Part shown: positions 1 to 64,000 of the stretch, in pieces
Layout of the letters: each line of letters opens with the position of its first letter
How positions within the stretch are numbered: position 1 is the stretch's first letter
From: Bacteroidota bacterium
GTDB lineage: Bacteria; Bacteroidota; Ignavibacteria; Ignavibacteriales; Ignavibacteriaceae
Reading direction: 5' to 3'
Assembly: GCA_021813585.1 (NCBI GenBank)
Contig: JAKAJV010000135.1
Location: forward strand, 1-64,000
Length of the DNA stretch: 64,000 nucleotides
Notes under the pieces: model-generated
Databases searched by the model: none
What the model was told of the DNA's origin: nothing
What the model saw: the letters and a program-made list of their open reading frames with translations, nothing else
Program-made: the position numbers and the translations under genes

Positions 1-723
1 AAACCGCTTTCCGCTCTCTGCTGTCATACTTTCCTGAACCTGGTATTCCCGTCCTTTAACAAGCCCGGACTTTTCCAGAATGCTTTCAAGAATGAACTCT
101 CCCCAGTTGCCTTGAGTCTTGCTCTGTCCCTTAAGCGCATTGGTTAAATTAGTTGCTTCTTTGCTCATCTGCTGGTTAAGCTCGTGAAGATTTTTTATCT
201 GCTGTATTATACTTTCCCTATCTCTAGAATCCGCAACATAAACATCATTCACTTTCTTTTCAAAATCTTTTATTCTGTCACTCAGCGGCTTTAGAATCTG
301 GTCAAGGTTTTCTTTGTTTTGAAGAGTAAACTTGCTGCTCTTCTCTTCCAGAATTTTATTGGCCAGGTTTTCGAATTCCTTTGAAAACTTTTCCTGCACC
401 TTTTCAATTTCCGATTTCTGCTCGGCTAATTTTTCATGGAGATTGTTGTAATCGGATTTAAGTGAGGAGTTTTCGGTAGACAGTTGAAGTACTTTTGCTC
501 TTTCCGTATTTAGCTCAAGGGAATTTTGTCTTTGGTTCTCTTCCAATAATTTACTTTTTTCTTCTGCTTTCGTTTTGCTTATAGCCAGATCGCTTATCTG
601 ATTCTTCAAATTTTCAACTTCTTGCGGCGGAATTCCCTTATCGCTTTCAAATTTTAATTTTGAAATGAAGTACCCGCCGGCTAAGCCAATTAATATCCCC
701 ACAATTAGAAAAACAATTTCCAT
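1..723 (-). CDS. rmuC: RmuC-family DNA recombination protein, 3' end cut by window edge
   Basis: The reading frame is open from an ATG at 723 down to base 1, giving the first 241 residues; the C-terminal half lies outside. It starts with a single membrane-spanning segment (residues about 1-20, ending in an FISK stretch), followed by a long charged coiled coil to about residue 190, and then the opening of the RmuC nuclease-like domain, recognisable by the GQSKTQGNWGE motif near residue 200 and a following LEKSGL. RmuC proteins are membrane-anchored and limit recombination at inverted repeats; that role is known for the family, not shown here. The gene is divergent from the hip operon across a 267-base gap. 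Identification is strong; completeness of the catalytic half cannot be judged. Confidence 0.88.
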   Translation of the reverse strand, partial: MEIVFLIVGILIGLAGGYFISKLKFESDKGIPPQEVENLKNQISDLAISKTKAEEKSKLLEENQRQNSLELNTERAKVLQLSTENSSLKSDYNNLHEKLAEQKSEIEKVQEKFSKEFENLANKILEEKSSKFTLQNKENLDQILKPLSDRIKDFEKKVNDVYVADSRDRESIIQQIKNLHELNQQMSKEATNLTNALKGQSKTQGNWGEFILESILEKSGLVKGREYQVQESMTAESGKRF

Positions 724-848
724 ATTTTGTTAAGGTAAGTCTGTTTCTAAATTGATAAAATTTTAATTATAAGTTCCCTCTTTTTTTTGAGTTATTCAAC
801 AAAAATTTTTATTACTGTTAGATATTTTAGCATTAAATAATTATAAAA

Positions 849-862
849 TGCACTATTTCGCA
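849..862. promoter_or_regulatory. Candidate HipB operator 1 (TGC-N8-GCA)
   Basis: The dyad TGC-ACTATTTC-GCA is the first of three TGC-N8-GCA sites upstream of the hip operon. E. coli HipB binds half-sites separated by N8 in the same way, so these are inferred operators of the adjacent HipB-like protein. Confidence 0.5.
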
Positions 863-906
863 TATTTTAAGAATCATATTAAAATTTAGAGGTACAAAAC
901 ATGAAT

Positions 907-924
907 TGTGCTTTATATTGCACA
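907..924. promoter_or_regulatory. Candidate HipB operator 2 (extended palindrome)
   Basis: TGTGC-TTTATATT-GCACA is a perfect 5-bp-arm palindrome containing the TGC-N8-GCA core at 909-922. The core starts 60 bases after that of site 1 and 61 before that of site 3, close to an integral number of helical turns, so dimers would lie on roughly the same face of the DNA. Confidence 0.55.
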
Positions 925-969
925 TTTACTAATAAATCTATATTATTGGACTAAATATTTTATAATTTA

Positions 970-983
970 TGCAATATATCGCA
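970..983. promoter_or_regulatory. Candidate HipB operator 3 overlapping the presumed transcription start
   Basis: TGC-AATATATC-GCA lies just downstream of a TATAAT at 961-966 and 8 bases before the hipB-like ATG at 991. Occupancy here would block initiation or translation. No clear -35 hexamer and no Shine-Dalgarno sequence was found, so the promoter itself is tentative. Confidence 0.5.
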
Positions 984-990
984 CTTATAT

Positions 991-1200
991 ATGAATAAAA
1001 GCGAAATTGGTAAAGCGATAAAACAAAGACGAAAATTTTTAAGGATTACTCAAAAAGAACTTTCGGAGATTGTCGGACTGGGTTTACGCAGCTTGATTGA
1101 CATGGAATCCGGTAAAGGAAATTCTTCAATTGATCAACTTCAAAAGGTTATATCGGCACTGGGGCTATCAATTACTGTGAAAGTAAAAGAGAATGAATGA
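991..1200 (+). CDS. hipB: HipB-like XRE-family antitoxin/autoregulator
   Basis: A 69-residue protein that is a single helix-turn-helix domain of the XRE/Cro type: IGKAIKQRRK opens helix 1, TQKELSEIVG is the recognition region, and SLIDMESGK matches the usual 'I..wE.Gk' turn. Size and family match HipB, the DNA-binding component of hip toxin-antitoxin loci. Its last codons overlap the next gene by 8 bases, indicating translational coupling in one operon with the two genes that follow. The three TGC-N8-GCA dyads upstream are its likely operators. In HipBST systems HipB is not necessarily the neutralising component; that role is known for HipS. Confidence 0.85.
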   Translation: MNKSEIGKAIKQRRKFLRITQKELSEIVGLGLRSLIDMESGKGNSSIDQLQKVISALGLSITVKVKENE

Positions 1201-1516
1201 GCAAAAAGCAGAAATATATTTTAATGATGAACCGGTGGGAATACTTTCTAAACAAAACAACAAGTATTTTTTTAAGTATTATCAAGCTTATATAACGGAC
1301 AACACCAAACCGGCTATAAGCTTATCATTACCAAAACAGAATGAACAGTTTGTTTCCGATTACCTCTTTTCGTTTTTCTTCGGTTTGCTTGCGGAAGGTG
1401 ATAATAAGGAATTGCAGTGCAGAATTTTAAGAATAGATGAGAAGGATCATTTTACAAGATTATTGAAGACAGCAGGTGAAGATACTATAGGCGGTATAAC
1501 AGTGAGAGAATTATGA
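1193..1516 (+). CDS. hipS: HipS-like protein (detached HipA N-terminal subdomain)
   Basis: A 107-residue protein corresponding only to the N-terminal subdomain of HipA (Couple_hipA): it begins with a short beta-rich segment (AEIYFNDEPVGIL), has the ISLSLP stretch normally seen before the FF.GLLPEG-type segment (here FFFGLLAEGDN), and ends with LLKTAGEDTIGGI, matching the HipA 'lL..lG.D..Gav' motif. In ordinary HipA this is fused to the kinase; here it is separate and stops 2 bases into the next gene. In the E. coli HipBST system the equivalent HipS protein is the antitoxin that inhibits HipT. The start at 1193 gives an 8-base overlap with hipB. Confidence 0.82.
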   Translation: MNEQKAEIYFNDEPVGILSKQNNKYFFKYYQAYITDNTKPAISLSLPKQNEQFVSDYLFSFFFGLLAEGDNKELQCRILRIDEKDHFTRLLKTAGEDTIGGITVREL

Positions 1517-2493
1517 AACTAAATGTATGTCCCGGATGTTTAAGTGAGGGATTTGAAACATACTGTGTTAAATGTACTAAACTACTGTTCGATGGAAAAA
1601 AGATCAGTCATATTCTTAACTTCACTAGACCGGAATTCAACAAGATTAAAATGGATTCAAAGGCCAGGTTATCAATTTCCGGAATTCAGATCAAGCATTC
1701 ATTGAGAATTATTGAAAACGAATTAAAGCTAACCGAAAGAGGCGGACAATTTATCCTAAAGCCTATTCCGTCCGGTCAGTTTACAAACCTATACCAAGTT
1801 CCCGCAAATGAACATCTTACTATGCAGATTGCAAATCAAGTTTATAACATCAAAACAGCGGTTAACGGAATAATATTTTTTTTAGATGATGAGACAGCTT
1901 ATATAACCAGGCGCTTCGATGTAACTGGTGAGGATAAAAGACTGCTGCAAGAGGACTTCGCACAGATAACCGGAAGGACCGAAGAAACACACGGCAAAAA
2001 TTATAAATATGATTTTAGCTACGAAGAGATTGCAAACCTTATTAAAAAATATGTTAGCGCTTATCCGATAGAGATTGAGAAATACTTTAGAGTCGTTCTG
2101 TTTAACTATTTATTTTCCAACGGCGATTCACATCTAAAAAATTTTTCGTTATTCAGAAATCAAAAATATGGTGACTATTTATTAACTCCTTTTTATGACC
2201 TGCTGAATACATCTTTACATGTACCAAATGAAACCGGTATGGCGCTCGAATTATTCAAGGACGAATTTCAGACTGAAGCTTTTAAGGCCGGTTCAAAATA
2301 TACAAGACCGGACTTCGTTGAGTTTGCGAAAAGATTGGAAATTAAAGAAATACGCTACAACAGAATCCTGGACGAAATTACCGGGAAAACTAAAAAGGTT
2401 GAAGAACTGATTTCAAGGTCGTTCCTAAACGACAATATGAAATCTGAATATTTAAAAAGTTATCAAAATAGATTGGGAAGACTTAGGTTTTAG
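1513..2493 (+). CDS. hipT: HipT-like serine/threonine kinase toxin (HipA C-terminal kinase)
   Basis: A 326-residue HipA-fold kinase without the N-terminal subdomain. Visible landmarks are a four-cysteine CPGC...CVKC motif at residues 6-21, suggestive of a zinc knuckle; the Ser-rich SISG loop at 54-57, equivalent to the autophosphorylated loop of HipA/HipT; the ATP-site lysine K83 in ILKP; the catalytic loop with D205 and N210 in the SNGDSHLKN stretch; and the metal-binding D229 in FYDL. HipT of E. coli phosphorylates tryptophanyl-tRNA synthetase; the target here is unknown. The ATG overlaps the hipS stop (ATGA). Gene order B-S-T and the split architecture support a HipBST system. Confidence 0.85.
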   Translation: MKLNVCPGCLSEGFETYCVKCTKLLFDGKKISHILNFTRPEFNKIKMDSKARLSISGIQIKHSLRIIENELKLTERGGQFILKPIPSGQFTNLYQVPANEHLTMQIANQVYNIKTAVNGIIFFLDDETAYITRRFDVTGEDKRLLQEDFAQITGRTEETHGKNYKYDFSYEEIANLIKKYVSAYPIEIEKYFRVVLFNYLFSNGDSHLKNFSLFRNQKYGDYLLTPFYDLLNTSLHVPNETGMALELFKDEFQTEAFKAGSKYTRPDFVEFAKRLEIKEIRYNRILDEITGKTKKVEELISRSFLNDNMKSEYLKSYQNRLGRLRF

Positions 2494-2530
2494 CGGTTGT
2501 GTTTATCCCTACTAAAATTCAATTCTAATC

Positions 2531-4096
2531 CTAATCTAATTTCACTTCCTTTTCCACCGCATTCAAAATGATATCTTCTTTAATTAATTCCGCAACCTTC
2601 CTCACGTCTTCAAACAATAACCTGTCATTATCCAAGGGTTTTACTGACTTTCTAATTTCTTTGTAAGCAATTGAGGTTCCTACGCCGGGCATGTTCGGTT
2701 TTAAGAACTCAAGTGCCTGCGCGGCAGTCATCAACTCTATAGCAAGAACATTTTCAAGGTTGTGCATTATGCGGTAACATTTCTGCGCTGCAATAGAACC
2801 CATAGAGTTGTGGTCTTCCTGGTTTGCGGAAGTAGGTATTGAATCCACGCTTGCAGGATGTGAAAGAACTTTATTTTCAGAGACAAGACTTGCAGCAGTG
2901 TATTGTACAATCATTAGACCTGAATTTAAGCCGCCGTTGTTTGCTAAGAAACGCGGAAGCCCACTTAATGCACCGTTAACCATTCTTTCGGTTCTTCGCT
3001 CGGATACATTTGCAAGCTCGGACAATGCAATCGACATAAAGTCCATAGCTAAGGCCATCGATTGTCCGTGAAAGTTCCCTCCTTCAATATGCTCTTCCGT
3101 ATCAGGAAAAATTATCGGGTTATCGTTAACAGAATTTATTTCAATATTAACGCGCGATACCACGTAATCAATTGCGTCCCTTGATGCGCCGTGAATCTGG
3201 GGCACGCATCTGATTGAATATGCATCCTGAACACGGGTATCTCCGGTAATGTGCGACTTTCTAATTTTACTATTCTCAATTAAAGCTAAAACATTTTTTG
3301 CTGTAGTTATTTGGCCGGGGAAGGGACGCAGCCGGTGAAGCTTGGGATCGAAAGCTTTATCAGTTGCTCTCAATGCTTCATGGGATAACGAAGCGGATAT
3401 ATCGGCTATCTTAATTAATTTTTTAGCTCTTATGGAAATGTAAGCCGCAAATGAAGTCATCATTTGTGTGCCGTTAATAAGCGCCAAGCCTTCTTTTGCT
3501 TGGAGTAAGACAGGCTTTAATCCGAACTTTTTTAATCCGGAAGATGCCGGAATTATTTTTACACTTGAGGCATCATCTGCCGTAACATCCTTAACTAATT
3601 GAACTCTCCCCTTGCCTATCATAGCAAGTACAAGATGGGAAAGCTGCACAAGGTCTCCGCTGGAACCTACCGAGCCCTGAGAAGGAACTACCGGAATAAT
3701 ATTATATTTCATCATGCCGATTAACAGCTCAAGTGTCTCAAGCCTTATGCCCGAATATCCTCTTGCAAGTGCATTCAGCCTTAGGAGCATCATTATCTTA
3801 ACAATCATTGGTGGAAGGTTCTCGCCGCATCCGACTGCATGGCTTAGTATTAAATTCTCCTGCAGCTTTTCAATATTTCCTTTTGAAATTCTTACATTGG
3901 AAAATTCTCCGAACCCGGTTGTTACACCGTAAATTGACTCTTCCTTGCTTACCCACTTTTCAACAAGTGCACGTGACTTTTTAATTTTCCGGATGGATTC
4001 TTTCGATAAAACTATTTCAGGATTTTCATGGAGGAATAATTCAATCTGCTCAAGGGTTAGAGATTTGCCGTCGATAACAAGCTTATTTTTAGTCAT
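2531..4096 (-). CDS. hutH: Histidine ammonia-lyase family protein (MIO enzyme)
   Basis: A 521-residue member of the aromatic amino acid lyase family. Conserved features are YGVTTGFGEF near residue 56, the ILSHAVGCG segment (Ser-His as in histidase), the cofactor region GSVGSSGDL at 141-149, INGTQ, and TSANQEDHNSMG near 423-433, where the Glu-containing QEDH is typical of histidine ammonia-lyase rather than phenylalanine or tyrosine lyases. The MIO cofactor usually forms from Ala-Ser-Gly; here the triad is Ser145-Ser146-Gly147. It would convert L-histidine to urocanate. No hutU, hutI or hutG is nearby; instead the gene overlaps hflX by 8 bases, so it is co-transcribed with a GTPase. Substrate is therefore probable, not certain. 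Confidence 0.82.
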   Translation of the reverse strand: MTKNKLVIDGKSLTLEQIELFLHENPEIVLSKESIRKIKKSRALVEKWVSKEESIYGVTTGFGEFSNVRISKGNIEKLQENLILSHAVGCGENLPPMIVKIMMLLRLNALARGYSGIRLETLELLIGMMKYNIIPVVPSQGSVGSSGDLVQLSHLVLAMIGKGRVQLVKDVTADDASSVKIIPASSGLKKFGLKPVLLQAKEGLALINGTQMMTSFAAYISIRAKKLIKIADISASLSHEALRATDKAFDPKLHRLRPFPGQITTAKNVLALIENSKIRKSHITGDTRVQDAYSIRCVPQIHGASRDAIDYVVSRVNIEINSVNDNPIIFPDTEEHIEGGNFHGQSMALAMDFMSIALSELANVSERRTERMVNGALSGLPRFLANNGGLNSGLMIVQYTAASLVSENKVLSHPASVDSIPTSANQEDHNSMGSIAAQKCYRIMHNLENVLAIELMTAAQALEFLKPNMPGVGTSIAYKEIRKSVKPLDNDRLLFEDVRKVAELIKEDIILNAVEKEVKLD

Positions 4097-5372
4097 AAAT
4101 TAGTCTTTTAATTTTTTCGGAATTTTCTTTCCTTGCCCTGTACGTAATATGCATAGTTTGATCTTCGTACTTAGTGGAGAGTACTTCGGCAAGCGAATGT
4201 ATTACTGCAGCCTTTTTAGAATCCGCAAGCTTTAAGTCAACTTTTTCTTCTACAAAAGATTCTTCGATAAACTGAAGAAGCATATTATTAAGTGAAGAAA
4301 TATTTATTCCACGCTGTGCCGAAATTATTACGCTCTTTTCGTACTGATTTGCAATGAAATGTATTTTATTCTTGTCGCTTATTAAATCAATTTTATTAAA
4401 TACCTTTATTATGTTTTTCTTGTCGCAGTCCAAATCTTTTAATGTTTGTTCCACTACTCTTATATGGTCTTCAAAAAAAGGATGAGATGCATCTATTACA
4501 TGTAGAATAATGTCGGCATCATTAACTTCTTTTAGCGTGCTTTTAAATGAGGCAACAAGATGAGGCGGAAGCTTTCTAATAAATCCGACAGTATCGCTCA
4601 ATAATATCTTTTGGCTCTTGCCTAAATCTAGAGACCTGGTTGTTGAATCTAGTGTTGCAAATAATTTATCCTCGGCAAGAACATCTGCTTTGGTAAGAAG
4701 ATTAAAAAGAGTTGATTTACCTGCATTAGTGTAGCCGACTAAAGATATTCTTGTAAAATTTTTCCTGCCCTGGCTCTGGGTTATTCTTTGTGATTCAATT
4801 TTTGCCAGCTTTTCTTTAAGAAGGATTATTCGGCTTCTTATAATCCGGCGGTCGGTTTCTATCTGTGTTTCTCCGGGGCCCTTTGTGCCTATTCCACCGT
4901 ACTGTTTGGATAGATGAGTCCAGGCCCTTGTTAGCCGAGGCAGCATATATTGGAGCTGTGCAAGCTCAACCTGGGTTTTGGCTTCTTTAGTCTTAGCCCG
5001 CGATGCAAATATATCCAGTATCAGTCCGCTTCGGTCAACTATTTTCTTCTCTAGCAGGTTTTCCAGGTTTCTTAGTTGTACAGGTGAGAGGTCGTCGTCG
5101 AAAATAATCAGGTTCACGTCGTTAACATCTGCCAGGTATGCAAGCTCTTCGGCCTTTCCTTTGCCTACGTAGTATGCCGGATCGGCAGCATATTTATCCT
5201 GTTTAACTTTTAATACGGTTTCGGCTCCGGCTGTTAGTGCTAATTCTTCAAGCTCAGTTAAATGCTCTTCTACAATTTCCTTGCTTAGCTCTCCGGTGCC
5301 TTGCCTGCCGGCAGGCAGGTTTAACGCAACTAGTATTGCCCGCTCGGTTGTCTTTCTTGGTATATCAATCAT
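4089..5372 (-). CDS. hflX: GTPase HflX (ribosome-associated)
   Basis: A 427-residue HflX. The N-terminal HflX domain (about 1-190, including DDDLSPVQLRNLE and GPGETQIETDRR) is followed by the GTPase domain with G1 GYTNAGKST, G3 DTVGF and G4 NKID, and a short C-terminal domain. HflX splits or rescues ribosomes, typically under stress. An unusual in-frame segment LPAGRQG near residues 19-25 is encoded by a 16-bp perfect palindrome that looks like an inserted repeat; it falls in a variable N-terminal loop and leaves the frame intact. The gene overlaps the downstream hutH start by 8 bases. Confidence 0.93.
   Translation of the reverse strand: MIDIPRKTTERAILVALNLPAGRQGTGELSKEIVEEHLTELEELALTAGAETVLKVKQDKYAADPAYYVGKGKAEELAYLADVNDVNLIIFDDDLSPVQLRNLENLLEKKIVDRSGLILDIFASRAKTKEAKTQVELAQLQYMLPRLTRAWTHLSKQYGGIGTKGPGETQIETDRRIIRSRIILLKEKLAKIESQRITQSQGRKNFTRISLVGYTNAGKSTLFNLLTKADVLAEDKLFATLDSTTRSLDLGKSQKILLSDTVGFIRKLPPHLVASFKSTLKEVNDADIILHVIDASHPFFEDHIRVVEQTLKDLDCDKKNIIKVFNKIDLISDKNKIHFIANQYEKSVIISAQRGINISSLNNMLLQFIEESFVEEKVDLKLADSKKAAVIHSLAEVLSTKYEDQTMHITYRARKENSEKIKRLIYD
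5302..5317. repeat. Palindromic in-frame insertion inside hflX
   Basis: TGCCTGCCGGCAGGCA is a perfect 16-bp palindrome, GC-rich against an AT-rich background, and read on the minus strand it encodes the LPAGRQG stretch of HflX. Related CCTGC...GCAGG hairpins occur outside genes near 5811-5828, 8145-8161, 24367-24390 and 60560-60578. Confidence 0.7.
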
Positions 5373-5888
5373 ATATCATTTATCTTTTTCAATCCTTAAG
5401 AATGTCATTCCCGCGAAAGCGCAAAGGCGTCAACTTAAGAAACGTAAAAAATGAAATATTGCACTCCTCTAACGGAGTGCTTTAATCTTTGGATTATAGC
5501 TTCACTAAAAATATTTAGCTCCTCTGGAGCGATCACCTGTTGGCAATAACTCCGTAGGAGTTAAATATTTATAGCACTAAGCAAGTCCAAAGCATTGGGA
5601 ACTCTGTAGGAGTTCAATAAATTAATTTATAGGTATTCAGCAACAAGTATTTTATTGTATATCAAATCATTACTAATCCTTTTCTGTGTTTGTAAATTCT
5701 TTTTACCAGATTATAAGTTACAATAGTGCATAAGGTTCCATTTTTCTTGCTGGCTAATAAATAAGGATAATAATTATTCATTTCTTCCTAAGTTAAATGG
5801 ATTCCCGCCCCACTGCTGGTCGGGCAGGTTTCGTGGGAATGACACAATAACAGAATATTTTTCCTTCAAGTGTGTGAATCTAAAAATT
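5373..5888. other. Intergenic region of short hairpin repeats between hflX and the BatA-like gene
   Basis: No convincing gene is seen. The stretch holds a series of small perfect hairpins: GCACTCC/GGAGTGC at 5461-5480, GCTCC/GGAGC at 5518-5530, AACTCC-GTA-GGAGTT at 5548-5562 and GAACTC/GAGTTC at about 5599-5615. The third is followed by AAATATTTATAG, which also follows a hairpin at 18059-18070. A half-copy of the CATTCCCGCGAAAGCG hairpin lies at 5404-5420, and a compound one at 5799-5843. Confidence 0.6.
5799..5843. repeat. Compound palindrome: one hairpin inserted in another
   Basis: The arms GGATTCCC (5799-5806) and GTGGGAATGAC (5833-5843) are those of the hairpin seen intact at about 47409-47434, but between them lies an extra roughly 20-base segment CTGCTGGTCGGGCAGG of the GC-rich palindrome class found inside hflX. 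Confidence 0.5.
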
Positions 5889-8027
5889 TTAGATACTATT
5901 TGTCAACTCTTTCTTTGCATTCCTTGCAACCAGCATTTCAATAAGAGCCAAAAGAATCGCGACCAGTAAAAAATATCTCCAAAGCTCGGAGCCAAACCGC
6001 GATTGAAGAACAATTTTTGCCGGGTCTTCATTCTTCGATACATTTATAAACTTGCCCTTAAAATCGATTTCTTTCAGGTAATTTTCAAAATCTTTTACAG
6101 TCAAATATTTAGCCACCGATTCAAGCGGGTCCGGATTAACAGAAAATTCATCAATTATATTTTTACCGGAGTAAACTTTGTAATTACCTGCAATGGATGT
6201 TTTTTTATACTCCAAATAATTCGTCCCGGTTTGTATACCGGCCGGATTGCTTTTGTCCTGCAAATTAATAAAATCTTCGGAGTTGTCAGGTCTTACAATT
6301 TTTATTTGGGGAGAAGTATAGCCGCTAATATTTATTATTGCAGTACTGCCCGTAATAAACTGGTTATCCGATCTGTCCTTTGATGCAAGGTAGTACACCG
6401 ACTTATTTATTAACGGAGCGAAAATACTTTTAAGCGGGAAGTTACTCCAGCTTAAAACCGGCGCAGTGCTAAGGACGAAAATCCTTCCCTTGCCTATGTT
6501 AAATTCACTCAAAAACGACGAGCCGTCCATCAACGAAATTATGCTTTGGCCTTTGCCTTCCGTATTAATTTTGAAGTGGTAATAAACATCGGGCGACTCT
6601 ACAGCCTTCTTAACATTGTTTGAATAAATGTCCGAGAATACCGGATGAGTAAAATCCACTTTATCAAACCTAACCGGATTGGAAACAGAATTTACGGTAC
6701 CTGCAGCCTGTGCCGGGGATGGAATTCCCATTGCCGAGGTAAGCTGCTGAAAGCTGTTTAGAGTGGAATTTGAGCCGGGCATAATAAAAATTCCGCCCCC
6801 GGTTGTTAAATAGGATTTCAACCTGTCCAGCCCGCCTATGCTGCCGTTCGCAAAGCTCGAACCGATTATTACTACAACGTTGTACTGCGTTAAATCTACG
6901 GCGGCAATTTGATTTAAGCTCTTGTTCACTACCTTTAAAGTGCTTTCGCCGTTACCAGCCGACAGTGCTATGTTTACAAACTTTGCGTCGTCCGGCTCAT
7001 CCGAGAAAATAATAACGGGAATTTCCTGCGGGATGTAGAAGTTGATGTACCTTCTATTATCCTGCATTATTTCGTCATCTTCAATTTCCGCAAAGGCGTT
7101 TATAAAGCCGGTAGAATTAACGGCAGCTTCCATCGTTATTATTCTGGATTCGCCTGCGCCTAATGAAACACTCTGCTGTGCGCTCCTTTCGCCGTTTATA
7201 AATAACGATACGACTAGATTAGAAATAGACTGTGAAGAATAATTAGTTACCGTTACATTAAAGCTAACCGGCTTATCCTTCTCAAAAATTTGCGTATTTA
7301 ATTTGAAGTCGTCTATCCCGGCATTATAAACATCCTTGCCGGCATAATCGAAAGAATAAATTCTAACCTTATCGTTCAGCAGCTGGCTTAGGTTGGATAA
7401 ATCTCCCTTTCCGGCCAGCCTTCCCTGCTGAAAATCTGAAAATATATAAACTTCTTTATTAAAGTTTTGGGAAGCGGATAGAATTTTTGCCGCCTTAACA
7501 ACAGCACTGTTTAGCATTCCGCTTTCGTCTGAAATTTTAACGGCGTCAACTTGCTTCTGGAAATCGGCTAAGTTGGTTGTGGTCTTTACATCGTTGTTAT
7601 TAGGCTCGGAAACAAGAAGCAGTGCAGCATCATCTCCTTCCTGAAGCTGGTTAAGCAGTTCTTTAATCGCCGCCTTAGCCTGATTCAAGTAAGACCCTTT
7701 GGCATCTACAACAGACATACTGGGAGTGTTATCCAGAATAAACACTGCGGTAGTTTTTGCCGCGGAAGTAGTGCCGCCGATAGCAACTCCTTTTAGAGTA
7801 GGACGTGCAAATGCGGTAACAAGAAAGAGAATTATTAAGACTCGCAGAGCAAGAAGCAGCCATTGCTTAAGCTTAATTTTGCGGATTTTATTCTTTTGCA
7901 GTTCCTTTAAGAATGCAAGCGTGCTGAACTCAATCCGCTTCAGCTTCCTTAAATTTAAAAGATGAATTAATACCGGTATTGAGGCGGCTAAAAGTCCAAA
8001 TAATACTGCTGGGTTTAAGAAAATCAT
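5889..8027 (-). CDS. BatA-type membrane protein with von Willebrand A domain
   Basis: A 712-residue protein beginning with the BatA (aerotolerance regulator) N-terminal module: FLNPAVLFGLLAASIPVLIHL forms the first membrane span, RKLKRIEFSTLAFL is the family's basic loop, and LLLALRVLIILFLVTAFARP the second span. A von Willebrand A domain follows (about 90-260) with the MIDAS-like DNTPSMS near residue 98. The middle carries a CARDB-like beta domain and a GATase1-like segment, and a last membrane span (LLVAILLALIEMLVA) closes the protein. Such proteins are often partnered with MoxR ATPases and vWA proteins, none of which is adjacent here. Precise function is unknown; the family assignment is firm. 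Confidence 0.82.
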   Translation of the reverse strand: MIFLNPAVLFGLLAASIPVLIHLLNLRKLKRIEFSTLAFLKELQKNKIRKIKLKQWLLLALRVLIILFLVTAFARPTLKGVAIGGTTSAAKTTAVFILDNTPSMSVVDAKGSYLNQAKAAIKELLNQLQEGDDAALLLVSEPNNNDVKTTTNLADFQKQVDAVKISDESGMLNSAVVKAAKILSASQNFNKEVYIFSDFQQGRLAGKGDLSNLSQLLNDKVRIYSFDYAGKDVYNAGIDDFKLNTQIFEKDKPVSFNVTVTNYSSQSISNLVVSLFINGERSAQQSVSLGAGESRIITMEAAVNSTGFINAFAEIEDDEIMQDNRRYINFYIPQEIPVIIFSDEPDDAKFVNIALSAGNGESTLKVVNKSLNQIAAVDLTQYNVVVIIGSSFANGSIGGLDRLKSYLTTGGGIFIMPGSNSTLNSFQQLTSAMGIPSPAQAAGTVNSVSNPVRFDKVDFTHPVFSDIYSNNVKKAVESPDVYYHFKINTEGKGQSIISLMDGSSFLSEFNIGKGRIFVLSTAPVLSWSNFPLKSIFAPLINKSVYYLASKDRSDNQFITGSTAIINISGYTSPQIKIVRPDNSEDFINLQDKSNPAGIQTGTNYLEYKKTSIAGNYKVYSGKNIIDEFSVNPDPLESVAKYLTVKDFENYLKEIDFKGKFINVSKNEDPAKIVLQSRFGSELWRYFLLVAILLALIEMLVARNAKKELTNSI

Positions 8028-8114
8028 TGCCGAAACTTATCCTTAGATGGGAAGAAAATCAAGACAGAAGTAAAAAAGTGAAACGGGGAAACAAAAGACA
8101 AAAAGCATTTAATG

Positions 8115-8145
8115 CCTTCAACGTCCAAGGCAGCGATGTTGAAGC
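8115..8145. repeat. 31-bp hairpin repeat, copy 1
   Basis: CCTTCAACGT, an 11-base loop beginning CCAAGGCAGC, and an imperfect complement. The same sequence with perfect arms is at 55089-55119. It runs directly into a CCTGC/GCAGG palindrome (CCTGCCTGCAGCAGGCAGG, 8146-8162 region). Confidence 0.6.
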
Positions 8146-8189
8146 CTGCCTGCAGCAGGCAGGGTTTGATGCGTAAAGGGAGTTAATAA

Positions 8190-9518
8190 TCATTTAAGCA
8201 GCAGCATTTTTTTAGAGGAGACATAACCGCCGCATTTCAATTGATATATATACATCCCGCTTGACAAATTACTTCCGTCAAAGTTAACCATATGTTCACC
8301 CGCAGCCTGCACGCCGTTAACAAGCCGGGCAATTTCTCTGCCCGTTATATCAAATACAGTTAATACGACTCGCCCGGGTTTTTTCAATTTGTAAGAGATT
8401 GTTGTTGATGGATTAAATGGATTTGGATGATTCTGCATCAACAAATATTCCGTTGCCATTTTATATCTGTTAGATGAAATGCCGGTAATTATTCCGCCGT
8501 TGTTTGAAGTATAAAATACTCTTCCGCTGTCGCACAACAGCCAGCCGTGTGTGCTGTCGGTAAAAACTAAATCTCTGCCCCACAATTGTCCGTTATAAAT
8601 TTTTTGCTCAGACCATGTTCTACCGGTATCCTGGCTGTAATACAAACTTCCTGAATCTACGTACCAAACTTTAGAAGGATTGCCGGGAACAAATTCAATA
8701 TCATTAGGCCAACCGGTTGAACTAATATCATATGTTTCCCAGGAATAGCCACCGTCTTTAGTTCTACACATTTGCCAATTAATATTGGGGTTTTGGTAAT
8801 CCATATTAACCACTAATCCTAAATTCTCGTTATAAAATTTTACAAGATCACCTCCTTCGAATGGGAAATTTGTGCTCAACCAGGTTTTTCCACCGTTGGT
8901 TGTTTTATAGAGTTTTTGTGGAATCATACCAGATTCCCGGAAATAACCTATGTTTATATTTACGAAGTCGAGTCTTCTCCATGTATCTCCGGAATAGCCG
9001 CCAAAAGCCGAATCGTTTACAGAAATCCAACTTTTTCCCCCGTCTGTTGTTTTTAAAAAAATTGCCGGACCTGGAACACTATCTGGACTTATTACATTAT
9101 TAGCGTCTCCCATTGAAACGCCGTTATTTATATCAAACATCTTTATATAATTCAAAAATTTAGTTTTGGTAGTATCATAATACTGCATCGACCAATTTGT
9201 ACCTCCATCGGAAGTTGCAAATATTTTACCCGTGCCTGTGCAAATCCAGAAATGTAAATTATCAATCATAGATAAATCGACAATACTTTCTCCCAATGAA
9301 GCGTTTGTTATTTTAGTCCAGCTAGTCCCGTTATCTTCCGATTTGTAAATTAAATTGTCTACACCTATAATTAAATTATTAGTATCGCATGCATCAACAG
9401 CAAAACCGAAATGCCAGCCTCTTTGAAATCCATAAGATTTTTGTATCCATTGGGAATAAATAAATGAATTAAACAACAGAAGGTAGAATAAAACCGTATA
9501 TAGAGATCTGAATTTCAT
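8190..9518 (-). CDS. Secreted beta-propeller protein with type IX sorting domain
   Basis: A 442-residue exported protein. It has a signal peptide (residues 1-22, ending FIYS before QW), then repeated BNR/Ycf48-like blades recognisable by TTDGGKSW, TTNGGKTW, TKDGGYSW, SQDTGRTW and SNNGG, and a C-terminal Por secretion sorting domain (about 365-442) with the NHPNPFNPSTTI motif, GREIARLV and a final KKMLLLK. The sorting domain directs secretion and surface attachment through the type IX system. The propeller's ligand is unknown. The gene stands alone, with 160 bases of repeat-containing sequence on its downstream side (8028-8189). Confidence 0.85.
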   Translation of the reverse strand: MKFRSLYTVLFYLLLFNSFIYSQWIQKSYGFQRGWHFGFAVDACDTNNLIIGVDNLIYKSEDNGTSWTKITNASLGESIVDLSMIDNLHFWICTGTGKIFATSDGGTNWSMQYYDTTKTKFLNYIKMFDINNGVSMGDANNVISPDSVPGPAIFLKTTDGGKSWISVNDSAFGGYSGDTWRRLDFVNINIGYFRESGMIPQKLYKTTNGGKTWLSTNFPFEGGDLVKFYNENLGLVVNMDYQNPNINWQMCRTKDGGYSWETYDISSTGWPNDIEFVPGNPSKVWYVDSGSLYYSQDTGRTWSEQKIYNGQLWGRDLVFTDSTHGWLLCDSGRVFYTSNNGGIITGISSNRYKMATEYLLMQNHPNPFNPSTTISYKLKKPGRVVLTVFDITGREIARLVNGVQAAGEHMVNFDGSNLSSGMYIYQLKCGGYVSSKKMLLLK

Positions 9519-9603
9519 TTTTTTGTTTACCCCGTTATGAATATACCAAGCCTAAGCAGATAAAAAGTTTAGCTTATGTGCATTAGGTTCAATGTTTCTG
9601 AGA

Positions 9604-10017
9604 TTATTTTGTTGGCGGTGTTTTATCTTCGCCTTCATCATTCCCGCCATTATTTTTTCCCAAGGCTTCTATTGTTTTTGTGAAAGAGTACATATCACTC
9701 TTTACAGGATCATTCTTAAATATGTTGCGGCAAATTTCACAAATGCCGATAACAGTATTATAAATTTCATTAAGTGCTGTTATAGATGCCTCTGAAATTT
9801 TAGGCCTATTTTTCTTTGCAGATTCCTGTGTTACATTTGCTGTCCTAAGCGAATCAGCATAATTTTTTATATTCGGTATTAGTGCCGGGTCCATTCCCTT
9901 TGTATTTATTTCTGCTGCAAGCTCGTTTGATATATTATTTTTAAATTGTTCAACAATAGCTTCGCATGCTGTAAGTGTATCGAATGCGGAATAATTAAAT
10001 GATTTTTGTGTTGCCAT
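9604..10017 (-). CDS. Uncharacterised alpha-helical protein
   Basis: I do not recognise this 137-residue protein. It has no signal peptide or membrane segment, appears mostly helical, contains a CEAIVEQF helix near residue 18 and an ICEICRN segment near 93, and ends in a disordered Gly/Asp/Lys tail (NNGGNDEGEDKTPPTK). Codon use resembles the surrounding genes. It is flanked by 85 bases on its downstream side and about 270 bases upstream, so it is probably monocistronic. A 279-base frame overlapping its start on the same strand is judged spurious. Confidence 0.6.
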   Translation of the reverse strand: MATQKSFNYSAFDTLTACEAIVEQFKNNISNELAAEINTKGMDPALIPNIKNYADSLRTANVTQESAKKNRPKISEASITALNEIYNTVIGICEICRNIFKNDPVKSDMYSFTKTIEALGKNNGGNDEGEDKTPPTK

Positions 10018-10286
10018 CTTACTTTCCCATTAAATGTAAGATAAAATTTAATTTCCTGTTTTACAGTAATAAATAAAAAAGACTTAGTCAATAAAAATAT
10101 TTCCGTTTTGCAAAAATTTTTAATTACCGAATATACATTGGAGATAATCAACGCATTGAAGACGCAGAGTATCTGAATGCTCATTTAAGCAAGCTTGGTG
10201 TTTACAAAATGAATGATAAATACATTTGAAAACATTATATTGGTATGTGTAAAATTTTGATTGCTAAAAATAAATAAGAATATTAA

Positions 10287-10622
10287 ATGAACGATGATAT
10301 CGTAGAACAATTTCTAAAGTGCATTTCAGATTCAAACATAAAAATTAAGGAAATGTATTTGTTTGGTTCCCGTTCCCGTGATGATTGGAAACCGGATTCG
10401 GACTATGACATTCTAATCATTCTTGAAAAGAAGGAAAGAAAAATAATCAATAAATTATATGATTTTGTAATTGATATTCTAATTTCCAAGGGGAAATTAA
10501 TTTCGTTAAAAATATTTTCAGAATCCGAATTTATCCGGCTTAAATCAATACCGACACCGTTTATGTACAACGTACTAAAAGAAGGAATAAACATTGGACC
10601 CGACAACCGAACAATTAATTAG
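10287..10622 (+). CDS. MNT-type minimal nucleotidyltransferase (putative antitoxin)
   Basis: A 111-residue minimal nucleotidyltransferase. The family signature is clear: GSRSRDD at 27-33 followed by SDYD at 38-41, giving the Gly-Ser motif and the first two metal-binding aspartates (D39, D41). MNT proteins paired with HEPN proteins act as antitoxins, in studied cases by adding AMP residues to a tyrosine of the HEPN toxin. The next gene, a HEPN protein, begins 29 bases before this stop codon, which is the usual arrangement. The C-terminal third is more divergent. Confidence 0.83.
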   Translation: MNDDIVEQFLKCISDSNIKIKEMYLFGSRSRDDWKPDSDYDILIILEKKERKIINKLYDFVIDILISKGKLISLKIFSESEFIRLKSIPTPFMYNVLKEGINIGPDNRTIN

Positions 10623-11001
10623 GAGCTATTTCAAAAAAGCCGAAGATAAGTTAGCTGTAGCTCAAAGACTTTTTCATTCAAAAGATTATGAAGACTCTGT
10701 TTCAAGAGCCTATTATGCGGTCTTTCATGCAGCTCAAGGACTGCTTTTAACAGAGGGACAGAAAGCAGAAACTCATAAAGGAGTAGTAACGTTGTTCGGA
10801 CTATTATTCGTTAAGACAGGAAAGTTCAGCAAGGAACTTGGTAAATACCTCTCTAACCTAAAAGATGACAGGGAAAGCGGAGACTATGAACTTTTTTCTT
10901 TTATAGACGAGGAGACCGCTAGGACTGCCTTAGACGAAGCAGAGGAATTTCTGAAAGAAACAAAATCTTATTTAACCGCATCGGGCATATTATCAAATTA
11001 A
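10594..11001 (+). CDS. HEPN-domain protein (putative RNase toxin)
   Basis: A 135-residue four-helix HEPN protein. It starts at a TTG codon (10594), behind a GAAGGAATAA sequence and overlapping the MNT gene by 29 bases; the alternative downstream starts would cut helix 1. The catalytic R-x6-H motif is R38...H45 in RAYYAVFH, and the later RESGDYE motif (about 90-96) is conserved in this HEPN class. HEPN proteins of this kind cleave RNA when not restrained by their MNT partner. A strong bidirectional terminator follows at 11075-11103. The pair could equally be a module of unknown regulatory function. Confidence 0.82.
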   Translation: MDPTTEQLIRSYFKKAEDKLAVAQRLFHSKDYEDSVSRAYYAVFHAAQGLLLTEGQKAETHKGVVTLFGLLFVKTGKFSKELGKYLSNLKDDRESGDYELFSFIDEETARTALDEAEEFLKETKSYLTASGILSN

Positions 11002-11074
11002 GCAAAATCTCTCATTCCTAATTTTCATTACCGTGCCCTATCTTGCCTTTGTCGTTTACTATAGAATCGAAAAT

Positions 11075-11103
11075 AAAAATACCCTTCAACGAAGGGTATT
11101 TTT
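11075..11103. terminator. Bidirectional intrinsic terminator
   Basis: A 13-bp perfect stem (AAAAATACCCTTC) with an AAC loop, flanked by A and T runs on both sides, lies between the converging HEPN and aconitase genes. Confidence 0.9.
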
Positions 11104-11164
11104 ATTAAATTAACTCATGAATATTTCTAACTTTAAATTTAACCGATAATAGATCTTTTTGAAA

Positions 11165-13426
11165 TTATTTATTCGCCTGTGCAATCAGATTAAGTGCGCT
11201 GCCGGCTTTGAACCATTTTATCTGCGCTTTGTTGAAAGTATGGTTAAGCATCGCTTTGTCTTCGCTTCCGTCTATATGCTTTATTACCAACGTAAGCTGC
11301 TTTTCGGGTGTTAGGTCTGTTAAGCCTAAAATGCTTACCTTGTCGTCTTCTTGGATCTTATCGTAATCAGCAGGATTTGCAAAAGTTAAAGGAAGCATTC
11401 CTTGTTTCTTAAGGTTGGTCTCATGAATACGTGCAAAGCTTTTAACTATTATTGCCTTGCCTCCGAGGAATCTCGGCTCCATCGCTGCATGTTCGCGGCT
11501 AGAACCCTCGCCATAGTTTTCATCGCCTACAACTGCCCAGCCTTGCCCCTTAGCTTTATATTCTCGTGCAACTTCGGGAGTCGATTTGTATTCGCCTGTA
11601 AAAACATTTTTTACTTTTCCGGCTTCACCGGTATAAGCATTTATTGCGCCGATGAACATATTGTTCGATATGTTATCCAGATGACCTCTAAATCTAAGCC
11701 AGGGTCCTGCCATTGAGATATGGTCTGTTGTGCACTTGCCCTTAGCTTTTAACAATACCGGGAGATCGACATAATCTTTGCCGTTCCATGGCTCAAACGG
11801 TTTAAGCAGTTGAAGTCTTTCACTCTTCGGATCGACGATTACATTTACACTTGAACCGTCTTTAGCCGGGGGAACAAATCCTTCTTCGCCTCTATCGAAG
11901 CCTCTCGGCGGAAGCTCTTCACCTTTAGGAGGATCTAGCTTAACCTTTTCGCCTTTCTCGTTAACAAGCTCATCGGTAACAGGGTTAAATGAAACGCTTC
12001 CGGCAATAGCAAGAGCTGTTGTAAGTTCCGGACTAGCAACAAACGCCAGTGTTTCAGGATTGCCGTCGTTCCTTTTTGCAAAGTTTCTGTTAAAAGAAGT
12101 AACAATCGTATTTCTGTCGCCGGTTTTAATATCCATTCTTTTCCACATGCCTATGCAAGGTCCGCAGGCGTTAGCTAAAATTACCCCGCCGAAATCGGAA
12201 AGAGTTTTCAACTGCCCGTCGCGCTCAATTGTTGCACGCACCTGTTCAGAACCCGGAGTAATAGTAAACTGCGACTTTGCCTTTAGCCCTTTTGACAATG
12301 CCTGCTTTGCTATGCTAGCTGCACGGTCTATATCTTCGTAGCTGGAGTTTGTGCAGCTTCCGATTAAGGCAACGCTCAGCTTATCAGGATAATTATTCTC
12401 TATAACCGCTTCTTTCATTTTGGAAATCGGCACAGCTTTATCTGGTGTAAACGGACCGTTAAGGTGAGGTTCCAATTCGCTTAAATTAATTTCTATTACC
12501 TGGTCAAAATATTTTTCGGGATTTTCATAAACTTCCTTATCAGCAACAAGGACGTCAGCCAGCCCTTCGGCAAGAGCAGTAACGTCTGCGCGGTTTGTAA
12601 TTCTTAGGTAAGCAGCCATCTTTTCATCAAACGGGAAGACGGAAGTTGTAGCGCCGATTTCAGCGCCCATATTGCAGATAGTTCCTTTGCCGGTGCAGGA
12701 AAGAGTTGTTGCACCTTCGCCGAAATATTCAACAATTGCACCGGTGCCGCCTTTAACGGTAAGTATACCTGCAAGCTTTAAGATAATATCTTTTGCAGAT
12801 GCCCAGCCGTTAAGCTTGCCTGTTAGTTTAACACCGATAAGCTTTGGCCATTTTAATTCCCACGGCATACCCGCCATAACATCTACAGCATCGGCGCCGC
12901 CCACACCAATAGCTATCATTCCGAGACCGCCTGCATTCGGCGTGTGCGAGTCGGTCCCTATCATCATTCCGCCGGGGAATGCATAGTTTTCCAGTACAAC
13001 TTGATGAATTATTCCTGCGCCGGGTTTCCAAAAGCCTATTCCGTACTTTCGAGAGATACTTTCTAGAAAATCATAGACTTCTTTATTCTCCGTAGTTGCT
13101 CTAAGCAAATCATCCTTAGCGCCAACCTGCGCCTGGATTAAATGATCGCAATGAACAGTGGAAGGTACGGCGGTAGTTTTTCTTCCTGCCGACATAAACT
13201 GCAGCAGAGCCATTTGCGCAGTTGCATCCTGCATTGCAACTCTGTCCGGTGCAAGCTCGGCATAGTCTTTACCTTTTTTTAATTCCGATACCGGATTATC
13301 CCAAAGATGCGTGTATAGAACTTTCTCTGCATACGTTAAAGGTCTGTTAACAACCTTTCTTATTTCCCCAAGTTTATTTTTATAATTTGAATAAACTTTC
13401 TTGATCCTTTCAATATTAGCTGCCAT
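11165..13426 (-). CDS. acn: Aconitate hydratase
   Basis: A 753-residue aconitase of the mitochondrial/AcnA-like type, interconverting citrate and isocitrate in the TCA cycle. The [4Fe-4S] ligands are C358 ([10 protein letters not shown]), C421 and C424 ([10 protein letters not shown]). [10 protein letters not shown] and GTDSH near residue 158 and the swivel-domain [14 protein letters not shown] near 640 are all present. Length matches mitochondrial aconitase more closely than AcnB or bacterial AcnA of about 890 residues. It is transcribed alone, converging on the HEPN gene, and divergent from the NtrC-like regulator 155 bases upstream. Confidence 0.95.
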
Positions 13427-13581
13427 AATAAAACCTTTTTTATTTTCAATTCTTTTTATACGAAAATAAGAAAAAGGAGATAAAATTGCTTGGAGTAAGG
13501 CTTGAGAAAAAATAAATACATTTTAATTTTAAGTTTATTATGTTAGAGGCATAATTATTATGTCTATTAGAACATGTCGTT

Positions 13582-14940
13582 ATGCGGGAAATTACATTAT
13601 TAATTGTCGACGATGAGCCTTCGTACCTCGATCTTTTAAAAGGTCTTCTTCAGCAGGAAGGCTACAAGAAGATAATTACAGAGCAGCACCCGGAAAAAGT
13701 AATCTCTATACTGAAAGCGAAACCGGTCGATCTGATAATACTTGATGTATATATGCCCAAACTAAACGGGCTGGATTTGCTTGAAGAAATAAATCAAACA
13801 CATCCCGGAATCCCGGTAATAATTGTAACGGCAGTGGACGAAATTGAAATTGCGTTAAGAGCCATCAAGCTGGGCGCATATGAATATATAACAAAGCCTC
13901 CGGATACCGACCGTCTTTTCCTTTCCATAAAGAGGGCTTTGGAACAGAGGATACTCGAACAGGAGCTGGATTCCCACCGCTCAATTCTTTCCAAGTCAGC
14001 TCCAAAGAAATCCTATTTTTCGGATATTATAACTTCGTCTCCTTTGATGTATAAAGTTTTCGAGCTGGTGGAAATTTTTGCGCCGACAAATGAAATTGTT
14101 CTGATTACCGGCGAGACCGGAACGGGAAAGGACCTCGTCGCCAGAAAGATTCACGAGCTTTCGCCGCGCAGGAACAATCCATTTGTGGCTGTTAATCTTG
14201 CGTCAATATCTTCTTCATTATTTGAAAGCGAGTTATTCGGGTACGAGAAAGGCGCTTTTACGGGCGCGGGAAGCGAAAAAAGAGGCTATTTTGAAGAGGC
14301 TAACGGAGGTACCATTTTCCTTGATGAAGTAGGCGAGCTTCCCAAAGAACTGCAAGGCAAGCTGCTAAGAACAATTCAGTACAACCAGGTTTTCCGATTA
14401 GGAAATCCGAAACCTATCCAGCTGGATATAAGGATAATTGCCGCCACAAATAAAAATTTAATTGAAGCCGTAAAGCAGAATGAGTTCAGGGCGGACCTGT
14501 ATTACCGGCTTAACCGGGGTCTAATTCAGCTGCCGCCTCTGCGGGAAAGAAGCGACGACATACCGTTATTATCAAATCACTATTTAAAGATAAGCAATTT
14601 TATTTATAAGAAAGATATCGCCGGCTTTACAGAAAGCGCAATGAATCTTTTAAAGAGCTACGACTTTCCCGGCAACATTAGGGAGCTCGAAAATATAGTC
14701 TTTAATGCCGTAGCCAAGACAAAGAAGAACGACTTGATTTCCGATTTTGCCCTGCCGAATAAATCCGATGCGGAAGCTGAAAGCCAGGTCCGGCTTATTT
14801 CAATTGATGACGCCGTAAAGGAACACATAAACTCGGTGCTGAATTTTACAAAGGGTAGCCTACATAAAGCGGCCGCCATTTTGGGCGTAAGCGAAAGAAC
14901 CCTCCAGCGAAAAGTTAAAAACTTCAAGGAACAATTGTAA
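13582..14940 (+). CDS. Sigma-54-dependent NtrC-family response regulator
   Basis: A 452-residue regulator with three domains: a receiver (about 3-120; acidic pocket D10-D11, phosphoacceptor D55, T83, K105), an AAA+ sigma-54 activator domain with Walker A GETGTGKD at 177-184, the sigma-54 contact motif GAFTGA at 224-229 and Walker B GTIFLDEVGE at 243-252, and a C-terminal Fis-type helix-turn-helix (about 415-450, ILGVSERTLQRK). It is the only sigma-54 activator in the window; no partner kinase is adjacent. It precedes three pseudopilin-like genes by 190 bases and may control them, but no clean GG-N10-GC promoter was found there. Confidence 0.92.
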   Translation: MREITLLIVDDEPSYLDLLKGLLQQEGYKKIITEQHPEKVISILKAKPVDLIILDVYMPKLNGLDLLEEINQTHPGIPVIIVTAVDEIEIALRAIKLGAYEYITKPPDTDRLFLSIKRALEQRILEQELDSHRSILSKSAPKKSYFSDIITSSPLMYKVFELVEIFAPTNEIVLITGETGTGKDLVARKIHELSPRRNNPFVAVNLASISSSLFESELFGYEKGAFTGAGSEKRGYFEEANGGTIFLDEVGELPKELQGKLLRTIQYNQVFRLGNPKPIQLDIRIIAATNKNLIEAVKQNEFRADLYYRLNRGLIQLPPLRERSDDIPLLSNHYLKISNFIYKKDIAGFTESAMNLLKSYDFPGNIRELENIVFNAVAKTKKNDLISDFALPNKSDAEAESQVRLISIDDAVKEHINSVLNFTKGSLHKAAAILGVSERTLQRKVKNFKEQL

Positions 14941-14954
14941 CAACCCGACGCCGG

Positions 14955-14982
14955 ACGACAATTTTGGCGTCAATTTTGTCGT
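14955..14982. promoter_or_regulatory. Inverted repeat downstream of the NtrC-type gene
   Basis: ACGACAA (14955-14961) and TTGTCGT (14976-14982) are perfect arms around a 14-base spacer. It could be a weak terminator of the regulator gene or an activator site for the following operon; the T-run expected of a good terminator is absent. Confidence 0.35.
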
Positions 14983-15130
14983 TTGTCATGCCGCATTTAA
15001 TCCGCAGTTAAAAAAAATTACTAAAATGGCCGGTTAAAAACAGTTAAAATAATTTTTACTGCGGGCATAATATTTGTTTATTTAATACGCTGGCAGTTAA
15101 CCGGAAATTAGAAATAATCAGAGTAATTTT

Positions 15131-15616
15131 ATGACGAATATCCAAACTATGTTAACAGTTGGGGCGATGCTTCTTTTAGCAATTGTTTCTTTGAATTTTA
15201 ATTCCACCGTGCTGGATACATCCACCTCGGATATGCAGAATAAAATATATCTAACTGCTTTTTCTATCTCGGATAACTTAATAGAAGAGATAAAGCAGAA
15301 GAGCTTTGACGAGGCCACGATTGAATTCCCCACTACCAACACTGCCAGCTTAACTCCGCCAGCCAACCTGGGGCCGGAAGCCGGTGAAACATATCCCAAC
15401 TATAACGACGTTGACGACTACAACGGCTTTGCCGATACGATTACCGCACCGTATTTTGAAACCTATTATGTCTCCTGCTCGGTTGAATATGTAGACGGCG
15501 ATAACCCGGATGTTGCCAGCACAACGCAAACGTTCTATAAAAAAGTTACTGTTACCGTTTCTAGCCCTTATTTAAAGAGCCCTGTAAGCTTATCATCAAT
15601 TTTTACGTTAAAGTAA
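15131..15616 (+). CDS. Pseudopilin-like membrane-anchored protein 1 (PilV-like position)
   Basis: A 161-residue protein with a short polar N-terminus, one hydrophobic span (MLTVGAMLLLAIVSL, residues 7-21) and an extracytoplasmic domain beginning with the helical AFSISDNLIEEIKQKSFDEAT, which resembles the 'a..ia..lie.ik...y' helix of minor pilins. The canonical prepilin cleavage motif (G followed by FTLIE) is absent. It is the first of three tightly spaced genes; its stop shares a base with the next ATG. The best guess is a minor pseudopilin-type component, on architecture and context only. Confidence 0.6.
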   Translation: MTNIQTMLTVGAMLLLAIVSLNFNSTVLDTSTSDMQNKIYLTAFSISDNLIEEIKQKSFDEATIEFPTTNTASLTPPANLGPEAGETYPNYNDVDDYNGFADTITAPYFETYYVSCSVEYVDGDNPDVASTTQTFYKKVTVTVSSPYLKSPVSLSSIFTLK

Positions 15617-16164
15617 TGAACACACTAACCGACATACTTGGAGCTTCATTAGTCGGCGGCCTGGTGCTGCTGGTTATTTTGAACTTAAACATATATTCCA
15701 GCCAGACTAAATTTTCATCAGACTCCGGATTAAGGCTGCAGCAGAATGCTAAGACGCTGGCGGATATAATTGAATATGACCTTAGGAAAATCGGTTTTAA
15801 CCACAGCGGGGTTGCAATTAAAACGGCTGCGCAAAATCAAATAACTTTTTATTCGGATATTAACGACTCCGGCGTAGTAGATACGGTTACGCTTACCATA
15901 AGCGACTCAACGCTCGTAACATCCACACCCAATCCGCACGACAAGATATTATATATGATTATAAACAGCGATACATCCAAAGGTCCCTCGCTTGGACTTA
16001 CAAATCTTAAGTTCACTTACATGAATTCGATGCTGCAAACAACGGCCGCTCTGGACAGTATAAAATACGTTAAGACTGAAATCTGGCTTGAGTCCCCGGA
16101 AAAAGTTGATTCTACTTACGCACAGACTTACTGGGAAATAACCATTAATCCAAGGAATATATAG
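15616..16164 (+). CDS. Pseudopilin-like membrane-anchored protein 2 (PilW-like position)
   Basis: A 182-residue protein with an N-terminal span (ILGASLVGGLVLLVILNLNIY) and a periplasmic/extracellular domain. The region from about residue 40, LQQNAKTLADIIEYDLRKIGF, is very like PilW proteins, in which the same helix reads 'l......l..dlr.aGf'. It ends in a beta-rich segment with KTEIWLESPE. No prepilin peptidase motif precedes the span. The gene starts on the last base of the preceding stop and ends one base before the next start, so the three are one transcription and translation unit. Confidence 0.62.
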   Translation: MNTLTDILGASLVGGLVLLVILNLNIYSSQTKFSSDSGLRLQQNAKTLADIIEYDLRKIGFNHSGVAIKTAAQNQITFYSDINDSGVVDTVTLTISDSTLVTSTPNPHDKILYMIINSDTSKGPSLGLTNLKFTYMNSMLQTTAALDSIKYVKTEIWLESPEKVDSTYAQTYWEITINPRNI

Positions 16165-16165
16165 C

Positions 16166-17176
16166 ATGGGTAAAGGAATACTTTTAGTCGTAATGGGAAT
16201 TTCAATCATCATTGGTCTGCTTATTGTTGAACTAAACGCCAATACCACCAGGGGGCTGGATACAACTTTAGATTATTATAAAGAAACTCAGGCCAGGCTT
16301 ATTTCAAATTCCGGAATAGAAATTTACCTGGAAAAGCTTAGAAGAGACAAGACGTTAACAGGCAGCTTTCCGGGTAATCCGCTAATGGGCGGAACCTACG
16401 ATATCACTATTTCCGGGCCCGATTCGCTTTTGAAAATAGTTTCGGTAGGAACGTATAACGGAGTATCGCACACAAGTATAATTTCTGCTTCACGTAAAAT
16501 AGTTGCTTTGCCGGATATAAATTCATCAATATATATATCATCAAACAATTTGGGAATAAACCTCGCAGGCAATATGGATATAAACGGATATGATCATAAT
16601 ATTGACGGAACTCCGGGACCGAATCCTCCGCTGCCGGGAATAGGAGTAAGCAAATCTTCAGACAGTGCCTACATAGTAAATAATATTAAGCCGAAAATTT
16701 CCAGCGCTATTCAGGGAGAAGGCGGTACACCCAGCGTAAGCACTGTTTCGGATACAACCAATTGGGAAGAGCTTACCCAAAATTATATTTTCGCCGCAGA
16801 CTATACACTTCCCACCGGTACGTATTCTACAGGAACAGTTCTGGGAACTCCTACAGATCCAAAGATTACTTATGTTAACGGCGATGTTCAGTTTGCAGGC
16901 ACTGCCAGCGGCTCGGGCATTATGGTTGTTAACGGCAATCTTTCTCTTAGCGGAAATTTTACGTTCACCGGAATACTGATTGTTTACGGCCAGTCTGAAA
17001 TTACTACTAAGACAACCGGCAACGCCGGAATTTACGGCGCCTCTATCTTCGTAGGGGAAAGCGTGGATTTTCAAGCCACCGGCAATGCATTGTTCTATTA
17101 CAGCAGCCAGGCTATAAATAATGCCAAGACGAATTTAAAGTCATCAACTTTCCAAATATTAAGCTGGTGGGAATAA
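16166..17176 (+). CDS. Pseudopilin-like membrane-anchored protein 3 (PilX-like position)
   Basis: A 336-residue protein. The N-terminal span LLVVMGISIIIGLLIVELN is followed by a long helix (YYKETQARLISNSGIEIYLEKLRRD), like the 'a...A.sG...a...l' helix of PilX/GspK minor pilins, and then by a beta-helix-like repeat region (about 220-320: ITYVNGDVQFAGTASGSGIMV, VNGNLSLSGNFTFTGILIV) resembling polymer-forming or bactofilin-type repeats. It would be the largest, tip-like component of the set. The closing residues are SWWE. Function is inferred from the order V-W-X-like alone. Confidence 0.6.
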   Translation: MGKGILLVVMGISIIIGLLIVELNANTTRGLDTTLDYYKETQARLISNSGIEIYLEKLRRDKTLTGSFPGNPLMGGTYDITISGPDSLLKIVSVGTYNGVSHTSIISASRKIVALPDINSSIYISSNNLGINLAGNMDINGYDHNIDGTPGPNPPLPGIGVSKSSDSAYIVNNIKPKISSAIQGEGGTPSVSTVSDTTNWEELTQNYIFAADYTLPTGTYSTGTVLGTPTDPKITYVNGDVQFAGTASGSGIMVVNGNLSLSGNFTFTGILIVYGQSEITTKTTGNAGIYGASIFVGESVDFQATGNALFYYSSQAINNAKTNLKSSTFQILSWWE

Positions 17177-17224
17177 TAATTATACAGAACTAACAAATGG
17201 AGCTTTGCTTCCGGATAAATTTTT

Positions 17225-17419
17225 ATGGTTAATAAAATTCCCGAATATTTTGACAGAGAAGGCGAAAGGTGGTCGATAGGCAAAGGCGATTGGAAAAGCC
17301 ATCAATACGACGACAGGATGAATCGAATCAAAAAGAGGAAGAACAAAATAAGCGTAATGGTTGTTATAAACATCGCAGTAATAATTCTAGTTCTTATCCT
17401 TGCTGTAATTTACTATTGA
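17225..17419 (+). CDS. Small C-tail membrane protein
   Basis: A 64-residue protein with a charged N-terminal half (WSIGKGDWKSHQYDDR) and one C-terminal span (VMVVINIAVIILVLILAVIYY). It follows the pseudopilin-like operon on the same strand after 48 bases and may belong to it. No family recognised. The tail-anchored layout and reasonable codon use favour a real gene, but its shortness leaves doubt. Confidence 0.5.
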   Translation: MVNKIPEYFDREGERWSIGKGDWKSHQYDDRMNRIKKRKNKISVMVVINIAVIILVLILAVIYY

Positions 17420-17454
17420 GGAGATAGCCCGGCTTTCCTTTGAGCTAAAGGCGG

Positions 17455-17823
17455 TTAGAAAATATCATTCCTTATTAACAATAAAACAGCCGACTGCGGC
17501 ACAATTAAGAATTTTTCTTTTTCAAATTCGATTTCATAGGCTTCCTTGCGCAGGAAAATTGCCAGGTCGCCTTCCTTTGCCTGAAGCGGAATATACTTTA
17601 CCGGCTCCTTACTTTCCTTCCAGGGCTCTTCATCAACAGGCGTAGCCATAGGATAGCCGGGACCGGCCTTAATTACATATCCGCTCTGAATCTTCTCTTT
17701 CTCTGTAACGCCCGGCGGGAGGAAAAGCCCGCTCGAGGTCTTCTCGCTGTTCTCTTCAGGGCGAATCAAAAGCCTGTCGCCTACTACAATAAATTTTTGC
17801 AGATTCTTTAAGTTCAATTCCAT
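17455..17823 (-). CDS. GroES-family co-chaperonin-like protein
   Basis: A 122-residue protein with the Cpn10 fold: VVGDRLLIRPEENSEKTSSGLFLPP covers the first strand and mobile loop, and GDLAIFLRKEAYEIEFEKEKFLIVP matches the conserved C-terminal roll. It is about 25 residues longer than GroES because of an acidic insertion (PMATPVDEEPWKESKEPVKYIP), and it is not next to groEL. It is therefore probably a divergent second copy rather than the housekeeping GroES. Converges with the small membrane protein gene. Confidence 0.72.
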   Translation of the reverse strand: MELNLKNLQKFIVVGDRLLIRPEENSEKTSSGLFLPPGVTEKEKIQSGYVIKAGPGYPMATPVDEEPWKESKEPVKYIPLQAKEGDLAIFLRKEAYEIEFEKEKFLIVPQSAVLLLIRNDIF

Positions 17824-18402
17824 AAAATCCGGTTAAACTCAATTATTAATCAAATTTCTTTAATAACTCACCTTATGCGTAAGACGGGTTATTAAGATAT
17901 AAAATCGAAACAAATATAAACAAGTTCGTGTAATTATAGAAACGGCGGGCAACGTACTAATATTTAAGCTTAAAGCAATGGCTCGACTCCGCCGGCCATT
18001 ACTTAGTACACTTGTTCATAAATACAGTGGCGTATAAAATAATGGTTAAACCTCAATTGTCCCGTAGGACAAAATATTTATAGGATACAATAAACCAGGA
18101 CATATTAAAGTCCCGTAGGGACGAAATAGATGCTGCTGTCTAATACATTTATATAATTTATTAAATATATCTCTAATATATCGTCCCTATGGGACTTTGA
18201 TTTATGTTATTACATTTTTCTATAAATATGTCGTCCCTACGGGACTAATCACAAAAATGTTATGTCATAGTATTTATGAATACGTGTACTAAGTTATATG
18301 TTTTTATTGCAACCCCGATTGGGGTCGAATGATGTTTCAATTTGCCTTTTAATATATTTAAATTTGAACAATGAAAAATTTTGAAGAAAAAGGTTTACTA
18401 AA
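17824..18402. other. Repeat-filled intergenic region
   Basis: No gene is seen. The region is occupied by the 294-bp palindromic element at 18001-18294, and after it an ACCCC-GATT-GGGGT hairpin at 18312-18325. Promoter elements for the methyltransferase gene at 18403 would have to lie in the last 80 bases. Confidence 0.6.
18001..18294. mobile_element. 294-bp near-palindromic element, family A copy 1
   Basis: The ends are 25-bp inverted repeats, ACTTAGTACAC-NNN-TTCATAAATAC at 18001-18025 and its complement at 18270-18294. Inside are four hairpins of one type: GTCCCGTAGGAC (18059-18070) and GTCCC-GTA-GGGAC (18110-18122) in one orientation, then GTCCCTATGGGAC (18183-18195) and GTCCCTACGGGAC (18233-18245) in the other, placed almost symmetrically about the centre. 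No coding capacity. A second element with the same ends is at 51673-51916. Confidence 0.65.
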
Positions 18403-18996
18403 ATGAATGAGTTCTGGAACGCACGTTATTCTCGGGAAGAATATGTTTACGGTACAAAGCCGAATGAATTCTTTAAAGAGCAGATTGACAAGCTGAATGC
18501 CGGCAGGCTGCTCTTGCTTGGTGAAGGCGAAGGCAGGAACGCAGTTTACGCGGCAAAATACAACTGGCATGTAGATGCAGTTGACTTTAGCAATGAAGCA
18601 AAGAAAAAGGCTTTGAAGCTCGCCGGAAAAAATAATGTCGTTATCAATTATACGCTAAGCACGCTCGAAGATTTCAAGCCCCAAGAATCTTTTTATGATG
18701 CAATCGGGCTTATATTTATACATATGAACAACGATGTAAGCAGACTTGTTCATTCCAGGTGCATAGATGCTCTTAAGCCGGACGGTGTAATTATACTTGA
18801 GGCTTTTGAAAAGGAACAGGTACGGTATAAATCGGGCGGCCCGCAAAACTCCGACCTGCTATATACCATCGAGGATATACGGCTCCAATTTAAAGAATTG
18901 AAGACAACTGTTCTTGCAAAGGAGATTGTGAATATAAATGAAGGAGCGTATCACTCCGGCGAAGCTGCCGTAATAAAATTTACCGGGATAAAATGA
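18403..18996 (+). CDS. SAM-dependent methyltransferase (TehB/class I type)
   Basis: A 197-residue class I methyltransferase. It opens with FWNARYSREEYVYGTKPNEF, the usual beginning of TehB/UbiE-like 'tellurite resistance' methyltransferases, then motif I LLLGEGEGRNAVYAA (about 36-50), motif II VDAVDFSNEA, and an HMNND segment after strand 4. The substrate is unknown. It is followed after 35 bases by a glycosyltransferase gene on the same strand, so the two may be co-transcribed. Confidence 0.78.
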   Translation: MNEFWNARYSREEYVYGTKPNEFFKEQIDKLNAGRLLLLGEGEGRNAVYAAKYNWHVDAVDFSNEAKKKALKLAGKNNVVINYTLSTLEDFKPQESFYDAIGLIFIHMNNDVSRLVHSRCIDALKPDGVIILEAFEKEQVRYKSGGPQNSDLLYTIEDIRLQFKELKTTVLAKEIVNINEGAYHSGEAAVIKFTGIK

Positions 18997-19031
18997 ACTT
19001 GCTGACAAATTAAAATCTTATTTGCTTTATA

Positions 19032-20363
19032 ATGAAGAAAGTATTATTCGTTACTTATTTCTGGCCTCCTTCGGGCAAGGCATCGCTTCACTGGCCTTTA
19101 TTCATCATTAAGCATCTGCCTAAGTTCGGCTGGCAGCCTCTGGTGCTTACGGTAAAAGAAGATACTTTTTCCGGGAAGGATGAAAGCCTGCTTAAAGAAG
19201 TTGCGCCGGAATTAACGGTAAAGAAAACGGATTCATTCGAGCCGTTTACACTTTACAAAAAATTTACCGGAAAGAAAAAAGACGAGCAGCTTGTTGCCTC
19301 GGAAACAATTTCTAGATCGAATAGAAGCCTTACTCACAGAGTATCAATCTGGATAAGGATGAATCTCTTTATCCCCGATGCGCGGGCGGGCTGGTACTTT
19401 CCGGGTGTAAGGGGAGGAAGCGACATATTCCGGGATGAAAGAATCGATGCGATAGTTTCAATCGGCCCGCCGCATACTTCGCTTATAATAGGAATGAGGC
19501 TGAGCAAAAAGTTTAACGTCCCGCATATCCCGGTCTTTATCGATCCCTGGGTTGATATCGTCTATTATAAAAATTTTAAGAGAAGCAAACCTACCCTGGC
19601 AATAGATAATTATCTTGAAAAGAAAGTTCTTTCAAACTGCAAAGCTGCAGTGTTCGTTACAAATACTATGAAGGAAGATTACAACAGAAAATATGAATTC
19701 CTAAAAAGCAAATCTCATGTGCTGTACTGGGGTTATAATGAAGAAAATTTCTGCCTTCCTCCTAACCCTCCCGACCAGTCGGGACAAGCTCTTCCAAAGG
19801 AAGGGGGAATGAATGCTGATTATAAGAACAGCTCTAATAAAATCTTAGAGGTTCTTGTACACGCGGGAAATATTTTTGATTTTCAGAATACTCCGCAATT
19901 TTGGGAAAGAGTTAAAAAGGAAATTGACTGCGGCAGAAATTTAAAAATAAAATTCATCGGTACTGTAAGTCCCGGCATTAAGCAGACAATTAATGACAGC
20001 GGCTTAACACCGTTTACTGAGTATCTCGGCTTTCTTCCGTACAATAAAATGCTGGAAGAATTAAGCAGGGCGTCTTACTTGCTTGTCTGTGCAACCGAGC
20101 CGAGACACGTGCCAGGCAAGCTGTTCGAGTATCTCCGGATAGGCAAGCCGGTAATTGCATTCGGCAACGATAACAACGAAGTGAAAAAAATTCTGGAAGA
20201 TGCCAGTGCAGGAATGATGTTTAGATATGATGAAAACGGTGAAGAGTTTTTTTTAAATGCTAAAAACTTTAAAACATATTTAGAGAAGATTAAAAAATAT
20301 GATAGGGAAAGTATTGCCCGGTCTTTAACAAGTATATTGGATTCGTCAATTAATAATTCATGA
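19032..20363 (+). CDS. Glycosyltransferase family 4-like (GT-B)
   Basis: A 443-residue GT-B glycosyltransferase. The N-terminal half begins VLFVTYFWPPSGKASLHWP, typical of group 1 enzymes acting on surface glycans, and the C-terminal half has the donor-site region HVPGKLFEYLRIGKPVIAFG. About residues 240-258 (PPNPPDQSGQALPKEGG) are encoded by two back-to-back hairpins and look like an inserted repeat in a loop between the two domains. A terminator follows at 20372-20400. Donor and acceptor sugars unknown. Confidence 0.82.
   Translation: MKKVLFVTYFWPPSGKASLHWPLFIIKHLPKFGWQPLVLTVKEDTFSGKDESLLKEVAPELTVKKTDSFEPFTLYKKFTGKKKDEQLVASETISRSNRSLTHRVSIWIRMNLFIPDARAGWYFPGVRGGSDIFRDERIDAIVSIGPPHTSLIIGMRLSKKFNVPHIPVFIDPWVDIVYYKNFKRSKPTLAIDNYLEKKVLSNCKAAVFVTNTMKEDYNRKYEFLKSKSHVLYWGYNEENFCLPPNPPDQSGQALPKEGGMNADYKNSSNKILEVLVHAGNIFDFQNTPQFWERVKKEIDCGRNLKIKFIGTVSPGIKQTINDSGLTPFTEYLGFLPYNKMLEELSRASYLLVCATEPRHVPGKLFEYLRIGKPVIAFGNDNNEVKKILEDASAGMMFRYDENGEEFFLNAKNFKTYLEKIKKYDRESIARSLTSILDSSINNS
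19770..19803. repeat. Double hairpin inserted in the glycosyltransferase gene
   Basis: CCCGAC-CA-GTCGGG at 19770-19783 is followed by CTTCC-AAA-GGAAG at 19791-19803. Both are GC-rich against the gene, and together they encode a Pro/Gly/Gln-rich loop. The same CCGAC/GTCGG arms recur in the intergenic insertion near 5815-5826. Confidence 0.55.
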
Positions 20364-20371
20364 AAACTTAA

Positions 20372-20400
20372 AAGCGAATAAGAAGAACTTATCCGCTTTA
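20372..20400. terminator. Bidirectional terminator
   Basis: AAAGCG-A-ATAAG pairs with CTTAT-C-CGCTTT (one mismatch) around an AAGAA loop, between converging genes, with A-rich and T-rich flanks. Confidence 0.75.
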
Positions 20401-20422
20401 ATTTAACTTAAATCCTTAATAA

Positions 20423-21736
20423 TTATTGAAGGCTGTTACTTTCAGCAAAGTTTATCGAGGTTTGTATGGTATTTATATCTCCGGTATAATAAATTCTATA
20501 TTCGTTACCCATCTTAATTAAACAAGGATAATTAATCCCCTGGTAATTTTTAACCGTTTGCGAACTACTGAATACGAAATTATCTGATTTTACCCAATGT
20601 ATTCCGTCCTGCGAAACAGCCTTGCCGAATTTAGTTCTATCGGTATTCTGATAAATCATTACAAATTTATTATTTTCATAAATGATTGATGGATAAGAAA
20701 TTCCTATTCCTTCCCAAGGTAATGATGGGCCTAATATCGGATTACCGGAATACTTCATCCAATGAATACCGTCATAAGACGTTGCTAAATTGATTCTTAT
20801 TTTATCATAAACATCTATAGGGCTGGAGGAATAATACATATAAAACTGTCCGTTAATAAAAAGTACAGACTGGACCCCAATTTTATTTTCATTAGAGCTG
20901 TCGGCACTTAGTACGGGGTCAGGCATTCTTTCCCAATTTACACCGTCCACAGATGTAGCCAAGCCTATTTGCCATTTACCATATTGCGATCTCCAGCCGG
21001 TATAATACATTCTGTATAAACCGTTAACCTTCATTATCGCGCCGGGGCCAACTGTATAATCATCCCAAGAGCCCGGCAGTCCGTGCGTGAAAACCGGTTG
21101 ATTAGATACGTTGTTCCAGTGTATCCCGTCGTTCGATTCGGCTAGCCATATATTGCCTACTCCGGAATTATATGTACACATATACCACATCATATAAACG
21201 CCGTTATCAAAAATAATTTTTGCAGTACCTATGCCGTTCGGGCTTGAAGGATTATTCGAAGCTGTAAGAACAGGATTGTTGGAATAATCAAGCCACAAAC
21301 TGGAAGTATTACCCCACATAACAGTTATAGAAATATTGCCTGTGCCGCCGTTTGTTACCGGCTGCAATGTTAAACTGACATTAATTGTAGCGCCGCTTAT
21401 TACGGTAATATCTGTTTCGCCTTTATATAAAATTGTACCGGTGCTGTCTGATGCGATTATGATTAAATGCCATACTCCAGCAGGAACATTCGTAAAATTA
21501 ATTACACCGGTTGTATCGGTTATGGGATTAGAATTGCTTACTAATGAATCCAACCCGCTCCGTGTTAATACCGCTAAAAGCTGTTTAACATTGGAAGGGG
21601 TATTCCCTCCGCTAATTTTCAATATAACCTGGCCTGAACCTTCCGTACTTTGAAGCGGCGGTGAAACCAAATTATTCGAACATCCAAAATAAACAGCTAA
21701 GGATAGAATTACTAAAGAAGTAACTATAATTTTCAT
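20423..21736 (-). CDS. Lipoprotein with a glycosidase-like five-bladed beta-propeller
   Basis: A 437-residue lipoprotein: the signal ends SLAVYFGC, with the lipidated Cys at 19. Residues about 35-130 form a carboxypeptidase-regulatory-like beta sandwich (AGVWHLIIIASDSTG); from 145 on there are repeated blades with ESNDGIHW, TSVDGVNW, TSYDGIHW and SQDGIHW and short motifs such as YRMYYTGW and FYMYYSS. This pattern is that of GH43/GH32/GH130-like propellers. Catalytic residues could not be assigned with confidence, so it may bind rather than cleave glycans. It is the first gene of the minus-strand polysaccharide side but is separate from it by 74 bases. Confidence 0.68.
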   Translation of the reverse strand: MKIIVTSLVILSLAVYFGCSNNLVSPPLQSTEGSGQVILKISGGNTPSNVKQLLAVLTRSGLDSLVSNSNPITDTTGVINFTNVPAGVWHLIIIASDSTGTILYKGETDITVISGATINVSLTLQPVTNGGTGNISITVMWGNTSSLWLDYSNNPVLTASNNPSSPNGIGTAKIIFDNGVYMMWYMCTYNSGVGNIWLAESNDGIHWNNVSNQPVFTHGLPGSWDDYTVGPGAIMKVNGLYRMYYTGWRSQYGKWQIGLATSVDGVNWERMPDPVLSADSSNENKIGVQSVLFINGQFYMYYSSSPIDVYDKIRINLATSYDGIHWMKYSGNPILGPSLPWEGIGISYPSIIYENNKFVMIYQNTDRTKFGKAVSQDGIHWVKSDNFVFSSSQTVKNYQGINYPCLIKMGNEYRIYYTGDINTIQTSINFAESNSLQ

Positions 21737-21810
21737 ATCAGCCCCTCAAATTTGAGTATGTTAAGTGATAATCTGAACTGAACATAAAAAATTTGCACTC
21801 CATTGTCAAT

Positions 21811-22896
21811 TCAGAATTTATTCATTGTTTCAATCACCTGGTAAATATCATCCTCGCTATGCGAAAAAGAAATAGGAAGACTAAGAGTTGTGCTGTGTAT
21901 TTCTTCAGAGATAGGAAAATCTTTCTCGGTTATTATTCCTTCCATAGCCTTCTGCCTATGCGGCGGCACAGGGTAGTGAATATCGGTCTTTATTTCGTGC
22001 TTAAGAAGATATTCTTTAAGCCGGTCCCTTTCCGGATGCCGGACGTTGAAGATATGGTATACGTCGAAAAAATCTTTTTTCACAGCGGGCTTAATAAAAT
22101 CGTCCTTTAGGTTTTCCAGATATAAAGAGGCGAGCTTTCTTTTATGGCTATTAATTTCATCCAGGCTTTTTAATTTAACAAGAAGGAACCCCGCTTGAAC
22201 CTCATCAAGCCTGGAATTATACCCTACCAGCTCATTAAAATATTTCTTTTCCGAACCGTAATTCCGAAGAGTATTTATTTTCCTCGCCAGTTTTTCGTCG
22301 GAGGTTAATATTGCACCTGCATCACCAAGCGCACCCAGGTTCTTTGTCGGGTAAAAGCTGAACGCGCCGAAGTGGCCGAACGTTCCGGTCTTTTTATTTT
22401 TATACATAGCGCCGTGGGACTGTGCGCAGTCTTCAATCAGCTTCAGGCCGTGCCTGCCGCAAATCTCCATTATGGGATTCATATCGCACGACTTGCCGTA
22501 CAGATGGACTACCATAACTGCTCTTGTTCTGTTTGATATTTTTTCTTCAATCTTCGCGGGATCGATATTGTAAGTTGAAATATCGGGCTCAACAAGCACC
22601 GGCTTTAATCCGCACTGCAGAATAGCGAGTATGGTTGCGATGTAAGTATTGGATGCAACGATTACCTCGCTGTCTTTTTCAAAATCGAAGGCTTTGAGAG
22701 ACAGCATCAAGGCGTCCAAGCCAGAAGCAACGCCGACACAGAAAGGCGAAGAATTATATTTGCCGAACTCCGCTTCAAATTCTTTTACATGCGCGCCGAG
22801 AATAAACCATCCGCTATTTAGAATATTACTAAAGCTATGCATGTAGCCGTCCCAAAACGGCTCGTTAACATTGCGTAAATTCTCATAATCAATCAT
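21811..22896 (-). CDS. DegT/DnrJ/EryC1 sugar aminotransferase
   Basis: A 361-residue PLP-dependent aminotransferase acting on nucleotide-linked keto sugars. K185 in [14 protein letters not shown] is the PLP lysine, DCAQSHGA (156-163) holds the cofactor aspartate, and SGLDAL near 58 binds phosphate. Its start overlaps the end of the ketoisomerase gene by 4 bases. With that partner it most likely makes a 3-amino-3,6-dideoxyhexose (FdtB/QdtB-type reaction) for a surface glycan. Which epimer forms depends on the ketoisomerase and is not resolved. Confidence 0.87.
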
Positions 22897-23258
22897 TTGT
22901 AATCCTCGAAGATATAATCGTTGGGATCGAATTGAGTTGAAGCAAACACCAGCAGAACCGCATCGGGAGTAAAATGATGCATCGTATGCCAGTCCTTAGT
23001 TTCAAGTATTAAGCATTTGCTCGGATGGTCTAGTACAAAGTCTACTTTCTTTTCCCCGTCGTTGTTGGAAACAATGCAGCTGCCATGAATGCAGATGGCA
23101 GCTTGAACCGTGGTGTGGTGGCGGTGCCCGCCCCGAACTGAATCGTCTACGCCGTAGATATAAAAAATTCTTTTTATCTGAAACGGTATCTGCTTTTCAA
23201 TAACCGTCAGGTTTCCGCGCTTATCGGAATGAGTTGTTAAATTTATTATGTATGCCAT
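22893..23258 (-). CDS. WxcM/FdtA/QdtA-like dTDP-sugar 3,4-ketoisomerase
   Basis: A 121-residue single cupin. The active-site histidine region is RGGHRHHT (H45, H47, H48), followed by [11 protein letters not shown] and [19 protein letters not shown], all characteristic of dTDP-4-keto-6-deoxyglucose 3,4-ketoisomerases. It supplies the 3-keto sugar for the aminotransferase encoded immediately downstream (4-base overlap). It begins directly after a glycosyltransferase-like gene (start 23258, neighbour stop 23259). The dTDP-glucose synthase and dehydratase needed upstream are not in the window. Confidence 0.85.
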
Positions 23259-24245
23259 TTAATCTCCCAAAAACTTTCTCTTCTCAAATATATTATAAAC
23301 GCCTTTCAAATTTCTATATATAAACAGGACCGGAGTTTTCCAGTTGTTCGGCTTGGCTACAGCGCCATTGGGATCGAAAGTATTATCAATAGTCAAAACT
23401 TTTTCTTTCAACGAATCAAGATATTGAATATACGGCTTATAAAAAATATCAAGCACCGCTTTAGACAGCGTCCTCCGGCCTAGCTCTACTTCCCCGTTTT
23501 TGAAAAAACGCAGGTAGTGGAAGTGATAGAATATTACATCAAATTTACTCCCGGAATTTTTTTCAATGCCGGAAATATTCTCACCTGCTTTATTAAATTC
23601 ATACTGCTGCACATTCCAGGCAGCTAGCCCGCCGCCAAGGTGCCGCATTACATGTACGCCTTTGAACCTATCAGTCCAATCATCCAGGTAAAGCTGGTCC
23701 CCGAATTTACCGTCTTCATATTTTGCATAGCACCACTCGATGCACCTTTCCCTCCACCACCTTAGCGCAGTAAGGCCGGGCTCATCGTTCTTGAATGTAA
23801 CGAACTGAACGCAGTACTTACCGGCTTTAAGCTCTTTGTTGTATTGTGGAGAGTAACGGTGCTCTGTTATTAAAATTGAATCGCCGCCCAGCTCGTCGAA
23901 AATAGGCTTGGGCGACGAGTAGAAGAAAAGATCGGCATCAAGGTACGTGCAGCTTTCAACCTTGTATTTTTCAAGAACGTAAAGGATGGTTGATGACGTG
24001 CTTGTCCAGCAGTACTCCGCAACCGATCTCGTCGGTTTAACCTTAAGCAGTTGTTCGTCCTCAAATTCCTTCAACGAGATAATTGTAGCCTTTGGTAGAT
24101 CCATCTTTTTCAGTACGTTCAGGCACTTTTCGTTAAACGCAAAAATATAAAGATGAAAATCGCCGCAGTGTTTTTCCAGCGAATAATACAAAGCAAGCCC
24201 GCGCGTAAGATAATTAGTATCGAACAAAGTGCAGAAATTGTACAT
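23259..24245 (-). CDS. GT8-like glycosyltransferase
   Basis: A 328-residue protein with a GT-A fold of the GT8/glycogenin-like type. The N-terminus NFCTLFDTNYLTRGLALYYSL matches the 'f.T..d..Yl..g..l..SL' opening of this group, and the metal-binding DxD is D103-A-D105 in YLDADLFF. GDQLYLDDW and LGGGLAAWN follow later, as in related enzymes. It is adjacent (no gap) to the ketoisomerase gene and is likely to act on the same glycan. Confidence 0.72.
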   Translation of the reverse strand: MYNFCTLFDTNYLTRGLALYYSLEKHCGDFHLYIFAFNEKCLNVLKKMDLPKATIISLKEFEDEQLLKVKPTRSVAEYCWTSTSSTILYVLEKYKVESCTYLDADLFFYSSPKPIFDELGGDSILITEHRYSPQYNKELKAGKYCVQFVTFKNDEPGLTALRWWRERCIEWCYAKYEDGKFGDQLYLDDWTDRFKGVHVMRHLGGGLAAWNVQQYEFNKAGENISGIEKNSGSKFDVIFYHFHYLRFFKNGEVELGRRTLSKAVLDIFYKPYIQYLDSLKEKVLTIDNTFDPNGAVAKPNNWKTPVLFIYRNLKGVYNIFEKRKFLGD

Positions 24246-24302
24246 TATAGTATAGCCGTTTAAATCTTTATTTTACATGTCAAGATATTTTATTTGTTTA
24301 TC

Positions 24303-24360
24303 CTTGCACTTGAACTTGAACTTGAACTTGAACTTGAACTTAAACTTGAACCTGAACCAG
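24303..24360. repeat. CTTGAA hexamer array 1
   Basis: About eight near-perfect tandem copies of ACTTGA/CTTGAA lie between two minus-strand genes and run into a CCTGTCTGCCGGATAGGCAAGC hairpin (24366-24391 region). Five similar arrays occur in the window. Confidence 0.8.
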
Positions 24361-24399
24361 CTTGCAGCGCCTGTCTGCCGGATAGGCAAGCTTTAGCCG

Positions 24400-25077
24400 C
24401 TATGATTGTTTCTCTTTTTCTAAAACAAAAATAGGGAGTGTCTGGAATAAATTGGGAAACCTTTCCATCAAATAATTTTTTAACCGACTGTTTGTTCCGA
24501 CAAAAGTATGCTTAATGATTTTAAAGTTGCCCGTGTCGAATAACAGCTCTAAAAAATCTTTAACAGAAAGCTGATGTATATGGCCCGTGCTGTACCATTT
24601 ATACCCGAAGATCATCTGTTTGGGCATTCTGCCTTTAAGCAGCATATCAATCCGGTTTTTATAAAAGCCGAAGTTGGGGAATGATACGATCTGCCGTTTG
24701 GAAATCCTCTGCATTTCCTTCAACAAAACTTCCGGCGCCATTACCATTTGAATTGTTACGTTGCATATCGCATAGTCGAATTGATTATCGGAATACTCAA
24801 GCGGCAAATCTATAGCGCCTTGCTTTACATTAAGACCTTTAGAAACACATACCTGAACACCCGACTCGGCAAGTTCCAATCCGCATCCGGTTACGCTTTT
24901 CTCCAGTACCAGCTTTTGAAGCAGTGAGCCGTTGCCGCATCCCAGGTCAATTACAGTTGAGCCGGGCTCTACCAAAGCCGATATGTATTCATATTCCGTT
25001 CTATCTGTAAACCGGTACCCGGAATAATCGTATTTACGGTTGTCGTTATTATTATGGCTGTCGAAAGAATCCTGCAT
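24400..25077 (-). CDS. MetW-like class I SAM methyltransferase
   Basis: A 225-residue methyltransferase similar to MetW: VIDLGCGNGSLLQ (about 41-53) is motif I, CGLELAESGVQVC motif II, and FDYAICNVTIQMV motif III, with the MetW-typical SFPNFGFYKNRIDMLLKGRMP. In homoserine O-acetyltransferase contexts MetW serves methionine synthesis, but here it sits among glycan genes and more likely modifies a sugar or is a metabolic stray. It starts 85 bases from the next glycosyltransferase gene. Confidence 0.78.
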   Translation of the reverse strand: MQDSFDSHNNNDNRKYDYSGYRFTDRTEYEYISALVEPGSTVIDLGCGNGSLLQKLVLEKSVTGCGLELAESGVQVCVSKGLNVKQGAIDLPLEYSDNQFDYAICNVTIQMVMAPEVLLKEMQRISKRQIVSFPNFGFYKNRIDMLLKGRMPKQMIFGYKWYSTGHIHQLSVKDFLELLFDTGNFKIIKHTFVGTNSRLKNYLMERFPNLFQTLPIFVLEKEKQS

Positions 25078-25162
25078 CGGGCTTTTATTTTTAATTTAAA
25101 TATAAGCTAAAAGAATTTTTAATAAAATGCCGTCACTTCGCTTTATAATGATGAAAATGGTT

Positions 25163-26377
25163 TTATTTCTTCAGTACATAGCCGAATGCACTTAAATAAC
25201 CTTTTATTACCGTATCGACATTTATTTCGCCGGAAATAATTCTCCCTGAATTTTTTCCCATTGCGTGCATTCTTTCAATGTCTGAAAAAAAGTAATCAAT
25301 TTTATTTGAAAGATCATTAGTGCTGTCTTCTTTAAAGAATTTTCCGTTGTAATCATCTCTTACAAGTTTTTTTTCGGTGCCGTCGCATACAGAGCAAATA
25401 ATAGGCTTATCATAGCACATAGCCTCGTTAATTGAAAGTCCTCCCATTCCCGCCAGTACATATACCGAAGATGCGGAAATATATCTGCCGAGAGTTTTTG
25501 AATCATATACTCCGCCAATAAACTTTATTGAATCTATTAGGTTGAGGCTTCCGGCAAGCCTTTTCAGCGGTTCTTCTTCAGGTCCTTTCCCGATAATAAT
25601 TAATTCGGCATCAGGATATTTTTCTTTTACAGTTGCAAATGCTTTGATCAGCAGATCAACTTTTTTCCATTTCACAAGCCTGCCAACATGAATAAGTCTA
25701 TAATCATTATCCTGAAGTAGGGGCGGCATGACGGATATTTCGTTTTTGATTTTTAAAATCTCATCGGTATCCGGTGAATTATAAATTATAAATATCTTTT
25801 CTTTCTCTATGCCGTAGCTGCCCACAATTTCATAAGCATCTTCTATATAATCTACATTTGCATCGACCAGCTTGTAATATGCTTTCATTATGTAAGGCAA
25901 AACATTATACCGCAGTCTTCCTATGAATGTAGAAGATTTCGCCTGGTCTTGCAGATTTTCATCAACCAGCTTACCACTGCGGTAAAATTCTTTTGACTCA
26001 TTGAACTTAGGCACCTGAAATGGTATCTCTTTGAAAATTATTTTTATTCCCATAAGCCTAAGGAATAAATAAATGTGCGGCTTAAAAATAAACGACAGGA
26101 TATAAGGCCAGATAATTACCAGTATATCAGGTCTCTCATCGATCATTAATTTTAGAAAGCCTCTTAAGAAAGGTTTACCGTAGTAAGCGTTGTATTCTTC
26201 AAGGTAATGCAGTTTGAAGTCGATACCTTCATCAGTCTGATAGACCCCCTTGCCGAGCGTGTTGTGGTTTGACTGAGGAACTGCTACGTGTACTTCAATA
26301 TTTCCCTCGTTGTTAAGCTTGTTTAAGATCGCATTATAATAGTGAGGGAGTCCGCCGAAAGTAAATAAGACCTTCAT
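25163..26377 (-). CDS. Glycosyltransferase group 1 (GT4-like)
   Basis: A 404-residue GT-B enzyme. The donor-binding domain is clear: LIHVGRLVKWKKVDLLIKAF, AELIIIGKGPEE, IKFIGGVYD and the AGMGGLSINEAMCYDKPIICS stretch, where the family's 'E' of EX7E is in NEAMCYDKP. It contains hydrophobic stretches near residues 80-110 (ILVIIWPYILSFIFKPHIYLFL) that suggest membrane association. It follows the small methyltransferase gene after 15 bases. Confidence 0.85.
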   Translation of the reverse strand: MKVLFTFGGLPHYYNAILNKLNNEGNIEVHVAVPQSNHNTLGKGVYQTDEGIDFKLHYLEEYNAYYGKPFLRGFLKLMIDERPDILVIIWPYILSFIFKPHIYLFLRLMGIKIIFKEIPFQVPKFNESKEFYRSGKLVDENLQDQAKSSTFIGRLRYNVLPYIMKAYYKLVDANVDYIEDAYEIVGSYGIEKEKIFIIYNSPDTDEILKIKNEISVMPPLLQDNDYRLIHVGRLVKWKKVDLLIKAFATVKEKYPDAELIIIGKGPEEEPLKRLAGSLNLIDSIKFIGGVYDSKTLGRYISASSVYVLAGMGGLSINEAMCYDKPIICSVCDGTEKKLVRDDYNGKFFKEDSTNDLSNKIDYFFSDIERMHAMGKNSGRIISGEINVDTVIKGYLSAFGYVLKK

Positions 26378-26392
26378 TAAGATTTTGCACTC

Positions 26393-27043
26393 CTAGATGT
26401 TTAAACAGTTATTCTGTTTATAAAAAATCGAAGTACAATTTTTGTGGGCTGTAACCGGCGACATGCCGAAAAAATCCAGCCTCTTAAAACCGCTGCTCTT
26501 CAAAAGCTCTATACCTTCGGTGTAATCTTTCAGGTCCGCATTATCGAATACGATGATGCCGTCTTCGGTTAACTTGTTCAGGCTGTGCTTAACACAATTC
26601 ACACGGTCACGACCGTCTATGATTATTATATGATATCGCTTGTCTTCTTTTAACACTTCCCTAGAATATTCGCCGTTATATTCCAATTCTTGATAAACTA
26701 CTTTTACATTCTGCGGTATTCTGCCGGATACAAGTTCAAACCATGCTTTATCATTTTCAACTGATTTTACCGTACCGGCTCTTTGTGCATACCATAAAGT
26801 TGAATTGCCGCTTCCGTATTCAAAAATATCAAAATGTTTTTTTAAGCGTCCTTCTACAAAATAAATATAAGGATAAGCATTCCACGGCAATGGGTTTCCG
26901 TCTTTATCAATCGACTGCTTGGTTTTAAAACTTCTAAACCAGCCTGAGTCCTTCAGTTCGCTTAACAACATCAACTGCACATATGCACCTAGCCCGATTA
27001 TGTTCAAGAGGTCCCAAACAATATTTTTAATTTTTCTAATCAA
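26393..27043 (-). CDS. Putative class I SAM methyltransferase
   Basis: A 216-residue protein. FEYGSGNSTLWYAQRAGTVKSVENDKAW (about 74-100) corresponds to methyltransferase motifs I and II, and HIIIIDGRDRVNCV and GIIVFDNAD to strands 4 and 5, a pattern shared with FkbM/TylF-like O-methyltransferases. An N-terminal hydrophobic stretch (IVWDLLNIIGLGAYVQLMLL) may anchor it to the membrane. It lies between the flippase and a glycosyltransferase, consistent with a role in glycan decoration. Confidence 0.66.
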   Translation of the reverse strand: MIRKIKNIVWDLLNIIGLGAYVQLMLLSELKDSGWFRSFKTKQSIDKDGNPLPWNAYPYIYFVEGRLKKHFDIFEYGSGNSTLWYAQRAGTVKSVENDKAWFELVSGRIPQNVKVVYQELEYNGEYSREVLKEDKRYHIIIIDGRDRVNCVKHSLNKLTEDGIIVFDNADLKDYTEGIELLKSSGFKRLDFFGMSPVTAHKNCTSIFYKQNNCLNI

Positions 27044-27072
27044 AGCTTAAAATCCTTTTTAAAGATTCTGTT

Positions 27073-28569
27073 CTATTTTTTCAATTCCCGTGAAAGATTA
27101 TTCTTCCATGCGGAAGGATTCTTCCATTTGTTGTAAAATCCCTTTATGCTCTGCAATTCTACCGGCTCATAAAATTTTAATAAATAAAGCAAAAAAGGAA
27201 ACGCTATTATAAGAATAATTTTTAAGAATATATCCATTACAAAATTTATCCGGAGATAGTATACGGCAATATATAAGACTGTGCCCAATATAATAACGAA
27301 AAACAGTTTTAAATTTTCAAACGGGATGTTGTAAAACCTGGCTGCTATTCTATCGGAGATTAAATACAGCACAAGGAATGCAGCCAGTGTTGTATAAGCT
27401 GCTGCCATCATTCCATATTTTGGAATAAGAATAAAATTTAATCCAATATTTATTACGGCAGCAATAATAGTTGTATAGGCTACATATTTTGTTTTCTTGG
27501 TAAGATACAAACCGAGAGAGGCAACTAAGCGCATACCGAAGAAGACATATGAAAATACAATTACCGGCACCACTTTATATGCAGGCCAGTAATCGGGATT
27601 ATGAGCAAACAATTGAATTATCTCTTTGCTGAAGAAAGATAAAGCTAAGCCGGTCCAAACTAAAACGTAAGTCATGTAGGTCATCATTTTCGAGAAATAC
27701 CTTTTGTCGCCTTCCGTTCCAAACATCTTATAAGCAATAGGCATCAAGGCAAGAGAGATCGGCATAATTATAAACATATTTAATACGCCTGCAATCCGGT
27801 AGCCTAGATCGTACTGACCTAAAGTTGCATAGTTGGCAAAGTACTTTAGAATGTAGCGGTCGCTTACGTTTAATATCATCATAGCGATGGAGGTAAATAT
27901 TAGCGGCACACCGAAACGCAGAGATGCATTCATAATTGATGTGCTGAACTTAGGCTGCATTTGAACTGCAATGAACGGGAACAAAATAATAAAGGCAATC
28001 CCTTCACCGAGTATATAAGCGTACAAGACTCCGGTTACGCTCATCTTGGCATAGGCAACAAAATAAATTGTAAGTCCCAGAGTAACCGTCAATTTAATTA
28101 AGCTAAGTATTGTATAAAGCATCGATCTTTCGTCAGCTCTTAATTTATCAAACATCAAATTGTTCAGCACTCTCATTACTATAATAAATAATGAAAGTCG
28201 AAGGTAAAGATTGAATTCTTCCGGCTTACCGAAATACTTGGATACAAAGCCGACGAACGCTTCGCCGGCAAGAATAAAAATTGCACAAATAACGGCTGCA
28301 GTTAAAAAAATAGTAAACAACGCGGAGCGTTTCTTATCGGAATACTCCTGAGCATTGCTTAACATAACCAGCGCCGGACCAAGACCGAGATTTATTACTT
28401 CGGTTAGAATAGACATGGTAATCTCAAGAATCCCCAGAACGCCGAACTCGCTTATAGAAAGAAAAACGGAATACAGCGGGAGAAGCACCACTCCTATTGC
28501 TTTAGTGGCAACGTTGCTTATGCTGTATACTATTGAGTGTTTAACAAAATATTTGAGGTTTTCTAACAT
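27073..28569 (-). CDS. Polysaccharide flippase (Wzx/MATE-like)
   Basis: A 498-residue integral membrane protein with about 14 predicted spans, belonging to the polysaccharide biosynthesis/MurJ-MviN-like superfamily. The N-terminus is typical (KYFVKHSIVYSISNVATKAIGVVLLPLYS), as is ISEFGVLGI and the polar YILKYFANYATLGQYDLGYRI in span 7-8. It would move lipid-linked repeat units across the inner membrane for the locus that surrounds it. No Wzy polymerase was recognised. Confidence 0.85.
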   Translation of the reverse strand: MLENLKYFVKHSIVYSISNVATKAIGVVLLPLYSVFLSISEFGVLGILEITMSILTEVINLGLGPALVMLSNAQEYSDKKRSALFTIFLTAAVICAIFILAGEAFVGFVSKYFGKPEEFNLYLRLSLFIIVMRVLNNLMFDKLRADERSMLYTILSLIKLTVTLGLTIYFVAYAKMSVTGVLYAYILGEGIAFIILFPFIAVQMQPKFSTSIMNASLRFGVPLIFTSIAMMILNVSDRYILKYFANYATLGQYDLGYRIAGVLNMFIIMPISLALMPIAYKMFGTEGDKRYFSKMMTYMTYVLVWTGLALSFFSKEIIQLFAHNPDYWPAYKVVPVIVFSYVFFGMRLVASLGLYLTKKTKYVAYTTIIAAVINIGLNFILIPKYGMMAAAYTTLAAFLVLYLISDRIAARFYNIPFENLKLFFVIILGTVLYIAVYYLRINFVMDIFLKIILIIAFPFLLYLLKFYEPVELQSIKGFYNKWKNPSAWKNNLSRELKK

Positions 28570-28764
28570 TAAATTTTTTTGATTAATAAAAACCTGCCCC
28601 TTTATTTCCCTTCCTTAGCAAGGACCGGGACTAAGGGGGATAGAATCCAAACAGTAAATTGCATATAATAGAAATTTAGTTGGGAACAATTGTGCAGAAG
28701 TATAAATAACTAATCCCGATACACTATTATTCCCAATCTATACTCAATACAAGGTCCGAAGAAT

Positions 28765-31299
28765 TCAAGCTGAGGCGTTTTTTCTCCGGCTCAATAAAAT
28801 TGTTATAATAAATCCTAAAACAACCAGTGAACTCAATACCAAGTCGATATATTTGGCAATAAAAAACGATGTAGGCGCATAAACAAATTTAACATCATGC
28901 AAACCTTTGGGTACAACAACGCCCATAAAGCCGTGGTTTGTTCTATATATTTCGGTCTTCGCTCCGTCTACAAAACACTTCCATCCGACCGGCAGATATG
29001 TATCGCTGAAAAACAAGAAATTATTTCCGGAAGCATTAACTTTGGCTGCTACAGTTTCATCCTTATATTCCGTAATGCTAACCGATGCAGTGGAATCCGG
29101 TGCATCAACTTTCGGCAAGGTTCCATCAACGTAAGCAATATTCTTCGGATCGAATGAGTTTGCCTTAATGTCTTCAAGCACCTGCAGATCAGGCTTTGAT
29201 CCAATTTTATTTACCAGATATAACCTTGGCAGTGCATTCTCGTTTTTATAAACTATTTCTTTATCCTTTTGATAAATCGGTACAAAGCCGGGGTACGGTA
29301 TCTGCTGATCGGCAACAACATATTTTACGTTGCACATCCGCCAGAGAGTTGGATTAACCGGACCGATAACATCCATCAGATCCTGGTAGGAGCGCGGCTT
29401 TATACCTGAATACCCGAAGAAATCTTCAACCATAAAGTAAGCATTATAGTTGCCGTTATTCGCGCTTGCAGTACCTAATGTACCGTCCTGTTTTATATTA
29501 ATCATTCTAAAAGGATTTTTATCCTTTTGATTTTTTATTGCGGTAATATAGTCCGGCGGATTGAACATGTTTTTAATATCAGGGTTGTCTACATACTTTT
29601 CGCCTCTCGCATCAATTCTAAATAGATCGAACGCAGTAAGCAAAATTATGGCTATGACAAATACGTCCCGACTTATCTTTGAATTTATATACGAATATGC
29701 CAGCCAGAACGCAGCCGACAGAATACCAAATGCGATTAGAAGATCGCCTGTGAACATATCGGACATATATGGTGATAATGCATTAAACTGCTGGGCTTCG
29801 CGTTGATGACTAGAAGCGAACTCACTTACCCTGCCTGCAAACCAGTCCGAGATTGATCCTTTAAGAAGCAGCGACAGAACGAATATTACCGTAAAGGCTA
29901 TTGAAATGTTTTTTATAAGCTTAATTGTCCTGCTTTCCTTAGTTTCCCTTAACGAAATAATTTTCATCAGCCCGTAGCCCGCAAGCACCGGCATACTTAA
30001 CTGAAGAATTACCAGGAACATTGACGGCACTCTGAACTTATTAAACATTGGCAGGTAATAAAAGAAAGCATCGAACAGTACCGGCAAGTTGCTGCCGAAT
30101 GAAACCAGCAAGGCTATTGCAGACAGTAGTGTTAGAAACTTTACAAACGGATCTTTCCACATTGTAAAAATTCCGAACAAACCCAGGAAGAAAACAAGTA
30201 CACCCATATACATCGCAACGTCCACAAAATTCATCTGCCCGAAATAAGTATTAACGACTACCGGCTGGTCCTGCGTAAGCGGTCCCTGGTAAGTAGAATT
30301 GCCGAACCCGTAAAAAGAAGGTACAATAAACGTTAAAACTTCCTGAGGGGAAAAAGACCACATCGTATGATATTCATAATAAGCTGAAGAAGTCGGATTA
30401 GTGCTGGATGTTGTAGTCTCGGCAATGCTCTTTCCGCCTCTGGTTGAATATGGCGTGTACTGGTATATCTGGGTTATGTTATCGGATTGAATTAACAAAG
30501 CAATGAGTGAGGCGGTAAAAGTAATACCGATTGACTTAACTATCTGCTTCCTTAAAACGCTATCCTTCTTTATAAGTGCGCGCAGCAGGAAAAACAGGAA
30601 ATAAACAATAACCGAAAATATTGTGTAATAAATAATCTGCACATGAAAGCCTTCAATAAAAAGCTGCAGAGTTATTATCAGGATGAAAAAATCTATTAAC
30701 CTGAATTTATCCTTCATTCTTAGAAGCATTAAAAATATCAGCGGGTACCATGCAATGGAAGTAAGCTTTGTTACATGCCCGATATATAGGAAGACTATTA
30801 GTCCCGTGCTGAACGAAGTAGCTACTGCAACAAATAAACTGACGAGAGTATTCCTGGTTAAATTTTTCATCAGGAAGAATGAAGTAATTGCCAGGATTAT
30901 AAGGTAGAAGCTCCACATAGCATATTCAACGGAGAAGAAGCTGGCAAATACAGTTCTTACCGAGGTGAAGACCACGTATATAAGATTAAACCATGTATAG
31001 CCGGTGCCAATTGCATACGCCGGCATTCCGCAGAAGATAAGCGGGTTCCATAATGTAAATCCGCCTGTATGGTTTTGAACATAAGGCAGCATACTTCTGC
31101 TGGAAATTATATCGCCGGACTCGAAAGTCTTTCCGCCGAAGTAAAGCGGATTTAAGAATGCCAAAAACAATATGAAGATTACAAGAATAACAGCGAGGAC
31201 ATGATACTTCTGCGGAAGTATTTCCTCCAAACTAAATTTGGCAAGCAATCCCTCGCTTCCGGATTTCTTTTGTTTAATATTCTTTACCGTCTTAGCCAT
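28765..31299 (-). CDS. YfhO-family membrane protein
   Basis: An 844-residue protein with roughly 12-13 membrane spans, then a soluble C-terminal domain and a last span near the end. Family marks are FESGDIISSRSMLPYVQNHTGGFTLWNPLIFCGMPA near residue 75, MWSFSPQEVLTFIVPSFYGFG and the C-terminal NFLFFSDTYLPVGWKCFVDG. YfhO proteins are GT-C-like and proposed to glycosylate lipoteichoic acids or other surface polymers in Firmicutes; in Bacteroidota they are common in glycan loci. It is separated by about 195 bases from the flippase gene, with a hairpin-rich gap. Confidence 0.83.
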   Translation of the reverse strand: MAKTVKNIKQKKSGSEGLLAKFSLEEILPQKYHVLAVILVIFILFLAFLNPLYFGGKTFESGDIISSRSMLPYVQNHTGGFTLWNPLIFCGMPAYAIGTGYTWFNLIYVVFTSVRTVFASFFSVEYAMWSFYLIILAITSFFLMKNLTRNTLVSLFVAVATSFSTGLIVFLYIGHVTKLTSIAWYPLIFLMLLRMKDKFRLIDFFILIITLQLFIEGFHVQIIYYTIFSVIVYFLFFLLRALIKKDSVLRKQIVKSIGITFTASLIALLIQSDNITQIYQYTPYSTRGGKSIAETTTSSTNPTSSAYYEYHTMWSFSPQEVLTFIVPSFYGFGNSTYQGPLTQDQPVVVNTYFGQMNFVDVAMYMGVLVFFLGLFGIFTMWKDPFVKFLTLLSAIALLVSFGSNLPVLFDAFFYYLPMFNKFRVPSMFLVILQLSMPVLAGYGLMKIISLRETKESRTIKLIKNISIAFTVIFVLSLLLKGSISDWFAGRVSEFASSHQREAQQFNALSPYMSDMFTGDLLIAFGILSAAFWLAYSYINSKISRDVFVIAIILLTAFDLFRIDARGEKYVDNPDIKNMFNPPDYITAIKNQKDKNPFRMINIKQDGTLGTASANNGNYNAYFMVEDFFGYSGIKPRSYQDLMDVIGPVNPTLWRMCNVKYVVADQQIPYPGFVPIYQKDKEIVYKNENALPRLYLVNKIGSKPDLQVLEDIKANSFDPKNIAYVDGTLPKVDAPDSTASVSITEYKDETVAAKVNASGNNFLFFSDTYLPVGWKCFVDGAKTEIYRTNHGFMGVVVPKGLHDVKFVYAPTSFFIAKYIDLVLSSLVVLGFIITILLSRRKNASA

Positions 31300-31332
31300 A
31301 TAAATACCGTGTATTAGATAATTAATAAAAAT

Positions 31333-32142
31333 TTATTTTCTAACTATAAAATTTATTCCTGCGCCCACTTTATTCGTTGATGAATAATCTGCGTACATCA
31401 TAATAAGTGTGAAAGGGAAAGTAACCAGATAGTATAACGGAAGCAGGATAAAAAATAATTTTGAAATATTAAGCATCTGCATTGGGTATTTAATTCCAAG
31501 CCTCCATGCTCTGCTGCCCCAGTAACCGTATGTGTAACGCGAACGGAAGATATCAAAACCGAGCGGGACTAGTTTCGCTTCTAGATCGTGGTATGAGTAG
31601 CCGTCTCTTGCGTGCTCGCTTATAAAGCTTTCTTCCTCATCATCATGCACATCGCTGCCGCCGTATATTGAAGGAGTGTTTATCAATAAAAATCCTCCCG
31701 GCTTTAATGCCCTGTAAAAATTGCGAAAGACCTTTGCGTCGTCAACTATATGTTCCATTACATCAACCGAAACTATCATATCAAATTTATTTTCATGGTT
31801 TATTTCAGTCAAATCTTCTATCCCAAATCTAACGCTGCTTAAGCCCTGGCTCTTGAAAAATTCCATACAGTCATTTATCCATTTTTCTTTAACGTCAACA
31901 GCATAAATTTCGTTAGGCTTAAGTCTCTTTGCCATAAAATATGAGTACTGTCCGTAGCCTGTCCCGGCATCGTATATAAATATTTTTTTATCTCCTAAAA
32001 TTCTTCTCAGGTTTTTTAGTTCCCTTCTTACATACCAAGAGCGGAGGAACATAATATCCAGCATCTTATAGAAAAGAATTCTAAGGATAGGAAACTTCCT
32101 AATCAAATTTGCAAATATGTCTTTTATCGGATCGTAGTACAT
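31333..32142 (-). CDS. Class I SAM methyltransferase (UbiG-like)
   Basis: A 269-residue protein. Motif I is IYDAGTGYGQYSYFMA (about 54-69), motif II IYAVDVKEKW, then FDMIVSVDVMEHIVDDAKVFRNFYRALKPGGFLLINTPS, the classical post-I to III pattern. C-terminal hydrophobic stretch (LFFILLPLYYLVTFPFTLIMM) suggests membrane attachment. It lies between the YfhO and glycosyltransferase genes and probably modifies a polyprenyl-linked glycan. Confidence 0.8.
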   Translation of the reverse strand: MYYDPIKDIFANLIRKFPILRILFYKMLDIMFLRSWYVRRELKNLRRILGDKKIFIYDAGTGYGQYSYFMAKRLKPNEIYAVDVKEKWINDCMEFFKSQGLSSVRFGIEDLTEINHENKFDMIVSVDVMEHIVDDAKVFRNFYRALKPGGFLLINTPSIYGGSDVHDDEEESFISEHARDGYSYHDLEAKLVPLGFDIFRSRYTYGYWGSRAWRLGIKYPMQMLNISKLFFILLPLYYLVTFPFTLIMMYADYSSTNKVGAGINFIVRK

Positions 32143-32144
32143 TT

Positions 32145-32183
32145 GTTAAAGTTCAAGTTCAAGATTAAGTTCAAGTTAAAGTT
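32145..32183. repeat. CTTGAA hexamer array 2 (complementary orientation)
   Basis: Degenerate tandem TTCAAG units lie between the methyltransferase and the glycosyltransferase gene. Confidence 0.6.
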
Positions 32184-32212
32184 TACCATACGTAACTTTA
32201 GTGCAGTATGGT

Positions 32213-33334
32213 TTAAGAATTTATTAAATCCATAATACCATTTACAAATTTATCCCAGGAATATTTTTCAACTTCGTTACGAATATTGCTTACAAAAATA
32301 CTTTCTTTATTATCAGAGTAAAAATTAATTATTGCGTGGGCAAGTGCAGCGGGATTTTCTTTTTCAACAACATAGCCGGTTTCCCCGTCTCTTATAACTT
32401 CACCCAATCCCCCCACATTGGCAGCAATTACCGGCTTGCTAAAATTCATTGCTATCTGAACTATACCGCTCTGTGTTGCATCCCGGTATGGTAAAATTAC
32501 GCAATCCGATGCAGAAAAGTAATACTTAACTTCCGTGGTCGGAATAAAATCGGTAAACAATAAAAGGTCATCTTTCAGTCCGAGATCGTCAATCATCTTT
32601 AAATATTTTTCTTTGTTCGAGTAAAATTCGCCTGCTACCATCAGCTTTACAGTAATTTTATCTTTAAGAATCTTCATTGCCTGGAGCAATATATCCAGGC
32701 CTTTATAATCTCTTATAAAACCAAAGAACAAAATTATTTTTTCATCGTTTAACTTCAGGAATGTTTTAGCATCGTTTTTTCCAACCGGTAAACCGAAATT
32801 AGAATAAACCGGATGCGGAAGAACCTTTGCCTTTGCAGCCGGGTAATATTTCAATAGATCGTCTTTAACTTTTTCCGAAAGGAGGATGAAATAATCTACT
32901 GCGTTAAAAAAATATTTTGTAAAAGCAGTATCGCCGGGCTTTTTTTCGTGAGGGATAACGTTGTCGCATATTGTTAAAACCTTTGTCTTCCGGTTCTTTT
33001 TAGCCAGGCGGATTATTGTTCCGAAGCAGGGGCCGAAGAAAGGCATCCAGAATTTAAATATCAGAAGATCGGGTATTTCTTTCCTTATCTTTAATCCGAT
33101 TTTAATCCAGTTAAACGGATTAATTGAATCAACGACGGGAAGAGTGGGAATCATTTCCAGAACATCGCCGGCTTCCAGCTGCGATTTACCCGGGAATAAA
33201 ATAGACGGATACTGCCTCTTAAAAGTAATTACGTTTACTTCGTGCTTTTTTAACAATTCTTTAAATAGCAATCCGTTAAAGTGTGCAATTCCTCCCCGCA
33301 GCGGATAGGCAGTAGATAGGATTGTAATCTTCAT
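32213..33334 (-). CDS. Glycosyltransferase group 1 (GT4)
   Basis: A 373-residue GT-B glycosyltransferase. The N-terminus ITILSTAYPLRGGIAHFNGLL contains the GGIAHF acceptor loop; the C-terminal half contains LFFGFIRDYKGLDILLQAM, LMVAGEFYSNKE, VILPYRDATQSGIVQIAMNFSKPVIAANVGGLGEVIRDGETGYVV, a full donor site. It is 78 bases after the methyltransferase stop and about 90 from the GT2 gene; likely in one operon with them. Confidence 0.88.
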   Translation of the reverse strand: MKITILSTAYPLRGGIAHFNGLLFKELLKKHEVNVITFKRQYPSILFPGKSQLEAGDVLEMIPTLPVVDSINPFNWIKIGLKIRKEIPDLLIFKFWMPFFGPCFGTIIRLAKKNRKTKVLTICDNVIPHEKKPGDTAFTKYFFNAVDYFILLSEKVKDDLLKYYPAAKAKVLPHPVYSNFGLPVGKNDAKTFLKLNDEKIILFFGFIRDYKGLDILLQAMKILKDKITVKLMVAGEFYSNKEKYLKMIDDLGLKDDLLLFTDFIPTTEVKYYFSASDCVILPYRDATQSGIVQIAMNFSKPVIAANVGGLGEVIRDGETGYVVEKENPAALAHAIINFYSDNKESIFVSNIRNEVEKYSWDKFVNGIMDLINS

Positions 33335-33425
33335 TAATCAGGCAATTCCAATAAATCTTTTACTTTATAAATTTCCTTAAGATAAACAACTAAAACAGGC
33401 AGGTTAATTTAAGCAAATAATTTTT

Positions 33426-34532
33426 TCAGCCTTTATCTTTTACTATATATTCTTTCTCGCTAAAAGAATTCTTAACCATCATTTCTCCCAGAAGCCCGAC
33501 GCTGAAGAATTGAACTCCCACTATAATTAATAACATACCCAGAAACAGCATCGGCCTGTTGCTAAGCGGGTTACCCATAATCCAGTCGTACGTTAAAAAT
33601 GCGTTTACAACTAAGCCGACTAAAAAGGACAGCGCGCCTAAAAATCCGAACAGGTGCATTGGGCGCTTAATATACCTAGTTGAGAACAATACGGTAATTA
33701 AATCTATAAAGCCTTTAAAGAATCTCGATATCCCGAATTTAGTTTTACCGTATCGCCTGGGATGGTGCTTTACGGGAATTTCAGTAACCGTAAATCCTTC
33801 CCAATCGGCCAGTACCGGTATATACCTGTGCAGCTCACCGTAAACTTTAATATTTTCAACCACCTCGCGGCGGTAAGCTTTTAATCCGCAGTTAAAATCG
33901 TGTATCTTTATTCCCGTTAGCACACGTGTGGTAAAATTAAAGAAACGTGAAGAATATTTTTTAATAAGAGGATCGAACCTTCGCTTCTTCCAGCCGGAAA
34001 CCAGGTCATAACCTTCTTCAAGTTTTTTTAGCAGGTTCAGAATTTCCGAAGGATCGTCCTGCAAATCCGCATCCATTGTTATTACCGCATCCCCTGTAAC
34101 TTCCTTAAATCCAACGTTAAGGGCAGCGGACTTGCCGTAATTCTTTTTAAAACTTACGTATCTAAACCTTCTGTCCTGCTTGCAAATTTCTTTTATATTC
34201 TTTAATGAATTATCCCGGCTGCCGTCATCGACAAAAATAACCTCGTAGCCAATATCTATTGTTTTTAAGGTCTTTTTAATTTCATTGGAAAGAGGCATAA
34301 GTGATTCTTCTTCATCGAATAAAGGAATAACTATGGATACTTTTTTAAACTGGATTTTTTCCTGCGATGGGAATTGCTGGTTCGGCTTATAGTGCTTCCG
34401 GCGCCGGTAGTAATAGGGTTTTCTATTTGAAGAAGATTTGCTTTTTAAATTTTCTTCGGAGCTTGTTCCTTTACTTTGTCCAGGTTGAGAATCGTTAAAC
34501 GAACCGGTTTCTATTCTGTTAGTTTCTTCCAA
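33426..34532 (-). CDS. GT2 glycosyltransferase with C-terminal membrane anchor (GtrB/ArnC/DPM1-like)
   Basis: A 368-residue polyprenyl-phosphate glycosyltransferase. An unusual 60-residue basic, Ser/Asn-rich N-terminal extension (with YYYRRRKHYKPNQQF) precedes the GT2 domain: VSIVIPLFDEEESL, DDGS near 100, and DADLQDDP near 155. Two C-terminal spans (LFGFLGALSFLVGLVVNAFL and MLFLGMLLIIVGVQFFSVGLL) place it among GtrB/ArnC-type enzymes that load a sugar onto undecaprenyl phosphate for use by a GT-C enzyme, perhaps the YfhO-like protein. It is the first gene of the long minus-strand locus. Confidence 0.86.
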   Translation of the reverse strand: MEETNRIETGSFNDSQPGQSKGTSSEENLKSKSSSNRKPYYYRRRKHYKPNQQFPSQEKIQFKKVSIVIPLFDEEESLMPLSNEIKKTLKTIDIGYEVIFVDDGSRDNSLKNIKEICKQDRRFRYVSFKKNYGKSAALNVGFKEVTGDAVITMDADLQDDPSEILNLLKKLEEGYDLVSGWKKRRFDPLIKKYSSRFFNFTTRVLTGIKIHDFNCGLKAYRREVVENIKVYGELHRYIPVLADWEGFTVTEIPVKHHPRRYGKTKFGISRFFKGFIDLITVLFSTRYIKRPMHLFGFLGALSFLVGLVVNAFLTYDWIMGNPLSNRPMLFLGMLLIIVGVQFFSVGLLGEMMVKNSFSEKEYIVKDKG

Positions 34533-34750
34533 TTAAATTACCATTTTTTTAAAATTTGTGCTTAAAATTAAGCTAATAATTACATAAAAACAATTTGAAT
34601 AACCCATAACCGGCTAGGGCAGATATTTGAATTCTACTATACAAAAACGCCTTTTCCATCTTTTATTAAAAAAGTGACGGCTGGTTAAGATAATTGTAAT
34701 TATATCTTTATTTTTTGAGCGCATATTTTTCATAATAAGAGCACAATGGC

Positions 34751-36109
34751 ATGAATGCAATTAAATCCGCTAAAACTTTAGTCATTTTTCTTTTGGCTAA
34801 TATTATTTCAGTCTCGTTAGCACAGAATTCACTGGACACCGCAAAGCTGGACAGCCTTTTAACTTACTTTTCTGTAAATAATAAAATGATGGGCGATTTT
34901 GCAATTGCCAGACCGGAAAAGAATCTTTTCGTAAAGGCATACGGATTTTCTTATATCAACAATGATAAAAAGATTCCTGCCGAACCAAACTCGAAGTATA
35001 GGATCGGCTCAATATCCAAAATGTTTACCGCCGTAATGATATTTCAACTGATAGAGGAAAAAAAGCTGGGTCTGGACGTGCCTCTTTCGGATTTTTTCCC
35101 TCAATTGCCTAATGCAAAAAAAATCACTATACAAGATTTACTCAGCCACCGCAGCGGGCTTCACAACTTTACCAATGATTCATCTTATATGGATTGGTAT
35201 ACAAGACCGAAAACAGAAAATGAAATGATTCATCTGTTTGAAAATCAAAAACCGGAGTTCGAACCAGGCGCCAAGGCAGAATACAGCAATACTAATTATG
35301 TTCTCCTTGGTTATATAATTGAAAAAATTACCAAAGACAGCTATGCAAATGAGTTGAAAAAACGGATTACAGATAAAATTGGATTAAAAAATACTTATTA
35401 CGGCCATAAGATAAACACTAATGACGGCGAAGCATTCTCTTATTCTTTTGAAAACGGTAAATGGAAACAGCAGCCGGAAACCGATATGAGCATACCCGGC
35501 GGCGCTGGTGCGGTGGTTTCAACGCCGGAAGATTTAAATAAATTTATACAGGCTCTTTTCAGGAACAAATTGATCTCCGGCAGTTCGTTAAAAGAGATGA
35601 CTACAATTAAAGATAATTATGGTCTGGGTATTTTCCGTTTTCCTTTTTATGATTTGATCGCATACGGGCATACCGGCGGTATAGATGGTTTTACTTCCAT
35701 GCTGGCTTATTTCCCTCACGATAGTTCTTCATTCGCTCTATGCTTTAACGGGATGAACTACAAAATGAATGATATTCTTATCGGCGTTTTAAGCGTATAT
35801 TATAATAAGCCGTATACATTCCCTTCATTTAAAACATTCAACATTCCGGAAAGCGAACTGGTAAAGTATATAGGCTCTTACTCATCCCCCGCTCTGCCAT
35901 TAAAGATCGATATTAAGAGAGAAAACGGTTCACTTACTGCACAGGCAACTGGTCAGTCGGCTTTTCCGTTAACGCCGGTAAGCGAGACTGAATTTACATT
36001 CGACCCTGCCGGAATTACAATAGTATTTAAAAAGACACAAAGCGGAAAGTACGACGAGTTTACACTTAAACAAGGCGGCGGCAGCTTTTTGTACACAAGG
36101 GAAAAATAG
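34751..36109 (+). CDS. Secreted serine hydrolase of the beta-lactamase/PBP-like family
   Basis: A 452-residue exported protein: signal peptide 1-24 (VSLAQ), then a class C beta-lactamase-like domain with S87-I-S-K90 (SxxK), the Tyr-Ser-Asn motif in EYSNTNYVLLG near 181 and the final HTGGIDGF triad. This family includes D-aminopeptidases, esterases and PBP4-like enzymes; no specific substrate can be assigned. A DUF3471-like C-terminal beta domain follows (about 360-452). Divergent from the GT2 gene across 218 bases. Confidence 0.85.
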   Translation: MNAIKSAKTLVIFLLANIISVSLAQNSLDTAKLDSLLTYFSVNNKMMGDFAIARPEKNLFVKAYGFSYINNDKKIPAEPNSKYRIGSISKMFTAVMIFQLIEEKKLGLDVPLSDFFPQLPNAKKITIQDLLSHRSGLHNFTNDSSYMDWYTRPKTENEMIHLFENQKPEFEPGAKAEYSNTNYVLLGYIIEKITKDSYANELKKRITDKIGLKNTYYGHKINTNDGEAFSYSFENGKWKQQPETDMSIPGGAGAVVSTPEDLNKFIQALFRNKLISGSSLKEMTTIKDNYGLGIFRFPFYDLIAYGHTGGIDGFTSMLAYFPHDSSSFALCFNGMNYKMNDILIGVLSVYYNKPYTFPSFKTFNIPESELVKYIGSYSSPALPLKIDIKRENGSLTAQATGQSAFPLTPVSETEFTFDPAGITIVFKKTQSGKYDEFTLKQGGGSFLYTREK

Positions 36110-36307
36110 AACAATTTAACTCATTAAACTAAAAAATACTTAAACGGAACAATTTCAAATGCGGCTTGATAGCAAATATAAGGCTGTAGCCAATCAGATC
36201 AACAAATTAAACCTGCATCACAAAATTTGCTTTTCCAAGAAAATCCCAATCTTTATCTTGACTTTTTTGTACAGATAGAGTAGGTTTGAATGTGTTTTCA
36301 AAAAATA

Positions 36308-36432
36308 TTTCTTGAACCTGCTTGCAGCTGGCAAGCTTAAACCTTGAACTTGAACTTAAACTATTTATGCTTTTCTACCAGCCAGAAGGTTCAAGGATAT
36401 GGTTGCCGGTTGCAGCAAGCAGGTTCAAGAAA
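36308..36432. repeat. 125-bp inverted repeat in the 36110-36463 intergenic region
   Basis: The gap between the hydrolase and sufB holds no gene. Its main feature is a perfect 18-bp inverted repeat (TTTCTTGAACCTGCTTGC at 36308-36325 and its complement at 36415-36432) with nested CTTGAA units at 36341-36360 and a second inner inverted pair GCAGCTGGCAAGC / GCCGGTTGCAGC. The sufB promoter should lie in the last 30-130 bases. Confidence 0.7.
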
Positions 36433-36463
36433 CGGAACAGATTATAAATATTTTAGGTTTTAA

Positions 36464-37909
36464 ATGAGTACTGAAGTTAATCAAATTGAAGAGCTTGCAA
36501 ATAAAGAATACAAATACGGTTTTGTAAGCGATATTGAAGCCGAAAGCTTTCCGAGCGGCTTAGATGAAGATATTATTAGGCAGCTATCTGAAATAAAAAA
36601 AGAGCCGGAATTCATGCTGGAATGGAGGCTGAAAGCATACAAGCATTGGCTTACCATGGAAGAGCCGAACTGGGCAAATATAAAATACCCACCTATTGAT
36701 TATCAGGCAATCTCATATTATTCGGCTCCAAAGAAAAAGCCGGCAAAAAAAAATTTGGATGAAGTAGACCCTGAACTGCTGCGCACTTACGAAAAACTCG
36801 GCATTTCGCTTGAAGAGCAGAAAGTTCTTTCCGGCGTGGCTGTTGATGCGGTATTTGATAGTGTTTCGGTTGCAACTACATTTAAAAGCAAGCTGGCGGA
36901 ATTAGGAATAATTTTTTGCTCAATGTCCGATGCTATACAAAACCACCCGGAACTGGTTAAGAAATATCTTGGAAGCGTGGTGCCCTATACCGATAATTTT
37001 TTTGCTACATTAAACTCGGCAGTTTTCAGCGACGGATCCTTCGTATATATTCCCAAAGGCGTAAGGTGCCCGATGGAATTATCCACTTACTTTAGAATTA
37101 ATGCTGCAAACACCGGCCAGTTTGAGCGTACATTAATTATTGCCGATGAAGGTGCTTATGTTAGTTACCTGGAAGGCTGCACAGCACCGATGAGGGATGA
37201 GAACCAGCTTCACGCTGCGGTTGTTGAATTGGTTGCGCTTGATAATGCTCAGATAAAATATTCTACCGTACAGAACTGGTACCCCGGAGATAAAAACGGC
37301 ATAGGCGGAATTTATAACTTTGTTACCAAAAGAGGCGCCTGCCGCGGAGTGAATTCTAAGATATCGTGGACACAGGTAGAAACCGGCTCTGCTATTACCT
37401 GGAAATATCCAAGCTGTCTTTTAATCGGCGATAATTCAATAGGAGAATTTTATTCCGTAGCGGTTACAAATAATTTTCAGCAGGCGGATACAGGCACAAA
37501 GATGATACACATGGGAAAGAATACCAGGAGTACAATTATTTCCAAGGGAATATCTGCCGGCAAAAGCAACAACAGCTACCGAGGCCAGGTTAAAATAATT
37601 AAACGTGCAGATAATGCTAGAAATTTTTCTCAATGCGATTCCCTGCTTATAGGCGATAAATGCGGCGCGCATACTTTCCCTTACCTGGATATAAACAATC
37701 CTTCCGCACAGATTGAGCATGAAGCCACAACATCCAAAATCGGCGAGGACCAGATATTCTATTTAAACCAAAGAGGCATCTCTACCGAAGATGCTATCGG
37801 AATGATTGTGAACGGATACTGCAAAGAAGTATTTAAGGAGCTACCAATGGAATTTGCGGTCGAGGCTCAAAAGCTGCTAAGCGTTAGTCTGGAAGGAAGT
37901 GTGGGGTAA
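36464..37909 (+). CDS. sufB: Fe-S cluster assembly scaffold SufB
   Basis: A 481-residue SufB, the scaffold of the SufBCD complex on which [4Fe-4S] clusters are built in the cytoplasm. The region [38 protein letters not shown] is nearly invariant in the family, as are [10 protein letters not shown] and the terminal YFxxRGI-type [18 protein letters not shown]. It heads an eight-gene operon (sufB-C-D-S-U-T-brx-rrf2). It begins after a repeat region that may carry the promoter. Confidence 0.96.
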
Positions 37910-37952
37910 TACAATTAAAAATTAAAAATTAAAAATTGATAAGGTTAATTTA

Positions 37953-38714
37953 ATGTTGCAAATAAAAAACATACATGCCAGCATTGAAGGCAAAGAGATA
38001 TTAAAAGGTATAAACCTGAAAGTTAATGCAGGAGAAGTTCATGCAATAATGGGCCCGAACGGCAGCGGTAAAAGCACACTGGCGCAAGTATTGGCCGGGC
38101 GCCAGGAATATGAAGTTACAAAGGGAGAGGTTATTTATAACAATAAAGACCTGCTATCTCTTTCTCCTGAAGACCGTGCACGGGAAGGTATTTTTCTTGC
38201 ATTTCAATACCCTATAGAAATCCCCGGCGTAAGCAATACAAACCTTCTAAAAACGGCATTAAACGAAATAAGAAAATACAACGGTCAGGAAGAGCTGGAT
38301 GCCATGGAATTCCTTGCACTTTTAAAAAGCAAGATGAAGCTGGTTGAAATGGACCAGTCGCTGTTAAACCGTGCAGTTAACGAGGGATTCTCCGGTGGTG
38401 AGAAGAAGAGGAATGAAATTTTACAGATGGCCGTATTGGAACCGAAGCTTGCTATTCTTGATGAAACAGATTCCGGGCTGGATATAGACGCATTGCGAAT
38501 TGTAGCCAGCGGCGTAAACAAATTAAGATCGGAAGACAGGGCGATTATAGTTGTAACACACTACCAGAGGCTGCTGAATTATATCGTCCCGGATTTTGTG
38601 CACGTGCTTTACAACGGCAGAATAGTTAAATCCGGTACAAAAGAATTAGCCCTTGAGCTCGAAGAAAAAGGTTACGATTGGCTGAAAGACCAGAAAGAAT
38701 TGGTAATGAATTAA
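37953..38714 (+). CDS. sufC: Fe-S assembly ATPase SufC
   Basis: A 253-residue ABC-type ATPase without membrane spans. Walker A GPNGSGKST (about 36-44), the signature GFSGGEKKRNEI and Walker B LAILDETDSGLDIDAL, followed by the H-loop TH, are all intact. It energises SufBD during cluster assembly. It starts 43 bases after sufB behind a run of AAAATTAAAAATTA-type repeats. Confidence 0.97.
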   Translation: MLQIKNIHASIEGKEILKGINLKVNAGEVHAIMGPNGSGKSTLAQVLAGRQEYEVTKGEVIYNNKDLLSLSPEDRAREGIFLAFQYPIEIPGVSNTNLLKTALNEIRKYNGQEELDAMEFLALLKSKMKLVEMDQSLLNRAVNEGFSGGEKKRNEILQMAVLEPKLAILDETDSGLDIDALRIVASGVNKLRSEDRAIIVVTHYQRLLNYIVPDFVHVLYNGRIVKSGTKELALELEEKGYDWLKDQKELVMN

Positions 38715-38739
38715 TTTGAACTTAGACTTTATAGATGAA

Positions 38740-38800
38740 AGATCAAGTTCAAGTTTAAGATCAAGATCAAGTTCAAGTTCAGGTTTAAGATCAAGAAGTT
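38740..38800. repeat. Hexamer array 4 in the sufC-sufD gap
   Basis: Mixed GATCAAG and TTCAAG units, about ten in a row, fill most of the 134-base gap between sufC and sufD. Confidence 0.65.
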
Positions 38801-38848
38801 TATAGTTTTGTAATATATTAATGAAAGACAAAAGATAGAGGATAATTT

Positions 38849-40165
38849 ATGGGCCACGATGTGGACATAAGAGACTGGTATATATCCCGGTTTAAGGATT
38901 TTGAAAATAGTTTGAACGGCGAAAGCTTAAAGCCCATCCACATGCTTCGCAAGGAAGCTATAGAAGGATTTGCCAAACTTAATTTCCCGACGACGCGCGA
39001 CGAAGAATGGAGATTCACTAATATCTCCCCTATTCTTAGATTCAACTTTAAGCCTTCCCTGAAAATAAAAAAGATAACCAAGAGCACCGTCGAAAAATTT
39101 TTATTCAAAGAATTAAATTGTCATCTCCTGGTTTTTATAAACGGACATTTTGCCAAAGAGTTTTCCCGTACAAACAATTTACCCAAAGGAGTTGTTGCAG
39201 GAAATATAAACAGGGAAATTTCCAACGGCTCAGAACTTGTAGGCAGGCATCTAGGTAAATACGCAAACCACAAGGAACAAATATTTACCGCTTTAAGCAC
39301 AGCATTTACTAAAGACGGCGCATTTATTTACGTACCCGATGATAAAATTATAGAAGAACCGATTCATATCTTATTTATAACGGATACGAACGGCGAGCAG
39401 TTGCTTACCCAGCCGCGCAACTTATATATAGCCGGTAAGAATTCCCAGGTTACAATTCTAGAGCATTATGCCTCGGTAAACGAAGGCTTATACTTTACAA
39501 ACGTTGTTACCGAAGTTGTTGCCGGAGAAAATTCAATTGTGGATCATATAAAGCTCCAAGAGGAAAGCGTAAAATCTTTTCACATTTCCAGAACGGAGAT
39601 AGACCAGGAAAGAAGCAGCAATTTTGCCTCGCATTCAATCTCGCTGGGAGGAGAAATTACGAGAAATGATTTTAACTCCCGATTTAACGGGCAGGGCGGA
39701 GAATGTACTTTGAACGGTTTATATTTACTTAATGGCAATCAGTTGTACGATACACACACTATGATCGACCATGCAAATCCTTATTGCAACAGTCATGAAC
39801 ATTACAAAGGCATACTCGATGGTCAATCCAGGGGTGTATTTAACGGCAAGATAATGGTTCGCAGGGATGCGCAGAAGACAAACGCATTCCAGGAGAACAA
39901 CAACATAATATTATCGAGCGACGCGCTGGTAAACACTAAACCGCAGCTGGAAATATTTGCAGATGATGTAAAGTGCAGCCACGGTGCAACCATCGGTCAG
40001 CTCGATGCAGATTCGATGTTCTACCTTAAGGCCAGGGGAATAGGCGAAGAAAAAGCCCGCACAATTTTAATCCATGCCTTTGCCAGCGATGTGGTTAGGA
40101 CGGTAAAGATAGAGGCGCTGAGGAACTATTTTGAGAAAATATTAAACGACAGATTTAATAAATAA
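38849..40165 (+). CDS. sufD: Fe-S assembly protein SufD
   Basis: A 438-residue SufD, paralogue of SufB. It carries TTRDEEWRFTNISP near residue 49, and the conserved core DDVKCSHGATIGQLDADSMFYLKARGIGEEKARTILIHAFASDVV (about 378-422), which contains the family's Cys and His residues at the SufB interface. The ATG at 38849 has an AGAGGATAATTT leader. Position between sufC and sufS is standard. Confidence 0.95.
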   Translation: MGHDVDIRDWYISRFKDFENSLNGESLKPIHMLRKEAIEGFAKLNFPTTRDEEWRFTNISPILRFNFKPSLKIKKITKSTVEKFLFKELNCHLLVFINGHFAKEFSRTNNLPKGVVAGNINREISNGSELVGRHLGKYANHKEQIFTALSTAFTKDGAFIYVPDDKIIEEPIHILFITDTNGEQLLTQPRNLYIAGKNSQVTILEHYASVNEGLYFTNVVTEVVAGENSIVDHIKLQEESVKSFHISRTEIDQERSSNFASHSISLGGEITRNDFNSRFNGQGGECTLNGLYLLNGNQLYDTHTMIDHANPYCNSHEHYKGILDGQSRGVFNGKIMVRRDAQKTNAFQENNNIILSSDALVNTKPQLEIFADDVKCSHGATIGQLDADSMFYLKARGIGEEKARTILIHAFASDVVRTVKIEALRNYFEKILNDRFNK

Positions 40166-40251
40166 ATTCTTTGCATGCAGGCTTGCCCGCGGCCGCTCAT
40201 TTTTACCCGCAAGGCGCTGAGTTGCAAAGGAAAAATTACATAGGCCGAAAA

Positions 40252-41502
40252 GTGAATAAAACAGAATTACATATTGAGCCGAAGGCTTTCGATTTAGAAA
40301 AAATCCGCCGCGACTTTCCGATACTAGGGCTACAGGTGCACGGTAAGCCTCTTTGCTATTTGGATAACGCAGCAACAACTCAAAAACCGCAGGCGGTAAT
40401 CGACTCTCTTGTTCAATACTATTCTTCAATGAATGCAAACATTCACCGGGGCGTTCATCATCTTAGCGAGGTTTCTACAAAGGCTTTTGAAGACGCACGC
40501 ATAAAAGTGAAGAGCTTCATCAATGCCTCAAGCGAAAAAGAAATTATATTTACAAGAGGAACTACCGAATCTATAAACCTGGTAGCCAATTCTTTTTTAA
40601 GGGGACGGTTTGAAGACGGCGACGAAGTTATTATTACCGGAATGGAACATCATTCCAACATTGTTCCCTGGCAGTTGTTTGATTCTATAAAAAAGATAAA
40701 GCTGAGAATCGTTCCGGTAGACGACAACGGCGAGCTTATCCTTGATGATTTTGAAAAAATGATAAACGAAAAAACAAAGCTTGTATCGGTTGTTTATGTT
40801 TCAAATTCTTTGGGTACAATCAATCCGGTTGAAAAAATAATTTCCGCAGCACACAAGCATAACGTGCCGGTTCTTCTAGATGCTGCACAGGCTATTCAGC
40901 ATATACCGGTTGATGTGCGGAAGCTTGACTGCGATTTCCTGGCATTTTCCGGGCACAAAATTTACGGGCCGACGGGAATTGGAATTCTTTATGGTAAAGA
41001 AAAATTATTGGATGAACTGCCGCCTTTTCTTGGAGGCGGAGATATGATTTCGAAAGTAACTTTTAACGGTACTACTTTTAACCAGCTGCCTTATAAGTTT
41101 GAAGCCGGTACTTCCAATATTGCCGATGCAATCGCGCTCGGAACTGCAATCGATTACGTTGCGGGAATAGGTATCGATGCTATATCATCGCACGAAACGG
41201 AAATTCTTGAATATGCGTCGGCAAAAGTAGCCGAAGTGCCTGGCCTTAAAATTATAGGCACTGCAAAAAATAAAAGCAGCGTACTCTCCTTTATATTTGA
41301 TAACATTCACCCGCACGATGTAGGAACGTTTTTAGACTTCGAAGGCATTGCTGTAAGAACCGGGCACCACTGCACTCAGCCTATAATGGACCGCTTCTGC
41401 ATACCGGCTACAACAAGGGCTTCCTTTGCAATGTACAATACAAAAGAAGAGGTAGACATTCTAGTTAGAGGATTAAAGAAAATTACAGAGGTTTTTAACT
41501 GA
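40252..41502 (+). CDS. sufS: Cysteine desulfurase SufS
   Basis: A 416-residue PLP-dependent group II cysteine desulfurase. FDLEKIRRDFPIL opens the homologous region; the PLP lysine is in FSGHKIYGP and C374 in RTGHHCTQP is the persulfide-carrying residue. I chose the GTG at 40252: an in-frame ATG at 40171 would add 27 residues translated from a GC-rich repeat and is not homologous to any SufS. It supplies sulfur to SufU and SufBCD. Its stop overlaps the SufU ATG by one base. Confidence 0.93.
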   Translation: MNKTELHIEPKAFDLEKIRRDFPILGLQVHGKPLCYLDNAATTQKPQAVIDSLVQYYSSMNANIHRGVHHLSEVSTKAFEDARIKVKSFINASSEKEIIFTRGTTESINLVANSFLRGRFEDGDEVIITGMEHHSNIVPWQLFDSIKKIKLRIVPVDDNGELILDDFEKMINEKTKLVSVVYVSNSLGTINPVEKIISAAHKHNVPVLLDAAQAIQHIPVDVRKLDCDFLAFSGHKIYGPTGIGILYGKEKLLDELPPFLGGGDMISKVTFNGTTFNQLPYKFEAGTSNIADAIALGTAIDYVAGIGIDAISSHETEILEYASAKVAEVPGLKIIGTAKNKSSVLSFIFDNIHPHDVGTFLDFEGIAVRTGHHCTQPIMDRFCIPATTRASFAMYNTKEEVDILVRGLKKITEVFN

Positions 41503-41957
41503 TGGATACTGAATTAAGAGAACTATATCAGCAGGTTATTTTAGACCATAATAAGAGTCCCAGAAACTTTAAGAAGCTGGAGAATGCAAACCAGGATGCT
41601 GAAGGTTATAATCCGCTCTGCGGAGACAAAATTCATATCTACCTGAATGTTGAGGACGGGATAGTTAAAGATATAAGCTTTATCGGCTCCGGATGCGCTA
41701 TCTCTAAAGCTTCTGCCTCTTTGATGAGCACAATAATAAAAGGTAAAAGTAAAGAAGAAGCCGGAATTATTTTTGAAAAATTCCACGACCTGGTAACCGG
41801 AAAATTAACCGGTGAGGCCGAGATTGAGGAACTAGGTAAGCTTGCGGTCTTTGCCGGAGTAAGGGATTTTCCGGCGCGGGTAAAATGTGCAAGCCTTGCC
41901 TGGCATACAATGATGACGGCATTGCAGGGCAAAGATGAAAAGGTAACCACGGAATAA
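41502..41957 (+). CDS. sufU: SufU-type sulfur-transfer/scaffold protein
   Basis: A 151-residue IscU-like protein of the SufU type: zinc or Fe-S ligands C40 and D42 (NPLCGD), C65 (GSGCAIS) and C129 (VKCASLAWHT), with the roughly 20-residue insertion (GKLTGEAEIEELGKLAVFAGV) that separates SufU from IscU. SufU accepts persulfide from SufS. It is translationally coupled to sufS (TGATG) and followed by sufT after 5 bases. Confidence 0.94.
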   Translation: MDTELRELYQQVILDHNKSPRNFKKLENANQDAEGYNPLCGDKIHIYLNVEDGIVKDISFIGSGCAISKASASLMSTIIKGKSKEEAGIIFEKFHDLVTGKLTGEAEIEELGKLAVFAGVRDFPARVKCASLAWHTMMTALQGKDEKVTTE

Positions 41958-41962
41958 TTACT

Positions 41963-42283
41963 ATGAGCGGATTAAACAAACAGGAACTGGAAGACAAAAT
42001 TATTCAGGTATTAAAAACTTGTTACGACCCCGAAATACCTGTCGATATCTTTGAGCTCGGATTAATTTACGAAATAAAAATTGATGACGACGCCAATGTA
42101 AATATCAAGATGACATTAACATCACCTGCATGCCCGGTTGCGGGCTCATTGCCGGGTGAGGTAAATGAAAAAGTAAAATCCATTGACGGCATAAAAAGTG
42201 TAAGAATAGAATTAGTATGGAGCCCGCCGTGGGACAGAGACATGATGTCCGAGGTAGCAAAAGTTGAATTAGGAATGTACTAA
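41963..42283 (+). CDS. sufT: SufT / MIP18-family (DUF59) Fe-S maturation protein
   Basis: A 106-residue DUF59 protein: YDPEIPVDIFELGLIYEI and the Cys-containing MTLTSPACPVAGSLPGEV are the family signatures, and VELVWSPPWDRDMMSE ends it. DUF59 proteins in suf operons help mature particular Fe-S proteins. Intact and typical in length. Confidence 0.93.
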   Translation: MSGLNKQELEDKIIQVLKTCYDPEIPVDIFELGLIYEIKIDDDANVNIKMTLTSPACPVAGSLPGEVNEKVKSIDGIKSVRIELVWSPPWDRDMMSEVAKVELGMY

Positions 42284-42310
42284 ATTATTTAACCTGAGTA
42301 ATTGCCAAAC

Positions 42311-42378
42311 AACCTTGAACTTACACTTGACCTTGAACTTACACTTGAACTACCTAGGCAAGTTTAAGTTTAAGAAGA
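42311..42378. repeat. CTTGAA hexamer array 5 with inverted arm
   Basis: Units CTTGAACTTACA are followed across CCTAGG by AAGTTTAAGTTTAAG, so the array can fold on itself. It lies in the sufT-bacilliredoxin gap. Confidence 0.65.
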
Positions 42379-42433
42379 GTAAGAGTTAGAATGGTAAAGA
42401 AAAAATATCAATATTAACTAGAGAGGAAATGAC

Positions 42434-42967
42434 ATGTTCAATATTATTTCGCGTCCGCCAATATACGATCAGGACGCAGTTCAGCCAATGCGTGATGAAT
42501 TGGTTGCAGTAGGGTTTGAAGAATTATTAACACCCGGTGACGTTGACAAAGCCATCAACGTAAAAGACGACAAGACAGTGCTCGTTATGATAAATTCCGT
42601 CTGCGGATGCGCCGCAGGAAGCGCTCGCCCCGGAGTTTCATTGGCTTTACAGCATACTGCTATTCCCGATAAGCTGTACACCGGATTTGCCGGGCAGGAA
42701 AGAGATGCTGTTGAAAAGATAAGGCAGCTGATTGGAAATTTCCCGCCTTCATCTCCCAGCATAGCGATATTTAAAAACGGAATCCTTCTATATTTTATGC
42801 AGCGCTACGAAATTGAAGGTCGCAGCGCAGAGGAAATAGCGGATGAATTGAAATCCGCATTCGATGAACTCTGTACCGCAAAGGGTCCTTCAATCAGCCC
42901 GGAACAGTTTACGCAGGTAATTTACGCAAAGCAATGCGGTTCAAAAATTCCGCTGTTCAAAGGATAA
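42434..42967 (+). CDS. BrxA/BrxB-family bacilliredoxin with C-terminal extension
   Basis: A 177-residue member of the YphP/YqiW family with the thioredoxin-like CGC motif (C57-G58-C59 in NSVCGCAAGSARPG). Bacillus bacilliredoxins are about 145 residues and reduce bacillithiol mixed disulfides; this protein is longer at the C-terminus and has a further Cys (C168 in AKQCGSKIP). Its place inside the suf operon, between sufT and the Rrf2 regulator, links it to thiol/sulfur handling. Whether the host makes bacillithiol cannot be told from this window. Confidence 0.82.
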   Translation: MFNIISRPPIYDQDAVQPMRDELVAVGFEELLTPGDVDKAINVKDDKTVLVMINSVCGCAAGSARPGVSLALQHTAIPDKLYTGFAGQERDAVEKIRQLIGNFPPSSPSIAIFKNGILLYFMQRYEIEGRSAEEIADELKSAFDELCTAKGPSISPEQFTQVIYAKQCGSKIPLFKG

Positions 42968-42976
42968 AAAATAGGA

Positions 42977-43037
42977 TTGCATGCAGGCATGGATGCATGA
43001 AATGCCATGCAAACATGCTTCCGTGCAGTCATGCGCT
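42977..43037. repeat. GCATG-rich direct and inverted repeat
   Basis: GCATGCAGGCATGG, ATGCATG, GCCATGCAAACATGC and GTGCAGTCATGCGC alternate in 61 bases upstream of the rrf2 gene. The same GCATGCAGGC word begins the repeat before sufS (40174-40183). Confidence 0.6.
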
Positions 43038-43102
43038 AACTTGAAAGTAAGTATAATAATGATTATAAGATTAAGCTTTGTTAATAAAAGTAAGTGAAAG
43101 AA

Positions 43103-43582
43103 ATGAAATTCAGTACACAAGAAGAATACGGATTGAGATGCCTGCTGCGTATTGCAAGATCAAAATCCTCAAATGGATTGACTATACCGGAAATAAGCCA
43201 GATGGAAGGGCTGTCGCCTGCCAACGTAGGAAAGATTCTGCGTGCTCTCCGCCTGGGCGGTTTTATTGAAAGCTCGCGCGGACAGACCGGCGGCTACAAG
43301 CTTGCGCGCCCGACAGGCGAGATAATTATCGGCGAGGTTCTGGCAGTTCTAGGCGGCAGGCTATATGAGGCAGGTTTCTGCGATATTCATGCAGGCAACG
43401 AAATGATTTGTACACACTCAATCGACTGCTCGATAAGATCGCTGTGGAGAACAATACAATCGCTGCTGGACAGCGTTCTAGAAAAATTGACACTTAAAGA
43501 TTTAATAGGCAGTGAGGAAGACGTTGTTACTCTCGTAACCAACTTTGCAGCATCCGCGCCTACTCCCTTTACGAATAACTGA
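43103..43582 (+). CDS. Rrf2-family transcriptional regulator (IscR/SufR-like)
   Basis: A 159-residue winged-helix regulator starting MKFSTQEEYGLRCLL, the canonical Rrf2 opening; the ATG at 43103 is preferred over the GTG at 43094. Three cysteines are spaced for an Fe-S cluster: C93, C103 and C109 in FCDIHAGNEMICTHSIDC, as in IscR-type sensors. It closes the suf operon and most likely senses cluster supply and represses or activates the operon. A candidate operator was not identified. Confidence 0.9.
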   Translation: MKFSTQEEYGLRCLLRIARSKSSNGLTIPEISQMEGLSPANVGKILRALRLGGFIESSRGQTGGYKLARPTGEIIIGEVLAVLGGRLYEAGFCDIHAGNEMICTHSIDCSIRSLWRTIQSLLDSVLEKLTLKDLIGSEEDVVTLVTNFAASAPTPFTNN

Positions 43583-43595
43583 TCTAAAGACTATG

Positions 43596-43982
43596 TTACG
43601 AGCCTTGTTTTTTGATTTCTGTACTATCCTTCACTCGCATCTCCTTCGGAATTTTTCTCAATTCGTCTTTAAGCTTTTCCGTATTACCGCCCTTTAACGA
43701 TTTATAAATTTTAATTACAACCTCGGTGGAATTATTAAATCCCCTTGAAGTAATTTTAATTCCGTCTACTTCTCTTGCTAGAGTTACACTGGCAAAAAGC
43801 TTATCCCGGTAGATAAGATCGTTCTTCATCTTGACTCTCTTTTCCGGTATATTATCTAGTGCCCAGTATAATCCCTTTTTTGCGTTTTGGTAAGCGGTGT
43901 TTATTTCTTCTTCGGGAACTACTTGCGCACCGGTAAATTGAGCAGCGGATAACGCGACAAATAATAAAAAATATTTAATCAT
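43596..43982 (-). CDS. Small exported protein of unknown function
   Basis: A 128-residue exported protein with a signal peptide MIKYFLLFVALSAAQFTGAQ and a charged, basic mature domain (KRVKMKNDLIYRDKLFASVTLAREVDG). I do not recognise it. It ends with a lysine-rich tail. Converges with the Rrf2 gene (13-base gap) and is divergent from the SMP-30-like gene. The frame is convincing because of the signal peptide and consistent codon use. Confidence 0.68.
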   Translation of the reverse strand: MIKYFLLFVALSAAQFTGAQVVPEEEINTAYQNAKKGLYWALDNIPEKRVKMKNDLIYRDKLFASVTLAREVDGIKITSRGFNNSTEVVIKIYKSLKGGNTEKLKDELRKIPKEMRVKDSTEIKKQGS

Positions 43983-44101
43983 AAATTCCCCGCAAATACT
44001 TTATTATAGTTTAATAAAAATTAGCCTAAATAAAAATATTAAATCGAATTTTTTGCCCTTGATGCCATTGTGCTATATTTTAGCAAAGCAAAATAAATTT
44101 T

Positions 44102-45064
44102 ATGATTAATCATAAAATAGTAATATACATTGTAGCAATATTCCTTCCTGCCATTATAGGAATATTCATTATACAGGAAATTAAAGTACAAAAGGTAGAA
44201 GGAATGTTCGAGAAAGTAATAGGCGGTTTAAACTTTCCGGAAGGCCCGGCCTGGGACGGCAACGGCAGCATTTATGTTTCGAGCTGCTATGGCGGCTACA
44301 TTACAAAAATTACCGGGGACTCTTCATACACATTTTTATCGGCATCGAAAAATCCTTTCACGCTTAAACAGACAAACGGCCTTACATTCGATAAGCACGG
44401 CAACCTGTTTGCATGCGATTACGGGATAGGTGCAATACTTAAAATTACTTCTTATGGGAAATCGGAAATCTACGCATCCGGTCATACAGATAATAAAGGA
44501 GTTTACATACAGAGATTTAACCGGCCGAACGATCTTGCTTTTGATCCTTCGGGCAATCTTTACTTTACCGATCCGAAATCTTATGACAAAAATATTCCGG
44601 ACGGCGTTGTGTATAGGATCGATACTAAGACAAAGGAAGTAACTGCCGCTGCCGACAGTATCGCATTTTCAAACGGCATAGCTTTCTCCGAAGACGGTAA
44701 ATCGGCATTCGTATGCGAGTCTGCAAAGCACCGTGTTTTGAAATTCAGCGTGGAAGCCGGCGGTACATTTTCAAATAGAGTAATTTTTGCAGTGCTGCCG
44801 GACGGAGACCCGGACGGAATTGCATTCGACATTGAAGGTAATTTATACGTTGCCAACTTCGGAAGCGGCAGAATCTATATACTCGACGCAGACGGAAATG
44901 TAAAAAAATTTTTACAGGCCCCCGGTAAAAAACCGAGCAACGTTGAGTTTGCAGGCCAAGATATGCGCACTCTGTATATCACCGAGGATGAAACAAATTC
45001 GGTTTATAAAACAAGGGTAGAAGTTCCCGGCTTACCTTTATTCAACTCGCCAGATAGACCTTGA
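44102..45064 (+). CDS. SMP-30/gluconolactonase-like beta-propeller protein
   Basis: A 320-residue protein with an N-terminal membrane span ([20 protein letters not shown]) and a six-bladed SMP-30/LRE-like propeller: [21 protein letters not shown] opens it (metal-binding Glu in FPEGP), with [20 protein letters not shown] and [21 protein letters not shown] later (typical N-D and D-G motifs). Family members hydrolyse lactones. Its coding end runs into a hexamer repeat, but the terminal TTGA stop is inside the array. Confidence 0.8.
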
Positions 45065-45104
45065 ACTTAAACTTGAACTTAAACTTAAACTTGAACTTAA
45101 CCTT
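45059..45104. repeat. CTTGAA hexamer array 6 at the 3' end of the SMP-30-like gene
   Basis: CTTGAACTTAAA units follow the propeller stop codon. Translated in frame with gpmA, they would give an (Asn-Leu)n peptide, which must not be taken as part of the mutase. Confidence 0.75.
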
Positions 45105-45210
45105 GCGCTTTTATGCGCTATTGATTTTTGTTTTGACACTATCCAATGTCTATTTTTGCATGTGCAATTTTATTGCTTTTCTTTTAAATCAAAAAAAACG
45201 GAGAAGATTA

Positions 45211-45966
45211 ATGATACATAAATTGGTATTACTGAGACACGGCGAAAGTAATTGGAACAAGGAAAATCGTTTTACCGGATGGACGGATGTTGATTTGTCG
45301 GAACAAGGAATTAAAGAAGCAAAGAGTGCGGGACAGATTTTAAAAAGCGAAGGCTACACTTTTGATATGGCATTTACTTCGGTTCTAAAAAGAGCAATTA
45401 GAACACTGTGGATAACACTAGACGAGCTAGACTTAATGTGGATTCCCGTTGAGCGCTCGTGGAGACTGAACGAACGGCATTACGGCGCACTTCAAGGATT
45501 GAATAAAGCAGAAACCGCTAAGAAGTATGGTGAAGACCAGGTGCATGTTTGGAGAAGGAGCTACGATATTCAACCGCCGGCACTGGAAAAAACGGACCCG
45601 AGATATCCGGGAAACGATCCGCGTTATGCCGACTTAAGCGAAACCGAGCTTCCGCTTACCGAATGCCTAAAGGACACCGTTAATAGATTTGTGCCTTACT
45701 GGGAACAGAGTATTGCACCTTTAGTTAAGACCGGACAAAAAATAATTATTGCTGCCCACGGCAACAGCCTAAGGGCCCTGGTAAAATATCTTGATAAAAT
45801 TCCGGATGACGAGATTGTTGGACTAAATATACCAACCGGCATACCGCTTGTTTACGAGCTGGATGAAAAGCTCAGCCCGATAAACCATTATTACCTTGGC
45901 AATGCGGAAGAAGTAGCAAAGAAAGCCCAAGCCGTTGCAAACCAGGGTAAAGCGGAAAGTAAATAG
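45211..45966 (+). CDS. gpmA: 2,3-bisphosphoglycerate-dependent phosphoglycerate mutase
   Basis: A 251-residue dPGM. The catalytic histidine is H10 in [43 protein letters not shown] and the second histidine in [14 protein letters not shown] complete the active site. It interconverts 3- and 2-phosphoglycerate in glycolysis. The ATG at 45211, behind CGGAGAAGATTA, gives the standard length; an upstream in-frame ATG at 45061 would add an artificial (NL)n stretch translated from a repeat. Confidence 0.95.
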
Positions 45967-46107
45967 TAGATAGAAGGCAGTAAATAGTAGGTAGTAAATA
46001 GTAGGTAGTAAGTAGTAGGTAGAAAATTGGATAGGGCTTTTTCTCTTTATCGTTAATTCGGCTTATAATTTTCTACCTAAATTCTACCTACTAACTTCTA
46101 TCTACTG
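45965..46107. repeat. GTAGGTA heptamer array facing its complement, copy 1
   Basis: From the gpmA stop codon on, AGTAGATAG, then repeated TAGTAGGTAG/TAGTAAA units (to about 46028) are answered after about 40 bases by their complement (46067-46107, CTACCTA/CTTCTATCTACTG). The whole forms a large imperfect hairpin. A second copy lies at 47250-47328. Confidence 0.7.
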
Positions 46108-46191
46108 TTTATAGTTTTGGCTTGATTTTCAATTTCATTTTATCAATCTTGTTACCCAAGAATAAATATATATCGATGGGAACCTTCGTAA

Positions 46192-47229
46192 ATGCGTAGA
46201 AAATTTTACTTCTTCTTTTTATCAGCCTTGCTTTGCATGCCTCAAATTTATTCTCAAACCGTTATTGGCAAATATGCCGGGGAGTTTATGGCTATAGGCG
46301 TGGGCGGAAGACCTCTCGGCATGGGCGGTGCTTACGTTGCCGTTGCTAACGATGTTACAGCCGGGTACTATAATCCTGCAGGCTTAGCGCAGATAAACTA
46401 TCCGGAAATATCCTTAATGCACGATGAACGCTTCGGCAGCCTTGTAAATTACGACTATGCAGGCGTCGCTATTCCTTACGGTAAAGATATGAGCTTCGGA
46501 CTCAGCATTATGCGTCTGGGCGTAGACGGAATTCCAAATACAACAGGAGCTTTGATTGATCAGAACACGGGGCAAGTTATAACGGATATTAATCTTCCAT
46601 CGGCAAGATTGGACTACAGCAAAATTACGGAGTTCAGCGACCAGGACTGGGCATTCTATTTTACTTTTGCAAAGCGCTATTCGGAACAATTATATTACGG
46701 CGCTAACGTAAAACTTATTTATGAAAGCCTTGCCGGATATTCGGCCTACGGCATCGGCTTTGATATAGGTGCATGGTATAAGCTGTTTGATAATTTTTCA
46801 CTCGGCGCTAATCTTCAAGATATTACAACTACATTAGTAGCCTGGAGTACCGGGAGAAACGAGTTAATTACTCCTACTGCAAAAGTCGGAGCCGCATATC
46901 ATTTTAATTTTCTTGGCGGCGTAATTACTCCCGCCATGGATTTCAATATTAAATTTGAAGACAGGCAGTTCGCCTCAGAATTTCATTTAGGGCCGGTTAG
47001 TTTTGATATGATGGCAGGCTTTGAATATAACTTTAAAAATTTATTTATGGTAAGGGGCGGTTACAACGACGTAAAGCAGTTTACAATTGGCGCTGGAATT
47101 AAACTCCCAAAATTGAATATTGATTATTCGTTCGCACGCTTTAGCCAGTCGCAGTTGGAGAGTCTCCCCGATACTCACCGGATCTCGTTAATACTTACAC
47201 TTGAAGAGCCAAAGTTTCTTAGAAAGTAA
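46192..47229 (+). CDS. PorV/PorQ-family outer-membrane protein
   Basis: A 345-residue outer-membrane barrel protein: signal peptide 1-22 (ending IYSQ), then the family's opening GEFMAIGVGGRPLGMGGAYVAVANDVTAGYYNPAGLAQI and a series of amphipathic strands up to a final aromatic IDYSFARF region. PorV and PorQ serve the type IX secretion system, holding cargo for attachment; here the family is identified but not which member. It agrees with the T9SS sorting domains elsewhere in the window. Confidence 0.82.
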   Translation: MRRKFYFFFLSALLCMPQIYSQTVIGKYAGEFMAIGVGGRPLGMGGAYVAVANDVTAGYYNPAGLAQINYPEISLMHDERFGSLVNYDYAGVAIPYGKDMSFGLSIMRLGVDGIPNTTGALIDQNTGQVITDINLPSARLDYSKITEFSDQDWAFYFTFAKRYSEQLYYGANVKLIYESLAGYSAYGIGFDIGAWYKLFDNFSLGANLQDITTTLVAWSTGRNELITPTAKVGAAYHFNFLGGVITPAMDFNIKFEDRQFASEFHLGPVSFDMMAGFEYNFKNLFMVRGGYNDVKQFTIGAGIKLPKLNIDYSFARFSQSQLESLPDTHRISLILTLEEPKFLRK

Positions 47230-47249
47230 TTGGAAGATAATATTGAAGT

Positions 47250-47328
47250 CAGTAAGTAGTAGGTAGTAAGTAGAAAGTAGTTATAAAATTAGCAGTCCAA
47301 TTACTACCTACTACTTTCTACTTACTTA
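47250..47328. repeat. GTAGGTA heptamer array facing its complement, copy 2
   Basis: CAGTAAGTAGTAGGTAGTAAG (47250-47280 region) is answered by TTACTACCTACTACTTTCTAC (47301-47328). It abuts the mobile element beginning at 47327 and follows the PorV-like gene, so it might also end its transcript. Confidence 0.7.
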
Positions 47329-47475
47329 ACTCATGTTACGCAAAATTATAAAGCTTGGGTGTCATACCCGCGAAAGCGGGTATCCAGCATTCCAAAATAA
47401 GCAAAAAATGGATTCCCACTTTCGTGGGAATGACAATACAGTACATCAAAATGAATTTCTGCGTAACTTCAGTTA
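47327..47475. mobile_element. 149-bp MITE-like element, family B copy 1
   Basis: Terminal inverted repeats TAACTCATGTTACGCA (47327-47342) and TGCGTAACTTCAGTTA (47460-47475; 14 of 16 match) enclose two hairpins, ATACCCGC-GAAA-GCGGGTAT and ATTCCCAC-TTTC-GTGGGAAT. No coding potential. An inverted 149-bp copy lies at 51916-52064. An ACTT flank occurs on both sides, a possible short target duplication. Confidence 0.8.
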
Positions 47476-47876
47476 CTTAATTTATTTTCAACCGCTTCTA
47501 GTAGAGTATTAAGCAGCACTTTATTTTCTACCGGCTTTGTTAAGAAAACATCCACACCGGCATTTAATGCGTTATCTCTGTCCTTCTTAAATGCATGTGC
47601 AGAAAGGCAAACAATCGGAATATTTTCGTAGCCGGGAATTTTCCTTACTTCCTTTGTAAGTTCCAATCCGTTTTTATTTCCTCTTAAAGAGATATCCATT
47701 AGAATAACATCGAACTTTTTCTTGTTAATATGCTCATAGAATGATTGTTCCGAATCGCATATTTCCACTTCAAAATTCCTTTTTAAGAACATTTCGAGGA
47801 ATTTTTGATTTTCGAAATCATCCTCAGTAACAAGTAATTTTGGTTTGGTTTGTCGTACAGCGTCGGTCATTTTCAT
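47469..47876 (-). CDS. Single-domain response regulator A
   Basis: A 135-residue protein made only of a receiver domain: acidic residues E18-D19-D20, phosphoacceptor D61 in VILMDISLRGN, and Lys in TKPVENK. No output domain, so it probably signals by protein contact or phosphotransfer. It is the last gene of an apparent four-gene operon, 9 bases after the kinase. Its last three codons including the TGA stop lie within the inverted repeat of the mobile element at 47327-47475. Close paralogue of the receiver at 50235-50615. Confidence 0.88.
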   Translation of the reverse strand: MKMTDAVRQTKPKLLVTEDDFENQKFLEMFLKRNFEVEICDSEQSFYEHINKKKFDVILMDISLRGNKNGLELTKEVRKIPGYENIPIVCLSAHAFKKDRDNALNAGVDVFLTKPVENKVLLNTLLEAVENKLSN

Positions 47877-47885
47877 TAACTCCTG

Positions 47886-49157
47886 CTATTCATTAAAGAC
47901 AATTGTAAATTCAGACCCTACGTCCTTTGTGCTTTTCACAAAAATTTGGGCATTGCTTACGTCTGCAAATTTTTTACTTAAAGCCAGCCCCAGTCCGTTT
48001 CCTTCGAAGGGACGGTTGTAACCCATTCTTTCCTGGGTAAAAGGCCGAAAGAGATTACTGACAAACTCTTCAGACATCCCTATGCCAGTATCGGCAATTG
48101 AGACGTAAAGCTTATTATTCTTATTCCTGTTTAGAACTACTTTTACGCTCCCTTTGTTTGTATATTTAACGGCATTATCAATCATGCTGTCGAATATTTG
48201 AACCAGGCCGAATTTATCTGCATAAACATATGCATCGCCTATTTTATTTTCAAACGCAAGCTCTATGTTTTTTAATTTAGCTTCGGGCTTGTATTCGTTT
48301 ATAACATTTACTAAGGCATGTGTTATATTCGTAGTTTCAATTTTGGGCTCGTAGCTTTCGGTTTGGAACTGGGACATGTACAACAGTTGATCGATAGTTC
48401 TTGTAAGCCTCCTACCGCTTTTATCAATTGCATAAAAGGCAAATTCCATATCGTCATCAATCTTGCTGGTTAATTTTTCCTTGATAATCGAATTAAATCC
48501 TAGCACAGCTGTAAGCGGCGATCTAATTTCGTGGGACATTTGTGCAAGAAAATAACTTTTTATTTTCTCAGAGTCCTCAGCTTTTTTTAATGCCTCTTTT
48601 ATTTTTAATTCTGCTTTTTTCAGTTCGGTAATATCGCTGCCGTAAATTTGCCCGATATTCATTTCGGGCAGCCCAATAATGGTAAACTTGTAAGATTTAT
48701 CGTTCAGCTTTGTAACAAAATCAATTTTTTCCCCCTCCCTTATACATGCTGCAAGGTCTATTTTATTTATATCGGGTATTATATTTACTAATTTTTTTTC
48801 TTTGTGTAATCCGTTCTGCAACAGCATCTCGCTGGCTTCGTTGCTCATTACTACCTTACCGGTCTCGTCAAATCTAAACACCGGTTCGGGGTCCATTTCT
48901 GCAAATGCGGCCATAAGCTGAGCGTGCTTTAAGTTCAGATCGTTTTTCTCCCTGTTAAAATGGCTGCGCATTGGCGCAACCACAAACCAGTAAAAAATGA
49001 AAATTAAGGAAAGCACTACAACCAGAAGAAGGAGAGAGTATATAATCGGATTATTTAAACTGAAGAATGAATCTACGGTTATCTGTTTTAAAGAAACAGA
49101 AGAAGAGTCCGATGAGGATTTCGAATATTGTTGTAATAAAAGAATAAGTATGTGCAT
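47886..49157 (-). CDS. Membrane-anchored PAS histidine kinase A (HisKA type)
   Basis: A 423-residue kinase: one membrane span (IIYSLLLLVVVLSLIFIFYWFVV, about 38-60), a coiled linker, a PAS-like domain (about 80-180; FRFDETGKVVMSN), the HisKA dimerisation helix with H209 in QMSHEIRSPL, and a HATPase domain with N-box DNAVKYTN, G1 DTGIGMS and G2 GNGLGLALSKKFA. The ATG at 49157 gives a 107-base overlap with the upstream membrane protein gene; homology to kinase B begins only at SFFSLNNPII, so the true start may lie nearer 49070 at a non-ATG codon. Confidence 0.9.
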   Translation of the reverse strand: MHILILLLQQYSKSSSDSSSVSLKQITVDSFFSLNNPIIYSLLLLVVVLSLIFIFYWFVVAPMRSHFNREKNDLNLKHAQLMAAFAEMDPEPVFRFDETGKVVMSNEASEMLLQNGLHKEKKLVNIIPDINKIDLAACIREGEKIDFVTKLNDKSYKFTIIGLPEMNIGQIYGSDITELKKAELKIKEALKKAEDSEKIKSYFLAQMSHEIRSPLTAVLGFNSIIKEKLTSKIDDDMEFAFYAIDKSGRRLTRTIDQLLYMSQFQTESYEPKIETTNITHALVNVINEYKPEAKLKNIELAFENKIGDAYVYADKFGLVQIFDSMIDNAVKYTNKGSVKVVLNRNKNNKLYVSIADTGIGMSEEFVSNLFRPFTQERMGYNRPFEGNGLGLALSKKFADVSNAQIFVKSTKDVGSEFTIVFNE

Positions 49158-49626
49158 CGGCTAACCCGCTTATTAGGTTTAAATTCTTTGTAACGATCGT
49201 AAATTCATAAAATATTAACAACAATATAAAAATATTGAATAATTTTTTCTTAAAAAAGTCGATCATAAATTCTTTTATAAAGTAGGATAAAATTAAGAAA
49301 TGAATCAAACTAAAGAAAAAGAAGAAATTATTTATCATAAATTTAGAAAAATTCATCAAGCTTAACAAGATGAAAGCTATTGCAATCCAAATTATATACT
49401 TTTTAATAAACGCTTTATTTTGAATAGCCATCAAGGCTAAAAATGAAATCGGTATAAAAAAATAATTCGATGCAGAATAAAATACGAATCTCAAAATCAA
49501 TGTCAATGGATCCATTAGAGCAATAAAAAGGAAATAAAAAAAACTATTCCCCTTAAATTGCCTTATTGGAATAATCAGCCAAATAATAGTTGATAAGATT
49601 ACAAAAAAATAAATTTGAATATTCAT
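49051..49626 (-). CDS. Six-span membrane protein A, partner of kinase A
   Basis: A 191-residue, extremely hydrophobic protein with about six predicted spans. It has no recognised family, but it is clearly paralogous to the protein at 54117-54704: both contain IIWL[IL].PIRQ, a FYYFL-like span followed by Asp, an ILL/ILIFYE[FG]TI[VM]TK segment, FITTIFEI/FITSAFEI and end in F[IL]QF/LK. Its gene overlaps that of the histidine kinase and follows a secreted protein gene after 9 bases, so it is a likely sensing or input subunit of the kinase. Confidence 0.75.
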   Translation of the reverse strand: MNIQIYFFVILSTIIWLIIPIRQFKGNSFFYFLFIALMDPLTLILRFVFYSASNYFFIPISFLALMAIQNKAFIKKYIIWIAIAFILLSLMNFSKFMINNFFFFFSLIHFLILSYFIKEFMIDFFKKKLFNIFILLLIFYEFTIVTKNLNLISGLADAHTYSFITTIFEILIGLFFCFFKTDNRRFILQFK

Positions 49627-49635
49627 TTGTAAATC

Positions 49636-50085
49636 TTAGGGGCAGACTGGTGGACAAGAAGATGCTTCTTCTAAAGTATAATCACCATTTGTAACAGTAA
49701 GTACATTTGCTCTCAATTCAATTGAAGTGGTGGCAGATTGTCCTTGTTGAATTAATTGTTTTACAATGCTTACGCTAAATAACTTAAACACCTGGCTGCT
49801 GCTTACTGCAGTTGCCGGGCCTTGCAATACTGCACGTGAAGAATTTAAAACATACAGACTGTTATTAATAACATTAAACAAGATATAATCCGGAGTCTTG
49901 GCAGCTAGATTTGTTAATGTAGTTGTATTTATAGAAATGGATTGCTTTACCGGACCATACAATTGATCGGCTTCGGCCTTGGTATATAGCTTACCAACAA
50001 CGCCGAGAGATTGAGTCTGAGCTAATATCAGATTCGATAGGGAAATAATCCCTAAAAGCAAACAGAGTATGAAAGATTTTTTCAT
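49636..50085 (-). CDS. Small secreted protein in the kinase A operon
   Basis: A 149-residue exported protein: signal peptide (SFILCLLLGIISLSNLILAQ), then a mostly beta-strand domain with YTKAEADQLYG near residue 33, and a C-terminal SSCPPVCP tail with two cysteines. I do not recognise the family. It precedes the membrane protein gene by 9 bases in the same transcript, so it could be the ligand-binding periplasmic part, a secreted signal, or an output of the pathway. Confidence 0.65.
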   Translation of the reverse strand: MKKSFILCLLLGIISLSNLILAQTQSLGVVGKLYTKAEADQLYGPVKQSISINTTTLTNLAAKTPDYILFNVINNSLYVLNSSRAVLQGPATAVSSSQVFKLFSVSIVKQLIQQGQSATTSIELRANVLTVTNGDYTLEEASSCPPVCP

Positions 50086-50234
50086 AGCATAACCATTAAT
50101 TAATTTTTGAAATATTAATTACGGTCAGCAAGATAAAAATGTAATAATTAATTTCCAAAAAAATTTGGATGACCGGACGAATGGGGGACATAATTATTCA
50201 GGTTAAAGAATAGTATGGCAGCTTTTAAAATATT

Positions 50235-50615
50235 TTAGCAAGCCTTGGAGCGCGTATAATTTAAAATGGTTGTCAATAATAATTCATTTGCGACAGGCTT
50301 TTCTAGAAAAATATCAATGCCGGCTAAGTATGCATTCTCTTTATCCTGCTGCAGAACATGCGCTGAGAGACAGATTATAGGAACATTTTTATAATTCTGC
50401 ATAGACCTTAACTCCCTGGTTAAATCCAATCCGTCCTTTTGCCCTTTAATTGCTATATCCATAATTATTAAGTTAAACTTGTTCTTATAAATCATTTCAT
50501 AAAAGGCAATATCGGTCCTGCAAAATTCAATATCGTACAGCTTACCTAAAAAGAGCTTATAAAACATCTGTGTATCATAATCATCTTCAACGATTAGAAT
50601 TTTTATGTTTTCCAT
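50235..50615 (-). CDS. Single-domain response regulator C
   Basis: A 126-residue receiver-only protein with E10-D11-D12, phosphoacceptor D53 in LIIMDIAIKGQ and EKPVANE. It shares long stretches with response regulator A (FYE.I..KKF..I.MDI...G.K.GL.LT.E.R), so the two arose by duplication. It is located 150 bases upstream of the secreted-protein gene on the same strand and may share or precede that operon. The 35-residue spacing C-terminal tail is absent. Confidence 0.85.
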   Translation of the reverse strand: MENIKILIVEDDYDTQMFYKLFLGKLYDIEFCRTDIAFYEMIYKNKFNLIIMDIAIKGQKDGLDLTRELRSMQNYKNVPIICLSAHVLQQDKENAYLAGIDIFLEKPVANELLLTTILNYTRSKAC

Positions 50616-50821
50616 AATTATTACTCATTTTTAGTGAATGAACAACGCGGCCGCCACTTAAGGTCTTTGCATCCGGCGAGGTAAATTAATTAGGAACCAT
50701 TGGATTGGAGCGCAATCAATGGTTCCCTAATTCGCCCGGCTCCCTGCCCTGAGGATGAAAAAACCTGACGAAATATATATACTGTTTCTTTAAAAAAAAT
50801 CAGTAGTACTACGTATATCAT

Positions 50822-50910
50822 TCTAGTCACTCTTCCTAGAAAAATCTAGTCACTCTTCCTAGTAAATCTAGTCACTCTTCCTAGAAAAACTAGGAATTCT
50901 TCCTAGAAAG
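50822..50910. repeat. Four tandem 22-23-bp CTAG repeats
   Basis: Units starting at 50822, 50845, 50867 and 50889 read TCTAGTCACTCTTCCTAG plus A-rich spacer; the last is diverged and has the near-perfect palindrome CTAGGAA-TTC-TTCCTAG. The CTAG tetramer, usually rare in bacterial DNA, occurs twice per unit. Confidence 0.8.
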
Positions 50911-51089
50911 GCTTTGTATTTATAATAAACAATCATTATTCTGCGATATTCAGCCCAAATACCATAGCGCGGCATGCTGCCGCAATGGAAGATGTTTGAT
51001 GGAAGAGGGAAGACGGGAAACGGAAGATGGAAAACGATTAGAATATCTTGACATAAAAAATATTAAAAATTGATTTTATTTGATGAAAA

Positions 51090-51173
51090 GATGGAGTGCA
51101 TTCACAAAAAGATGAATTGATATCACAAAAAGATGAATTGGTATCAGAAAAAGGTGACTTGGTATTCTTAAAA
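51090..51173. repeat. Four tandem 21-bp repeats
   Basis: Units of GATGAATTGGTATCACAAAAA type start at 51090, 51111, 51132 and 51153. As 21 is a multiple of three, both strands give a 7-residue periodicity: plus-strand DELVSQK units (from GTG 51096 to TAG 51230) and minus-strand SSFCDIN units. Either could be a remnant of a coding sequence. Confidence 0.7.
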
Positions 51174-51227
51174 CTTAATTTGCAATACCGACGGGATAAA
51201 TTGAAATATTTCCTGAGTTCTGACAAT

Positions 51228-51507
51228 TAGCCCAACTTCGACACAATATGGTAAATTTCTATGAAAAATTATAGGAAACAGTTTGAATAGGATATAATAA
51301 CAAATAAATTATTTGTAAAACCTTGTGTAGTGAAAACGGATTGCTCTATAATAATTATTTTTAAAATAAATCCTCGTAGAGGATTAACAAGAGTGGTTGA
51401 AAGAAACTAACACTAAAATAATTGTTGTAGTGAAAACGAGGGGGCAGAAAAATGCGAATCAATCAAGTAATCAAAGTTTTTTCCTTAATTGTGTCGAAGT
51501 TGGGTTA
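51228..51507. mobile_element. 280-bp element with 20-bp terminal inverted repeats
   Basis: TAGCCCAACTTCGACACAAT (51228-51247) and ATTGTGTCGAAGTTGGGTTA (51488-51507) are complementary at 19 of 20 positions. The interior has no open frame, two copies of GTAGTGAAAACG and a hairpin with GTA loop. It appears to be a non-autonomous insertion-sequence derivative; no matching transposase is in the window. Confidence 0.65.
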
Positions 51508-51672
51508 GTGCGGTAGGAGTTTACAAAGCTCCACCAATTCTGTTTGGCGCTCTTTCGTTTAATAATTGAAATATCCCGGCTAAATTAGTATTGATGAGTT
51601 TTTTTTCGGCTTTGAGTTTTTAGTCCTATACAAAATTCAGGACCTTACTTCAAACCTTATTTAATTTCCGAA

Positions 51673-51916
51673 CCTTAGTACACATATTCATAAATACGAT
51701 GACGAATAAAAAAATGATAACCTTATTAAAAATTTATTAACCTTAGTAACATTAGAAAACACCCCTGCTTTCTTTACCTTATTATCTTATTCATAAACAA
51801 GGTAATAAGGTTGGAGTTTTGGGGTAAGCATATGTTACTAAGGTTAGGAAAAAATAAATAAGGTTTTTAAATCTCTTTATAATATGTAACTGTATTTATG
51901 AATTAGAGTACTTAGT
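51673..51916. mobile_element. Family A element copy 2
   Basis: The left end CTTAGTACACATATTCATAAATAC (51674-51697) and the right end GTATTTATGAATTAGAGTAC (51892 on) match the ends of the 294-bp element at 18001-18294, and the left sides remain similar for about 55 bases. The interior differs: it holds CCTTAGTAACA and GTTACTAAGG and an AAGGTAATAAGG hairpin. It is immediately followed by the family B element. Confidence 0.6.
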
Positions 51917-52064
51917 AACTCATGTTACGCAGGAATACATTTTTATGTCTGCATTGTCATTCCCACGAAAGTGGGAATCCATTTTTTATCATATTTTCGC
52001 ATCTTGGATACCCGATTTCGCGGGTATGACACTCAAGCTTTATAATTTTGCGTAACATGAGTTA
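51916..52064. mobile_element. 149-bp MITE-like element, family B copy 2 (inverted)
   Basis: TAACTCATGTTACGCA at 51916-51931 is perfectly complementary to TGCGTAACATGAGTTA at 52049-52064. The interior is the reverse complement of the copy at 47327-47475, with the same two hairpins in the opposite order and only scattered differences. Length is the same, 149 bases. Confidence 0.82.
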
Positions 52065-52338
52065 GTAACATAAGATTATCCCGGTCCTGAGGGATAACCT
52101 TATAACCTAATTAATGTTACTAAGGTCGAATCATTAGACAAGGTTTTTCTGTCTAGCTTATCATCTAAATGGCAATCAATAGTGCGGTAAAAATCGGGCA
52201 ATAAAAACTACTCGCCTTTAAATCAATGTCTTACAAATTCGCTCCTCTCACCTTTAGATGAGCGTCAGAACTCATGAAATATTTGAAGGCAACTGTTAAA
52301 ACAGAAAACAAATATTTATATTCATTACTAGCAATGGG

Positions 52339-52992
52339 TTACTTCAGATTATTTTCAAAAGCGTAGCGGGCAAGCGCTGCAGTAGTTTTTATGTTTAACT
52401 TCTGCATTAGGTTGGTTTTAAAAGTATCTACAGTACGTGGACTTATTTGGAGCTTTTCGGCAATTTCCTGGTTGGAATAACCGTTAGCAATTAATCCGAG
52501 TACCTGTTTTTCCCTTTTGGTAAGAATTATGGTATCTTTTTCTGGTAATTGTTTGCTCTCTTCCAGCTTCTGCAATAAATTTTCTATTAACACCTGCGTT
52601 AGGCTGTTTCCGAAATATTTTTTACCGGCTGCTACCGACTTGATAGCTTTAATCAATTCTTCCTTGCTTACATTCTTATGTATTACACCGGAGGCGCCTT
52701 TTTTTAAAGAGCTTAGCAGGTATTCTTCGTTCTCGTACATTGTTAAAATTAATATGTTTATGGATTCGTGCTTTTGCTTTATCAATTCGGTAGCAAGTAT
52801 GCCGGAAATGGTAGGCATCGATATATCCATTAATATTACATCCGGTAACAATTCATCCGCTTTTTTAATGGCAACAGTTCCATCCTCGGCTTCGCCGATA
52901 ATTTCTATATCGGGAAGCTCATTTAACAGGCTCTTAATCCCGGTTCTTACCAGCAAGTGATCATCAGCTATTAATACACGAATCTTATTCAA
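52339..52992 (-). CDS. LuxR/NarL-family response regulator B
   Basis: A 217-residue regulator: receiver (D10-D11, phosphoacceptor D56 in VILMDISMP) and a C-terminal LuxR helix-turn-helix (about 150-215; LTKREKQVLGLIANGYSNQEIAEKLQIS and VDTFKTNLMQKL). It overlaps the kinase gene by 8 bases, so the pair is a standard two-component system of the NarL/DegU type. It differs from module A, where the regulator has no output domain. Confidence 0.93.
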   Translation of the reverse strand: MNKIRVLIADDHLLVRTGIKSLLNELPDIEIIGEAEDGTVAIKKADELLPDVILMDISMPTISGILATELIKQKHESINILILTMYENEEYLLSSLKKGASGVIHKNVSKEELIKAIKSVAAGKKYFGNSLTQVLIENLLQKLEESKQLPEKDTIILTKREKQVLGLIANGYSNQEIAEKLQISPRTVDTFKTNLMQKLNIKTTAALARYAFENNLK

Positions 52993-54151
52993 GTTTACTC
53001 TCCAGAGGTATATCTACTATTATTTCTGTTCCGGCGCCTTCGTTGGAGTCTATAATGCACTTCCCGTTCAGCGAAAATGCTCTTTCATACATATTTGTAA
53101 GACCGATGCTGTTTTTAGGATATGTATCGCTTTTCAATTTCTCAAAATTAAAGCCTATGCCGTCATCCTCTATAAGCAGTCTTAAAAAATGTGGATACTT
53201 AATTAATTGCAGGCTAAACTCTTTTGCCCTTGAATGCTTAACAATATTGTTTAGCGCTTCCTGGGAAATCCTATATATTACTGTCTCAATCTCCGGTGAA
53301 AATCTTTCGTTCAGTTTATGAGCCTGGAATATTCCTTTAATGTTGCTTTTTCTGGATATATCGTTACACAAAGCTTTAAGCGACGGCTCCAGACCAAAAT
53401 CATCTAGTATTCTCGGCTTAAGTCTATACGAAATTTCTTTTATCTCGGACATGGCGTATTCAATAAGGTCCGAAATATCTTTTATTTTTTCCAGCCTGCT
53501 TCCTGTTTCGGCTTTGTCTTCTTTTAGCAGCTCAAGGTTCAGTCTTATCGAAGTTAAAATTTGACCGATGCTATCGTGCAGTTCCCTGGAAATTTTTTGT
53601 TTCTCCTCCTCCTGGAGCTTCTGCATTCTGTTAGAAAGCTCTCTTAATTTTTTTTGAAACAGTTTCAGCTCGTCCTCAACCTGTTTACGGCGTGTAATAT
53701 TGCTGCAGTATATTTGTCCGAAATTCATTTCGGGGATGCCCTTAATTATCACGTCATAATATTCATTATTTATCTTGGTAGAAAAATGATCCGATTTACC
53801 TGCTGCAATACTGTTCTTAAAATCGAAGGCGGCGAGTGACGGGAATATTGAAGATGCATTCATATTTTGATGATAAAGATTTTCAAAGAGCCTGGTACCC
53901 TCCTTATTCGAAAGAATAATTTTCCCGTTCTCATCAAATCTAAAAAGGGGATCGGGATCCAGATCTGCAAACAAAGCCATTAATCTAGCGTTCTTTAACT
54001 CTAAATTCTCTTTTTCCTTTATATGCTTTTTGCTCTGCGGTATAATTACATGCACGTAAAAGATATAAATTACACCTAGCAGAGCAAGGCAAAATAATAT
54101 TGTAAATATTATCGGGTTACTTAAGCTGAAAAATAAGTTTTGAGCTGCCAT
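52985..54151 (-). CDS. Membrane-anchored PAS histidine kinase B (HisKA_3 type)
   Basis: A 388-residue kinase whose N-terminal half is paralogous to kinase A: FFSLSNPIIFTIL (membrane span near 10-32), the PAS-like domain beginning MALFADLDPDPLFRFDENGKIILSN, and EMNFGQIYCSNIT. After it comes a HisKA_3 domain with H192 in RELHDSIGQIL and a HATPase domain (EALNNIVKHSRA; DDGIGFNFE; GLTNMYERAFSLNG). Its ATG overlaps the upstream membrane protein gene by 35 bases and its stop overlaps regulator B by 8. Confidence 0.93.
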   Translation of the reverse strand: MAAQNLFFSLSNPIIFTILFCLALLGVIYIFYVHVIIPQSKKHIKEKENLELKNARLMALFADLDPDPLFRFDENGKIILSNKEGTRLFENLYHQNMNASSIFPSLAAFDFKNSIAAGKSDHFSTKINNEYYDVIIKGIPEMNFGQIYCSNITRRKQVEDELKLFQKKLRELSNRMQKLQEEEKQKISRELHDSIGQILTSIRLNLELLKEDKAETGSRLEKIKDISDLIEYAMSEIKEISYRLKPRILDDFGLEPSLKALCNDISRKSNIKGIFQAHKLNERFSPEIETVIYRISQEALNNIVKHSRAKEFSLQLIKYPHFLRLLIEDDGIGFNFEKLKSDTYPKNSIGLTNMYERAFSLNGKCIIDSNEGAGTEIIVDIPLESKLE

Positions 54152-54704
54152 ATTTAAATAAAATAAAAATAACGGCTATAGATATTTCAAAGGCGCTGGT
54201 TATAAAAAAATAATAAGTTCCATTAAATAACGCTAAGGTAATATAAGAGCTAAACTTTGTCATTATAGTTCCCTCGTAAAAAATAAGGATAAACAAAAAA
54301 AAGTCTAGCTTTCCATTATTTGATAATTCCATTATAAATGTTTTAAGGAATACCAGCATTATGCCAAGATGAAGGACTATAATAATAACAAACCGGATAT
54401 AATTTCCGCTGTTCCAGAAAAGTAAAGCAAGTGGAATTACCGCGGAAACCCAAATTAGTAAATAAATCCCTTTAATATACTTTCTGTCAATTATGGAAAC
54501 TAAACATCCTATTGCTAAAAAAAAGAAAACAATCAAATTATTGTCATGGTCAACAAATCGAACATACAAAGAGGCAATAATATCTCCGAAAGCAATTATT
54601 AAAAAATAATAGAAAAATTTTGTACGGTACTGTCGAATTGGTGGAAGCAGCCAGATGATTATGCTGCTGTATATTATCCACGGGTTAGGTTTAAACATTT
54701 TCAC
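54117..54704 (-). CDS. Six-span membrane protein B, partner of kinase B
   Basis: A 195-residue hydrophobic protein with about six spans, paralogous to the protein at 49051-49626 (IIWLLPPIRQYR, FYYFLIIAFGD, ILIFYEGTIMTK, FITSAFEISIAVIFILFK, LIFQLK). No known domain recognised. Its coding end overlaps the kinase start by 35 bases, the same arrangement as in module A. Conservation of both sequence and overlap argues for a functional complex with the kinase. Confidence 0.78.
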   Translation of the reverse strand: MKMFKPNPWIIYSSIIIWLLPPIRQYRTKFFYYFLIIAFGDIIASLYVRFVDHDNNLIVFFFLAIGCLVSIIDRKYIKGIYLLIWVSAVIPLALLFWNSGNYIRFVIIIVLHLGIMLVFLKTFIMELSNNGKLDFFLFILIFYEGTIMTKFSSYITLALFNGTYYFFITSAFEISIAVIFILFKYGSSKLIFQLK

Positions 54705-54805
54705 TCAAATAGAAAATAATGCATTAAAATTTAAGTATTTATAAGGAATTTTTAAATGATTATATTTAACAAGACCTAGTTTTCAATAAGAAATTTTTTA
54801 ACACC

Positions 54806-55030
54806 ATGTTTCAGGATCTTCAGCAATTCGGAAAAATATTAATCCTCGGCGGCATACTGCTGGCTGTTATCGGAGTATTCTTTTTATTCGGCGATAAGAT
54901 TCCCTTTTTAGGCAAGCTGCCGGGCGATATTTACATAAAGGAAAAAAACTTTACTTTTTACTTCCCTATCGTCACTTCAATAATATTAAGCTTGTTGCTT
55001 AGCTTAATACTTTATTTGTTTAAAAAATAA
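54806..55030 (+). CDS. DUF2905-family small membrane protein
   Basis: A 74-residue protein with two membrane spans: ILILGGILLAVIGVFFLFG and VTSIILSLLLSLILYLF. The polar linker KIPFLGKLPGDIYIKEKNFTFYFPI is the DUF2905 signature (GRLPGDI-like). Function of the family is unknown. Divergent from the module B genes and not obviously linked to them. Confidence 0.88.
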   Translation: MFQDLQQFGKILILGGILLAVIGVFFLFGDKIPFLGKLPGDIYIKEKNFTFYFPIVTSIILSLLLSLILYLFKK

Positions 55031-55088
55031 ATGCAGAGTTTTAAGGTTTAAATTCGTCTTATAACTTCAAGGCAGCTTAATAATGCAA

Positions 55089-55119
55089 CCTTCAACGTCC
55101 AAGGCAGCAACGTTGAAGG
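55089..55119. repeat. 31-bp hairpin repeat, copy 2
   Basis: CCTTCAACGT (55089-55098) and ACGTTGAAGG (55110-55119) are perfect arms around an 11-base loop, CCAAGGCAGCA, matching 8115-8145. It sits between converging genes and might serve as a terminator. Confidence 0.65.
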
Positions 55120-55143
55120 TTTAACGGGTTACTTCAGAAATTA

Positions 55144-55731
55144 TTATGATTTGCCTAAGAGCTTATTAATTTCCTCAACATATTTTTCCTTGGGTGTAAG
55201 GCCAACATGCTGATTAACGATATTTCCTTTTTTATCAATTACAAATGACGTGGGTATTGCCTGTATATTGCCGTAATTTTCAACTACTTCCGGCGTACCG
55301 AAAACAACCGGATAGTTAATCCCGAAACTTTTCATGAAAGGCACTACATTATCCTTTGTATCGGTATCCAGCGAAACACCGATAACGGCAACTTTATTCT
55401 TGTACTGCTTTTGAATATCTATTAAATCGGGAATGCCTCTGCGGCAGGGCGGGCACCATGTAGCCCAAAAATCCAGGATAACCACTTTACCTTTGTAATC
55501 CGACAATTTGATTTTTTTCCCTTTAGTATCAACAAGAGTAAAGTCGGGAGCTTTGTTGTTATCGTTAGATGAATTATTATTTACTGCAGGGCTGTTTTCG
55601 GGAACAACAGTTGCCGCATCTGAATTTTGAGTATTGGAATTATTCTTTACCGGTGAAGCATTTCTGTCGCATCCCAGCAGGGAGAGCGAGTAAAATGCAA
55701 CCAGGAAAAAGATTAAAAAGTATTTCTTCAT
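55144..55731 (-). CDS. TlpA/ResA-like thioredoxin-fold lipoprotein
   Basis: A 195-residue lipoprotein (signal with SLSLLGC, lipidated Cys near 21), a Ser/Asn-rich linker, and an AhpC/TSA-type thioredoxin domain: PDFTLVDTKGKKIKLSDYKGKVVILDFWATWCPPCRRGIPDL, with the WCPPC redox centre and cis-Pro at AIPTSFVIDKKG. It is a periplasmic disulfide reductase, typically serving cytochrome c maturation. It is followed by a small membrane protein gene immediately upstream (9-base gap). Confidence 0.9.
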   Translation of the reverse strand: MKKYFLIFFLVAFYSLSLLGCDRNASPVKNNSNTQNSDAATVVPENSPAVNNNSSNDNNKAPDFTLVDTKGKKIKLSDYKGKVVILDFWATWCPPCRRGIPDLIDIQKQYKNKVAVIGVSLDTDTKDNVVPFMKSFGINYPVVFGTPEVVENYGNIQAIPTSFVIDKKGNIVNQHVGLTPKEKYVEEINKLLGKS

Positions 55732-55740
55732 AAATTTTCC

Positions 55741-56013
55741 TTAATGATTTTTTTCGTTAATTCTCGTATCCATCTGAAGCCGTTTGTCTATTGCCGTATC
55801 GGGCTTAGGTGCTGTTGCCTCGTTATACGACGGCGGAAGAGGACCGTATTTGGGGACCGATCTTGTATTATTAACAATAAATAACATTAATAGAATTAAC
55901 AATACGACTATCGTCCAAAAAGTATTTTTATATCTCGGATCAATCAGAGGCTTTTTCTCGGTCTTCTTCTTGCCAATCTGTCTTTCTTTCGGTTTCGATT
56001 TTTTCTGTGCCAT
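55741..56013 (-). CDS. Small single-span protein upstream of the TlpA-like gene
   Basis: A 90-residue protein: a very basic N-terminus (QKKSKPKERQIGKKKTEKK), one span (FWTIVVLLILLMLFIVNN) and a short Pro-rich periplasmic tail (GPLPPSYNEATAPKP). Not recognised. Its stop is 9 bases from the thioredoxin gene start, so the two are one operon and may be membrane partners. Confidence 0.68.
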   Translation of the reverse strand: MAQKKSKPKERQIGKKKTEKKPLIDPRYKNTFWTIVVLLILLMLFIVNNTRSVPKYGPLPPSYNEATAPKPDTAIDKRLQMDTRINEKNH

Positions 56014-56189
56014 TTTCTTCTTTAATAATTATTAGATGATTGTTGTTTTAAAACGATTCTTAAAAATTAATTCTCTACTGCCAAATTAGTAATATCTTCA
56101 ATTATTATGAATAAAATAATTAAACAAAGATATGGAAACTTTGGGTTTATTTGAGTGAAAAAAAATTTCTCTAATGCTGCAGCAAAAAA

Positions 56190-56219
56190 AAGATTAAGTA
56201 TATCGCTATACTTAATCTT
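56190..56219 (-). terminator. Intrinsic terminator for the 35-residue gene
   Basis: A 13-bp perfect stem, AAGATTAAGTATA with a TCGC loop, is followed on the minus strand by seven T residues. It is 30 bases downstream of the small gene at 56249-56356. Confidence 0.8.
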
Positions 56220-56248
56220 AAAAAATTTGGAGGTAATAATAAAAGAGG

Positions 56249-56356
56249 TTATAATTTTTTTCTAATCTTATACGCCAGATATGAGCCTCCGATTATCACA
56301 AAAAAAGAACCTGCTGCAATTGTTAAAGCAGATTCTATAACTGTATATAAATCCAT
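56249..56356 (-). CDS. 35-residue single-span membrane protein
   Basis: A short frame from ATG 56356 to TAA 56249, in an otherwise gene-free 480-base interval (56014-56491). A strong ribosome binding site (CCGGAGGG) is 7 bases before the ATG. The product starts MDLYTVIESALTIAAG, continues with a Gly-rich hydrophobic span SFFVIIGGSYLAY and ends with the basic KIRKKL. It is topologically like other small subunits of respiratory or transport complexes, but I recognise no specific family. A terminator follows immediately. These three marks make a real gene likely. Confidence 0.68.
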   Translation of the reverse strand: MDLYTVIESALTIAAGSFFVIIGGSYLAYKIRKKL

Positions 56357-56491
56357 TAAAGCCCTCCGGGGACATTTAAAATAGAAAATAGTTTTAAACT
56401 TTTGAAATTTTATTTCCGGGTTGAACATAGTAAAAGGCTTTTTTATTGTAAATAAAATATTGGTATGCTTTTAATAAAATCGCCGAACGGT

Positions 56492-57199
56492 TTAATCTGC
56501 TCGATCAACGGCATTGTTGATGTTTAAATTGTCCAGCATCCGGCGGATTTTAATTTTAAAAGAATTTTCTGCGCGCAAATTATCCGCCGAGAGCCATCTC
56601 ATTAAGTCTTCCACGGTATCTATATCGTTTAGCTCCGGCATTATTCGATATTTAATTTTGGATTTTCTCATCTTCATTACCGTATTATTAAATACGGAAC
56701 CGGTACTCCATGCAATTTTATCGAACAGAACATCAAAGGGCCTTTTCAATCCCAGCAGATAATAGCCCCCGTCGGCAGCAGGACCAATCACAGCATCATT
56801 TGTATCTAGCATATTAAATGCATCAATAATAAATCCGGAATCTAAATCCGGTACGTCTGTGCCTATTATAATTGCTTTGGCTGCGTTTTCATTAAAGATT
56901 TTATTAAAAGCATTTTTCATTCTGCTTCCCAGGTTATCGCCCTGCTGCCGGTAAATGCTGAAAGGAAAGCCCGCCCGGTCAATTAATTGCCGGTCTGTTT
57001 GTTCGCCAGCATAGAACAAATGCACGGTAATATCCTCAGCAATCAGCTTTTTGCTTTCTTCAAAAATTTTTTCAGAGCACAGCTTATAAAATTGAAGTGC
57101 AAAATCATTGCCCAAGGTTTTAGCTAACCTGGTTTTTACTTTGCCCGCTTCCAAATTACGTGCTAAAATTATCACTGCATTTTTACCGGAGTCTTTCAT
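56492..57199 (-). CDS. TIGR04282/DUF2064-family glycosyltransferase-like protein
   Basis: A 235-residue GT-A-like protein: AVIILARNLEAGKVKTRLAKTLG opens it, FYAGEQTDRQLIDRAGFPF follows, and IIIGTDVPDLDSGFI and NDAVIGPAADGGYYLLGL are invariant in the family. It belongs to the nucleotidyltransferase-like group that includes arsenosugar biosynthesis proteins and CofC-like proteins. Immediately followed (1-base gap) by a GT2 gene; the two are commonly paired. Confidence 0.85.
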   Translation of the reverse strand: MKDSGKNAVIILARNLEAGKVKTRLAKTLGNDFALQFYKLCSEKIFEESKKLIAEDITVHLFYAGEQTDRQLIDRAGFPFSIYRQQGDNLGSRMKNAFNKIFNENAAKAIIIGTDVPDLDSGFIIDAFNMLDTNDAVIGPAADGGYYLLGLKRPFDVLFDKIAWSTGSVFNNTVMKMRKSKIKYRIMPELNDIDTVEDLMRWLSADNLRAENSFKIKIRRMLDNLNINNAVDRAD

Positions 57200-57200
57200 C

Positions 57201-57887
57201 TCATTTATTAAATTTCAATACGAAAATAGTTTTTAAGATAACAAGACTTGCCATTACCGAGCCTTTAAGCGTACGGGTAACTTTGGATTTGCCGATGCGG
57301 CTCCTGTAGCTGACCGGCAGTTCCAAAATTTTATAATTTTTTTTTGCCGCCTTAATCTGCATTTCTACTGTCCACCCGTACCATTTGTCATGCATATCCA
57401 AATCCAGCAGCTTATTAAATTTAATAGCTCTGAACGGACCTAGATCGGTATATTTAACCCCCCAGAAAAGCTTTATTAAAAATCCGGATACAATGCTGCC
57501 TACTCTGGATTGAAGCGGCAGTGAGCCTTTTTCTCTTTTACCGAGCACCCTGCTTCCCAGGACAAAATCGAAATTGTCTTTTATAATCGGTTCCAAAAGA
57601 AGATGAGCCTCTTCGGGGTAATCGCTGTAATCGCCGTCTAAAAAAACTGCTATATCGGCGTTTCTTTCTTTTAAATACTCAATTCCTTTTAAACAGGAAG
57701 CGCCGTATCCTTTTACGCTCTCAAATAAAACTACAGCTCCGGCCTTAGCTGCTTCTGCGGCAGTGTTATCTGTAGAATTGTTATTTACAACTATAATTTC
57801 CGAAATTAAATTTTTAGGAATTGCGTTTACAACTTTGCCGATTGATTCTTCCTCGTTAAATGCGGGAATAATGGCAGCAGCTAACAT
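57201..57887 (-). CDS. GT2 glycosyltransferase (dolichyl-phosphate mannose synthase-like)
   Basis: A 228-residue GT2: AAAIIPAFNEEESIGKVV, EIIVVNNNSTDNTA, VFLDGDYSDYP (metal-binding DGD), LGSRVLGKREKGSLPLQ and GPFRAIK are diagnostic of this short subgroup. It has only one weak C-terminal hydrophobic segment (VMASLVILKTIFVLKF). It forms a pair with the DUF2064 gene and precedes a GH13 gene, so it may act in a glycolipid or glucan pathway. Confidence 0.86.
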   Translation of the reverse strand: MLAAAIIPAFNEEESIGKVVNAIPKNLISEIIVVNNNSTDNTAAEAAKAGAVVLFESVKGYGASCLKGIEYLKERNADIAVFLDGDYSDYPEEAHLLLEPIIKDNFDFVLGSRVLGKREKGSLPLQSRVGSIVSGFLIKLFWGVKYTDLGPFRAIKFNKLLDLDMHDKWYGWTVEMQIKAAKKNYKILELPVSYRSRIGKSKVTRTLKGSVMASLVILKTIFVLKFNK

Positions 57888-57909
57888 TTGTTTCTTAAAT
57901 TTAAGCGGT

Positions 57910-59424
57910 TTAAAATTCGTGTGAAGGTTCGGTTTCGATAAACGGAGCTTTATCTATAAAAGAAAGAATATGACTATGATATGCTTTAAGCTCTACATAA
58001 AGCCCTTCTTTTCTTATCTCATCCACAGAGCGCAAATATTCGTCGCCGGTTAATTCATCCTTTATCTTTATTTTCTTCGAGGCAGTTTTTATATCGAACT
58101 TCACCCGGCATATTCCTGTGGATTCCGAATAGTTAATAACTACAATTCTAAATTCGCCGTTTAATTTCCATTGCCATGCAAACATATCTTCATATGTCGA
58201 ATTATCTTCCGATACCGGTATGGTGTCGATAAACTTCCACTCGCCCGTACGGAATATATCCGGCTTTGTAACCGAAAGCAGCCTGCTGTAATATTCCTTA
58301 AGCGAGTCTGAAATTTTTTCCTGGGGCTCACGGCCAAGCTGCACAGGCAGTCTTACCTTCTTCCCTTCAAACTGGCCGTCATAAAAAAACTTCATACCCT
58401 GTATAGTGCTTATTAAAACTGCAGCTGCATAGGACTGCTTCTTGCCGAATTTTACTACCGCCCTAGGTTCATCGTGGTTTTCAAGCATGCGCGCAGACTT
58501 TATCTGGAAAGCGTTATCTGCCATTAGATGCGCTTTTACTCCGGGCACGTCGTTCGAGGCAAGCCTGTCGGTTAGCCGTTTATCGTAAGTAAAATCAAAT
58601 CCAAGCTGCTGAAGCTGCCACTCAAGGTCCCAGTAGGCTTCGGCTAAAAAAATGAACTCCGGCGATTTCTCTTTTACTCTGGCAATTGCATATTGCCAGA
58701 ACTCGTCACCTGGTTTTTGAAATTCTTTTTTATTCAGTACGCCGAGCCAGGTATTCTGAAAGACATTGTTCAGCTGAAGCATCGCCATATCGCATCTTAC
58801 GCCGTCGCAGAGGTCTGAAAGATTCAAAAGAATACCGGTCATAAAATCTCTAGCCTCGTAACTAAAATAATTCACCTGTACGGTATCCGTCCATGCCGGA
58901 AACAACGGGTCTCTTCCGTGGGCAAAGATCAATTTATCGTTGTTGCTGAATTTAAAGAAAGTATACGGATCTTTTAGGAATTGTTCCTCGTCGGCTTTAA
59001 GGAAGATTTCCGGATTCAGCATCAGTATCTCCGAATCCGCACCGAAATGATTGGGTATAAAATCAAGCATTAATTTTATGCCCAGGCTGTTTAGCATACT
59101 CCGCAGCTCAATCAAATCCGATATGTCTCCCAGTTCGGGGCTCACCTCGTAAACATCAATGGCGAACGGAGAGCCGATAACATCTTCCTTCCGCCAGTCT
59201 TTTAAGCTGCGGCTGTACCCGGAAACAAGCTCAACCGAGAAGCAGCATTTCTCAACAAGATTTGTGCAAGTCTTCCATATACCCATAAACCAGATTACAT
59301 CTATTCCCAGGCCGGCAAGGTTTTTAAAATATTGGATGGGGACTTTAGAAAGGGTAGTTCCTTTTTCGAACTGCTTAATCCAGACGCGCGTATTTACCTC
59401 AAACAATCTGGGATTTTTGAGCAT
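57910..59424 (-). CDS. GH13-family alpha-amylase/glucanotransferase-like enzyme
   Basis: A 504-residue (beta/alpha)8-barrel enzyme. The catalytic triad is D212 (GVRCDMAML), E262 (FLAEAYWD) and D318 (LENHDEP), and the DFIPNH motif lies at 121-126. There is no signal peptide, so it acts in the cytoplasm on alpha-glucans or disaccharides. The C-terminal all-beta domain (about 410-490) is present. Subfamily and product specificity are not assigned. It lies in a group with glycosyltransferases and pgl. Confidence 0.88.
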   Translation of the reverse strand: MLKNPRLFEVNTRVWIKQFEKGTTLSKVPIQYFKNLAGLGIDVIWFMGIWKTCTNLVEKCCFSVELVSGYSRSLKDWRKEDVIGSPFAIDVYEVSPELGDISDLIELRSMLNSLGIKLMLDFIPNHFGADSEILMLNPEIFLKADEEQFLKDPYTFFKFSNNDKLIFAHGRDPLFPAWTDTVQVNYFSYEARDFMTGILLNLSDLCDGVRCDMAMLQLNNVFQNTWLGVLNKKEFQKPGDEFWQYAIARVKEKSPEFIFLAEAYWDLEWQLQQLGFDFTYDKRLTDRLASNDVPGVKAHLMADNAFQIKSARMLENHDEPRAVVKFGKKQSYAAAVLISTIQGMKFFYDGQFEGKKVRLPVQLGREPQEKISDSLKEYYSRLLSVTKPDIFRTGEWKFIDTIPVSEDNSTYEDMFAWQWKLNGEFRIVVINYSESTGICRVKFDIKTASKKIKIKDELTGDEYLRSVDEIRKEGLYVELKAYHSHILSFIDKAPFIETEPSHEF

Positions 59425-59502
59425 ACTTAAAATTGTACGAGAGTGTATTTGTTTATGAAAAAATAATTTATTAATTCAATAGTAAATATGGAAATAAATT
59501 TG

Positions 59503-60228
59503 CTATAAGTAAAATGCAGCTTCCTTATCGATCATCCATTCGATAACGCCGTTTACTGGCAAAATATCTGCGGCTGGATAGCTTTTGCTTACCGGCAGGC
59601 CGTTAAAAATTTCCGACACTACTTTGGCTTTCACCTTACCGGTAACAACAAATGAAACTCTTTTTGCATTGTTAATAACATCCTTCGTTAAGGAAATCCT
59701 GCTCTGATTTGTTACCGGATGCCTTGCCACACCGGCAATGCTGGAATAAATAAACAATAAATTTTTCCCCGGGAAAAGCGAAGCCGTATGCCCGTCTTCT
59801 CCTATTCCCAGCAATACCCAATCGAACACTGGAAGCCCATTCTTGCCTTTGGGCAAAGTTGTTTCAATTTCATTCGCGTATCTCACTGCTTCCAAGTTAG
59901 GATCGGATTCGCCGATTATTCTGTGAATGTTTCCGGGAGGAATCGATATGAAGTCAAGAAGATATTTCTTCGCTTCGCCAAAATTACTTTCCGAATTCTC
60001 CGGCGGAACGCATCTTTCGTCGCACCAGAAAAAATTCACACTGTCCCAGTGTATTTCATTCTTAATTTGTACCGATGCCAGTTGCTTAAATAAAATTACA
60101 GGCGTACTGCCGCCGGATACTGCGAGATAAAAATTTTCTTTTATTTCATTAACCGAGGATTTAAGCTGCACGGCAAGGGATTCAGCCAACTGCAAAGGCG
60201 TATCAAACACATGTAAATTTTTTTTCAT
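59503..60228 (-). CDS. pgl: 6-phosphogluconolactonase
   Basis: A 241-residue member of the SOL/DevB family: LAVSGGSTPVILFKQLA (sugar-binding GGSTP), WDSVNFFWCDERCVPPENSESNFGEAK, and WVLLGIGEDGHTASLFPG, with the catalytic His in the GHTASLFPG motif. It hydrolyses 6-phosphogluconolactone in the oxidative pentose phosphate pathway. Neither zwf nor gnd is adjacent. It is the first gene of a minus-strand group running to 56492. Confidence 0.93.
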   Translation of the reverse strand: MKKNLHVFDTPLQLAESLAVQLKSSVNEIKENFYLAVSGGSTPVILFKQLASVQIKNEIHWDSVNFFWCDERCVPPENSESNFGEAKKYLLDFISIPPGNIHRIIGESDPNLEAVRYANEIETTLPKGKNGLPVFDWVLLGIGEDGHTASLFPGKNLLFIYSSIAGVARHPVTNQSRISLTKDVINNAKRVSFVVTGKVKAKVVSEIFNGLPVSKSYPAADILPVNGVIEWMIDKEAAFYL

Positions 60229-60406
60229 AAGAACCAGGTAGTATAAAAATTTAACTTGTTTAAGCTAAAATAATTTTGCTTAAAATGACGGGGCATTTAT
60301 CACAATAAACTGTCTTTCCTTTCATCTGCAAAAATATTAATTGTAGGATTGAAATTTTATAAAGTTTATCTTTGCAAAAAAGATTTTATAATGCCTAGCG
60401 CGGCTA

Positions 60407-60547
60407 GCCTGCCTACCGAGCGTGTTGCAGAACTGTAAAACTGGGATGTCACGGACCATTCCGTGACATAAAAAACTCACAATTCAGTCATGGTTTGGAC
60501 CATGACTGCCCTGCACTCGAGTTGTGCAACAGGCTCGGCAGGCAGGC
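60407..60547. repeat. 141-bp GC-rich inverted repeat in the 60229-60694 gap
   Basis: Arms of 23 bases (GCCTGCCTACCGAGCGTG... at 60407 and its complement ending 60547; 21 of 23 match) enclose two further hairpins, TGTCACGGA/TCCGTGACA and GTCATGGT/ACCATGAC. A CCTGTCTGCCGACAGGCAAG palindrome follows at 60560-60579. No gene is seen in the rest of the gap, which contains the promoter side of the next gene. Confidence 0.7.
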
Positions 60548-60694
60548 CGCAATTCAAAACCTGTCTGCCGACAGGCAAGATTAAAAATTGAAGACACTTA
60601 AAATATCTTGACACAAAAAATCCCGAAGGGATTACAATGTGACAAAAATTGAACTGGCAATACTATAAAATTAAACCGGGAATTTTATTTTAAT

Positions 60695-61459
60695 ATGAAG
60701 CAGTCAATAATTCTCTGGATAGCTGCATTAATTATTTCATTCTCTGCCGGCTATATACAAAGTACTCTATCCCCCGATTATCCGGCTAACGGCACTGTAA
60801 GTATGGATTCGGGCGATGTGTCTTACAGCTTTGAGAAAGTTTATAGAGGCAAAGGCGATTTTAAGGTGTGGGTTGTAAGCGATTTTACAGGATTAAAGGG
60901 AATACTAGAATGGAAAAATGTAGACAGCAGCAACTGGAATAAAGTTGATATGCAGCCTTCTGGCGAGGCTATTGCCGCTAGGATCCCCGCACATCCGCCT
61001 TTAAGCAGAGTAGAATACAGGGCCTTGTTAAGCGATAACGGAAGAATCTATCCGGTCCCTAATAACGGGGCAGTGCGGCTTCAATTCCTTGGGCACGTCC
61101 CTTCTCAATTAATGATGTTTTATTATATCACTTTGTTTGCCGGACTTCTTCTGGGAGTAAGAGCCGGACTTGAAGGATTTAAAGATAAGCCGCGGATTAA
61201 ACTCTATACTATCTTCACACTGATTTCATTTTTCTCTTTCACTCTAATCTTCAGCACCGTAAAGAAAGGATGTGAACTGGGAATAATAGGCGGGACAAAA
61301 GTAGCGCCGATAAACGAACTGTTTTCCAGCGGACCCGTGCTTCTTTTTACTTTGTGGATAGCGGCATTAATTTTAATCTTCAACACCCAAAAGCAAAAGC
61401 TGTGGGCGCTGTCGGCATCCGCTTTAACAGTTATAATCTTTCTTGCAGGCAAATTTTAA
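60695..61459 (+). CDS. Membrane protein of unknown function
   Basis: A 254-residue protein: N-terminal span (IILWIAALIISFSAGYIQ), an extracytoplasmic beta domain (about 25-145; SYSFEKVYRGKGDFKVWVVSD and EYRALLSDNGRIYP), then three spans (MMFYYITLFAGLLLGV, YTIFTLISFFSFTLIFSTV and LFTLWIAALILIFN, plus a closing ALTVIIFLAG). I recognise no family. It converges with the GH31 gene (25-base gap). Confidence 0.68.
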   Translation: MKQSIILWIAALIISFSAGYIQSTLSPDYPANGTVSMDSGDVSYSFEKVYRGKGDFKVWVVSDFTGLKGILEWKNVDSSNWNKVDMQPSGEAIAARIPAHPPLSRVEYRALLSDNGRIYPVPNNGAVRLQFLGHVPSQLMMFYYITLFAGLLLGVRAGLEGFKDKPRIKLYTIFTLISFFSFTLIFSTVKKGCELGIIGGTKVAPINELFSSGPVLLFTLWIAALILIFNTQKQKLWALSASALTVIIFLAGKF

Positions 61460-61484
61460 AAATATTAAACCGCAACAAGAAGCT

Positions 61485-64000
61485 TCATTTTAAAATAACA
61501 AGCTTTTTAGACGCATTATATTCCATCGTCTCGCCGCCCTTTTGATAGCTTACATGCAAAGTATATATGTAGACCCCGCTAGGCAAATCCTTTCCGTCGA
61601 ATTTTATTTTATAGTCACCCGCGCTCTCACGCTGCTCTACAAGAGTCTTAACTTCTCTTCCCAATACATCATATACTTGTAATTTCACGCTGCCGTTAAA
61701 GGGCAGCTGATACTCAATCGTTGTGGAAGGATTAAACGGATTCGGATAATTCTGTTTAAGATTAAAATCGGATGGGACTTCATTCATGCCGGAATCAATG
61801 CTCAGCAAAATATCGTCCGCAGAGATATTATAGCTGCTGTCTGCACTGGTATTAATCTGGATGTACAAAAGCTTTAACGAAGGATCAAAATAATAGCCGG
61901 AAGCTGAGACTCTTAATTCGCCGTAGCTTTGTTTCTCTTGAATCGGGTTTCCGTTTATTAACACCTGAGCAGGCTTAACCAACACTTCGTGAATTATAGG
62001 AACGTAAATCCTTTGTACAGGCTTACCGTTATAGTTTCCGGCGGACTGGCTAATCGAAACATTGAAATCCAGTTTACTGCCGGTAGTTGAGGTACCTGCC
62101 GTAAAACTTGTAAGCGCATAGCTTCCGGTTTGATACTGCAGCGTCTTCCCGTCGTCTTCATATAGAGTGAAGACAGCCTGTTTATCTATTGAAGGAAAGA
62201 TATCGAGATACAATGTATCAAGCGGATATTCATCGCTGTATTCCATCAAGGGCTGCATAGGTATAATGCTTCCTTCCTTTACAAACAGCGGCAGTTTATC
62301 AAGCGGAGTAGAAACTGAAATATTCTGCCCGCCTTCATAAACCCGGTCTGTCCAGTAATCAATCCAGTTGTCTTTGGGAAGATAAACCGTTTTTGTTGTT
62401 TGCCCTGCCTGAACTACCGGCGAGACTAGAAAACAATCACCCCACATATAAGAAGAACTGAGGCCGGTTAAGTTATTGTCGCCGGGGTAACCAAAGAAAA
62501 GAGGACGGGCAAGCGGCAAGCTGGTTTTGTAATTTTGATAGGCCATGGTATAAATGTACGGCAGAAGCTTATACCTTAATTGGATATACTTTTTTGAAAT
62601 AGCTTCTGCTTCAGAACCGTAGCCCCACGGCTCAGTAGGCTGGCCTACGCCGTGCGCTCTGGTAATCGGGCAGAAGGTACCGTACTCCATCCAGCGTGTA
62701 TAAAGTTCCGGTGTAGTGCCGCTGCCGCAGCAGAAGCCGCCTATGTCGGAATTATGATACGCTAATCCGGACATGCCCATGTTTAACAGCATCGGTAATT
62801 GAACAGCCAGGCCGCCGAAAGCTTTTCCAACATCGCCCGACCATGGAATTACTCCGTATCTCTGTATCCCTGCATAACCGGAGCGGGTCAAATTAAATAT
62901 TCTGCTGTCCGGCCTGGATTTGTTGAAGCCGTTAAAGATCGTCTTAGCCCAGAGCAGATCGAAAATATTATGCACTTTGTCCCTGCTTCCCGAATAAAAT
63001 TGCATTGATGCATCGTCTCTTTCAGGCTCGCCAAGGTCGGTCCATAAGCCTGCCATTGATGAGCCCATAAAGACCGGGTACTTACTCCACCACCAATCCT
63101 GGACTGCTGGATTTGTTAAATCTAGCAGAGCGGAATTACAGCCGCACGACCACCAGTTGCTGAAAACGTAAGTCTTTCCGTCCTGTCCTTTGGCAAAGTA
63201 CCCGTTCGCATCCGCATATGAATAATTTATTGACGGCTGAACTACGTACGGCTCTGAGATGGCGATTGTTTTTATTCCTTCTCTTAAGAAATCGTTCATC
63301 ATTTGAAAAGGATTAGGCCAGCCGACCTGATCCCATGAAACATCGCCCATATAATTAAACCAGTAAAGGTCGAGTATAATTGCATCGCAGGGAATTTCTT
63401 CCTGCTTCATTGTTTGAATCATTTCCTTGGCTTCGCTCTCATTCCGGTAGCCGTATTTTGACTGGATAAATCCGAATGCCCATCTTGGCGGGAGCGGCTG
63501 CCTGCCGGTAAGCCAAGTGTATTTTTCAAGCTGTGCTTGTACGGTTGGTGCGGCAATTAAATAATAAGTCATTTCTCCCCCGGCTGCGGTGTAAGTAAAC
63601 CTGGAAGGATCGGATTTGCCGATATCAAAATTACCCGGGTAAGTATCATCAAAGAAGAGGGCATAACCCTGCAATGTGGCTACAAACGGGATGTTGATAT
63701 TCATAGTGGGCAAAGGGTAAGTATACCCGCCGATAGCGGTATTAAAGCTATAGAATGATTGGCCCGCTTTATCCAGGTTAGTTCCTCTTTCACCTGTTCC
63801 GTAAAAATGATCGCCCGCATTAAAAACGAAATTAACCGAGCGGCCAGCTTGGCTAAACGATATCCCGCCGCCCTCAGGCTCGCTTAATAATAATCTGCCG
63901 GCCGAATCAAAGTAGGAAATTCTTAACGGATTCTTGCGGCAAAGAACTTTTAATGCAGACGTTGAAATGATGAGAGAGGAATCGTTCTCGGTAAAATTAA
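61485..64000 (-). CDS. GH31 glycosidase with type IX sorting domain, 5' end cut by window edge
   Basis: The frame is open from base 61485 to the window edge; the N-terminus lies beyond. The visible 838 residues include the N-domain motif FYGTGERGTNLDKAG, then the GH31 barrel with DAIILDLYWF, the nucleophile Asp in LWTDLGEPE and the acid/base Asp in IPWSGDVG. C-terminal beta domains follow, and a T9SS sorting domain (LKQNYPNPFNPSTTI, GREVKTLV, final KKLVILK) at the end. It is an exported alpha-glucosidase/alpha-xylosidase-type enzyme. An internal TTG at 63713 should not be taken as the start. Confidence 0.9.
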   Translation of the reverse strand, partial: NFTENDSSLIISTSALKVLCRKNPLRISYFDSAGRLLLSEPEGGGISFSQAGRSVNFVFNAGDHFYGTGERGTNLDKAGQSFYSFNTAIGGYTYPLPTMNINIPFVATLQGYALFFDDTYPGNFDIGKSDPSRFTYTAAGGEMTYYLIAAPTVQAQLEKYTWLTGRQPLPPRWAFGFIQSKYGYRNESEAKEMIQTMKQEEIPCDAIILDLYWFNYMGDVSWDQVGWPNPFQMMNDFLREGIKTIAISEPYVVQPSINYSYADANGYFAKGQDGKTYVFSNWWSCGCNSALLDLTNPAVQDWWWSKYPVFMGSSMAGLWTDLGEPERDDASMQFYSGSRDKVHNIFDLLWAKTIFNGFNKSRPDSRIFNLTRSGYAGIQRYGVIPWSGDVGKAFGGLAVQLPMLLNMGMSGLAYHNSDIGGFCCGSGTTPELYTRWMEYGTFCPITRAHGVGQPTEPWGYGSEAEAISKKYIQLRYKLLPYIYTMAYQNYKTSLPLARPLFFGYPGDNNLTGLSSSYMWGDCFLVSPVVQAGQTTKTVYLPKDNWIDYWTDRVYEGGQNISVSTPLDKLPLFVKEGSIIPMQPLMEYSDEYPLDTLYLDIFPSIDKQAVFTLYEDDGKTLQYQTGSYALTSFTAGTSTTGSKLDFNVSISQSAGNYNGKPVQRIYVPIIHEVLVKPAQVLINGNPIQEKQSYGELRVSASGYYFDPSLKLLYIQINTSADSSYNISADDILLSIDSGMNEVPSDFNLKQNYPNPFNPSTTIEYQLPFNGSVKLQVYDVLGREVKTLVEQRESAGDYKIKFDGKDLPSGVYIYTLHVSYQKGGETMEYNASKKLVILK

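Follow-up and report, generated by a model that had tools for sequence, protein, structure and literature searches.

The window, that is, the whole stretch of 64,000 nucleotides analysed here, contains two inverted copies of a non-autonomous MITE family, the ends of which are probably used in trans by the transposase of an IS701-like IS of about 1.1 kb. According to the model that we favor, the 13-bp ends of the gene-less MITE would be recognised in trans by an IS701-like DDE transposase, insertion into AT-rich intergenic TTAWTAA sites would give rise to target duplications of 7-8 bp, and an inverted pair of CGTC-1-type REP units, apparently captured between the ends, would have spread as a passenger. 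The original prediction had described the two copies as MITE-like, and this label holds; it is sharpened here by the ends, the 7-8 bp target duplication, a probable mover and the copy number.

Both copies lie where they had been predicted and in the predicted opposite orientations. They had been described as units of 149 bp with 16-bp TIRs and, while the element is indeed present in two copies, a comparison of the flanks places its true ends at CTCATGTTACGCA...TGCGTAACATGAG, hence a length of 143 bp with 13-bp TIRs. The outer TAA/TTA of the 149-bp unit is part of the target duplications and is located outside the element. Copy 1 (positions 47330-47472, plus strand), as delimited by flank comparison and copy alignment, has the left TIR CTCATGTTACGCA (47330-47342) and the right TIR TGCGTAACTTCAG (47460-47472), and is flanked on both sides by the 8-bp target duplication TTACTTAA (47322-47329 and 47473-47480, plus strand). 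Copy 2 (51919-52061, minus strand), also 143 bp, belongs to the young subfamily and is flanked by a 7-bp target duplication that reads TTACTAA on the minus strand (51912-51918 and 52062-52068). The TIRs had been thought to be shared by the two copies; the ends of copy 2 are identical, both being CTCATGTTACGCA, but the right end of copy 1 differs and matches the TIR of a resident IS, CTGAAGTTACGCA. A gapped alignment of the copies gave about 90% identity. Copy 2 shows 98-99% identity to many copies elsewhere in its own genome, and copy 1 is a member of a divergent subfamily that is probably older. Both are short, lack a transposase ORF and have terminal inverted repeats, as expected of a MITE.

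A genome-wide search, as suggested along with the original prediction, identified the TIR 164 times in the host genome with at most one mismatch, compared to three times for the reversed control. A whole-element search gave at least 40 matches, counting those scored among 135 candidates. At least 47 distinct complete copies were identified, all of which are intergenic according to ORF calling, although in two cases there is an overlap with a short ORF (91 and 96 codons), which is possibly not a gene. The TIR-bearing contig ends inspected are cut copies of the MITE, and the total, with the contig-end copies included and allowing for one cut copy being counted on two contigs, is roughly 80-100 copies. 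Since many contigs of the assembly terminate within MITE copies, the family explains part of the assembly fragmentation. Perfect target duplications were found, with the ends fixed, in 38 of the 47 complete copies compared (7 bp in 34, 8 bp in four), as is typical of a MITE family with many copies, while the control comparison of left flanks with the right flanks of other copies gave a duplication match of 9.5%. The consensus of the 7-bp duplication is TTAWTAA, with a G+C content of 3%. In the nine copies without a perfect duplication, several are one base off, and few are fully unmatched in their flanks (L420 is the clearest case), for which reason exchange between copies looks rare. The copies that are exactly 143 bp long are, with two exceptions, 97.9-100% identical to the consensus, and because of this near-identity the expansion of the family looks recent.

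Full-length copies of the candidate partner IS were identified in relatives of the host. Two of these are from the same genus, L351 with 1074 bp, an ORF of 338 amino acids and TAAATAA duplicated on both sides, and L353 with 1175 bp and an ORF of 368 amino acids; a third from the same family, L348, measures 1181 bp with an ORF of 358 amino acids. All three have the same kind of ends as the MITE, and L351 is the only one of them with a perfect 7-bp duplication at fixed ends. The three proteins are DDE transposases that match PF01609/PF13546 and contain an intact Y(2)R(3)E(6)K (YREK) motif. L348 (338.5 bits) and L353 (328.8 bits) score above the cut-off of 250 bits for the NCBIfam model of the IS701 family, NF049921, whereas L351, the closest to the resident IS, scores below it with 185.9 bits. 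The YREK motif is also present in related elements on plasmids in Cyanobacterium, Piscirickettsia and Thiothrix, the ends of which are CTGATGTTACGCA or CTCACCTTACGCA; for example, the IS on the Piscirickettsia plasmid combines the TIR CTCACCTTACGCA with a 7-bp duplication, TTCATAA.

A profile built from the L351, L353 and L348 transposases was searched against the host genome and detected the C-terminal part of an L351-like IS at the ends of three contigs (C139, C34 and C59), where CTGAAGTTACGCA comes after the 3' end of the IS and the flank differs in each of the three cases. A 5' end with 97% identity to L351 is located at the end of another contig (C82). The end fragments and their several flanks suggest that the host genome contains several copies of this IS, the interior of which is unassembled. 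An IS701-like IS is thus very likely resident in this genome, where it is known from end fragments only, and with these CTGAAGTTACGCA-bearing fragments the genome of the MITE also contains a partner IS whose ends match. This IS is probably the actual mover of the MITE, and it probably is or was recently active. A PF01609 search of the host genome gave no match, as explained by the IS being present there as end fragments only. The first 30 PF01609 loci of the relatives had no such TIRs, and the partner IS was found among the remaining loci. There was no match to PF14706 (Tn5 type) in 41 genomes, no sequence match in a search of the PDB, and no transposase among the clustered ORFs adjoining TIRs. 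In one genome, a single ORF beside a TIR joins an InsA zinc ribbon to a Mutator-type transposase domain (L163, positions 328-1476 in G256); it was considered as a mover and rejected, as the pairing did not recur.

No more than about 13-17 bp of the ends are common to the MITE and the IS, and the MITE is hence no simple deletion product of the IS. Most young copies have CTCATG where the resident IS fragments have CTGAAG, with 11 of the 13 bases identical, and the end of the resident IS is matched exactly only by the right end of copy 1 and by both ends of L002. The same 13-bp ends and duplications are found on many otherwise unrelated mini-elements across other Bacteroidota. Within the host's class, elements with CTSAWGTTACGCA ends are present in further genera, families and orders, and a scan of a genome collection extends their range to the Chitinophagaceae and other Bacteroidota, with single record matches in a cyanobacterium and a gammaproteobacterium. 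The scan of the collection with CTGATGTTACGCAAAAT revealed many more MITEs and no autonomous element. Among the 115 distinct elements verified by their duplications overall, the duplication is 7 bp in 105 and 8 bp in ten. In one genome from the same genus (G001, e.g. L105), a MITE family of its own, 122 bp long and with some 45-50 copies, has CTGAAGTTACGCA ends and lacks the REP hairpins. No MITEs of Ignavibacteria turned up in a search of the literature.

The two internal hairpins that had been predicted in each copy are present and can be typed as inverted CGTC-1-type REP units. Each window copy contains two such units of 27 nt, with the CCA tails facing inward and the tags outward. In copy 1, unit A (47360-47386, plus strand) consists of a TGTC tag, an 8-bp stem ATACCCGC/GCGGGTAT, a GAAA loop and a CCA tail, and unit B (47409-47435, minus strand) is inverted relative to A and has the stem ATTCCCAC/GTGGGAAT. 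In copy 2, the unit pattern places unit B at 51955-51981 (plus strand) and unit A, with one stem mismatch, at 52005-52031 (minus strand). The CGTC-1 REPs, a class that includes the Neisseria dRS3, are characterised by their tag, stem, loop and tail (PMC3733652), and both hairpins agree with them in all four features: a CGTC/TGTC tag, an 8-bp stem starting with AT, a 4-base loop and a CCA tail. The hairpin unit occurs 207 times in the host genome, and among the matches listed the units are mostly paired at the MITE spacing, which suggests that they are transposon cargo here, unlike the CGTC-1 REPs elsewhere. Lone matches to the REP unit were seen in other genomes, and one of them (G051, C1:205724-212790) contains a cluster of such matches without MITE ends. 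A GC-rich hairpin was found in 13 of the 78 verified elements counted outside the host genome (0.4% in mononucleotide shuffles) and a CGTC unit in five of the 78 (0%), where the five may overlap with the 13 and where one of the 78, L396, belongs to the host genome, so that the outside count of CGTC units is four of the five listed. The presence of REP hairpins as passengers in an IS701-like MITE is the one unusual feature of a solid MITE family.

The REP units could also be taken to indicate a REP/RAYT system, in which a Y1 tyrosine transposase moves the hairpins as single strands and the outer repeats are incidental. The TGTC tag, the 8-bp stem starting with AT, the 4-base loop and the CCA tail of the internal units speak for such a system. 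However, the mobile unit is bounded by TIRs and gives rise to duplications of 7-8 bp, which is what a DDE transposase would produce, and most elements with the same TIRs outside the host genome lack such a REP, yet have the duplications. Moreover, CGTC REPs were reported to lack a dedicated transposase (PMC3733652), and we consider this explanation very unlikely. We give just as little credence to the view that the element is not mobile, but a selected regulatory or structural RNA element that serves as a terminator or mRNA stabiliser. Both window copies have a strong fold (z of -8.4 and -6.7 relative to shuffled sequences), and the 47 intergenic copies are located between co-directional (34) or convergent (nine) genes, with only three between divergent genes. 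However, no match was obtained in Rfam, and the duplications, near-identical copies and species-specific families indicate transposition. A secondary role of the MITE as a terminator is possible.

The original prediction had further proposed that the 4.4-kb segment with the kinase genes could be inverted by recombination between the two copies, which would make them an invertible switch. The copies are inverted, about 90% identical and bracket about 4.4 kb, which makes this reading tempting, but it can be checked by the simple evidence of matched duplications and synteny, and found no support there. Each copy has retained its own matched duplication, TTACTTAA on both sides of copy 1 and TTACTAA on both sides of copy 2, which argues against an odd number of inversions, as this would have placed TTACTTAA and TTACTAA on each copy. 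In ten relatives with an ortholog of the porin-like gene (46192), the available downstream genes are oriented opposite to it, just as they are in the window, and in one of them (G012) the entire set from the porin to the thioredoxin-like gene is colinear with the window. The gap between the porin and receiver genes contains no MITE in seven relatives, and the relatives without the MITE have the same gene order and orientation. Furthermore, a divergent pair would be a poor substrate for recombination, given the many near-identical copies elsewhere. An invertible switch is thus extremely improbable, although a sub-population may have the inverted arrangement, and there is no sign in the sequence that the window copies flip the intervening genes.

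A local effect was seen for copy 1, which is inserted at the 3' end of a receiver-domain gene (47469-47876, minus strand). The last residues of this gene are encoded by the target duplication, and its predicted stop codon, TGA (47469-47471, minus strand), is supplied by the right TIR of copy 1. A gene-switching role of the two copies is not indicated. The surroundings contain other repeats. A perfect 16-bp inverted repeat, AGTAAGTAGAAAGTAG, is located directly to the left of copy 1 (47265-47280 and 47311-47326) and extends with its right arm into the target duplication. The intergenic stretch at 50616-52338 is unusually long, compared to about 0.3 kb for the corresponding region in two relatives. 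It contains short tandem repeats of the type CTAGTCACTCTTCCTAGAAAAAT (50820-50910) and other, dispersed repeats, for example one with 94% identity to a part of contig C16 close to another MITE (51362-51508) and one with 83% identity to a stretch on contig C83 (51525-51680). There are also two related neighbouring sets of sensor-kinase genes (47469-49626 and 52339-54704), and in both a small membrane-protein gene overlaps the start of the kinase gene.

Taken together, the MITE links three separately described things, namely the small TTACGCA-ended elements found throughout the Bacteroidota, the IS701-like YREK group of IS and the CGTC REPs. The latter, a class without a known mover, are here tied to an IS701-like group with 7-8 bp duplications. 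A more speculative idea, which we regard as rather unlikely, is that CGTC REPs are in general carried by IS701-like transposases, with REP dimers being captured between TTACGCA-type ends and spread as MITEs. CGTC REPs have been reported to lack a transposase of their own, and REP dimers to be located in some cases within palindromes (PMC3733652); if true, the idea would account for both.

MITEAba12, which is attributed to ISAba12, likewise has only its TIRs and duplication length in common with the co-resident IS, and it differs from the window MITE in its IS, its 9-bp duplications and its TIRs, with no mention of REPs in the part of the source consulted (PMC6382973). The ISPepr1 subgroup of the IS4 family has AT-rich targets with duplications of 7-8 bp, ends that begin with 5'-CT and the YREK motif (PMC2266710), all of which are shared by the partner IS. 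However, the partner IS is shorter, 1.07-1.18 kb (1074-1181 bp) compared to 1.5-1.6 kb (1500-1600 bp), it deviates from the end consensus YT-AA-YTT---A by an A at position 9, and its proteins are placed nearest to IS701 by NCBIfam. Within the IS701 family, members of the ISAba11 group were found by the L348 and L351 transposases at about 26-27% identity and, similar to the partner IS, are about 1.1 kb long with a single DDE ORF and TTACGCA within the TIR. The ISAba11-like relatives examined in Acinetobacter have the TIR TAGGACTTACGCA and an HHEK-type motif, while the partner group has CTSAWGTTACGCA ends and YREK. Their duplications are about 5 bp (5 bp in L470 and six T in L467), as opposed to 7-8 bp in the partner group. 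Judged by these features, the partner IS group is close to ISAba11, yet distinct from it.

Follow-up and report, generated by a model that had tools for sequence, protein, structure and literature searches.

A repeat element with IS630-type ends and a palindromic interior of probable Y1 origin in a genome of the family Ignavibacteriaceae

Structure of the element and its insertion site

Analysis of the window, that is, the whole stretch of 64,000 nucleotides (positions 1 to 64,000 of contig JAKAJV010000135.1, assembly GCA_021813585.1), showed the presence of a gene-less repeat element of 242 bp with genes for response regulators on both sides. No open reading frames of at least 80 aa overlap it. 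The repeated ends span positions 51674–51915, with a CTTAG pentamer at either edge, which corrects the boundaries 51673–51916 proposed in an earlier note; if the pentamer is a target duplication, the element proper may be 51679–51910. As read from the sequence, the element starts with CTTAGTACACATATTCATAAATACGATGACG and ends, in reverse complement, with CTAAGTACTCTAATTCATAAATACAG, and a sister element at 18002–18293 starts with CTTAGTACACTTGTTCATAAATACAGTGGCG. The following features were identified (B and D, palindromic interiors; C, a further element):

51674–51915, plus strand: whole composite element including the flanking CTTAG pentamers, very probably IS630-type MITE ends around a Y1-type palindrome (end pattern, copies, pairing, fold)
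51674–51707, plus strand: left end CTTAGTACACATATTCATAAATACGATGACGAAT (pattern match with two mismatches; left-end comparison)
51882–51915, minus strand: right end, inverted, CTAAGTACTCTAATTCATAAATACAGTTACATAT (pattern match with one mismatch)
51674–51678, no strand: left-hand CTTAG of what is probably a target duplication (pairing script, empty-site alignment)
51911–51915, no strand: right-hand CTTAG of what is probably a target duplication (pairing script, empty-site alignment)
51719–51866, no strand: inner cargo B, nested palindrome AACCTTAT..AACCTTAGTAAC..ACCTTATTATCTTATT / AAGGTAATAAGGTT..GTTACTAAGGTT..ATAAGGTT (reading; elsewhere these arms enclose a Y1 transposase gene)
51652–51678, plus strand: left part of an older, outer B palindrome that holds the element (empty-site alignment with contigs C71 and C83)
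52062–52147, plus strand: right part of the outer palindrome (reading, empty-site alignment)
51919–52061, no strand: third element C with TIR CTCATGTTACGCA, between TTAGTAA at 51912–51918 and 52062–52068 (reading)
18002–18293, plus strand: sister element sharing these ends, with GTCCCGTAGGGAC doublets as cargo D (direct reading, copy comparison)

The end pattern matches the window four times, with no match in 100 shuffled sequences, and the left ends of the elements at 51674 and 18002 are identical at 32 of 38 positions, compared with a maximum of 21 in 2000 shuffles, which bears out the earlier observation of the same ends around different interiors. In the alignment of the two elements the likeness fades past ~50 nt, close to the 55 shared bases reported before, and the interior repeats noted then were found as arm pairs AACCTTAGTAAC/GTTACTAAGGTT and AACCTTATT/AATAAGGTT within 51719–51866. 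Folded as single-stranded DNA, the whole element reaches -36.8 kcal/mol, compared with -16.9 on average for shuffles (z -6.1; none of 200 shuffles as good). A scan of 51400–52300 against Rfam gave two sub-threshold matches only, regarded as chance.

With the element and C removed, the flanks join as AACCTTAGTAACA and align with contigs C71 and C83 across the surrounding repeat, giving a paralogous empty site; the joined site has a single CTTAG in the window and in C71 and CTTCG in C83, and contig C120 aligns with the joined flanks on the right half only. The element therefore lies within the CTTAG pentamer of a B palindrome older than itself, and the outer palindrome belongs to the same family as the inner cargo. 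Probably the element landed there first and C followed later, at its right edge. In the C59 copy, too, TAAC follows the right pentamer, so that insertion at B-like boxes may be preferred, although two cases prove nothing. A larger repeat of several hundred bases (~51515–52200 in the window) lies around the outer B palindrome at four places in the genome, including C71, C83 and C120.

Copies in the genome and interiors between the same ends

The end pattern CTTAGTACACnnnTTCATAAATAC, with up to three mismatches, has 13 matches in the 4.54-Mb genome (G000) and none for the reversed control. These matches correspond to eight copies of the element, C78 being the contig of the window:

C78:18002, C78:51674, C107:29909, C113:7, C104:53308 and C59:16528: copies detected by the end pattern
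C106:39840: copy with the right end lost, detected by the end pattern
C55:20504: copy cut by the contig end, detected by the end pattern

Interior D is present in seven of the eight copies, and interior B only in that at 51674. Identity to the C107 copy is 92–95% for the D copies of C78, C113 and C106, 79% for C104 and 74% for C59, and the remaining part of the C55 copy is 91% identical to it. A common interior with simple decay, which had been named beforehand as evidence against exchangeable interiors, thus describes the seven copies of the 294-bp type, while the copy at 51674 differs. Contig C113 opens with CCGATCT directly at the element end (C113:1–7), perhaps an adapter remnant.

Pairing of ends by script gave 84 rows, many of which listed one element twice, once per orientation, or had a right end matched by chance, and 36 distinct elements were kept by hand. 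The 37 interiors (36 paired elements and L068) fall into ten groups by BLAST clustering, with no similarity between groups, B and D included. Fold z is below -3 in 27 of the 36 interiors and in one of 36 matched flanks of equal length (medians -5.2 and -0.02), the single flank being that of the 51674 element, itself repeat DNA. At least one member with such a fold was found in eight of the ten clusters; elements L074, L106, L114 and L121 have no hairpin.

The largest group, 18 of the 37 interiors, is a Desulfobacterota family with cargo sequence AAGTGCCTAAAGTGAGCTAAAG, and its motif AAGTGCCTAAAGTGANCTAAAG has 377 matches in seven genomes, both directions summed. Among 30 loci with this cargo, several of which are the same palindrome seen twice (L222 and L131 hold the same element), 11 have no end pattern in the locus and 19 have one. 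The unloaded Desulfobacterota copies differ in the junction, as loss of the palindrome would give. As regards a Y1 link of this cargo, no Y1 gene was found in genome G166 at 1e-8, and none of the examined Y1 loci of G174 or G180 has the cargo on both sides.

CTWAG is present on both sides of 19 of the 36 paired elements, with the same W in 16 of these, and other pentamers flank the remaining 17. Agreement of W at this level was reached in 3.8% of trials in which right sides were shuffled (p 0.038), a modest value. The canonical target duplication of IS630 is TA; here the flanking duplication seems, from the flanks, to be CTWAG, longer than TA. Elements of the RS_12_30 and RS_10_39 records, with other flanking pentamers, may follow a different target rule.

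Palindromes and Y1 transposase genes

Both palindromes also occur in the genome without the element ends, B in contigs C71, C83, C120 and C49 and D in C47, C7, C142 and C129; ten such loci were scanned, and no end pattern with up to four mismatches was found, with one match at five. The D palindromes of C129 (L043, L044) lie just upstream of genes that resemble, by eye, CRISPR-associated cas5 and cas4.

Matches to the B core of the window (E 1e-4 or better) were found in 13 of the 164 genomes of the order. In the 19 B loci scanned from the order, ends with at most one mismatch were found in two, G060:C74 and G078:C56, and two others have five-mismatch matches only. In G060:C68, G134:C11 and G078:C45 a Y1 transposase gene fills the loop of the B palindrome, between its two halves. 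Of 30 Y1 loci examined, two (G078:C71 and G181:C64) contain a second Y1 gene, different from the first, that is enclosed by D doublets; the sole Y1 gene found in the genome of the window, on C115, is followed by a single D palindrome, with none upstream. Accordingly, the same arms stand in inverted orientation around a Y1 gene, the arrangement of REPIN/RAYT systems and TIRtrons, for B in three genomes and for D in two.

Both Y1 proteins match PF01797, that of the D gene at 91.1 bits and that of the B gene at 66.4 bits. The B gene scores 18.5 bits with NF047646 (cut-off 80) and 52.4 bits with NF033573 (cut-off 55), and the D gene 64.5 bits with NF033573; by these profiles the predicted proteins score as IS200-like rather than canonical REP-associated transposases, the B gene being barely a canonical RAYT. 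The start of the D-type Y1 gene (MANTFTQIYLH) can still be recognised by alignment in the D loop, so that the D cargo is an internally deleted Y1 unit. On comparison by eye, the B remnant in C71 and C83 resembles the end of the B-type protein (EEYDSFMKFYQ). The B-box pattern has nine matches in the genome against seven for the reversed control, a difference that gives no high copy number, and B is for this reason not filed as a REPIN; a palindrome of TIRtron type agrees better with its moderate copy number. Two other assignments were dropped: integron attC for B, after the boxes were read against the attC consensus, and CGTC-tagged REPs for D, which show no clear fit to section 6 of PMC3733652.

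At G060:C74, an unrelated site in another genus, the left end is joined to a B core that shares 80% identity with that of the window across 113 bp, and a copy of element C stands in place of the right end. This suggests that composites of end and B move or were formed more than once, two possibilities that the data do not separate. In the identity table the B cargo of the window is 80% and 78% identical to free B copies in G020 and 80% identical to the end-bearing B in G060. The end-bearing cargoes are therefore not supported as one another's closest kin, and common descent of the composites of the window and G060 is not established, because the free B of G020 is as close.

IS630-type transposases with the same ends and probable origin of the composite

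Eight of the 164 genomes of the order have the same ends. In genome_contigs, 48 stretches match AGTRYWCNNRTTCATAAATACNNTGAC exactly, mostly of Desulfobacterota, together with some Bacteroidota or Ignavibacteria, the RS_12_30/RS_10_39 records and one Nitrospira. In the Nitrospira record (L146) the left end, identical to that of the window at 33 of 38 positions, lies ~60 bp ahead of an ORF matching the IS630 transposase NF033545. Genome G270, one of two with a match among 197 relatives of the genome of L099, contains a 1330-bp element in which an IS630-type transposase gene lies between the two ends, with CTTAG at either edge. Plasmid 2 of Polaromonas JS666 contains an element of 1291 bp with both ends, the gene of which matches Pfam DDE_3 (6.2e-15) and NF033545 (111 bits). 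The left ends of the G270 and Polaromonas elements are identical to that of the window at 27 and 25 of 38 positions (shuffle maxima 22 and 19), and the right ends are less alike, with 7 and 9 mismatches to a 33-letter pattern.

Thus, the element shares its ends with autonomous elements of the IS630 family (both ends in G270 and Polaromonas, the left end in Nitrospira), is short (242 bp), has no transposase gene and belongs to a family of eight copies. Since these ends bound IS630-type transposase genes elsewhere, the end-bearing elements are taken as MITEs of an IS630 subgroup. Full-length relatives of the element with a transposase, as sought at the outset, exist elsewhere (G270 and Polaromonas), and no match to an IS630-type transposase of this subgroup was found in the assembly of the window; present mobility of the element in this genome is therefore doubtful. 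Against the earlier view of the family as unlike an ordinary decayed insertion sequence, transposase-bearing IS630-type relatives exist, and these make it an IS630-derived MITE rather than something outside insertion sequences.

Several further matches concern the transposase genes. The L146 gene matches NF033545 in two frames, and the transposase genes of L146 and G270, each in two frames, may be broken. Near TTTTTCCCCCTC, the IS630-type gene of L146 (3438–4122) and of L253 falls into two overlapping frames, and that of Polaromonas is annotated as two CDS (L152 1186–2359); a programmed frameshift is possible. Within the L146 gene, ATACGTCACCGTAT at 3514–3527 is, by eye, the reverse complement of the end motif ATACGGTGACGTAT, possibly a binding site or a coincidence. 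In L099 (Bacteroidetes bacterium OSL_B.mb.4) one end follows a reading frame ending KPFEWKFTKNDLKKMIDKL.., which resembles by eye the G270 transposase near its end, KPFQWKFTRQDLDNVIEKL..; the 35-residue protein tail of L099 matches no IS630 profile. Plasmid IS630 elements of Halococcus and Streptomyces, as well as the matches in G303 and G002, are without these ends. Viral contigs gave no relatives of the IS630-type transposase and one lone match to the end pattern, with no second end or transposase noticed in 1.7 kb around it.

The element is very probably an IS630-derived MITE with a Y1-derived palindromic interior. What is seen directly comprises the ends, the families of cargo, the Y1 genes with palindromes on both sides and the paralogous empty site. 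The terminal ~35–45 bp would be the sites bound and cut by an IS630-type transposase acting in trans, and insertion at CTWAG would leave CTWAG on both sides. The middle would represent the palindromic arms of a Y1 transposable unit of the IS200/REP-associated type after loss of the gene, and not IS-derived sequence. Most likely, Y1-derived palindromes were inserted into, or captured by, an intergenic MITE, and the loaded MITE was then spread by a DDE transposase, in which case hairpins of single-strand (Y1) transposition would ride in a double-strand (DDE) transposon.

Chance or a regulatory edge motif as the only link between the elements at 51674 and 18002, otherwise unrelated, is extremely improbable: the absence of BLAST similarity between the interiors would fit it, but the ends occur four times in the window against none expected and 13 times in the genome against none in the reversed control, and they bound IS630-type genes elsewhere. 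Plain nesting, in which repeat families insert into each other and B landed once in one MITE copy with no carriage or exchange, is possible, though not the likelier explanation. It accounts for the order of outer B, the 51674 element, inner B and C, for the restriction of B to one of the eight copies and for the free occurrence of B and D; against it, this left end is also combined with B in another genus, at a site unrelated to that in the window (G060:C74), the D cargo common to seven copies argues that loaded elements multiplied as units, and unrelated hairpin interiors recur inside the same ends in distant lineages.

Fixed ends with different hairpin cargo are supported by the sequences compared. 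The proposal of interchangeable cargo stands as far as the fixed ends, the ten unrelated interior groups and the end-free occurrence of B and D are concerned; active swapping does not follow, as insertion of palindromes, their deletion and the spread of composites look alike. Cassette-like exchange, with interiors swapped between fixed ends by recombination or Y1 activity and hairpins favoured for end pairing or protection, is improbable. The excess of strongly folding interiors (27 of 36 against one of 36 flanks, in eight of ten clusters) and the left-end sequence shared by D- and B-bearing elements as far as the linker speak for it, but 18 of the 37 interiors form one cluster, which leaves few independent cases, hairpin-free elements exist (L074, L106, L114, L121), no exchange junction was caught, and the junctions of unloaded Desulfobacterota copies fit palindrome loss. 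An unlikely and speculative extension is that one very widespread IS630-type end pair would be a general hairpin vehicle, which in many phyla takes up common host palindromes, of Y1 type or other, the hairpin aiding synapsis or giving protection, with two chemistries in one unit and exchangeable cargo.

As a probable MITE of IS630 origin, the element belongs with known repeats, among which the Correia elements and RUP are named as IS630-derived in the relevant part of PMC2817692; these are likewise short, gene-less and multicopy, with terminal repeats of the IS630 family. In contrast to them, the interior here is a palindrome of another transposon class that varies between copies, and the flank looks like CTWAG and not just TA. 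The cargo resembles REPs and REPINs with RAYTs, and TIRtrons, in the inverted palindromic arms around a Y1 gene and the gene-less copies elsewhere, as covered in the pertinent parts of PMC2817692, PMC3116915 (REPINs and their Y1 transposases) and PMC3733652 (TIR-flanked Y1 genes); unlike in these systems, the palindrome lies inside DDE-type transposon ends, and B was not found in high copy. According to section 7 of PMC3733652, REP dimers of A. variabilis and H. neapolitanus are inserted in, and consistently framed by, another palindrome; that section ties no transposase to the frame, whereas the frame here matches IS630-type ends. BrickBuilt and MITE464/PgRS of Porphyromonas gingivalis have near-identical terminal repeats around unrelated repetitive interiors, but, as presented in the relevant part of PMC4596501, with IS5-type ends, tandem repeats instead of hairpins and occurrence in one species and a near relative. 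No description of Y1 palindromes inside IS630-type ends was found in the open-access literature searched.

The composite reading would tie one odd repeat to two transposon classes, with DDE (IS630-type) ends and Y1 (IS200-like) palindromes. Should loaded MITEs travel as whole units, hairpins of REP type could spread with no transposase of their own, and this would bear on the many palindrome families having no transposase nearby; the ends are a simple probe for such composites in other genomes. The family of element C was also found in C120 (L029 1230–1377), L068, L036 and L058, with other hairpins in the interior (TCATTCCCACGAAAGTGGGAATCC); the copy in L068 looks different inside, and fixed ends with different hairpins may apply there too.
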